Shown here: piece by piece, positions 1-29,502 of the stretch
How positions within the stretch are numbered: the stretch's first letter is position 1
Layout of the letters: every line of letters starts with the position of its first letter
IMG/VR virus record: IMGVR_UViG_3300044225_002737
Coordinates: 1 to 29,502 of that record
Length of the DNA: 29,502 nt
DNA from: a virus
Direction: 5' to 3' (one strand)
Program-made: the position numbers and the translations under genes
Notes under the pieces: model-generated
Database searches by the model: none
Told to the model about the DNA's origin: nothing
The model's input: the letters and a program-made list of their open reading frames with translations, nothing else

Positions 1-57
1 AACAAGAAAGACAATATTATCCTATTAAAATTAACTTATACGAGAAAGGAGAAATAG

Positions 58-612
58 ATGAGTAATATAAACTTTGAACAAGACCAACGAGAAGATTTGA
101 ATTCAGTTAACGATGCAAAATCATTATCGGATCAAGTTATCAAACTAAAAAAATTAGAGGATGAACTTGAAGAAAAAGAAAAAGAATTAAAAGAACTGAA
201 ACGTCATGTTGATTTAGTATCAGGGGAGGTAATACCAACCATGATGCAAGAAATGAATATTTCTACATTGAAATTATCAGACGGTTCTTCAGTTGAAGTT
301 AAACCAGTTTATGGTGCTTCAATTACAGTAGCAAATAAAGAAGCAGCATTTAAATGGCTTCGAGATAACGGCCTAGGTGATCTTATTAAAAATGAGGTTA
401 CAGTTTCCTTTGGCCGTAACGAAGATAACAAGGCATCGCAATATGCGGTCCTTGCGCAAGGTCAAGGGTACGAACCTGTCCAGAAATTGAAGGTCGAACC
501 AATGACACTTAAAGCATTGGTCAGAGAGCGTCTGGAATCTGGACAAGAGATGCCCTCTGATCTTTTTAATGTGTTCACAGGAAACAGAACCAAAGTAACA
601 AGGAGCAAATAA
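58..612 (+). CDS. Hypothetical protein, coiled-coil N-terminus, replication module
   Basis: 184 aa. Function not recognised. Residues about 25-50 are rich in Lys, Glu and Leu in heptads and should form a coiled coil. The rest is a compact mixed alpha/beta region with an aromatic FKWLRDNGLGDLI stretch near residue 105. The ATG follows a strong ribosome site (AGAAAGGAG, 7 bases upstream), and the gene ends 2 bases before the next one, so the two are probably co-transcribed. Proteins of this general look sit beside single-strand-binding-like proteins in phage replication blocks (recalled, not searched). A role in DNA replication or recombination is inferred from position only. Confidence 0.85.
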   Translation: MSNINFEQDQREDLNSVNDAKSLSDQVIKLKKLEDELEEKEKELKELKRHVDLVSGEVIPTMMQEMNISTLKLSDGSSVEVKPVYGASITVANKEAAFKWLRDNGLGDLIKNEVTVSFGRNEDNKASQYAVLAQGQGYEPVQKLKVEPMTLKALVRERLESGQEMPSDLFNVFTGNRTKVTRSK

Positions 613-614
613 AC

Positions 615-1373
615 ATGAACCAAGTAGCAGAGAAAAAGTCTGCAGGTCTTCCAACAAATATGTTTGAAGATGATGCAGCAAAAGGTTTGGGTAAAATAGG
701 TCAAGATGATCTAGCCCTACCTTTTTTAAAAATCCTAGGACAACTTTCACCGGAAGTTAACAAACGTGATGGTAAGTATGTTGAAGGTGCAGAGCCGGGT
801 ATGATATTCAATTCAGTATCTGGTGAACTGTATGACGGAGTAAAAGGTATTGATGTCATTCCATGTTTTTATAAATTGGAATACATCGAATGGAAAGATA
901 GAGGGGAGGGTTTAGGTGCACCAGTAAACATCTATGATTCTTCTTCTGATATCATGTCCAAGACAACACCTGATGCAAACTATAAAGATAGACTACCTAA
1001 TGGTAACTATATTGATAAGACTGCATCACACTTTGTCATTATCACGGGAGATAATCCAGCAACAGCATTGATATCTATGAAGTCTACTCAATTAAAGATT
1101 AGTAGAAAATGGAACTCAATGATGTCTGGAATAAAAATGAAGGGTGCCAATGGGTTATTCACACCAGCATCTTTCAGCCACATTTACAGACTAAAGACTA
1201 CGCAAATGTCAAACGATAAAGGCACATGGTTTGGTTGGGAAGTCAGTAAAGTTGGCCCAGTAACTGATCAATCCTTATACGGTCAAGCAAAATCATTTAG
1301 TGAAAACATTTCCAAAGGATCTGTTAAAGCTAAACATGGCGAGACTGAAGCAAAGAAGGATAGCATTATCTAA
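615..1373 (+). CDS. Hypothetical replication-region protein, possible ssDNA-binding role
   Basis: 252 aa. No catalytic motif is visible. The N-terminus carries an LALPFLKILGQLSPE segment, followed by beta-rich sequence with many aromatics and a Lys/Glu-rich C-terminal tail ending KHGETEAKKDSII. Its place just ahead of the primase and helicase, and its beta-rich body with a charged tail, would suit a single-strand-DNA-binding or annealing protein. No OB-fold can be proved by eye, so this is inference. The start follows an AGGAGC ribosome site inside the end of the previous gene. It is almost certainly expressed together with its upstream neighbour. Confidence 0.82.
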   Translation: MNQVAEKKSAGLPTNMFEDDAAKGLGKIGQDDLALPFLKILGQLSPEVNKRDGKYVEGAEPGMIFNSVSGELYDGVKGIDVIPCFYKLEYIEWKDRGEGLGAPVNIYDSSSDIMSKTTPDANYKDRLPNGNYIDKTASHFVIITGDNPATALISMKSTQLKISRKWNSMMSGIKMKGANGLFTPASFSHIYRLKTTQMSNDKGTWFGWEVSKVGPVTDQSLYGQAKSFSENISKGSVKAKHGETEAKKDSII

Positions 1374-1385
1374 TTCTCTAAGAGA

Positions 1386-1430
1386 ATGAGTGCACAGGTG
1401 GGCCAAACGGGAGACTGGGTGGCCCACTGA
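1386..1430 (+). other. GC-rich hairpin with a 14-codon mini-ORF ahead of the primase
   Basis: Positions 1398-1428 hold perfect 8-bp arms, GTGGGCCA and TGGCCCAC, in an otherwise AT-rich gene block. The same stretch reads as a short ORF (MSAQVGQTGDWVAH, stop at 1428-1430) ending 7 bases before the ATG at 1438. It could be a leader peptide or an mRNA structure that controls primase translation. Alternatively it is simply the 5' end of the primase gene if translation starts at GTG 1390. Confidence 0.3.
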
Positions 1431-1437
1431 TACAGTT

Positions 1438-3072
1438 ATGGAGAAAAGATATATAGAATTTTTTGATGGGTATAGGCAGGCTTATGGTCTAGCTGACTTT
1501 GAACATCCAGAAGCATATACAGATCCCGACAGTGGTAAAAAGAAACCTGTATATAGATGGAATTTTGAAAAGCTAACAGAGCAAGTATATAGTTCACACT
1601 TAAAAGGTGAGCTATCAATTGGTATTCAACCATGTAATGAAAACAAAGAAGTTAAATTTGGCGTAATTGATATTGATCCAAAAGAGTATGATGACTTTGA
1701 TAAAAAATTTTTTATAGATATAATTCAACAATACGATCTACCTCTGATACCGGTGGAATCTAAAAGTGGTGGGCTTCATTTATGTATCTTCATGAACAGT
1801 TTTACGGATGCTAAGAGTGTTAAATCTTTTTTAAGTAATCTGTTACCTTTATTTAAATTAAAACCTGATTGCGAAATATTTCCAAAGCAAACAGAGCTCA
1901 CCAGGGATGAGGAGACAGGGAACTTAAAACCAGGACAGTTTATTAATCTGCCTTACTATGGAGATAAAAGAAAAGCTATAAATTTAGATGGCACAAAGTT
2001 TGAGTTAGATCAATTTTTAAAAGTTGTTGAATCTAATCTTGTTTCAAAAGAAGATTTAAAAGTTATTACAGAGGAGATAGATCAAAAAATATATCAAGGG
2101 GTAGATGGTGATTTAATAGATGGCCCACCTTGTTTAGCTGACATATCAAAAGTATCTAATCAAAAAGGTTTTGATGGCAAGGATAGATTTATGTATAACT
2201 ACCATGTCTTTGTTAAAATGAAGTACCCAGATAGCTGGGAACAAAAAGTAAAAAATGCTCCGGTAAAATTTTTTGAAGAGTTACATGCAAATGCATGGGA
2301 CGATAAAAAACTAAATGCAAAAGTAAAATCCTGGAAGAGATCTGAAAAAGGTTATACTTGCAATGAGAGTCCAATAAGTGATTTTTGTAAGAAAGGTATT
2401 TGTGTAAAGAAAAAGTTTGGGGTCCTGGCAGGATCAAAGGGTGCCTACCCTGTCCTGACTAACTTAAGAAAGATAGAAATTTTTGAAGAACCTGAGTATG
2501 AGTTTGACGTTACAAAGCCAGATGGTATCGGAACAGCTACAGTACACTGTAAATCAATAGAACATTTAAATGATCAACGTAAAAGAAGAAACGCAATTGC
2601 AAAAGCTGCAGGCTTTCCGCCTCCACTAATAAAAGGTGATGAGGAACAGGTTGTATTAGAAGCTTTGTATGCCACGCAAAAAATAGTTCAACCACCTATT
2701 GGAACATCACCAAAAGAAAAATTACATGATGTATTGCATGCAAAAATAAATGGACCTCGTGCTACTAATGATGCAGCATTTAAAACTGGGTCGGTATTGG
2801 TGGAAGGTGATTATGCATTTTTTAAATTTGATAAATTTTTTGAAAGATTAAAAGCTAAAGATTGGAAGTACAAAGAAGAAAAGACAGGCCGTATTATGGA
2901 GACTACATACAGAGAATGTGGCATAGAGTTTTTAGAACAAAAAAGATTTCCTACAACTAAAAAAGGAGAATACAATGCGTCTGTTAAGAACGTAGTACAG
3001 ATAAATATTAAAGCGTTTGAAGAGATACCAATAAACCATTCTCCAATAAAACATAAAACGGATATAATGTGA
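1438..3072 (+). CDS. Archaeo-eukaryotic primase (AEP, TOTE-type)
   Basis: About 544 aa from ATG 1438; an in-frame GTG at 1390 would add 16 residues drawn from a GC-rich hairpin, so the ATG is preferred although neither start has a good ribosome site. AEP signatures, numbered from the ATG: the metal-binding DID at residues 78-80 (GVIDIDPKEY), the SKSGGLH nucleotide-binding motif with His114, and a third-motif region around IFPKQ (147-151). A Cys cluster (CNESPISDFCKKGIC) near residue 310 resembles the zinc or Fe-S-like element of primase C-terminal domains. The last ~120 residues look like a winged-helix domain. The protein would make primers, possibly with PrimPol-like polymerase activity. 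It overlaps the helicase start by 4 bases, so the two are translationally coupled. Confidence 0.85.
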   Translation: MEKRYIEFFDGYRQAYGLADFEHPEAYTDPDSGKKKPVYRWNFEKLTEQVYSSHLKGELSIGIQPCNENKEVKFGVIDIDPKEYDDFDKKFFIDIIQQYDLPLIPVESKSGGLHLCIFMNSFTDAKSVKSFLSNLLPLFKLKPDCEIFPKQTELTRDEETGNLKPGQFINLPYYGDKRKAINLDGTKFELDQFLKVVESNLVSKEDLKVITEEIDQKIYQGVDGDLIDGPPCLADISKVSNQKGFDGKDRFMYNYHVFVKMKYPDSWEQKVKNAPVKFFEELHANAWDDKKLNAKVKSWKRSEKGYTCNESPISDFCKKGICVKKKFGVLAGSKGAYPVLTNLRKIEIFEEPEYEFDVTKPDGIGTATVHCKSIEHLNDQRKRRNAIAKAAGFPPPLIKGDEEQVVLEALYATQKIVQPPIGTSPKEKLHDVLHAKINGPRATNDAAFKTGSVLVEGDYAFFKFDKFFERLKAKDWKYKEEKTGRIMETTYRECGIEFLEQKRFPTTKKGEYNASVKNVVQINIKAFEEIPINHSPIKHKTDIM

Positions 3073-4613
3073 TCAGTAGAAAATTATTTGGTCCTCCAGG
3101 CACAGGCAAGACAACAAAACTTCTAAAATATGTTAAGACATTTTTAAAACTAGGTACACCTATAGATAAAATAGGGTACTTTGCATTTACAAGAAAGGCT
3201 GCTGAAGAAGCAATTGACAGAATGATGGAACAATATCCACAATACAGAAGAAAAGATTTAAAATACTTTAGAACCCTACACTCACTAGCTTTTACGAGAT
3301 TAGGTCTTTCTAAATCCCAAGTCATGCAGGACGAACACTACGAAGACATTGGTAGAAAGTTAGGAATTGAGGTGACTGTTTATTCTGATGGACAAGAAAA
3401 GACAGGGTTTGTTGATTCTAATAGTGAGTATTTTAATTTAATAAATGCAGCCAGAATAAAAGAAACATCTATTGAAGAAGAATACAATACAGCAATGTAC
3501 TCAAATGATTTAGATAAAAGACTCTTACCTATCTTACAAGAAGAAGTAATTAGCTACAAAAAAGCTTTTGAACTGGTAGATTTTACAGACATGATAGAAA
3601 AATTTATTGTGTCAGAACTGTGTCCAAAATTAGACGTGGCTTTTATAGATGAAGCCCAGGATCTATCTCCAATACAATGGAAAATGTGTAATGAAATAAT
3701 AAAAAACAGTAAATATGTTATTCTAGCAGGTGATGATGACCAAGCTATTTATGGTTGGGCTGGAGCAGATGTAAAAAAATTTCAAGATATTCAATCTAAA
3801 AAAGACATTATCTTGCCACAATCTTTTAGGGTTCCGCAGTCTGTGCAGTATATCGCTGATAAAATATTGGACAGAATACCTGACCTAAGAAGAATTAAAA
3901 AACAATGGAAAGCTAGAGAAGAGCAAGGAAGTGTAGACTATATTACTTCAATAGAAGACGCACCATTGGAGTATGGTAAATGGCTAATACTAGCAAGATA
4001 CAATGACAAATTAGATAGATTAAAACCGGTGTTAAAAGACAGGCATTTGTATTTTGAATACAAGGGTAGAAAAAGTTTTAGTAGTTCCTTGTTTAGAAGC
4101 ATTCTAAACTACACAAGATGGGCAGATAAGAATGACCTATTGTCTATATCTGAAGTGCGGGGTATATTTGATCAAACAGGTGATGATATTGAGTTAACAG
4201 ACGAACGGCTTTATGATTTAGCTGAGTTTGGATTTAGTAAGACAGAAAGATGGTACGATAAATTTTTAATTAATTATGAAGAGTCTTTATACATCAGAGA
4301 AATGTTACGAAACAAAGAAAACTTACATGATAGTGCAAGGATAAAACTTTCTACAATACATTCTGCAAAAGGTGGAGAAGAAGAAAATGTTTTAATTATT
4401 TTAGACAATACAAAAACAATTAGAGAATCAGTTGAAAAAAGTCAAGACAAAGCTGATGAAGAAAATAGAGTTTGGTATGTTGGTGTTACAAGGACCAGAC
4501 AAAATTTATATCTGTTAACAGCAAAAAAGGAGGAACACGGTTATGACATCGAAAGTTTGGGACAAGCAGCACGGCGGGAATCATTACCAAAAGTACAAAA
4601 TACAACCAAGTAA
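3069..4613 (+). CDS. UvrD/Rep-like superfamily 1 DNA helicase
   Basis: 514 aa, starting at a GTG that overlaps the primase stop (GTGA). Motifs run in SF1A order: Walker A GPPGTGKTT at residues 8-16, motif Ia FAFTRKAAEEA, DEAQD (194-198) for ATP hydrolysis, the GDDDQAIYGWAGA motif III (~220-233), the QSFRVPQSV motif IV, STIHSAKGGEEE motif V, and VGVTRTRQNLYLL motif VI (~471-483). It unwinds DNA 3'-5' by analogy with the family. It is shorter than cellular UvrD (about 720 aa), so parts of the 1B/2B insertions are reduced. No DnaB or T7 gp4-like replicative helicase is visible in the window, so this may be the main fork helicase; that is inference. Confidence 0.95.
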   Translation: MISRKLFGPPGTGKTTKLLKYVKTFLKLGTPIDKIGYFAFTRKAAEEAIDRMMEQYPQYRRKDLKYFRTLHSLAFTRLGLSKSQVMQDEHYEDIGRKLGIEVTVYSDGQEKTGFVDSNSEYFNLINAARIKETSIEEEYNTAMYSNDLDKRLLPILQEEVISYKKAFELVDFTDMIEKFIVSELCPKLDVAFIDEAQDLSPIQWKMCNEIIKNSKYVILAGDDDQAIYGWAGADVKKFQDIQSKKDIILPQSFRVPQSVQYIADKILDRIPDLRRIKKQWKAREEQGSVDYITSIEDAPLEYGKWLILARYNDKLDRLKPVLKDRHLYFEYKGRKSFSSSLFRSILNYTRWADKNDLLSISEVRGIFDQTGDDIELTDERLYDLAEFGFSKTERWYDKFLINYEESLYIREMLRNKENLHDSARIKLSTIHSAKGGEEENVLIILDNTKTIRESVEKSQDKADEENRVWYVGVTRTRQNLYLLTAKKEEHGYDIESLGQAARRESLPKVQNTTK

Positions 4614-4764
4614 GTTTGTAGTGGAGAATGAGTTGTTATATCCCGAGGGTTGTGCTATAAAATATATTATCCGTCACCGAGACAAAAACGGAAAGGAAGA
4701 TATATTGAAGGCTATACATTTTATGGAAATGATACTGGAGAGGGACTACAGTGAAAATTCCTAA
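4543..4764 (+). CDS. DUF3310 (SaV1262-like) small phage protein
   Basis: 73 aa. It matches the DUF3310 pattern: HYQKYKIQPSKFV near the N-terminus, then CAIKYIIRHRDKNGKEDILKA, then a helical end. The family is common in phages and is often seen near nucleotide metabolism or replication genes; its biochemical role is not settled. The gene overlaps the helicase 3' end by 71 bases in another frame and has a strong ribosome site (AAAGGAGG, 10 bases before ATG). It also overlaps the polymerase start by 14 bases, so the three genes form one tightly packed unit. Confidence 0.85.
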   Translation: MTSKVWDKQHGGNHYQKYKIQPSKFVVENELLYPEGCAIKYIIRHRDKNGKEDILKAIHFMEMILERDYSENS

Positions 4765-6607
4765 GTTTGAAGCACAGACTGAGTGGGTTAAACCCACAGA
4801 GTTTCCAGACCTACGTCAAGTAGATGAGATTGCAATTGACCTGGAGACAAAAGATCCAGACTTAATTAAAAAAGGATCTGGTTCTGTGATCGGTAATGGT
4901 GAAGTAATTGGTATCGCTGTTGCAACAAAACATTTTAAAGGTTACTTTCCTATCGCACATGAAGGTGGTGGGAACATGGATAAGGTAAGAGTATTAACCT
5001 GGTTAAAAGATATATTAGAAGCACCCTCAACAAAAGTTTTTCACAACGCAATATATGATGTTTGTTGGTTACGTGCCATGGGTTTTAAAATAAATGGTGA
5101 CATAGCCTGCACAATGATAGCTGCAGCTGTAACTGACGAGAACAGATTTCGCTATGATCTCAATAGTTTATCGTGGCATTACCTAGGTTACGGAAAGAAC
5201 GAAGCAGCGTTGGCAGAAGCTGCATCTGAATGGGGCATAGATCCTAAATCAGAAATGTATAAACTTCCTGCAATGCATGCAGGCGCATATGCCGAACGTG
5301 ATGCTGAGGTTACATTTGGTCTTTGGCAAGAAATGAAAAAAGAAATTATAAGTCAAGACCTTGAAGATATATTTGATTTAGAATCTGATTTGTTTCATTG
5401 CTTAGTTGACATGAGATTTAAAGGTGTGCGTGTAGATATAGAACGTGCACATCAAATGAAAAAAGAAATGAAGACAGCTGAACAAGAACTACTTCAAAAA
5501 ATAAAAAAAGAAACAAACATTGACACACAAATTTGGGCTGCAAGATCTATTGCAAATGTTTTTGATATGTTAAGATTAGAATATCCACGTACAGATAAAA
5601 CACAAGCACCAAGTTTTACAAAAAATTTTTTACAAGAACATAAACATCCTGTTGTAAATATGATTGCGCAGGCAAGAGAAATAAATAAAGCTCACACAAC
5701 TTTTATAGATTCTATTTTACGACATGAACACAAAGGTAGAATACATGCTGAAATAAATCAGCTTAGATCACAAACCGGGGGCACGGTTACTGGTAGGTTT
5801 TCCTACCAGAACCCAAACCTACAACAAATACCTGCAAGAAATAAAGACCTTGGACCTAAGATAAGGTCGTTATTTATACCCGAGGAGGGCCATAGATGGG
5901 GTGTATTTGACTATTCTCAACAAGAACCTAGGTTGGTAGTGCATTATGCATCTTTGTATAAATTACCTTCTGTATACGATGTAATAGAATCTTATAACAA
6001 TAATCCTGATGCAGACTTTCACCAGACTGTAGCGGACATGGCTCAGATACCTAGATCACAAGCTAAAACAATTAACCTTGGTTTGTTTTATGGTATGGGT
6101 AAAGCAAAACTACAAGCAGAACTTGGTGTAACTAAAGAAAAGGCTGCTGATTTATTTAATCAGTATCATGCTAAAGTTCCGTTTGTAAAACAGTTAATGG
6201 AAAAAGCATCTAACAGAGCACAAGATAGAGGTCAGATAAGAACTCTACTTGGTAGATTGTGTAGGTTTCATCTTTGGGAACCTAATAGTTTCGGTATGCA
6301 TAAAGCCATGTCTCACGAAGATGCACTCAGGGAACATGGACCAGGGATTAAAAGAGCATACACTTACAAAGCATTAAATAAATTAATACAAGGTAGTGCA
6401 GCAGACATGACAAAGAAAGCAATGTTAGAATTATATAAAGAAGGAATTATACCTCACATACAAATACATGATGAATTAGATTTGTCTATTGAAGATGACG
6501 CACAGGCTAAAAAGGTCATTGATATTATGGAGCAGGCTGTTAATCTAGAAGTCCCAAATAAAGTCGACTATGAATCAGGAGACAATTGGGGGGAGATAAA
6601 TGACTGA
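4751..6607 (+). CDS. polA: DNA polymerase I (family A) with 3'-5' exonuclease domain
   Basis: 618 aa, GTG start after a GGAGAGGG ribosome site. No 5'-3' exonuclease domain is present. Proofreading motifs: Exo I with D30 and E32 (IAIDLETKD), Exo II HNAIYD (98-103), Exo III YAERD (180-184). Polymerase motifs: TGRFSYQNPNLQQIP (~347-361), motif A DYSQQEPR with D387, motif B R435...K439...Y447, and motif C HDE at 573-575. Leu443 sits at the site equivalent to E. coli Phe762. Leu there has been linked in virioplankton surveys to temperate or slowly replicating phages. The Gln-Glu-Pro-Arg in motif A departs slightly from the common QIELR. It is the replicative polymerase of this phage. Confidence 0.97.
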   Translation: MKIPKFEAQTEWVKPTEFPDLRQVDEIAIDLETKDPDLIKKGSGSVIGNGEVIGIAVATKHFKGYFPIAHEGGGNMDKVRVLTWLKDILEAPSTKVFHNAIYDVCWLRAMGFKINGDIACTMIAAAVTDENRFRYDLNSLSWHYLGYGKNEAALAEAASEWGIDPKSEMYKLPAMHAGAYAERDAEVTFGLWQEMKKEIISQDLEDIFDLESDLFHCLVDMRFKGVRVDIERAHQMKKEMKTAEQELLQKIKKETNIDTQIWAARSIANVFDMLRLEYPRTDKTQAPSFTKNFLQEHKHPVVNMIAQAREINKAHTTFIDSILRHEHKGRIHAEINQLRSQTGGTVTGRFSYQNPNLQQIPARNKDLGPKIRSLFIPEEGHRWGVFDYSQQEPRLVVHYASLYKLPSVYDVIESYNNNPDADFHQTVADMAQIPRSQAKTINLGLFYGMGKAKLQAELGVTKEKAADLFNQYHAKVPFVKQLMEKASNRAQDRGQIRTLLGRLCRFHLWEPNSFGMHKAMSHEDALREHGPGIKRAYTYKALNKLIQGSAADMTKKAMLELYKEGIIPHIQIHDELDLSIEDDAQAKKVIDIMEQAVNLEVPNKVDYESGDNWGEIND

Positions 6608-7266
6608 TGGCTTATTTAAATGCAAACATACCTGTAATAGAATGTTGGGTAAGAGGTAATTACCTAAGAGATCAAAAAGATTCTCACGATAAATATTTTG
6701 AAGTAGGAGTATTTGGTTTTAGTTCAATACCAAACAGAGTACCACTATTTCATTTCTTAATGGAGGATGGCGGCCTATGGTGGAGAGCACCTATAACTGC
6801 ATTCTGTACTAAACCTGGAGTAAAAGAGCTGCCTCTTGATGAAGTAGTTATGTGGGATAGCTTTAGTTACAATGTAAGTGTCACAACTTTTTATGAATTA
6901 GCTGGCGCTACAATGCAATACACGTCAAGACGTAAAGTAAAACGTAAAGGTAAATATTTATTTACAATAGATTGGTGCGCAGGAGACTTTAATGAATTAA
7001 ATTTTGGTTATGCAGAGAAACCAGACCAACACAAATGTGGCCATGTTCTTGAATTAGAGGATGGTAACTTTGCAATACAGCCAAATAATAGACTTAAAAT
7101 GTTTGATGCATCGATGGGTGTTGACCCAAACAAAAACTTGATTAATAGACTTGTAACAAGTAAGATATACTCCGTAGAAAATTCAGCTAAATGGATTACA
7201 GACGAACACGAAGCAGGGAGTTATGACTATAAGCTGAAAAACTTGGAGGACGAAGATGATAAGTAA
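6607..7266 (+). CDS. Hypothetical protein downstream of the polymerase
   Basis: 219 aa, unknown function. It is rich in aromatics (several Trp, Phe and Tyr) with a basic patch around RRKVKRKGKY near residue 110, an WCAGDFNELNFGYAEKPDQHKCGH stretch with possible metal-binding Cys/His, and an acidic tail. No membrane segment was seen. The ATG overlaps the polymerase stop by one base and a GGGGGAG ribosome site lies in the polymerase 3' end. It is therefore part of the replication operon and may act with the polymerase, but nothing in the sequence proves that. Confidence 0.85.
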   Translation: MAYLNANIPVIECWVRGNYLRDQKDSHDKYFEVGVFGFSSIPNRVPLFHFLMEDGGLWWRAPITAFCTKPGVKELPLDEVVMWDSFSYNVSVTTFYELAGATMQYTSRRKVKRKGKYLFTIDWCAGDFNELNFGYAEKPDQHKCGHVLELEDGNFAIQPNNRLKMFDASMGVDPNKNLINRLVTSKIYSVENSAKWITDEHEAGSYDYKLKNLEDEDDK

Positions 7267-7360
7267 ATACAAAGATAAATTTATGGTATGGCAACTACAC
7301 TATAGAACAGAGATTATATGTTTTGTAGCGGGTTTCATATTAGGTGTAATAATCCTTTAA
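7256..7360 (+). CDS. Small membrane protein, 34 aa
   Basis: 34 codons in a frame overlapping the end of the previous gene. After a charged N-terminal half (MISKYKDKF...) the last ~15 residues are a single hydrophobic segment (IICFVAGFILGVIIL), so it would be a single-pass membrane microprotein. A strong ribosome site (GGAGG, 6-7 bases upstream) and the ATG overlap with the upstream stop region support real translation. Role unknown; it opens a run of membrane-associated small genes. Confidence 0.6.
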   Translation: MISKYKDKFMVWQLHYRTEIICFVAGFILGVIIL

Positions 7361-7370
7361 TTTAAGCAAT

Positions 7371-7472
7371 ATGAAAAGAAGTAAAATACAAAAAATTAGG
7401 GACAGGTGTGTTCAAACTGCAAAGAATATTTGGAATAAAATAAAATTATTATTTACACCAAGAGCGCAGTAA
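7371..7472 (+). CDS. Small basic peptide, 33 aa
   Basis: 33 aa, strongly basic (MKRSKIQKIRDRC...) with an amphipathic NIWNKIKLLF segment. The stop codon overlaps the ATG of the next gene by one base, a pattern seen across this operon and the main support for calling it. The ribosome site is weak. Function unknown. Confidence 0.4.
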   Translation: MKRSKIQKIRDRCVQTAKNIWNKIKLLFTPRAQ

Positions 7473-7771
7473 TGAACCTGGTAGATCTGTTAAAGAAAAA
7501 CATAGTAATGGTGCCAGTTGTGGCTTCACTCGTGGTGGGGACATTTACAGGTGTTCGTTATGTTGTTAATCTTACAGATAGTATTAATACATCAGAGCAA
7601 CAAATAATAAATCTTGAAAGAGATCTTAAACAAGCTCAAAAAAATATTGCAGAAATAAATACAAGATTGTCTTCAGCCGAAGCAACGTGGCAGATGGCAG
7701 AAAATTTATACAGACAATTAGCAGACCAAGTTAGAGAAAACAGTTATGATATTAAGGATTTAAGTAGGTAA
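7472..7771 (+). CDS. Membrane-anchored coiled-coil protein
   Basis: 99 aa. Residues about 11-33 are one hydrophobic membrane segment (IVMVPVVASLVVGTF...), followed by a long heptad region (~40-90, LERDLKQAQKNIAEINTRL and on) that should form a coiled coil. One N-terminal anchor with a long coiled coil facing the periplasm is the architecture of an inner-membrane spanin, and the next gene is secreted, so a lysis role is possible. Membrane-linked virion or host-envelope roles are equally open. Confidence 0.8.
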   Translation: MNLVDLLKKNIVMVPVVASLVVGTFTGVRYVVNLTDSINTSEQQIINLERDLKQAQKNIAEINTRLSSAEATWQMAENLYRQLADQVRENSYDIKDLSR

Positions 7772-7777
7772 TGTATT

Positions 7778-8314
7778 ATGGAGATAGCCAGGATGAATTA
7801 TTATTTTACAGGACTTCTTATCTTAATGTTAACAGCTCTGGCTTTTTGTGCAACGCCAGCATATCCTAGAAATGAGTATCTCAATGACGGTACTAATACT
7901 TGTAGCACTGGCTCTTTTGACATATCAGTCGAACAAAGAGACTCGGAGTCTAAGTATCGACACTATAATCCTGACAATAATTATAGCAGCCCTTCTGATG
8001 ATCAATCGATAAGACTTACCTGGAGAAAATATTTAGGTTCAGCCTGCACAAAAGAATTTAGAGAAGTACAAACAGAAAATGCACAATTAAAACAGCAATT
8101 AGAATTGATGAAAATGTGTGGAAAAGTCAATAATAACCCCACTATTCAACGTAACCCTAACTTCGCATTGCTAGTTTCAAAATGTTCTGGTATAATAATT
8201 CCTGAAAACAAGAAGCCTGACAACAGTCATTGGGATGATCTGAAAGATAATTATAAGAAAGAAAATCCTAATACAAAACTTATGGGCGACAAGTTTATAG
8301 GACCGAATGAATAA
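7778..8314 (+). CDS. Secreted coiled-coil protein with signal peptide
   Basis: 178 aa from ATG 7778; ATG 7793 is a good alternative because it has GGAG at a proper distance and gives a cleaner signal peptide (MNYYFTGLLILMLTALAFC). Possible cleavage is after ATPA; the LAFC stretch is close to a lipobox but has Phe where Ala, Gly or Ser is usual. The mature part has a Cys-containing STGSFD segment, a TWRKYLGSAC stretch, a short coiled coil (TENAQLKQQLELMKMC) and a polar tail. Proteins of this layout are recurrent in marine phages (recalled, not searched). Function unknown; a periplasmic partner of the preceding membrane coiled-coil protein is possible. Confidence 0.8.
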   Translation: MEIARMNYYFTGLLILMLTALAFCATPAYPRNEYLNDGTNTCSTGSFDISVEQRDSESKYRHYNPDNNYSSPSDDQSIRLTWRKYLGSACTKEFREVQTENAQLKQQLELMKMCGKVNNNPTIQRNPNFALLVSKCSGIIIPENKKPDNSHWDDLKDNYKKENPNTKLMGDKFIGPNE

Positions 8315-8705
8315 AAAACCACTCACTATATCGGACGAGGCTAAAGTGCAGATGCCTATGAAGACGGTTGCTAGTTTGATCGCGCTCGTCGCAATCGGCA
8401 CCTGGGCTTATTTTGGTATTAATGAGCAACTCAACAAGCACAGCACTCAATTAGAATTATTTCAAAAAGATTTAGAACATAATACAGAGTTTAGAATTAA
8501 ATACCCACGTGGAGAACTTGGTCAGTCAAGTGGGGAAGCGGAGCTTTTCATGTTGGTGGAGCATATCGCAGGATTATTAGAAGAAGTAGAGGAAGAAGTA
8601 AAGAGCATGAGAGACAATGCAGTTAACATAGAATTTTTACAAGAAAGAACAAAGAAACTTACAGAAGATGTAGAGAAGTTAATTAGAAATGGGAGTGGAC
8701 ATTAA
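8307..8705 (+). CDS. Membrane-anchored coiled-coil protein
   Basis: 132 aa. A short cytoplasmic N-terminus is followed by one membrane segment (~19-40, TVASLIALVAIGTWAYFGI) and then about 90 residues of heptad-rich acidic sequence, including EHIAGLLEEVEEEVKSM. It overlaps the previous gene by 8 bases and the next by 1. Its architecture repeats that of the gene at 7472, so this block holds two single-pass coiled-coil proteins around one secreted protein. Possible lysis or envelope role; no proof. Confidence 0.8.
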   Translation: MNKKPLTISDEAKVQMPMKTVASLIALVAIGTWAYFGINEQLNKHSTQLELFQKDLEHNTEFRIKYPRGELGQSSGEAELFMLVEHIAGLLEEVEEEVKSMRDNAVNIEFLQERTKKLTEDVEKLIRNGSGH

Positions 8706-8920
8706 TGATTGAATTAGTTTTTGCACTCTTATTAATACAAGATCATAAAATTATAGAGCATCGTTATCACGAGAATCTAAGTTCTTGTATGAAAGCCAGA
8801 CGTTACGCTATGAATGACAGAGATCCTGGTGGCAGAGTTGTATTTAAATGCATACAGTCTAAAGCAAATGTAGAAGTTTACATGGGAGATAAAAAAATTA
8901 CTTCATTAATACTAAACTAA
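8705..8920 (+). CDS. Small two-cysteine protein, likely exported
   Basis: 71 aa. A hydrophobic start (MIELVFALLLIQ) precedes an HKIIEHRYHENLSSC stretch and a second Cys in RVVFKC, about 20 residues later. The two Cys could form a disulphide after export. Similar small proteins are frequent in marine phages (recalled). The minus-strand gene at 10217 has the same general plan of a hydrophobic start and spaced Cys. The start overlaps the previous stop and the stop overlaps the next ATG. Confidence 0.8.
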   Translation: MIELVFALLLIQDHKIIEHRYHENLSSCMKARRYAMNDRDPGGRVVFKCIQSKANVEVYMGDKKITSLILN

Positions 8921-9135
8921 TGGTAAAAATTCATACAGAAATAATTAATGGTGTTTGTCCAACCTGTGAAGAATTTACAATGTTAGTAGGTGTTACTAAA
9001 ACTTTTTATAGATGCATGAATTGTGGTGCAGATTTAGAACAATTTGTTAACGGTAAAATAAGTTACATACCAACACTTAGTCCCAAAACATTAGAGTCTA
9101 AAATGAAAGAATATTTTATAGCTGAAGAGGAATAA
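8920..9135 (+). CDS. Zinc-ribbon protein
   Basis: 71 aa. Two CxxC knuckles, CPTC at residues 13-16 and CMNC at about 32-35, form a short zinc ribbon. The second half is a basic and acidic helix. It probably binds DNA, RNA or a protein partner; zinc ribbons of this size often act as transcription or replication accessory factors. It shares single-base stop/start overlaps with both neighbours. Confidence 0.82.
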   Translation: MVKIHTEIINGVCPTCEEFTMLVGVTKTFYRCMNCGADLEQFVNGKISYIPTLSPKTLESKMKEYFIAEEE

Positions 9136-9281
9136 TGGCCAAAAAAGCAAAAGGTTTGTATGCAAAAATAGAGCACGAACCTATTTTTCACAAAACTTCG
9201 ATTGGACGCAACCCTAGCTTGTGTAAAATGAACAAAAGTAAGCGACGTATGTATAAAAAATATCGGGGCCAGGGACGTTAG
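9135..9281 (+). CDS. Small basic conserved phage protein
   Basis: 48 aa, very basic. The core KTSIGRNPSLC and the end RRMYKKYRGQGR are a pattern I recognise from small cyanophage and other marine phage proteins, so the ORF is real although short. The ATG overlaps the previous stop. Function unknown; nucleic-acid binding is plausible from charge. The stop is only 3 bases ahead of a strong promoter, so it closes the first operon. Confidence 0.75.
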   Translation: MAKKAKGLYAKIEHEPIFHKTSIGRNPSLCKMNKSKRRMYKKYRGQGR

Positions 9282-9284
9282 GGG

Positions 9285-9313
9285 TTGACAAATATCTCGT
9301 AATATCCTATATA
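9285..9313 (+). promoter_or_regulatory. Sigma70-type promoter P1
   Basis: TTGACA at 9285-9290, a 17-bp spacer and TATATA at 9308-9313. The spacer has AATATC and AATATCC, motifs that recur near the other promoters. An AGAAAGG ribosome site and ATG 9338 follow. A perfect -35 and ideal spacing make this a strong host-type promoter. Confidence 0.8.
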
Positions 9314-9337
9314 GAAAGTACAACAGAAAGGTAAAAC

Positions 9338-9742
9338 ATGACTATAACAAAAAAAGCTAACTACAGAACTTTCCTAGAAAAACAAAACAAGAGGAAAGAT
9401 AAGAAAATAAGAGATCTTGAACTAACAATACAAAGTCTTCAAGAAGATAACGAAGGCCAACAAACATACATTAGTGAGCTACAGGAAAGAAAAGACCAAT
9501 ACAAAGAAGAGCGTAATGAGAATGCAGAAGAGGTAGAAAATTTAAAACAAGACAAAGATCACCTTGAATTGCAATATCTAAAACAAGTTGTGGATCTACA
9601 AAATAAAGTTATTAATTATGCAGAACACAAGGCAACATTTGTGCCACCGGTTTATAACAGCTCATATGTTAAAGATAACATGGGAAATGGTGCAGCAACA
9701 CCTAATGTTACTACATCTAGTTCGAGCACTATACTACGATGA
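9338..9742 (+). CDS. Soluble coiled-coil protein
   Basis: 134 aa. Residues about 10-98 are continuous heptads (Lys, Glu, Gln and Leu rich), i.e. a long coiled coil, with a low-complexity tail ending NVTTSSSSTILR. It has no membrane segment. It is the first gene after promoter P1 and has an AGAAAGG ribosome site. Role unknown; a scaffolding or protein-binding role is all that can be said. Confidence 0.82.
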   Translation: MTITKKANYRTFLEKQNKRKDKKIRDLELTIQSLQEDNEGQQTYISELQERKDQYKEERNENAEEVENLKQDKDHLELQYLKQVVDLQNKVINYAEHKATFVPPVYNSSYVKDNMGNGAATPNVTTSSSSTILR

Positions 9743-9927
9743 AAGAAAAAGTAATAACAATAAAACCAAAAGGCATAAGCCAAAAACAATACTCTAATTT
9801 TTTATTAGAGTTAAATCTTATGAAGAAAGCCTGGAAGCCCTACGGTGTAAACGTAGAGATATCAGCTCCAGGTTTGCGTAAGATTATATTGTTTGGAACG
9901 AGGACAGGCGTTGCAGGAAAAGATTGA
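9739..9927 (+). CDS. Hypothetical small protein
   Basis: 62 aa, start overlapping the previous stop (ATGA). It has an alternating beta/alpha look: KVITIKPKG strand, helical NFLLELNLMKKAW, then VEISAPGLRKIILFGT. No known family recognised. Overlap with both neighbours supports real translation. Confidence 0.7.
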   Translation: MKEKVITIKPKGISQKQYSNFLLELNLMKKAWKPYGVNVEISAPGLRKIILFGTRTGVAGKD

Positions 9928-10150
9928 CAAAGCTGCAAACGATTGGAACCGCACTAAGGATCCTAAGTATAAAGATCTTTGGTATAAATTAATAAAGGAG
10001 TATGTAGGTGGATCTTATAATATACAACGATGGGGTGTACAGTCTCGTGCCAGTGACAAAACAAATGTTGGCAGACATGATGTTATTCAGCCAGCTAAAT
10101 TTTTTCGACCTTTGCGACATCATAAGATTAAAGTTAACAACGTATCATGA
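9893..10150 (+). CDS. Hypothetical small basic protein (TTG start)
   Basis: 85 aa using TTG 9893, the only start between the upstream in-frame stop and the body of the ORF. It has an amphipathic helical N-terminus (MERGQALQEKIDKAANDW), a KYKDLWYKLIKEY segment, and a basic His-rich end (FRPLRHHKIKV). No ribosome site is evident, so it may be translated by coupling through its 35-base overlap with the previous gene. Function unknown. Confidence 0.6.
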   Translation: MERGQALQEKIDKAANDWNRTKDPKYKDLWYKLIKEYVGGSYNIQRWGVQSRASDKTNVGRHDVIQPAKFFRPLRHHKIKVNNVS

Positions 10151-10216
10151 TTATCCTATCAATGCACATGTCATGAATGATGGCAGTGGAGACTTTTTTG
10201 GTTGTATGCAAAGAGA

Positions 10217-10429
10217 CTAGGTTTCTTGTGATGGTGTGCAGAAAAATTTAATAAAAATTTTCTTTTGATTTACATCATTAGCACCAATTTTTTCTAACTG
10301 AACTATGGATTCTTTATACCCTGCATTTAAACAAGTATATAAATCAGGATATGAAGCAGTGTGTTGCACCGGAGGCAAACAAGAGTTGGCCATGCCCGAA
10401 CAAAATATAAAAGTTAAAATAAAATTCAT
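10217..10429 (-). CDS. Small secreted cysteine protein, minus strand
   Basis: 70 aa, ATG at 10429 preceded by AGGTG on the minus strand (an upstream GTG at 10435 is less likely). It has a signal-peptide-like start (MNFILTFIFCSGMA), then Cys at about 17, a YPDLYTCLNAGYKESI segment and a final FFC. This spacing is recurrent in small exported proteins of marine phages (recalled). It is an isolated minus-strand gene in a + operon, and its ATG touches the -35 box of promoter P2, so it diverges from the RHH gene. Confidence 0.7.
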   Translation of the reverse strand: MNFILTFIFCSGMANSCLPPVQHTASYPDLYTCLNAGYKESIVQLEKIGANDVNQKKIFIKFFCTPSQET

Positions 10430-10457
10430 TGACACCTATTGTATTGTATGAGATAAA
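10429..10457 (+). promoter_or_regulatory. Sigma70-type promoter P2, divergent from the minus-strand gene
   Basis: TTGACA 10429-10434, 17-bp spacer, GATAAA 10452-10457, then AATCCCATAT, a variant of the motif seen near other promoters. An AGAAAGGAG ribosome site and ATG 10499 follow. It should drive the RHH gene and the operon behind it. Confidence 0.7.
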
Positions 10458-10498
10458 TCCCATATGAAAATTAATATTAGAAAGGAGTATAACAGAAG

Positions 10499-10678
10499 AT
10501 GACTGATATAACAAAATATAAAAATGTTTCTTTGTCTCATGACACTTACGGCGACATAGATAAACTACGAAAAATTTTAGTGCCCAATACTACGTTAAGT
10601 AGATCACAGACTATAAATATTTTAGTAAAAGAGAAAGTGAGTAAGTTAAATGGAAGAATCAAAACCAGTGGAAAATAA
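10499..10678 (+). CDS. Ribbon-helix-helix (Arc/MetJ-like) putative regulator
   Basis: 59 aa. Layout fits the RHH fold: a short beta strand (KNVSLS, residues 8-13), helix A (HDTYGDIDKLRKIL, 14-27), a turn, then helix B (LSRSQTINILVKEKVSKL, 33-50). RHH proteins dimerise and insert the paired strands in the DNA major groove, usually at palindromic or tandem sites. This is the best DNA-binding regulator candidate in the window, and the promoters here contain palindromes that could be its targets; that link is inferred. It is transcribed from P2 and has an AAAGGAG ribosome site. Confidence 0.72.
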   Translation: MTDITKYKNVSLSHDTYGDIDKLRKILVPNTTLSRSQTINILVKEKVSKLNGRIKTSGK

Positions 10679-10802
10679 AAAAGTTATTTGTCCTGACTGT
10701 GGGGGCAACGGATTTATTAGAGTACCATACGAACAAGCGAAAGAAGAACAACATGCACAATGCGAAACATGCAAATCACAAGGAGAGCTTAGTGAACACT
10801 AG
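10650..10802 (+). CDS. Small double-CxxC zinc protein
   Basis: 50 aa. CPDCGGNGF at residues 14-22 and CETC at about 38-41 give two CxxC pairs, with the first followed by GGNGF as in the DnaJ-type zinc motif. It overlaps the RHH gene by 29 bases and the next gene by 11 bases. It likely binds zinc; target unknown. Confidence 0.75.
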   Translation: MEESKPVENKKVICPDCGGNGFIRVPYEQAKEEQHAQCETCKSQGELSEH

Positions 10803-10977
10803 AGGACCAAACGATTTAGAAGAAAGAATAGAGTATCTTACAAATCAAAATGAATTTTTAAAAAAGAAATTAAAAGAATCTGTAACTAAATGTAAAAGTT
10901 TTGAGGAAGAGTGTGATAGATTATTTGAAGAAAACACTAATCTTAGAATAGTACGGAACGAAGGCAAGGTTTTATGA
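10792..10977 (+). CDS. Leucine-zipper-like small protein
   Basis: 61 aa from GTG 10792, which has AGGAGAG just upstream. An earlier ATG at 10699 lies inside the zinc-protein gene in another frame and is less likely. The whole protein is heptad-rich (LEERIEYLTNQNEFLKKKL, then ECDRLFEENTNLRIV), so it should form a coiled coil. Its stop overlaps the next ATG. Function unknown. Confidence 0.7.
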   Translation: MNTRGPNDLEERIEYLTNQNEFLKKKLKESVTKCKSFEEECDRLFEENTNLRIVRNEGKVL

Positions 10978-11390
10978 ACGATGCAATGTTAGGATACATT
11001 GCAGGTTTATTCGACGGCGAAGGATCTGTATATTTTAAACAAACAAAACAAATCAGACACAATCGTAAAGGTAAACCTGTACATAATGTTTTAGTTATCC
11101 GGATGGAAATAGCTATGACGGATGAGCACGTAGTCAGATGGGTGCACGATGTATTAGGAGTCGGGGCCGTTGGACCTAGGAAAGTAAAACCAGGGCGCAA
11201 GAAACAATGGCGTTGGAGGTGCAGCCACAGAGATGCATACTTTGTAGCTCTAGCATTGTATGAACATTCAAGGGTTAAAACAAATAAATTACAACAAATA
11301 ATAGATCATTACACACAGAAAGATGGTAAAACATTTAATGGCAAGGTGGTGAGTCTAGAGCAGTACAAGGAGGCAATGAGTTTAGAATGA
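10974..11390 (+). CDS. LAGLIDADG-type homing endonuclease
   Basis: 138 aa. One LAGLIDADG motif at residues 6-18 (LGYIAGLFDGEGS) with the catalytic acidic residue; the single motif implies it works as a homodimer. After it come beta strands and basic residues (VKPGRKKQWRWRC) suited to DNA contact. It is free-standing rather than inside an intron or intein, and both ends overlap neighbours by 4 bases, so it is well settled in the operon. Such enzymes cut DNA and spread by repair. No interrupted gene is visible nearby. Confidence 0.85.
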   Translation: MNDAMLGYIAGLFDGEGSVYFKQTKQIRHNRKGKPVHNVLVIRMEIAMTDEHVVRWVHDVLGVGAVGPRKVKPGRKKQWRWRCSHRDAYFVALALYEHSRVKTNKLQQIIDHYTQKDGKTFNGKVVSLEQYKEAMSLE

Positions 11391-12076
11391 AAGCAGACAA
11401 AGAAGCACCAACAGTACAATATGGAGTCCTGACCTGGGGGCCATGCGTATTACAAATTAAGATATCAGAGGAGTTTCAAAAGAAACTTTTAGACGAAGCA
11501 CAAAGCAGCAGAAAAGAATCTTTAAGTTATAGAGATAAACTAGCTGGTGTAATAAAAGAAGAATACTCTTATCAAAACAAAGAAATGTTTTTACCTGAGA
11601 TATCACAGATCTTAGGTGTATACGATCAAGCATTCCAGAAATGGAAGAACACACCGTATGAGAAAAAACCTGAGTATGTATTAACTTCGATGTGGGTAAA
11701 CTTTATGAAGAAGCACGAATACAATCCTCCGCACGATCATGCAGACCAGCTGTCTTTTGTAATATTTTTAGATGTACCTGAAGAGATTAAAAAAGAAAAC
11801 GAGAAGTATGAAGGTCAGTCTGGTGGTCCTGGGAGTCTAGCTTTTTTGTATGGTGAAGGTAATAGACAGGCCATAACCTATCAATCTATCTTTCCTAAAG
11901 CGAGAGATATGTTTATCTTTCCAGCATGGTTGAAGCACTATGTGGCGCCGTTCTATTCTGATGTAACCAGAGTATCTGTGTCAGGAAACATAGCAAGTTC
12001 TATTGATTTAAACCAATTAAAGAATAATGAAAAAGAAACAAAAGCTATTGAACCTGCCAAAGTTAAAGCAGGATAA
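11387..12076 (+). CDS. Putative 2OG-Fe(II) oxygenase
   Basis: 229 aa. The C-terminal half has the double-stranded beta-helix signatures: WVNFMKKHEYNPPHDHAD with His116/Asp117/His118, then LSFVIFLDVP, then FIFPAWLKHYVAPFYS with His184, and R195 in RVSVSGNI, which would bind 2-oxoglutarate. Family members of this type are common in marine phages and hydroxylate proteins, nucleic acids or small molecules; the substrate here is unknown. The ATG overlaps the endonuclease stop (ATGA). Confidence 0.85.
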   Translation: MKADKEAPTVQYGVLTWGPCVLQIKISEEFQKKLLDEAQSSRKESLSYRDKLAGVIKEEYSYQNKEMFLPEISQILGVYDQAFQKWKNTPYEKKPEYVLTSMWVNFMKKHEYNPPHDHADQLSFVIFLDVPEEIKKENEKYEGQSGGPGSLAFLYGEGNRQAITYQSIFPKARDMFIFPAWLKHYVAPFYSDVTRVSVSGNIASSIDLNQLKNNEKETKAIEPAKVKAG

Positions 12077-12173
12077 TATAAGGGCCATTCTTGGTAATCC
12101 TTTGTTCGACAGTTTAGTCGAAAAGATATTGGATCGAAAAAGACAGGAGCCGAAGAAGGATAAAAAGAAATGA
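12027..12173 (+). CDS. Small basic protein
   Basis: 48 aa in a frame overlapping the oxygenase 3' end by 50 bases. It starts with a Lys-rich run (MKKKQKLL), has a helical core (NIRAILGNPLFDSLVEKIL), and ends EPKKDKKK. The stop overlaps the next ATG (ATGA). There is no good ribosome site, so translation by coupling is likely. Function unknown. Confidence 0.5.
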   Translation: MKKKQKLLNLPKLKQDNIRAILGNPLFDSLVEKILDRKRQEPKKDKKK

Positions 12174-12289
12174 CTTTTTATCATGGCCTAGGTATGTTTT
12201 TATTTGGTATGGGTTGTACGATTGTTGGTGCGATTATTGCTTGGTATATAATAAATGAAGTAACGAAAGATAAAGATGATTTGGAATAA
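12170..12289 (+). CDS. Small membrane protein, 39 aa
   Basis: 39 aa with one hydrophobic segment (MFLFGMGCTIVGAIIAWYII, residues 9-28) and a charged tail (NEVTKDKDDLE). It overlaps the previous stop (ATGA) and the next start by 14 bases, as is usual in this operon. A single-pass membrane microprotein of unknown role. Confidence 0.6.
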   Translation: MTFYHGLGMFLFGMGCTIVGAIIAWYIINEVTKDKDDLE

Positions 12290-12986
12290 AAGATTTATTT
12301 ACCCACGATCGAGTCGTTCGATAGTCATGGGTCGAAGACACTACGATATAGATAACGAAAAGTTACCATCTGTAACAACGATCCTATCACAAACTCAGTC
12401 GGAAGAGAAGCGTAAAAGCCTGGATAATTGGAGAGCTAGAGTCGGTGCGCAGACGGCTGAGAGAATAAAGAATATAAGTGCAATGCGTGGGACTAGTATG
12501 CATACGTATCTTGAGGGGTATTTGACCGATCAAAAACACCTGGATCTGACGGCCTTGGGCCAGGAAGCAGGAAAAATGGCTGATATTGTTATCCGATCAG
12601 GGCTCGGGGACCTGGAAGAGGTGTGGGGTACAGAGGTGACACTGTTCTATCCTGGATTGTATGCAGGGGCCACGGATGCCGTAGGAATTTATAACGGGCG
12701 CGAAAGTATAATAGACTTCAAACAAACTAACAAGCCGAAACAAAGAGAATGGATCGGAGATTATTTTACTCAGCTAGCAGCTTATGCAATGGCACACAAT
12801 CATGTGTACGGCACAAACATACAGTCTGGAATCATTCTAATGTGTTCTAAAGATGGCTACTTTCAGAAGTTTGAAGTGTTTGATAAAGAATTTCAAGGTT
12901 ATATGCACACCTTCCTTAAGAAGGTCGACCAGTATTATGCAAATTGTACCAAGGATCCAAACGACCAAGGTACAAAAAATGATTAA
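12276..12986 (+). CDS. PD-(D/E)XK exonuclease, MGME1/RecB-like
   Basis: 236 aa. Nuclease motifs in order: GTSMHTYLE with His76, E120 in WGTEVTL, GATDAVG with D134, IIDFKQT with D147 and K149, and the QLAAY motif (Q166-Y170). These are the RecB/MGME1 exonuclease signatures, acting on single-stranded DNA ends. It probably processes DNA during replication or recombination together with the polymerase and helicase. The last ~45 bases carry two GGTACAA-type repeats that belong to the iteron array downstream. Confidence 0.9.
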   Translation: MIWNKRFIYPRSSRSIVMGRRHYDIDNEKLPSVTTILSQTQSEEKRKSLDNWRARVGAQTAERIKNISAMRGTSMHTYLEGYLTDQKHLDLTALGQEAGKMADIVIRSGLGDLEEVWGTEVTLFYPGLYAGATDAVGIYNGRESIIDFKQTNKPKQREWIGDYFTQLAAYAMAHNHVYGTNIQSGIILMCSKDGYFQKFEVFDKEFQGYMHTFLKKVDQYYANCTKDPNDQGTKND

Positions 12987-13209
12987 AAAGTATAATAGAT
13001 TCAAGGATAATTTAACCATAAGGCAATTGTATACACTTTTTTCTATAAAAATAAAAAAATTTTTTTATTTTTTAAAATACCTAGGTACAATTGGTACAAA
13101 TGAAAAAACGTAGTAATACCAATTGTTATTCGTTCATTTTTGTACCTAGACCCTCTGGTACAATTTGGTACAATTGGTACAAATGTATTAAAAAGCTAGT
13201 AATACCAAC
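12944..13209. repeat. GGTACAA iteron-like array with AT-rich tract; possible replication origin
   Basis: GGTACAA occurs at 12969, 13084, 13093, 13157, 13167 and 13176, and inverted (TTGTACC) at 12944 and 13140. Copies within clusters are 9-10 bp apart, about one helical turn. A 19-bp unit is repeated exactly at 13084-13102 and 13167-13185, each followed by TAGTAATACCAA (13111 and 13197). Between the clusters 13036-13078 is almost pure A/T. Iterons beside an easily melted tract is the usual plan of an initiator-bound origin; a multi-site operator is the alternative. This stretch plus 13210-13281 has no gene. Confidence 0.55.
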
Positions 13210-13233
13210 GATTTATGGGTCGCGCGCATATGA

Positions 13234-13262
13234 TTAACAATTGTAAATTTATAATTTATAAA
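13234..13262 (+). promoter_or_regulatory. Probable promoter P6
   Basis: TTAACA 13234-13239, 17-bp spacer, TATAAA 13257-13262, 19 bases before ATG 13282. The region is AT-rich, so chance matches are more likely here than for P1 or P4. Confidence 0.5.
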
Positions 13263-13281
13263 ATCTGGGGTATACAGACCT

Positions 13282-13572
13282 ATGCCTAAACGAAATAAGA
13301 AATCAAAATTTAAACACGTCGTGATCGGTTCGAAGAAGTATTATTTTTATCGTTTAGAGTGGATCGACATAACTGGGGATGCAGGCCATGCATCAATCGA
13401 AGAATTTGATAAATTCGAATGCAGCAAAATGATAACGCATGCATACATTTACAAACGAACTTCCAAATTTGTTTGGACCTTTGCTTCATATGAGGATAAA
13501 GACGTTTCATTTTCAGACCGTAATGTTTTTCCTGCTGGTTGTATTGTTAAATTGGAGAAGATTACTCTTTAG
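13282..13572 (+). CDS. Hypothetical protein
   Basis: 96 aa. A basic start (MPKRNKKSKFKH) is followed by beta-strand-like, aromatic-rich sequence (KYYFYRLEWIDITGD, FVWTFASYEDKDVSF). No family recognised. It is convergent with the small terminase gene and their 3' ends overlap by 11 bases. It sits alone behind promoter P6. Confidence 0.7.
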   Translation: MPKRNKKSKFKHVVIGSKKYYFYRLEWIDITGDAGHASIEEFDKFECSKMITHAYIYKRTSKFVWTFASYEDKDVSFSDRNVFPAGCIVKLEKITL

Positions 13573-14041
13573 AGTTTGCTAGAGCTTTGACTCGCTCGTT
13601 CTGTATTTGTTTTATTCTTTTGATTTCTTCTAATTTCTCTTCGTTTGTCATATCACTTATCTTCCCATGTAAATGTATATCTACAAACTGTCCCGTCGCT
13701 TTACCTATTAAGTTTTCAAAACCAACGGCTTTTTCTGTCTTTCCTTCTTCTACTAACTTTTGAGATAGTATCTGCTGCCTTCTTACATAGTTATGTTTGG
13801 TGACAGCAAAAGATCTATTCACCTCAGCAGATCTTTTAGCTAAGTAACTTTGTATCTTAGGATTTTGCATTAGTCGGTATGCTTCTTGTCTAGCATACTT
13901 GACGTTATAACCTGCTTGAACCGCAGCATCCTGATGTGTTGTTCTACCTTCATTAAAGATTAAATACTCACAGAACCTTCTTTGTTGTTCTGTTAAATCT
14001 GTTGGAAAGTTAGCTTCTTTTTTAACTACCTCTTGAGTCAT
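13562..14041 (-). CDS. terS: Terminase small subunit
   Basis: 159 aa from ATG 14041 (minus strand). The longer reading from 14149 would add a hydrophobic stretch and run over the divergent gene, so it is rejected. The N-terminal ~60 residues match the small terminase DNA-binding helix-turn-helix: LTEQQRRFCEYLI, DAAVQAGYNVKYARQEAYRLMQ, and NPKIQSYL. A basic coiled middle follows and then a GQFVDIHLHGKISD segment. It would recognise the packaging site and recruit the large subunit. It is on the opposite strand to terL and 3.3 kb away, which is unusual. Confidence 0.78.
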   Translation of the reverse strand: MTQEVVKKEANFPTDLTEQQRRFCEYLIFNEGRTTHQDAAVQAGYNVKYARQEAYRLMQNPKIQSYLAKRSAEVNRSFAVTKHNYVRRQQILSQKLVEEGKTEKAVGFENLIGKATGQFVDIHLHGKISDMTNEEKLEEIKRIKQIQNERVKALANSKE

Positions 14042-14043
14042 CC

Positions 14044-14072
14044 TTGCAATATATAGATATCTGGGATATATA
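14044..14072 (+). promoter_or_regulatory. Promoter P7 with ATATCTGGGATAT operator-like site, between divergent genes
   Basis: TTGCAA 14044-14049, 17-bp spacer, TATATA 14067-14072, only 10 bases before ATG 14083, so the mRNA would have almost no leader. The 13-mer ATATCTGGGATAT lies at 14057-14069 and overlaps the -10. The same 41-bp gap must also serve the small terminase gene on the other strand, where TTGATA and TATAT boxes can be read. Confidence 0.5.
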
Positions 14073-14082
14073 TCAATACTTA

Positions 14083-14310
14083 ATGAAAGCGAAAGAATTA
14101 CGTCAATACTTAGATAAATTCCTGGTATCTCCTGCAGCACAAAATGCAAGAGTCCAAATTGAAATGCCTAACGGTGAAAAACTTGATCTTAGTGTCATTC
14201 AACTCTTGGAAAGTAGAATGATTGGTGATAGAGACACGCATATTTTAAACTTAAAAGGCGAGAAACTTGGCGGTACTTGGAAGATGCCAAAGATAATTGG
14301 CAAACTTTAA
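14083..14310 (+). CDS. Hypothetical small protein
   Basis: 75 aa from ATG 14083; the longer reading from 14044 would start inside the promoter. It begins MKAKELRQYLDKFLVSPAAQ, a helix, and continues with beta-like VQIEMPNGEKLDLS and a final GTWKMPKIIGKL. No family recognised. It diverges from the small terminase and lacks a ribosome site, consistent with a near-leaderless mRNA. Confidence 0.65.
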   Translation: MKAKELRQYLDKFLVSPAAQNARVQIEMPNGEKLDLSVIQLLESRMIGDRDTHILNLKGEKLGGTWKMPKIIGKL

Positions 14311-14330
14311 TTTAGCTCAAGGTAGGCGAC

Positions 14331-14696
14331 TTGAAACCAGAGGCTAAATTATATAGTGATCTTAAAAAAACAATTACAAAAATTTCGTGGAATAGGCTTG
14401 AAAACCGTAGCTTACTTGGTACTCCTGACCTATTGGCTTATGCTCCTAGTGGGACCTTTTTTACAGTAGAACTGAAGTATACATCTGCCTACAAAATACG
14501 TTTTTCACCCCACCAAATAGCCTTCCATGTGAAACATCCACAGAATACATTTATCCTTGTGGCCTGTACCCTGGATAAGGGGAAGGTACGCTTGTACCCT
14601 GGATCAGAAATTATTTCTCTTGTGAGGGAAGGTTTGCGCCTGAGCCCTTTGGCTTGTGGCTGGGACGCTTGCCAGCTTGCGCTTGAGCGCTTGTAG
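14331..14696 (+). CDS. PD-(D/E)XK endonuclease-like (VRR-NUC type)
   Basis: 121 aa from TTG 14331, the only start before the upstream stop. Restriction-endonuclease fold signs: GTPDLLAY with Asp, then FFTVELKYTS giving the E-x-K pair, then a SPHQIAFH helix. This is close to the VRR-NUC layout found in small phage nucleases that cut branched or mismatched DNA. A role in resolving replication or packaging intermediates is inferred. The 3' end overlaps an opposite-strand microgene by 86 bases, in a GCTTG-repeat region. Confidence 0.75.
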   Translation: MKPEAKLYSDLKKTITKISWNRLENRSLLGTPDLLAYAPSGTFFTVELKYTSAYKIRFSPHQIAFHVKHPQNTFILVACTLDKGKVRLYPGSEIISLVREGLRLSPLACGWDACQLALERL

Positions 14697-14787
14697 GCTT
14701 GTTGCTTGCGGCCTTGTCCGCTTGTTCCTTTTCGAATTGCTTTCGAATCTTTGCCAGCTCCTTGTAGTGTTTCGGGTGTTTAAACAT
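14611..14787 (-). CDS. Small basic protein, coupled to GP88 gene, antisense to the nuclease 3' end
   Basis: 58 aa on the minus strand. The ATG at 14787 overlaps the GP88 stop as TGATG, a classic coupling signal. It begins MFKHPKHYKELAKIRKQF and continues with a low-complexity Ala/Ser/Gln/Lys/Gly tail (NKPTSAQAQAGKRPSHKPKG). The tail arises from CAAGC repeats, read as GCTTG on the other strand, where they encode the C-terminus of the nuclease. Probably a flexible nucleic-acid- or protein-binding peptide; unknown function. Confidence 0.55.
   Translation of the reverse strand: MFKHPKHYKELAKIRKQFEKEQADKAASNKPTSAQAQAGKRPSHKPKGSGANLPSQEK
14650..14726. repeat. Dense GCTTG pentamer cluster
   Basis: About eight GCTTG words occur in some 75 bases, without strict spacing. 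The stretch is GC-richer than its surroundings and is read in both directions by overlapping convergent genes. It also recurs singly in the GP88 region and at 15446 and 15515. It may be a codon by-product or a replication or packaging word. Confidence 0.5.
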
Positions 14788-15392
14788 CAGTGAGCTAAAT
14801 AAGCAATATTTTTGATTGACTTATCCCAACACGCTCTGCAGCTCTTGCACTCGTTGCCCTGGTTAGGTGCTGGACAATTAGCCTTAGTTTTATCAGTGAC
14901 CACGGTTGAAGTATTAGGCCAGCCGCCCGCCGCTTCCTGGTCAATCATTGGCATTGAAAATCTTATATTTAAATTATCAGGCGCAGCCGGTATAAATTTT
15001 TTTACCCAGGCTTCACGGGTTGGCAGCCAGTGATCAACCGACGGCGTCAGTTTACAAACTTTGAAAATTTTTGCTAAGTGTTTCAGGTCCTGGATATCTC
15101 CCGAGTCGTGCCACCTAAATTCTTTAGATCTTTTATTATTTATTTGTAATGCCATGGCCTGAACCCATCTCCGATCTTTAATTGCTTTTAGTCTGTAGTA
15201 TTGTGCATTTTGTACAACTTTAAAAACATAGCAACCTTTTAAAGCATAACAATCATAACAAGTCGAGCCCTTAACATTTTGCAGCTTGCCGCCGGTCTTG
15301 CATTCTTTAGCTGGTAACCCGTAAGACCATCCAGGCATTTTTGAAGGCTTGCTCAGGCTGCCTGTAATTTCTTTTGCTGTTTTTATATCCAT
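14787..15392 (-). CDS. GP88 (gene product 88) family protein
   Basis: 201 aa. It fits the GP88 domain known from mycobacteriophage gp88 and many marine phages: LSKPSKMPGWSYGLPAKEC near the start, CYDCYALKGCYVF (~45-57), FRWHDSGDI (~92-100), HWLPTREAW (~121), and a Cys-rich end (NCPAPNQGNECKSCRAC). Many Cys residues suggest zinc or Fe-S binding. Its function is unproven. It has its own strong minus-strand promoter (P5) and an AGAAAGGA ribosome site, so it forms a small separate operon with the microgene below it. Confidence 0.82.
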   Translation of the reverse strand: MDIKTAKEITGSLSKPSKMPGWSYGLPAKECKTGGKLQNVKGSTCYDCYALKGCYVFKVVQNAQYYRLKAIKDRRWVQAMALQINNKRSKEFRWHDSGDIQDLKHLAKIFKVCKLTPSVDHWLPTREAWVKKFIPAAPDNLNIRFSMPMIDQEAAGGWPNTSTVVTDKTKANCPAPNQGNECKSCRACWDKSIKNIAYLAH

Positions 15393-15417
15393 AATTTTTT
15401 AATCCTTTCTATGTCCT

Positions 15418-15446
15418 ACAATATCCCAGGCCTGCGGACTTGTCAA
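15418..15446 (-). promoter_or_regulatory. Sigma70-type promoter P5 for the GP88 operon
   Basis: On the minus strand: TTGACA (complement of 15441-15446), 17-bp spacer, TATTGT (complement of 15418-15423). The spacer ends in CCTGGGA, so CTGGGATAT overlaps the -10 and matches nine bases of the operator-like 13-mer at 14057. An AGAAAGGA ribosome site follows. Confidence 0.72.
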
Positions 15447-15453
15447 GCTTGTT

Positions 15454-15474
15454 AGTTTAGAATCATTCTAAACT
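15454..15474. promoter_or_regulatory. 21-bp perfect palindrome, operator-like
   Basis: AGTTTAGAAT, a central C, then ATTCTAAACT: 10-bp arms with no mismatch, placed 7 bp upstream of the P5 -35 box. Position and symmetry fit a dimeric regulator or activator site. Confidence 0.6.
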
Positions 15475-15476
15475 GT

Positions 15477-15505
15477 GGGGGGCTTGTGCGTGGGCGGGCC
15501 CACCC
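15477..15505. repeat. GC-rich dispersed repeat, copy C
   Basis: 29 bases matching 17211-17239 at 27 positions. It contains GTGGG-CGGG-CCCAC, which can fold as a tight hairpin, and a GGGCCC core. It stands out sharply from the AT-rich background. Confidence 0.75.
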
Positions 15506-15551
15506 AAAAAAAATAGCTTGAGGACTTTAGCCTGTCCCCTGAGGCCCGGAC

Positions 15552-15722
15552 CAGTGAGCTAGTTGGTTATTATCTAGAATACCTATATCTCTCACTGATC
15601 CCAGGTCCTGCTAGCTGAATTTAATTCGACACAGGACCAGGGATCAGGTCCAGGCCTATAGCTTTAATTCTAAATTAACCTGGACCATGGCTGATAGTGT
15701 GCACACCTTAAAGCAGTCAGCC
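15552..15722. ncRNA. Tandem hairpin array in a 445-bp non-coding gap; ncRNA or origin candidate
   Basis: The gap 15393-15837 has no plausible gene. Four consecutive stems were found: CAGTGAG/CTCACTG (15552-15558 with 15591-15597), a 14-bp stem with one A-A mismatch (15597-15610 with 15632-15645, GATCCC-A-GGTCCTG), GGTCCAGG/CCTGGACC (15647-15654 with 15679-15686), and GGCTGA/TCAGCC (15689-15694 with 15717-15722) enclosing the palindrome GTGTGCACAC. TTAATTAA-rich DNA follows at 15730-15770. This could be a structured RNA, a single-strand origin or a packaging element. No matching named RNA family was recognised. Confidence 0.5.
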
Positions 15723-15784
15723 GCCGCTCAAATTAATTAATTATCTAAACAAGTAAATTAATTAATATATCCCATATAATCCTA

Positions 15785-15813
15785 TTGACAATGATTGTCA
15801 AGTAGTTTATAAA
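15785..15813 (+). promoter_or_regulatory. Sigma70-type promoter P3 with palindrome over the -35
   Basis: TTGACA 15785-15790, 17-bp spacer, TATAAA 15808-15813. The -35 starts a perfect 17-bp palindrome, TTGACAAT-G-ATTGTCAA (15785-15801), so a dimeric regulator bound here would block RNA polymerase. An AGAAAGGA ribosome site and ATG 15838 follow. Confidence 0.75.
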
Positions 15814-15837
15814 AATAATTAACAGAAAGGATAAAAC

Positions 15838-16413
15838 ATGGCAAAAAGCACAATGCAAAAATGGCAACGGGACCACTTTGTATCCGAGTTAAACCGGAAC
15901 TATGACCCGTTGATTAACGCTGCGGAATTGAAATTAAAATCAATAGAAGCAGAAGCAATAGAGATAGCAGAAAAAAATCTGGCAGATGATATTGGCGCAA
16001 CACCAATTATTGAAGAGCTGCAGGAAGCTATTAATAATGTTAAAACTAAAATGAGTAAAGCGGCAAGGTTTTTTAATAAAACCAAACAAGCTAAAAAGGA
16101 TATAAATTATAAATTCAAAGAAAAGGATTTTGATTTATTTGGTTATGGTTCAAGCCGTATAACTCCGGACGATTGCTGGGAACAAATAAGAGACTGGGCC
16201 GGGGACTTTGCACGGGCAAAAATTAAACAAACACCCGAGGGCAAAGTGCTTGCAACATTGGAGGAAAATAAAAGGGCTTCATATAAAGAAATCATGGAAG
16301 CAGGAAGCCCGGACAGTTTAAAAACTAAACTCCATAACAACCTACAAAAAGACGGTTTAAGCTGGAATAGAGAAGTAAAAGCTTTACCACCAATAGATGA
16401 AACAATTAATTAA
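15838..16413 (+). CDS. Hypothetical helical protein
   Basis: 191 aa, mostly helical and charged: an EAEAIEIAEKNLADDI segment, then a KTKMSKAARFFNKTKQAKKDI basic region, an aromatic KDFDLFGYGSSRITPDD section and a helical tail. No membrane segment or known motif. It is driven by P3 and has a good AGAAAGGA ribosome site. Function unknown; it forms a small promoter-rich cassette with the next three genes. Confidence 0.78.
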   Translation: MAKSTMQKWQRDHFVSELNRNYDPLINAAELKLKSIEAEAIEIAEKNLADDIGATPIIEELQEAINNVKTKMSKAARFFNKTKQAKKDINYKFKEKDFDLFGYGSSRITPDDCWEQIRDWAGDFARAKIKQTPEGKVLATLEENKRASYKEIMEAGSPDSLKTKLHNNLQKDGLSWNREVKALPPIDETIN

Positions 16414-16421
16414 TTTAGTTG

Positions 16422-16459
16422 TTGACAATATCTGGGATATCCTGTAATATCCCAGATAT
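16422..16459 (+). promoter_or_regulatory. Promoter P4 with 32-bp palindromic operator
   Basis: TTGACA 16422-16427, 17-bp spacer, TAATAT 16445-16450. Two 13-mers, ATATCTGGGATAT (16428-16440) and its exact reverse complement (16447-16459), flank a 6-base centre, so the spacer, the -10 and the start region lie in one perfect inverted repeat. The same 13-mer is at 14057 in P7. Confidence 0.8.
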
Positions 16460-16476
16460 AAAAGAAAGGATATAAT

Positions 16477-16689
16477 ATGAAAACAATAAAAATAAAAGAA
16501 GGTACAACAGGGCTTATCTCATACAAAGCAGATAAATATGGTAAGTTTATACACAGACCATTTAAGTGGGATAGTAAATGCACCTTCACAGAAAAGCACG
16601 TTATATATTTTGACACGTTCAGAAAAAATTATAGATGTGCAAAAAGACCAGTTAAGATGAGCGCAAACCAGGAAAGGAAGGCAGGATAA
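16477..16689 (+). CDS. Hypothetical small basic protein
   Basis: 70 aa, basic and aromatic: KTIKIKEGTTGLISYKAD strands, then KYGKFIHRPFKWDSKC, and a Lys/Arg-rich end (YRCAKRPVKMSANQERKAG). No family recognised. It lies 18 bases after the P4 operator with an AGAAAGGA ribosome site, so its expression is probably controlled by whatever binds there. Confidence 0.72.
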   Translation: MKTIKIKEGTTGLISYKADKYGKFIHRPFKWDSKCTFTEKHVIYFDTFRKNYRCAKRPVKMSANQERKAG

Positions 16690-16690
16690 T

Positions 16691-16861
16691 ATGTTATATA
16701 TGTGGCTATCACTATTAAAAGTTTTAATAGGATTTGTGTTGGCAATGTTAGGATTAATATTGGCAATGCATAGTGAATATACAATACCAGGACTGTTAGT
16801 CAGCTTTGCAGGTGTAATGGCTGTCTTAACTGGACTACCTAACCATAATGAAAGGATATAA
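16691..16861 (+). CDS. Small two-segment membrane protein
   Basis: 56 aa with two hydrophobic segments (LLKVLIGFVLAMLGLILAM, and IPGLLVSFAGVMAVLTGL) separated by a short polar turn (HSEY), and a polar end. A two-helix hairpin of this size resembles small holins or toxin-like peptides, but no family was recognised. It starts 1 base after the previous stop and has a GGAAGGCAGGA ribosome region. It overlaps nothing else. Confidence 0.65.
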   Translation: MLYMWLSLLKVLIGFVLAMLGLILAMHSEYTIPGLLVSFAGVMAVLTGLPNHNERI

Positions 16862-16862
16862 T

Positions 16863-17099
16863 ATGTACTTAATAATTAAACATCAAAAGTATGATCATTT
16901 TAATGATGATTATACAATCGCAGGGACTTCAGATTATTTGGAAGGCGCTAACGAATTGTTAGACGCTCACAGAATAATTAATAAGAATAAGTCTGTTTTA
17001 TTTTCAATAGTTAATATGGAAGAGCCATTAATATTAACTGATGAAATAAAGGACTCAAAACAATTAAAGTTTAAATTTGAGGGTTACGACTCTCAATAA
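16863..17099 (+). CDS. Hypothetical small protein
   Basis: 78 aa from ATG 16863, which follows GAAAGGATATAAT, the same ribosome-site spacing used by the other genes of the cassette; the ATG at 16848 would lie inside the membrane-protein gene. It contains YLIIKHQKYDHFNDDYTI, an ELLDAHRIINKNKSVLFSIVN segment and an acidic/polar end. Function unknown. An intrinsic terminator follows. Confidence 0.72.
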   Translation: MYLIIKHQKYDHFNDDYTIAGTSDYLEGANELLDAHRIINKNKSVLFSIVNMEEPLILTDEIKDSKQLKFKFEGYDSQ

Positions 17100-17128
17100 A
17101 TAGAACACTTTCCATAGTGTGTCCTTAA

Positions 17129-17161
17129 CCGTGGCCCAGTAATCTGGGCCACGGTTTTTTT
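17129..17161 (+). terminator. Rho-independent terminator
   Basis: Perfect 10-bp stem CCGTGGCCCA / TGGGCCACGG (17129-17138 and 17145-17154), 6-base loop, then seven T (17155-17161). It closes the P3/P4 cassette. Confidence 0.92.
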
Positions 17162-17207
17162 ATATCTATAATAATCCTACAATATCCTATGCAAAAACTG
17201 CATAGCT

Positions 17208-17271
17208 CCTGGGGGGCATGTGTGTGGGCGGGCCCACCCCCTGGGGGGCATGTGACCGGGCGGGCCCACCC
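17208..17271. repeat. Tandem GC-rich 32-bp repeats (copies A and B) upstream of terL
   Basis: Two adjacent 32-bp units, 17208-17239 and 17240-17271, are identical except at three positions. Both carry GGGCGGGCCCACCC. A third, 27/29-identical copy is at 15477. The 17162-17382 gap holds these repeats, a TATGCA...TGCATA inverted repeat at 17188-17204, and no convincing gene. Next to terL they could be a packaging (pac/cos) site or a recombination or regulatory element. Confidence 0.75.
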
Positions 17272-17330
17272 CAATAGAGGTACCAGACCAAACGACGTTT
17301 TTGTTTTGTTTATAAAAGGTCAACCCCCCT

Positions 17331-17359
17331 TTGACACAGAAGGGGTCCCAGAGTACGTA
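17331..17359 (+). promoter_or_regulatory. Possible promoter for the late block
   Basis: A perfect TTGACA at 17331-17336 lies upstream of terL, but the 17-bp position offers only TACGTA (17354-17359) and the better TATATA is at 21 bp. The -35 sits within a CCCCTT...AAGGGG inverted repeat. Weak candidate. Confidence 0.35.
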
Positions 17360-17382
17360 TATATTGTAGAATACAGACAGTT

Positions 17383-18894
17383 ATGGTAAAGGTTTTGAAA
17401 ACAAGTTTATATATGTCTAACGAAAAAAATTTTTCAAAAAATTTTGACGGATTGACCAAGGAAGAAAGCGAAAGACTTTTAGAATTGGAAAGAAGTCTAG
17501 AACTAGCAAAAGCCAAACCAAAAATCGAAAATAACTTTTTGAGTTTTGTGAACTATGCTTGGCCTGAGTTTATTGAAGGATCACATCATAAAATTATTAA
17601 TAAAAAATTTAACGAACTTGCCTCTGGCAAGATTAAGCGCCTAATCATCAACATGCCGCCAAGACATACAAAATCGGAGTTTGCCTCATACTTACTCCCG
17701 GCATGGATGATTGGCCGTAATCCCAAACTAAAAATTATTCAAGCGACCCACACTGCAGATCTTGCAATAGACTTTGGTCGTAAAACAAAAAACCTGGTCG
17801 ATGAGCCCCGGTACCGGGAACTTTTTTCTACAAGACTGCAAGAGGACTCTCAGGCTGCTGGTAAATGGAAAACGGAACAGGGAGGAGAATATTTTGCAGC
17901 TGGTGTTGGTGGAGCAATCACGGGCCGTGGTGCCGATCTCCTGATCATTGATGATCCACACAAAGAACAAGATATTAGAAAAGATAGTAAGTCTTTCGAA
18001 AAAGCTTGGAACTGGTATACATCAGGTCCACGTCAACGTTTACAACCAGGCGGACGTATTGTGGTTGTAATGACAAGATGGAATACCAAGGATCTAACTG
18101 GACAATTAATCAGGGCTCAGGGAGAAGATGATTCTGATCAATGGGAAGTTGTAGAACTACCAGCGCTATTACCATCAGGTAAACCAGTGTGGCCAGAATA
18201 CTGGACAGCTGAAGAATTAGAAAAAACTAAAGCATCTATTCCAGTTTCAAACTGGAACGCTCAGTATATGCAACAGCCAACAGCTGAAGAAGGCGCAATA
18301 TTAAAACGAGAGTGGTGGCAAAACTGGGAAGGACACAACCCACCTCGAGTCGATTATATTGTGCAGAGTTATGATACGGCATTTTTAAAAAAAGAATCAG
18401 CCGACTTTAGTGCGATAACGACATGGGGAGTCTTTGAAGATGAAGACAAAGGTTATAATATTATCTTACTCAATGCATTTAAAGATAGGTACGAGTTCCC
18501 TGAACTACGTCGCGTGGCTCATGAAGAGTATCTATACTGGCGTCCTGATATGGTTTTAATCGAGGCCAAGGCATCAGGAATACCATTAACGTCAGAATTG
18601 AGAAGAATGGGAATCCCAGTAATTAACTTTACACCTAGCCGTGGAAATGATAAACAAGCGAGAGTAAACTCAATATCTCCGCTTTTCGAAAGCGGTAAGG
18701 TATATGCTCCTATGCATGAGCACTTTGCACAAGAAGTAGTTGAAGAATGTGCAGCGTTCCCGCATGGTGATCACGATGACTACGTTGATAGCACAACACA
18801 GGCATTGATGAGAATACGGCAGGGCGGACTTCTACCTCATCCAGAAGATGAAAAAGAAGAGCCGAGAGAACCAAGACAACTGGAGTATTATTAG
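17383..18894 (+). CDS. terL: Terminase large subunit (packaging ATPase and nuclease)
   Basis: 503 aa; ATG 17413 (MSNEKNF) is a possible later start, as neither has a clear ribosome site. ATPase half: Walker A-like MPPRHTKS (91-98), Walker B LLIIDD (186-191), coupling motif TRWN (231-234). Nuclease half: YDTAF with D331, VLIEAKASG with E394, and HDDYVDSTTQAL with D465/D466/D469, the three metal-binding acidic groups of the RNase H-like fold. It pumps DNA into the head through the portal and cuts it. It begins the + strand virion block, far from the minus-strand small subunit. Confidence 0.97.
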   Translation: MVKVLKTSLYMSNEKNFSKNFDGLTKEESERLLELERSLELAKAKPKIENNFLSFVNYAWPEFIEGSHHKIINKKFNELASGKIKRLIINMPPRHTKSEFASYLLPAWMIGRNPKLKIIQATHTADLAIDFGRKTKNLVDEPRYRELFSTRLQEDSQAAGKWKTEQGGEYFAAGVGGAITGRGADLLIIDDPHKEQDIRKDSKSFEKAWNWYTSGPRQRLQPGGRIVVVMTRWNTKDLTGQLIRAQGEDDSDQWEVVELPALLPSGKPVWPEYWTAEELEKTKASIPVSNWNAQYMQQPTAEEGAILKREWWQNWEGHNPPRVDYIVQSYDTAFLKKESADFSAITTWGVFEDEDKGYNIILLNAFKDRYEFPELRRVAHEEYLYWRPDMVLIEAKASGIPLTSELRRMGIPVINFTPSRGNDKQARVNSISPLFESGKVYAPMHEHFAQEVVEECAAFPHGDHDDYVDSTTQALMRIRQGGLLPHPEDEKEEPREPRQLEYY

Positions 18895-18895
18895 T

Positions 18896-19309
18896 ATGGA
18901 ATTTGAAAAATACGAAGACGTAATCGATGCATTTGAAAGAGGCGTAGGTGTAGAACCAGGTGATACTCTTACAGACTATATTAGAAAAAATAATATTAAA
19001 ATTGCAGACCCAATGCCTGATAATCAAGAATCAGGAATTATGCAAACTGACGATGCTAAAATAATGTTGTCAGAAGGCCCAATGATACAAGCTGGTTCTG
19101 ACGATAGAGATCCTATTTTAGTTGAAGAGTATGAAAAATATATTTTTGACATGTTAGAGCAAGGTTTACAACCAATGACTTTTGAGGAATTTAGAAGAGA
19201 AGCTATGTCTGGCATGGCAAAAGGTGGAGAAGAAGAAGTAGAAGAAATCAAAGAGAAAAAAGTAATATCCCTAGCAGGCGGCGGAATATCAGAATTACTG
19301 GAGGCCTAG
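18896..19309 (+). CDS. Hypothetical acidic late protein
   Basis: 137 aa from ATG 18896, which follows CTGGAG and overlaps nothing; an earlier start inside terL is not needed. It is acidic and helical, with DTLTDYIRKNNIKIADP, YEKYIFDMLEQGLQPMTFEEF and the short GMAKGGEEEVEE and LAGGGISELLEA segments. The final LAGGG stretch belongs to the K/A-G-G words that recur in the late small proteins. Probably a virion or assembly accessory factor; unproven. Confidence 0.78.
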   Translation: MEFEKYEDVIDAFERGVGVEPGDTLTDYIRKNNIKIADPMPDNQESGIMQTDDAKIMLSEGPMIQAGSDDRDPILVEEYEKYIFDMLEQGLQPMTFEEFRREAMSGMAKGGEEEVEEIKEKKVISLAGGGISELLEA

Positions 19310-21226
19310 ATGCCCATCCAAGACGAGCTAAAACTTTTCGTAGAAAATTTTAAATTAGAAAACGGAAGAATCCCAACACAGAACGAAATATTTAAAGCTA
19401 CAGGTCGTGCTGCTAAAACAATTAAATCTTATTTAGTTGAGGGAGTAGATTATGCAAAACCTTTAACTAAATTAGAAGCAGCAAAACTTGGTGGTAAGAA
19501 AGCTACTGGTATAACAAAAGTTAACCCTAAATTAGTAAAAGAATTAAAAGATTTAAAAGTAAAAGGTATATCTCTTTCTGTAGAAACAAGTCCGGCTGGC
19601 AGTAAATCTTTTAGAGTTACCTTTGATAAAAAATTAAATTTAAATAATATATCCGTTCCCGCAACAAAAGAAAATTTAGAGAAGATAAAAATTAATGTTA
19701 GTCAAGTTGTTGACAGCAATAACTATAACAAAAATATTTTACCTTTTCAAACATCAGAAGAAAAAAGAAGAATAAAAAGATTTAAAGAAGCAAACTATAA
19801 AAAGAAAGATCCGTATGGAGTTTATAAAGCTTTACAAAAATATAAAACAGAAAAATTCCCTGGGTCTTTATCTAAAGATATTGTTATTCAACATGGTCAA
19901 CCAAAATTTACCACACAAACTTTAAATAAATTTGCTTTAATACCTTCTGCTGTAAACATATCTGATACGGTTGAAAAAGTGGAAAGACTTCGTAACAATG
20001 CTCTTAAAATTGCACTAGCAACTTTAAATAATAAAAATGCAGATGTTGCAACAAAAAGAGCTGCAGCAGAAAAATACAATTCAATAGCAAGAGGTTTACG
20101 TGGACAATTAAAAGGTGAAGCATCTGGTGTGGTAAACTTTGAATTATTGGAAGTTGATAACAAAGGTAATTTTAAAAAAATAAAAGACATTGGATTTGAT
20201 TCAACAAAAGCTCTAGTCGCATCAGATAAAGATCTATCTAAAATTACAAAATTAGAGGCAGAAGAGTTAATTAAATCTGGTAAGAAAAAAATAGATATTG
20301 AATCATTAAAATTAACAACAGATGTAAAACCTTTATCTAAAATAGACAGACCAGAAAAAGCTTTGCTAACAGAAGACTTCAAAGCATTCTCTTCTAGAAT
20401 AAAAAATTATGATAACTTAGATCCAACAACTTATCCGTCTAAAACTTATGTTCGTGATGAACTTAAAAAAGTTCCCGTAGAAGCACCCGTAAAACAAACA
20501 ATAAAAGATTTTGATATTCCAAAAGGTACAATACTAAAAGGTCTTGCAAAAGGCACACTTAGAGCTGTTGCACCATTCGTTCCATTTGTAGGAGCGTTAG
20601 GTGTTGCACTTGGGGTATCTGATGTTGCAAAAGCAAAAGACGAAGGGCTAGAAGGAGAGGAGCTTGGTATTGCATATCTTGTTGGACCAGAGCTAGCTAA
20701 AAAATATTCTGATTACAAAGATAGAAATTTAAATGTAGAAACGGAGTCAGAAGGAATTATGGGACTTAAGGACGGCGGCCGAGTCGGATTTTTCAAAGGT
20801 GCAGTAGCGGGTGGCGAAAACATTTCACCAGGCACGGACGTAGGAGGAAATGTTAGAGACGATAATCCTTTTACAGGAGGAGGTGATGATAAACCCACGA
20901 ATATTCCGCCACCACCAAAAGATGGTACTATTCCTATTACAATAAACCTTGGAACGGAAGATGTATTAGGAGTTAATGTTCCAAAATTTGTGGACCTTGG
21001 TTTACCCACTCAATATGGCTTATTGAATCTTAGACAAAACTTTAGTGATTTTATTAATCCTGATGAAATAGATATTGACCCTGAATTAACTTTCGGTGGT
21101 TCAACTCCTTTATTCGGAGGCAGGGTTGATTATGGTGTGGGTATAACAAAAGAAGGTTTTATGAGTGATCCATCACCTTTTATAACATTTAGTAAAACAT
21201 TGAACGCTGATAAATTTAGAAGATGA
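19310..21226 (+). CDS. Large protein of unknown function between terminase and portal
   Basis: 638 aa. The N-terminus (~10-50: NGRIPTQNEIFKATGRAAKTIKSYL) looks like a small helix-turn-helix. The middle is Lys-rich and helical. Around residues 418-440 is a hydrophobic stretch (AVAPFVPFVGALGVALGV), then a GLKDGGRVGFFKG word near 485-497, a Gly/Pro-rich linker (GGGDDKPTNIPPPPKDG), and a beta-rich end. The late position, membrane-like helix and beta tail would suit a virion-internal or ejected protein, but a regulator or polyvalent protein is also possible. No family recognised. Confidence 0.8.
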   Translation: MPIQDELKLFVENFKLENGRIPTQNEIFKATGRAAKTIKSYLVEGVDYAKPLTKLEAAKLGGKKATGITKVNPKLVKELKDLKVKGISLSVETSPAGSKSFRVTFDKKLNLNNISVPATKENLEKIKINVSQVVDSNNYNKNILPFQTSEEKRRIKRFKEANYKKKDPYGVYKALQKYKTEKFPGSLSKDIVIQHGQPKFTTQTLNKFALIPSAVNISDTVEKVERLRNNALKIALATLNNKNADVATKRAAAEKYNSIARGLRGQLKGEASGVVNFELLEVDNKGNFKKIKDIGFDSTKALVASDKDLSKITKLEAEELIKSGKKKIDIESLKLTTDVKPLSKIDRPEKALLTEDFKAFSSRIKNYDNLDPTTYPSKTYVRDELKKVPVEAPVKQTIKDFDIPKGTILKGLAKGTLRAVAPFVPFVGALGVALGVSDVAKAKDEGLEGEELGIAYLVGPELAKKYSDYKDRNLNVETESEGIMGLKDGGRVGFFKGAVAGGENISPGTDVGGNVRDDNPFTGGGDDKPTNIPPPPKDGTIPITINLGTEDVLGVNVPKFVDLGLPTQYGLLNLRQNFSDFINPDEIDIDPELTFGGSTPLFGGRVDYGVGITKEGFMSDPSPFITFSKTLNADKFRR

Positions 21227-21387
21227 TAAAACGATTAACTAGAACAATACCACCACTTAGAGGACCAGACCCACAAGGGTTGAATGTTCCATATAAACCG
21301 ACTATAGTGGTTCGGAACTCGGAGAAAATAAATGGCAGAAATAGACAAAGCTCTTCCAAACGTAGAGCAAACAATAAAAACGCCTAG
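21223..21387 (+). CDS. Small basic late protein
   Basis: 54 aa. It starts in the stop of the previous gene (ATGA) and overlaps the portal start by 56 bases. The N-terminal part MIKRLTRTIPPLRGPDPQGLN is proline- and arginine-rich, a pattern I associate with small proteins at this spot in marine phages (recalled). The end is Lys/Arg/Asn-rich and largely set by the overlap with portal. Function unknown. Confidence 0.55.
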   Translation: MIKRLTRTIPPLRGPDPQGLNVPYKPTIVVRNSEKINGRNRQSSSKRRANNKNA

Positions 21388-23845
21388 TGAAGAAGAACTT
21401 CAGGTAGCGACAGAACAAAATATCCAAGAGCAAGTTGGTCCAGAAGATGTAAAAATTGAGGAGCAAGAAGATGGCTCTGTTGAAATTAATTTTGACCCTG
21501 AAGCAATCAATCAACCTAACAGCGAAAGCCATTTTGATAATTTAGCAGACCTATTACCAGAAGAAATACTTGGCAGACTTGGATCTGAGATTTATGAGAA
21601 TTACGAAAATTACAAAACATCTAGAAGAGACTGGGAACAAAGTTATACAAAGGGTCTAGATCTTTTAGGATTTAAATATGAAAACAGAACACAACCATTT
21701 CAAAACGCAAGTGGTGTAACACACCCTGTTTTAGGAGAAGCTGTTACACAGTTTCAAGCGCAAGCTTACAAAGAATTACTTCCAGCAAATGGACCAGTGC
21801 ATACTCAGACCATGGGTGCACCGAGTAGACAGAAAGAAGATCAATCTGTTAGAGTAAAAAATTTCATGAACTATCAGCTCATGAATGTGATGAAGGAGTA
21901 TGAACCCGAGTTCGATCAAATGCTTTTTTATCTCCCTCTTAGTGGCTCTGCCTTCAAGAAAATCTATTATGATGAACTCTTAGGCAGAGCTGTTTCTAAG
22001 TTCGTACCCGCTGATGATTTAATAGTTCCATACACTGCAACATCTATCGAAGATGCAGAAGCAGTTGTGCATAAATTAAAAATGTCAGAAAATGATTTAA
22101 GAAAAAAACAAGTGTCAGGTTTCTATAGAGATATAGAAATAAACCCTGGATATAATCAAGAAACAGACGTAGAGAAAAAAGAAAGAGAGTTAGAAGGTGT
22201 TAAGAAAACAAGAGAAGATAATATTTTCACTATCTTAGAATTTCACATGGATTTAGATCTAGAGGGATTTGAAGATAAAGACAACGCTGGTGATATGACT
22301 GGAATCAAACTTCCATACATTATTACGTTGGATGCTGGTAGTAGAGAAGTATTATCTATTAGAAGAAACTATCAACCTATGGATCCGTTAAAAAAGAAAA
22401 TAGAATATTTTGTTCATTTTAAATTTTTACCTGGTCTAGGATTCTACGGTTTTGGTTTAATCCACATGATTGGTGGTTTATCTAGAACTGCAACTAACGC
22501 ATTAAGACAATTAATTGATGCAGGTACATTTTCAAATATGCCTGCAGGTTTTAAACAACGAGGTATTCGTGTAAGAGACGAAGCAAATTCTATCCAACCT
22601 GGAGAGTTCAGAGATGTAGATGCACCTGGTGGAAACATCAGAGACGCATTTATGCCCTTACCATTTAAAGAACCATCACAGACTTTATTGCAGTTGATGG
22701 GGATTGTAGTTCAGGCAGGACAACGATTTGCCGCCATAGCTGACATGCAGGTCGGTGACGGCAACCAACAAGCAGCTGTTGGTACGACCATAGCTCTCTT
22801 AGAACGTGGTTCCAGAGTCATGTCAGCCATACACAAAAGAATGTATGTGGCGATGAAACAAGAGTTTGAATTACTTGCGAATGTATTTAAAACTTATTTG
22901 CCTGCTGAGTATCCTTATGACGTCGTTGGTGCACAACGAAATATTAAGGTTACGGATTTTGATGACAAGATAGATATTATTCCTGTAGCTGATCCAAATA
23001 TATTTTCACAATCACAAAGAATAAGTTTAGCACAAACAGAATTACAATTAGCTATGTCTAATCCACAAATGCATAACATGTACGAAGCGTACAGAGATAT
23101 GTACGAAGCAATTGGTGTAAAAAATATTGATGCAATATTACCACCACCGCAACAACCAATGCCAATGGATCCTGCATCAGAGAATATTATGGCAATGACT
23201 GGAAAACCTTTTCAAGCATTCAAAGGTCAAGATCACAGAGCTCACATTACAGCTCACTTAAATTTTATGGCTATGAATATGGCAAAAAATAATCCTGTTA
23301 TTATGGGTGCATTAGAAAAAAATATCTTTGAACACATTTCTTTAATGGCACAAGAACAATTAGAAATAGAATTTGCAACTGAGCTACAACAAATTACACA
23401 ATTGCAACAAGCTATACAGGTAAATCCACAGCTACAACAAGACCCACAAGTACAACAACAGATTTTAACAGTTACAACACAAATGGAATCTAGAAAATCT
23501 AAGTTGATTGCTGAAATGATGAGAGAATTTAGACAAGAAGAACAAGAAATTATGGGTGCATTTGGAAATGACCCTGTTGCACAACTAAAAGCAAGAGAAT
23601 TAGACCTAAGAGCGCTTAACGAAAGTGTAAAACGTGAGCAAGATCAAGAAAAAATCAATTTAGATCGATCAAAACAGCTTATGGGTCAAGAACAGTTTGA
23701 TGAAAAGCTCGAACAAAACGAAGAATTAGCAAATTTACGAGCAAGTACATCATTAACAAAGCAAGCAATGTCTCAAACAGCTAAAATTCAGAATGATTTA
23801 TTCAAAATGGCTGATGTAGAGATCTTGAAAGGTCCAAAAAGATAG
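21332..23845 (+). CDS. Portal protein (P22-like)
   Basis: 837 aa. An acidic N-terminus leads into the wing/stem region (RRDWEQSYTKGLDLLGF, TQPFQNASGVTHPVLGEAV), then a hydrophobic FLPGLGFYGFGLIHMIGGLSRTATN stretch of the stem/clip type, and finally a long Gln/Glu-rich helical tail (~650-800) that could form the barrel seen in P22 gp1. Twelve copies form the ring through which DNA passes, and terL docks there. Length and layout fit the long portals of short-tailed phages. The ATG has GGAGAAAAT ahead of it. Confidence 0.9.
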   Translation: MAEIDKALPNVEQTIKTPSEEELQVATEQNIQEQVGPEDVKIEEQEDGSVEINFDPEAINQPNSESHFDNLADLLPEEILGRLGSEIYENYENYKTSRRDWEQSYTKGLDLLGFKYENRTQPFQNASGVTHPVLGEAVTQFQAQAYKELLPANGPVHTQTMGAPSRQKEDQSVRVKNFMNYQLMNVMKEYEPEFDQMLFYLPLSGSAFKKIYYDELLGRAVSKFVPADDLIVPYTATSIEDAEAVVHKLKMSENDLRKKQVSGFYRDIEINPGYNQETDVEKKERELEGVKKTREDNIFTILEFHMDLDLEGFEDKDNAGDMTGIKLPYIITLDAGSREVLSIRRNYQPMDPLKKKIEYFVHFKFLPGLGFYGFGLIHMIGGLSRTATNALRQLIDAGTFSNMPAGFKQRGIRVRDEANSIQPGEFRDVDAPGGNIRDAFMPLPFKEPSQTLLQLMGIVVQAGQRFAAIADMQVGDGNQQAAVGTTIALLERGSRVMSAIHKRMYVAMKQEFELLANVFKTYLPAEYPYDVVGAQRNIKVTDFDDKIDIIPVADPNIFSQSQRISLAQTELQLAMSNPQMHNMYEAYRDMYEAIGVKNIDAILPPPQQPMPMDPASENIMAMTGKPFQAFKGQDHRAHITAHLNFMAMNMAKNNPVIMGALEKNIFEHISLMAQEQLEIEFATELQQITQLQQAIQVNPQLQQDPQVQQQILTVTTQMESRKSKLIAEMMREFRQEEQEIMGAFGNDPVAQLKARELDLRALNESVKREQDQEKINLDRSKQLMGQEQFDEKLEQNEELANLRASTSLTKQAMSQTAKIQNDLFKMADVEILKGPKR

Positions 23846-23859
23846 TATAAGGAGAAACT

Positions 23860-24042
23860 ATGACAAAAAATAATGTAAAAGATCCAAAAATTACTCCAGA
23901 GTTGGGTGCAGACAAGGATGGCATGCAAAAAGGTGGGATTGATATCCAAACTACTATGCCAAACGAATCACAGACTGTGGATGTAAAAGGAACTAGAAGA
24001 ATTAGACCCGATAAGAAGCCGGTAAAAGCTACTTGGTATTAG
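23860..24042 (+). CDS. Small late protein
   Basis: 60 aa, with a strong AAGGAG ribosome site. It has acidic/polar sequence, a GMQKGGIDIQ word, and the basic end RRIRPDKKPVKATWY. Function unknown. It carries one of the recurrent K-G-G words. Confidence 0.75.
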   Translation: MTKNNVKDPKITPELGADKDGMQKGGIDIQTTMPNESQTVDVKGTRRIRPDKKPVKATWY

Positions 24043-24043
24043 T

Positions 24044-24433
24044 ATGGCGTGGTTTGGTTTAGCAAAGGTTGCTTTGCAGGCTGGCACGCACATATTTAAG
24101 AAGCGCCAGGAGACAAAGATGGCTATGGCTGACGCTCAGCATATGCATGCAAAGCGTATGGCCGACGGACAGGCGGAATACCAGGGAAAACTTTTAGAAG
24201 CCCGACAATCGGACTGGAAAGACGAATTCGTTTTACTTGTATTAACGGCGCCGATAGCAGTGCTTGCTTGGGCGGTGATATCAGATGATCCCGCGGCCAT
24301 GGATAAGATGAAATTGTTCTTTGAGTATTTTTCATCACTGCCCCAATGGTTCACAAATTTATGGATCCTTGTCGTGGCGAGCATTTATGGTATAAAGGGA
24401 ACACAAATATTTAGAAACGGAGGAAAAAAATAA
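24044..24433 (+). CDS. Holin-like membrane protein (3TM GTA-type)
   Basis: 129 aa. A charged N-terminal helix (about 60 residues) is followed by two clear hydrophobic segments: FVLLVLTAPIAVLAWAVI (~62-79) and WFTNLWILVVASIYGI (~102-117), then a basic tail. The DWKDEFVLLVL...SDDP...LPQWF...YGIKG order is like GTA_holin_3TM proteins. Such proteins disrupt the inner membrane in lysis; a structural membrane role is the alternative. Confidence 0.65.
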   Translation: MAWFGLAKVALQAGTHIFKKRQETKMAMADAQHMHAKRMADGQAEYQGKLLEARQSDWKDEFVLLVLTAPIAVLAWAVISDDPAAMDKMKLFFEYFSSLPQWFTNLWILVVASIYGIKGTQIFRNGGKK

Positions 24434-24783
24434 TGCCAAACTTTAGATTTAATACACAAGTAGGTCAACCAAGAGGACAAGTCGGTAGAAAAAAATTAGC
24501 TGGCGGCGGAATGGGTGGCAGAACAGGAGACATGATGTATTCACGAGGACAAGGTGAAAACATGAGGTCTAAAAGAATGCCAACTGAACTTATGGACAGA
24601 GGCGCTATGAAAAAAGGCGGTAAAGTCGGTAAGAAAAAACAAGGATTCAAAGCTAGAAAAGATGAATCAATTGCTATGAGAATTAAGAAGAAAAGAACTA
24701 AAAAGCAATTGAAAGCTTCTAGAGATGAGTCTTATGGAAAATTTGGTTCTAAAGCTAAAAAATCTGGAAAGATCAATAGATAG
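24433..24783 (+). CDS. Basic Gly-rich late protein
   Basis: 116 aa, very basic. The N-terminal half has KKLAGGGMGGRTGDMM; the middle has MKKGGKVGKKKQG; the rest is Lys/Arg-rich, including SIAMRIKKKRTKKQLKASRDE. Nucleic-acid binding is plausible from charge. Starts and stops overlap with both neighbours. It holds three G-G words of the recurrent type. Unknown function. Confidence 0.75.
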   Translation: MPNFRFNTQVGQPRGQVGRKKLAGGGMGGRTGDMMYSRGQGENMRSKRMPTELMDRGAMKKGGKVGKKKQGFKARKDESIAMRIKKKRTKKQLKASRDESYGKFGSKAKKSGKINR

Positions 24784-24929
24784 TGAAAGGCCAGAAAAAA
24801 GTTAAGAAGGTAATGCGTGAGTTTAAAAAAGGCAAACTCAACATTGGCGGCTCTAAGAAAAAAGTAAAAAATAGAAAGCAGGCAATTGCGATTGCCCTTT
24901 CTCAAGCTGGAATAAAAAGGAAAAAATAA
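24783..24929 (+). CDS. DUF6496-like basic microprotein
   Basis: 48 aa from GTG 24783, which overlaps the previous stop. KKVKKVMREFKKGKLNIG followed by RKQAIAIALSQAGI is the pattern I recall for DUF6496, a family of small basic phage and bacterial proteins. Stop and next ATG overlap. Function unknown; RNA or DNA binding likely from charge. Confidence 0.72.
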   Translation: MKGQKKVKKVMREFKKGKLNIGGSKKKVKNRKQAIAIALSQAGIKRKK

Positions 24930-25078
24930 TGGGAAAACCAATAAGTAAAAGTAAAAATAAAGGTTTAGCTAAAATGGCTAAGACAGCAAAAGGAAAAGAA
25001 GCAATTAAAAAAATGGGTTTTAATCCGGATAGAATGGTTGCTAAAAAAGGTGGAAGAGTAAAGAAGAGAAAAAAATAA
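24929..25078 (+). CDS. Basic microprotein with K-K-G-G-R-V word
   Basis: 49 aa, extremely Lys-rich. A GKEAIKKMGFNPDRMVAKKG segment leads to KKGGRVKKRKK at the very end. It overlaps both neighbours by one base. No family recognised. The terminal word repeats in other late genes. Confidence 0.6.
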   Translation: MGKPISKSKNKGLAKMAKTAKGKEAIKKMGFNPDRMVAKKGGRVKKRKK

Positions 25079-25212
25079 TGGCACGTAAAGGTTTATACGC
25101 GAACATTCATGCCAAAAGAAAACGTGGTGGTAAAATGAAAAAGAAAGGTGCAAAGGGTGCACCGACTGCAGCTAACTTTAGAAGAGCTGCACAAACGGCG
25201 AGGAAAAGATAA
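25078..25212 (+). CDS. Basic microprotein
   Basis: 44 aa: MARKGLYANIHAKRKRGG, then KGAKGAPTAANFRRAAQTARKR. I recall this GLYANIHAKRKR...GAPT...AA.TA pattern from small proteins of many phages, so it is real despite its length. Function unknown. Confidence 0.7.
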   Translation: MARKGLYANIHAKRKRGGKMKKKGAKGAPTAANFRRAAQTARKR

Positions 25213-25500
25213 ATGACAAAACTTTGTCCAAGAGGTAAAGCAGCAGCGAAAAGAAAGTTCGACGTGTACCCGTCGGCATATGCAAATGCATACGCTTCTA
25301 AAATTTGTGCCGGAAAAATTAAAGATCCATCTGGAGTTAAAAGAAAAGATTTCAGAGGCAGTAAAGCAAAGGGTGGATTAATGGAAGCAACTTCCAGATT
25401 AAAAAGACAAGGATTAAAAAAAGGTGGTTTCGTAGCTAGAGGTTGCGGTGCTATCATGTCAAATAGAGCAAAGAAAACTAAAATAATTAAACATGTCTAA
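25213..25500 (+). CDS. Conserved basic late protein
   Basis: 95 aa. The N-terminus LCPRGKAAAKRKFDVYPSAYA is very distinctive and I recall it in many cyanophage and other marine phage genomes; the C-terminus has LKKGGFVARGCGAIMSNRAKK. Cys at residue 5 and in the GCG word. Function unknown; nucleic-acid or virion binding possible. It directly follows the previous stop and overlaps the next gene by 8 bases. Confidence 0.78.
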   Translation: MTKLCPRGKAAAKRKFDVYPSAYANAYASKICAGKIKDPSGVKRKDFRGSKAKGGLMEATSRLKRQGLKKGGFVARGCGAIMSNRAKKTKIIKHV

Positions 25501-25777
25501 AAATGGTCTTGATAAATGGTTCAAACAAAAATGGGTAGATATTGGGAGCAAGCGAAAAGATGGCTCATTTGCAAAGTGTGGCCGTTCAAAACAAAAGAAG
25601 GATGCGAAGAGGAAGTACCCAAAATGCGTGCCTCTAGCGAAAGCGAGACGAATGTCAGAAGGACAGAGAAGATCTGCCGTTGCCAGGAAACGGGCAGCTG
25701 CCAATGTGGGACCTAAACCTACAAACGTAAAAACATTCACAAAAAGAAAAAGCATGAGCATGGGTGGTTTAGCATGA
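25493..25777 (+). CDS. Conserved small Cys-containing late protein
   Basis: 94 aa. It contains LDKWFKQKWVDIGSKRKDGSF, then KCGRSKQKK, YPKCVPLAKARRMSEGQRRS and a basic end. The CGR and PKC cysteines could bind metal. A recurrent marine phage family (recalled) without assigned function. It overlaps both neighbours, and its end (MSMGGLA) carries another G-G word. Confidence 0.75.
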   Translation: MSKNGLDKWFKQKWVDIGSKRKDGSFAKCGRSKQKKDAKRKYPKCVPLAKARRMSEGQRRSAVARKRAAANVGPKPTNVKTFTKRKSMSMGGLA

Positions 25778-26148
25778 GCAGTGTAAGAGCTTTTAAAATT
25801 CCTTTAAAATCCGTTCATAGAAATATAAATAAAAAAGGCCAACCAAATACTATAAGAGTTACAATGGCAAAAGGTGGAGACACCATGCCAAAAAGAAATA
25901 AAAAAAATTTTAGACCCACTGAAAAAGGGGCTGGAATGACAAAAGCAGGTGTTGCTGCATATAGAAGAGCAAACCCTGGTTCAAAACTAAAAACAGCCGT
26001 GACGGGTAAAGTAAAACCTGGATCTAAAGCTGCGAAGAGACGTAAGTCCTTCTGCGCAAGAAGCGCCGGTCAAATGAAAAAATTTCCGAAAGCTGCAAAA
26101 AATCCTAATTCTAGACTACGTCAGGCTAGGAGAAGATGGAAATGTTAA
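25774..26148 (+). CDS. DUF6321-like basic protein
   Basis: 124 aa; ATG overlaps the previous stop (ATGA). The C-terminal half matches the pattern I recall for DUF6321: AGMTKAGVAAYRRANPGSKLK, then TGKVKPGSKAAKRRKSFCARS, ending DPNS-like NPNSRLRQARRRWKC. The N-terminal ~35 residues (VRAFKIPLKSVHRNI) are less typical and could be a separate module. MAKGGDTMPKRN in the middle marks a second possible start. Function unknown, probably nucleic-acid binding. Confidence 0.75.
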   Translation: MSSVRAFKIPLKSVHRNINKKGQPNTIRVTMAKGGDTMPKRNKKNFRPTEKGAGMTKAGVAAYRRANPGSKLKTAVTGKVKPGSKAAKRRKSFCARSAGQMKKFPKAAKNPNSRLRQARRRWKC

Positions 26149-26348
26149 GAGATGTAATATTACAAGCACTAGAAGATAGATATAACGCTCAAATATCAGA
26201 AGCTGAAGCAACACTAAAAATATATTTAGAAAAACCAGTTGCGATTGGTGAACATCCACAACACGTAGATGAAGCAGATAAATTAATAGATAAGATTGCT
26301 CAAGCAGAAGAGAAATTAGAAGTATTGAAAGAATTTAAAGATGACTGA
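26136..26348 (+). CDS. Small coiled-coil protein
   Basis: 70 aa. Two helical halves, MLRDVILQALEDRYNAQI and KLIDKIAQAEEKLEVLKEF, are joined by a polar His-containing turn (IGEHPQHVDEA), an alpha-hairpin that could dimerise. It overlaps the ends of both neighbours. Function unknown; accessory assembly role possible. Confidence 0.75.
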   Translation: MEMLRDVILQALEDRYNAQISEAEATLKIYLEKPVAIGEHPQHVDEADKLIDKIAQAEEKLEVLKEFKDD

Positions 26349-26628
26349 TCCTAAAAAAGGTACAGGTAAACATCCAGGAAAAAAATATGGTAGGAGATTA
26401 TATACCGATGAAAACCCTCGTGACACTGTTAAGATCAAGTTCGCAACGCCAACGGATGCGAGAAAGACGGTGGCGAAAGTTAAAAAAATTAATAAACCGT
26501 TTGCTAGAAAAATTCAAATTTTAACTGTTGGAGAACAGCGTGCCAAGGTTATGGGTAAAAGACAAGTCGCTGCAATATTTAAACAAGGCAAAAATGCCAT
26601 AAGAAAGAAGGAGAAAAAAGATGGATGA
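26341..26628 (+). CDS. Small basic late protein
   Basis: 95 aa. GKHPGKKYGRRLYTDENPRD at the start, then KIKFATPTDARKTVAKV and a helical basic end. I recall GRRLYTDENP-type starts in phage late regions, with no known function. It overlaps the previous gene by 8 bases and the next by 8. Confidence 0.72.
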   Translation: MTDPKKGTGKHPGKKYGRRLYTDENPRDTVKIKFATPTDARKTVAKVKKINKPFARKIQILTVGEQRAKVMGKRQVAAIFKQGKNAIRKKEKKDG

Positions 26629-26863
26629 TTTAACTTTTGTAGAAAAGATAAAAAGAATTATCAAAATGAGACATGACGATGTGGTATCTGCGCTAGTCTC
26701 TGGTGGTGTTGACAACATGGAAAAATACCAGTATATGTTAGGTCAGATACGAACGTATCAATATTTAAATCAGGAAATATCCACCCTGCTAAATAAAAAG
26801 GAGCAAAATGAAAGTGAAGGAACAGTCATCAGTATCAAATCCAAAGATACACCTACCAAATAA
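26621..26863 (+). CDS. Small late helical protein
   Basis: 80 aa. FVEKIKRIIKMRHDDVVSAL, then VDNMEKYQYMLGQIRTYQYL, form two helices, and the tail is polar (KEQNESEGTVISIKSKD). It overlaps the co-chaperonin start by 56 bases. Similar short proteins often lie between portal and capsid genes. Function unknown. Confidence 0.75.
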   Translation: MDDLTFVEKIKRIIKMRHDDVVSALVSGGVDNMEKYQYMLGQIRTYQYLNQEISTLLNKKEQNESEGTVISIKSKDTPTK

Positions 26864-27224
26864 AGAATTAGTTGGCGTTGAAAAAAACGAATCTGGAAAG
26901 CTTCCAAAACCTACAGGTTGGAGAATTTTAGTTTTACCTTTTAAACAAAAAGAAAAAACTAAAGGTGGTTTAATATTAGCAGATGAAACAGTAGAACGAT
27001 CACAAGTAGCATCAACTTGTGGTTTAATTTTAGATATGGGCCCACAATGTTACGATAAAGAAAGATACCCAGAAGGTCCCTGGTGCAAGAAAGGTGATTG
27101 GATTATCTTTGCAAGATATGCAGGATCACGAATTAAAATAGATGGGGGTGAGATAAGACTTCTCAATGATGATGAAGTTTTAGCAACCGTGGAAAACCCT
27201 GAAGATATATTCCACGAATTTTAA
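26808..27224 (+). CDS. GroES-like co-chaperonin
   Basis: 138 aa, ribosome site AAAAGGAGC. The fold signature starts at KPTGWRILVLPF (Cpn10 first strand), KTKGGLILAD (mobile loop region), VASTCGLILDMGP, KKGDWIIFARYAGSRIKI (the GxxV...kyaG stretch) and LLNDDEVLATV near the end. The extra CYDKERYPEGPWC insertion is unusual. Phage co-chaperonins such as T4 gp31 replace GroES so the host GroEL can fold the capsid protein. It sits just before the scaffold and capsid genes, which supports that use. Confidence 0.85.
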   Translation: MKVKEQSSVSNPKIHLPNKELVGVEKNESGKLPKPTGWRILVLPFKQKEKTKGGLILADETVERSQVASTCGLILDMGPQCYDKERYPEGPWCKKGDWIIFARYAGSRIKIDGGEIRLLNDDEVLATVENPEDIFHEF

Positions 27225-27242
27225 CATAGATAAGGAGAAACT

Positions 27243-28232
27243 ATGCCAGAAACAGAAGAAAAACTAAAAGAAACAGTTGATATAGATACTTCAGGTCCTG
27301 AAGTAGAAATCAAACTGCCAGAAGAAAAAATAAAAGAAGAGGACAAAACATATGAAGATGAACGTGAAACAAAGCTTGAAGACGGTGGTGTCGCCGATGA
27401 TACACCTGAGAAACCTGTGGAGCAGCCTGCTGTTCAAGGGAGTGATAAGCAACAAAGTAACAGTCAAGAAGTTGAAGACTATTCTGAAGGAGTTAAGAAA
27501 AGAATAGCCAAGCTTACTAAAAAAATGCGTGAAGCTGAAAGACAAAAAGACGAAGCTTTACGATATGCTGAAAGTGTTAGAAAAGAACGAGATCAATTTA
27601 AAACTCAAGCTACATCTTTAGATAAAAATTATGCAACAGAAATGGAAGGCAGGATCGCGTCTTCTCTTGCTGCAGCTCAAGCTAAACTAGCGGCTGCCAG
27701 AGACTCACAAGATTCTAAAGCAGAGGTAGAAGCTTTAACAGCTATTTCCCAACTTGGTTATGAACAAGGAAAGTTAGCAGAATTAAAAACTGCTCAACAA
27801 ATGGAAGAAACTGCTTTAAAAGATAAGCCTCAATCCCAAGCCATAGCACAACCAAAAAGAGCTGCCGCGCCAGATCCTAAAGCAGAAGCATGGGCAGAGA
27901 GAAATGATTGGTTTGGTAAAGATAACGCAATGACATATACAGCGTTTGATTTACATAGAAAACTCACAGAGGAAGAGGGATTTGATCCTAAATCAGATGA
28001 TTATTATGCTGAGATTGACAAGAGAATAAAGCTTGAATTCCCACATAAGTTTGATACAACTGTAGAAAAACAGACTAGTAAACCTACACAGAACGTTGCC
28101 TCTGCAACGCGTAGTTCAAAGACTGGTCGCAAAAGTGTGAGACTCACATCTTCTCAAGTAGCAATTGCTAAAAAATTAGGTGTGCCATTAGAAGAGTATG
28201 CGAAACAACTTATGAACACGAAGGAGGTATAG
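27243..28232 (+). CDS. Head scaffolding / capsid assembly protein
   Basis: 329 aa, with AAGGAG before the ATG. It has an acidic low-complexity N-terminus, a long coiled coil (~80-200, KKRIAKLTKKMREAERQKDEALRYAESVRKE... in heptads), an Ala-rich helix (SSLAAAQAKLAAARD) and a basic C-terminal end (SVRLTSSQVAIAKKLGVPLEEYAKQL), the part that would contact the capsid. That layout, and its place before the head proteins, matches phage scaffolds. It guides capsid subunits into a procapsid and then leaves. Confidence 0.8.
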   Translation: MPETEEKLKETVDIDTSGPEVEIKLPEEKIKEEDKTYEDERETKLEDGGVADDTPEKPVEQPAVQGSDKQQSNSQEVEDYSEGVKKRIAKLTKKMREAERQKDEALRYAESVRKERDQFKTQATSLDKNYATEMEGRIASSLAAAQAKLAAARDSQDSKAEVEALTAISQLGYEQGKLAELKTAQQMEETALKDKPQSQAIAQPKRAAAPDPKAEAWAERNDWFGKDNAMTYTAFDLHRKLTEEEGFDPKSDDYYAEIDKRIKLEFPHKFDTTVEKQTSKPTQNVASATRSSKTGRKSVRLTSSQVAIAKKLGVPLEEYAKQLMNTKEV

Positions 28233-28236
28233 GCAT

Positions 28237-28731
28237 ATGGAAAACAAGAAACCAACTCGTGCGAGTCAAACTAAGAAAAGTGATTCTACAAAAGTACAAT
28301 CACAAGCTAAAGCGGTTAAGCCAAAAGCAAGACCAAAAGTTTGGGCTCCACCATCGTACTTAGATACGCCCAACGCGCCAGACGGATTCAGACACAGATG
28401 GGTCAGGGTAGAAATCCTAGGGTTCGTAGACACTAAAAACGTACAAGGTCGATTAAGATCTGGTTACGAATTAGTTAGAGCTGACGAATATCCTGAAGAA
28501 GACTTCCCAGTAGTCCAAGACGGCAAATACGCAGGGGTGATCGGGCACGGAGGCCTAGTGCTGACTAGGGTACCAGAAGAGATCGCGAGACAGCGTACTG
28601 AATATTATATGAATCAGGCGCAGGATCAAATGACGGCAATCGATAACGATCTACTGAAGGAACAGCATAAGAGTATGCCTATCGATGTAGACAGGCAATC
28701 TCGTACGACCTTCGGTGGCAAGAAAAGTTAA
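28237..28731 (+). CDS. Hypothetical head-region protein
   Basis: 164 aa, with AAGGAGGT ahead of the ATG. A Lys/Ala-rich N-terminal 35 residues are followed by WAPPSYLDTPNAPDGFRHRWVRVE and a beta-rich GRLRSGYELVRADEY...GVIGHGGLVLTRVPEEIARQR core, then a helical tail. Located between scaffold and capsid, so a structural or assembly role is likely. No family recognised. Confidence 0.78.
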   Translation: MENKKPTRASQTKKSDSTKVQSQAKAVKPKARPKVWAPPSYLDTPNAPDGFRHRWVRVEILGFVDTKNVQGRLRSGYELVRADEYPEEDFPVVQDGKYAGVIGHGGLVLTRVPEEIARQRTEYYMNQAQDQMTAIDNDLLKEQHKSMPIDVDRQSRTTFGGKKS

Positions 28732-28768
28732 TTTTTTAACAATTCAAACCCAGCGATAAAAATAACCC

Positions 28769-28795
28769 GTACTGGAGGCCCCTCGGGGCAGGTAC
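28769..28795 (+). promoter_or_regulatory. GC-rich hairpin in the leader of the head gene
   Basis: GCCCC-TC-GGGGC at 28778-28789 is flanked by GTAC on both sides (28769-28772 and 28792-28795). It is followed by AAGGAG and ATG 28812. There is no T-run, so it is not a typical terminator; an RNA stability or processing element is possible. Confidence 0.4.
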
Positions 28796-28811
28796 ATAAG
28801 GAGAAAACAAT

Positions 28812-29384
28812 ATGGCTAACGCGTCAACTACTGGGTTTGGTTTTAGACCCATTAAAAAAGTCGGTCAGGATTACAACAATGCAGGACTCTCTGAGTACAG
28901 CATTGCGGCTTCTTCAGCGTTAATTTCGCACTCAGCAATGGTGCAATTAACTGCAGACGGAGTAATACTTTCTTCAGGAAACACAGATGAAAATAATCTG
29001 GGTGTACTGAACGGAGTGTTTTTCACTGACGCTACGACTAGTAAACCAACATTCGCTAACTTTTTAGCTGCAAGTAATACTGCAACTGATATTGTTGGCT
29101 TTGTTAACGACGATCCTAAGCAAATGTATGAAATCATGTCTGCGGACACTTCCTTCGACCAAAATGAAGTTGGTGAATGTGCTGATCAAGTATTTGCAAA
29201 TGGAACGTCACCGTTGTTTATTTCGAGATCAAAAATTTCGGCTACAACAGCAGCGGCAATTGCACAACTAAAAATCCTAGGTGTTTCTAGAGATCCTGAT
29301 CATTCAGATACTACTGCTGAGGGCTTTGCTCTTAGAGTTATGATTTGTCAGCATATCTTAGGGAACAACGTGGCAGGTATATAA
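28812..29384 (+). CDS. Head structural protein (decoration-like)
   Basis: 190 aa. It starts MANASTTGFGFRPIKKVGQ, has small-residue-rich beta-like sequence (SEYSIAASSALISHSAMVQLTADG), an LNGVFFTDATTSKPTFANF core, VGFVNDDPKQMYEIMS and a beta end. This type of protein is common just before the capsid in marine phages (recalled). Probable decoration or minor head protein. Strong AAGGAG ribosome site. Confidence 0.75.
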   Translation: MANASTTGFGFRPIKKVGQDYNNAGLSEYSIAASSALISHSAMVQLTADGVILSSGNTDENNLGVLNGVFFTDATTSKPTFANFLAASNTATDIVGFVNDDPKQMYEIMSADTSFDQNEVGECADQVFANGTSPLFISRSKISATTAAAIAQLKILGVSRDPDHSDTTAEGFALRVMICQHILGNNVAGI

Positions 29385-29398
29385 GGAGGTTATAAACT

Positions 29399-29502
29399 AT
29401 GGCTATATCACGTAATCAACTAGTTAAAGAACTAGAGCCGGGTTTGAACGCCTTGTTCGGCCTGGAATATAAACAGTATGAGCAGGAACACACTGCTATA
29501 TA
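29399..29502 (+). CDS. Major capsid protein, N-terminus only (runs off the window)
   Basis: The first 34 residues are visible (MAISRNQLVKELEPGLNALF..., EYKQYEQEH). An AAGGAGGT ribosome site lies about 8 bases upstream. I recall the LVKELEPGLNALFGLEY start from capsid proteins of marine phages, and the place after scaffold and head proteins fits. The rest lies outside the window, so the call rests mainly on context. Confidence 0.65.
   Translation, partial: MAISRNQLVKELEPGLNALFGLEYKQYEQEHTAI

Follow-up and report, generated by a model that had tools for sequence, protein, structure and literature searches.

The largest non-coding gap of the window, a 29.5-kb DNA fragment (29,502 nucleotides) from a pelagiphage related to HTVC027P and 023Pt_psg01, holds an array of four hairpins. 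Comparative sequence analysis shows pairing on one strand, a fixed place and orientation, a promoter, and the exchange of hairpins between phages. With moderate confidence, we interpret the array as the main part of a stand-alone noncoding RNA of the phage, ~260 nt long and running on the minus strand from about 15766 to 15506. An undescribed phage noncoding RNA was among the readings offered in the original prediction, and it is supported by strong covariation, strand-specific wobble, a conserved promoter and the absence of an Rfam match. Searches of Rfam and of the open literature, the latter covering pelagiphage stem-loops as well, yielded no structured noncoding RNA of HTVC023P-type pelagiphages.

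The array lies between divergent genes

HTVC023P-type pelagiphages rank among the most abundant viruses on Earth, and their hosts are the most abundant bacteria of the ocean. The non-coding gap that holds the whole element (15393..15837, 445 nt) is indeed the longest between main ORFs, barely above that at 24784-25212 (429 nt), and contains no ORF of 60 aa or more, as had been noted. It is flanked by the divergent genes gA and gB, with two terminase genes, TerS (PF03592) and TerL, farther out on either side. gA (14787..15392, minus strand) encodes a putative GP88-family protein (PF17338), the homologue of HTVC027P gp33; the predicted structure of this GP88-like protein (pLDDT 92) gave no PDB match at E <= 0.001. 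gB (15838..16413, plus strand) has no family assigned, and other genes occupy its place in many relatives. ARAGORN found no tRNA or tmRNA gene in the window, and blastn of the gap against phage records found no homologue.

Several other features of the window were recorded. A small nuclease-like gene (14331-14696), matching PHROG 2165 and more weakly endonucleases and Holliday junction resolvases, adjoins gp88 in most relatives, and a free-standing LAGLIDADG-like homing endonuclease gene lies at 10974-11390, with weak homologues in many relatives. At 16423-16467, a long palindrome, ATATCTGGGATAT-N6-ATATCCCAGATAT, coincides in part with the promoter of the gene at 16477 and is probably an operator. 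A 32-nt GC-rich element (GGGGGGCTTGTGCGTGGGCGGGCCCACCC) occurs in the gap at 15474-15505 and in tandem before TerL (17208-17239 and 17240-17271); related GGGCCCACCC words are found at intergenic sites of relatives, and the element is possibly a regulator or a terminase site.

All four stems are present, with 7 bp, 15 pairs plus one mismatch, 8 bp and 6 bp, and all are assigned to the minus strand. Hairpin 1 (15548..15601) pairs 15552-15558 with 15591-15597 and shares bases of its 3' arm with the 5' arm of hairpin 2 (15595..15647; 15595-15610 with 15632-15647), which belongs to a constant-stem family with a conserved mismatch (A.A on the plus strand, U.U on the minus strand) and a variable head. 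Hairpin 3 (15647..15686; 15647-15654 with 15679-15686) carries a conserved AT-rich head, and hairpin 4 (15689..15722; 15689-15694 with 15717-15722) has a near-identical copy in the relative L099, where the stem GGCTGA/TCAGCC becomes GGTTGA/TCAACC. The strict end-to-end layout first described does not hold: hairpins 1 and 2 have CTG (15595-15597) in common, and hairpins 2 and 3 base 15647, so that neighbouring hairpins, overlapping by 1-3 bases, would compete for these positions. The proposed re-pairing of the stems into other registers is plausible from the sequence, as neighbours have words in common and, in 0.71 of cases, the segments that separate constant-stem hairpins are self-complementary beside the arms, compared with about 0.4 after shuffling.

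Folding of the hairpins is more stable than that of shuffled sequences on both strands (z = -4.9 plus, -5.2 minus; 0 of 200 shuffles equally stable), and the predicted 260-nt minus-strand RNA gives z = -4.9. The median fold z is about -2.8/-2.9 for the whole gap and -1.0 in a test of the 5' end. These signals are weak or without strand specificity, and our case is therefore built on covariation and wobble.

A constant stem with variable heads recurs in relatives

Loci of relatives were first collected through protein homology to gA and gB, blind to hairpins. All these relatives have the gap upstream of gA, with a mosaic content. Among 74 non-redundant relatives picked by protein homology alone, 50 carry a hairpin-2-type stem in the gap and 24 lack it, 4 of the latter having gaps too short to judge. 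On the minus strand the constant stem reads CUGAUCCC-U-GGUCC / GGACC-U-GGGAUCAG, with a conserved U.U mismatch (plus strand, CTGATCCC-A-GGTCC / GGACC-A-GGGATCAG). The 14-mer CTGATCCCAGGTCC is found in 40 of 93 gaps, some of which were found by pattern, compared with at most 2 for any shuffled 14-mer. The heads, from about 20 to 80 nt in length, are highly diverse: the 316 constant-stem hairpins collected represent 229 head families, of which 190 have a single member. This collection was partly gathered by pattern, which biases counts of conserved bases and leaves place and orientation unaffected, and the IMG/VR contigs in the comparison are mostly fragments.

Two further kinds of sequence were seen in these gaps. 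A second conserved structured element of ~105 nt, GTTGTARCTGYSGGATTDAACCSCTATAGTNCAGGTCGCGAT...CGCCTGCACAGGACAACA, lies between hairpins in L068 (2495-2607), L089 (613-725), L250 (1639-1751, minus strand) and 12 more relatives; several of its pairs are altered on both sides, no Rfam match was found for it, the window has no copy, and the element possibly represents a new RNA motif in its own right. Heptad repeats of the form GCTTGnn (CAAGCTTCAAGC, CAAGCCGCAAGC and similar) are frequent (for example L002:16500-16640 and L170:5890-5990). The annotated gene gp32 of HTVC027P (L002:16499-16747) consists of such repeats and a hairpin with GGACCAGGT/ACCTGATCC words, and this ORF is probably spurious.

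Covariation and wobble point to a minus-strand RNA

In an alignment of 50 distinct hairpins, limited to the arms with heads cut to 4 nt per side, 99.1% of cells in the constant stem are standard pairs and 9 of the 16 pairs are altered on both sides. Covariation scores 0.428, compared with 0.05-0.07 when the partners are slid, and none of 500 shuffles, a control that ignores relatedness, reaches this value. The stem of hairpin 3 behaves similarly, with 4 of 8 pairs doubly altered among 5 relatives and a covariation of 0.425 (0 of 500 shuffles). A lack of compensatory changes in aligned homologues had been named as the outcome that would speak against the element; such changes were sought in the relatives, and found.

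The pattern of wobble pairs is one-sided. On the plus strand the arms show 26 A.C and 2 G.T oppositions, which correspond to 26 G.U and 2 A.C on the minus strand, and the minus-strand RNA folds more stably in 72 of 81 hairpins (p = 6e-13). Across 207 hairpins with distinct heads, G.U outnumbers A.C on the minus strand by 29:4 at position 14 and by 60:4 at position 17; the ninth stem position is U.U in 169 of them, and the remainder are nearly all perfect U-A or A-U pairs. Since G.U exceeds A.C on this strand, minus-strand RNA is the likely functional form. Judged from the sequences, the one-sided pattern does not fit a DNA site bound by protein; it fits RNA and, less likely, single-stranded DNA.

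This bears on the idea that the gap holds a DNA signal, either a packaging site (cos/pac) or a replication origin, which would agree with the location between TerS and TerL and with the recurrence of a GC-rich element (GGGCGGGCCCACCC) before TerL. Strand-specific wobble covariation and the diversity of the heads are ill-suited to a duplex site, and no skew minimum is present apart from the gene-strand switch, which makes such a signal very improbable. A replication origin, as originally suggested, is not supported: the GC skew merely flattens at the gene-strand switch, and the element goes with a promoter and a single strand. The parallel suggestion of packaging retains its position between the terminase genes, with nothing else in its favour.

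The hairpins keep one place and one orientation

Among the collected loci, the gap accounts for 133 hairpins, with 2 doubtful ones at other positions of gA-bearing contigs. A pattern-only, orientation-neutral scan of 2.9 million viral contigs returned at least 136 hairpins in newly fetched contigs. Among the matches listed, all occur with the genes of this phage group and at this locus only, nearly always adjacent to gA or to a gene neighbouring it; wherever these genes were recognised, the orientation of the mismatch in the listed matches follows the gA strand with very few exceptions. Across 84,980 bacterial and archaeal genomes, the pattern matched one contig, which carries this phage's own genes. 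In L170, where a gA homologue was not detected, hairpins lie on both sides of the promoter block, and most switch strand across it, such that the outgoing transcript would carry U.U. The hairpin of 023Pt_psg01 is placed between two small minus-strand genes and gA and has an intercistronic look.

Separate promoters are predicted before the array and gA

A predicted sigma-70-type promoter on the minus strand (15773..15801, TTGACA-17-TATATG) precedes the array and is conserved in relatives. We identified 85 non-redundant cases of TTGACA-17-TATAT(A/T/G) before arrays, 71 with a spacer of exactly 17, with a -10 that is mostly TATATA or TATATT and lies a median of 115 nt from the first hairpin. The -10 of the window ends in G, and a generic promoter scan does not list it in that register. 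The sequence itself, together with an alignment of relatives, places a predicted divergent gB promoter at 15785..15813 (plus strand, TTGACA-17-TATAAA), and the palindrome TTGACAATGATTGTCAA is common to the two promoters.

The transcript would start at about 15766. The TTAATTAA-rich DNA that had been noted after the stems is present and moreover forms a hairpin of its own, a perfect A/T-rich stem of 11 bp (15732..15766, minus strand) at the predicted 5' end of the RNA; the L170 version has a one-base insertion in each arm and keeps the pairing. At the putative 3' end (15506..15539, minus strand), a terminator-like hairpin, GGGGAC-AGGCTAAA-GTCCTC (15539-15520), is followed by T8 (15513-15506). 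Terminator-like sites are present in 11 of 126 relatives, against 1.0 expected, and are thus not universal; in relatives without one, the RNA may run on into gA. A promoter scan predicts a separate gA promoter (15418..15446, minus strand, TTGACA-17-TATTGT), and 74 of 126 relatives have a promoter in the stretch that separates gA from the array, where 1.7 would be expected and the other strand gives 4. From these counts, one promoter belongs to the array and, in most cases, a second belongs to gA. The HTVC027P genes gp33 and gp34, the latter adjoining on the minus strand, form their own early-middle expression cluster, in a paper that does not discuss the hairpin array (PMC12753301).

In a different reading, the hairpins form a leader or intercistronic RNA within a transcript into gp34/gp88 and control its processing (e.g. 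by RNase III), stability or translation in cis. In nearly all relatives they share the strand of gp88 and precede that gene, terminators are rare, the psg01 hairpin sits between minus-strand genes, and the constant stem with its mismatch resembles an RNase III substrate. We regard this reading as rather doubtful, given the downstream gp88 promoter in 74 of 126 relatives, the hairpins of L170 where gp88 was not detected, and a diversity of heads too great for the control of one gene.

Hairpins are exchanged as cassettes

Hairpin 2 of the window recurs in five other phages with 96-100% identity over 52-53 nt and unrelated flanks, and one of these copies shows a compensatory pair change; where present, the gA genes of these phages are just 48-69% identical. 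The head of hairpin 1 recurs in L076 on a wholly different yet complementary stem. With identical 53-nt hairpins in diverged phages and unrelated flanks, the hairpins, on this comparison, behave as exchangeable cassettes, and recombination through the conserved arms would account for the swapping of heads in hairpin 2. That the heads are antisense to phage genes, or were captured from them, was considered as well and rejected: matches outside the gap are few and mostly non-coding, with clear targets absent.

Exact 53-nt cassettes in diverged phages would also be expected of single-stranded DNA hairpins that serve recombination or mobility, in the manner of integron attC or REP sites, and attC sites are likewise strand-asymmetric with variable tops (PMC2727003). 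They also share the imperfect one-strand hairpin, stem interruptions and cassette turnover, a resemblance only. However, the gene cassettes between hairpins and the RYYYAAC/GTTRRRY stem ends of attC are absent here, and the strong promoter and wobble evidence indicates RNA. Searches of 13 related records found no tyrosine integrase in cis (PF00589; 14 of 14 controls detected), no Y1 HUH transposase (PF01797) and no reverse transcriptase (PF00078), which removes integrons, REP/RAYT elements, retrons and diversity-generating retroelements as candidates, although a host-encoded integrase is possible. The array keeps to a single locus behind a promoter and is not dispersed over intergenic sites as in REP/RAYT; RNA is the better fit for its frequent G.U pairs and for the 5' hairpins. 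A role as single-stranded DNA is thus unlikely.

Comparison with known RNA systems

The window and 12 relatives gave no match to Rfam release 15 at the gathering threshold; the best permissive matches, to microRNA models, were far below thresholds and chance-like. T4-type phages have promoter-early stem-loop cassettes (PeSLs), in which an early promoter and stem-loop modules are swapped at many intergenic sites. Our array likewise joins a promoter to exchanged intergenic stem-loop modules, but it occupies one locus with one constant stem in a fixed orientation, which would set it apart from PeSLs. TIGR-Tas arrays also consist of tandem stem-loops with variable parts, occur in phages and are expressed as an array (PMC12045711); there the stems vary, with constant box C/D motifs and 8-12-nt spacers (PMC12045711), whereas here a paired 14-position stem is constant and the heads vary. 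The array does not have the TIGR-Tas layout, and the Nop-domain Tas protein (PF01798) was found in none of 13 related records, with controls detected. GOLLD and ROOL are structured noncoding RNAs found in phages, with function likewise unassigned (PMC12286853); the present array is much smaller, modular, and without an Rfam match at the gathering threshold.

A model for the array

We propose that the sigma-70-type promoter, with the palindrome that it has in common with the divergent-gene promoter, starts the RNA, probably early in infection. The RNA would open with the 5' hairpin and, in this phage, probably end at the U-rich terminator. Its modules would be the hairpins, the chief one combining the constant 14-position stem, the U.U mismatch and a variable head. 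Most simply, the constant stem is a binding site for one protein, an RNA-binding protein or nuclease of host or phage origin, and the heads may supply a changing specificity in trans, as decoys or by base-pairing, with phages swapping heads and whole hairpins as cassettes.

We tentatively favour action in trans over a gp88 leader role, given that gp88 has a promoter of its own, that hairpins occur where gp88 was not detected, and that the heads are so diverse. Points against a stand-alone RNA are the terminators in just 11 of 126 relatives, the intercistronic hairpin of psg01, the 24 of 74 gaps without the stem, and heads without a convincing match to phage genes. More tentatively, there may be a trans-acting system whose constant U.U stem is recognised by a protein and presents a large repertoire of exchangeable heads; these would evolve as spacers or cassettes do, in an arms race against targets in the host or in competitors.

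The novelty lies in the architecture, which matched no family tested; the function is only predicted. If the element proves to be an RNA-processing or stability device, the novelty would be smaller. The element is widespread in HTVC023P-type pelagiphages, with one-strand pairing under strong selection and a cassette-like build, and because directional RNA-seq of the isolate HTVC027P already exists (PRJNA1253180), an anonymous gap becomes directly testable. If the trans-acting arms-race system is true, the commonest viruses of the ocean would possess a modular RNA weapon or decoy of a new kind.
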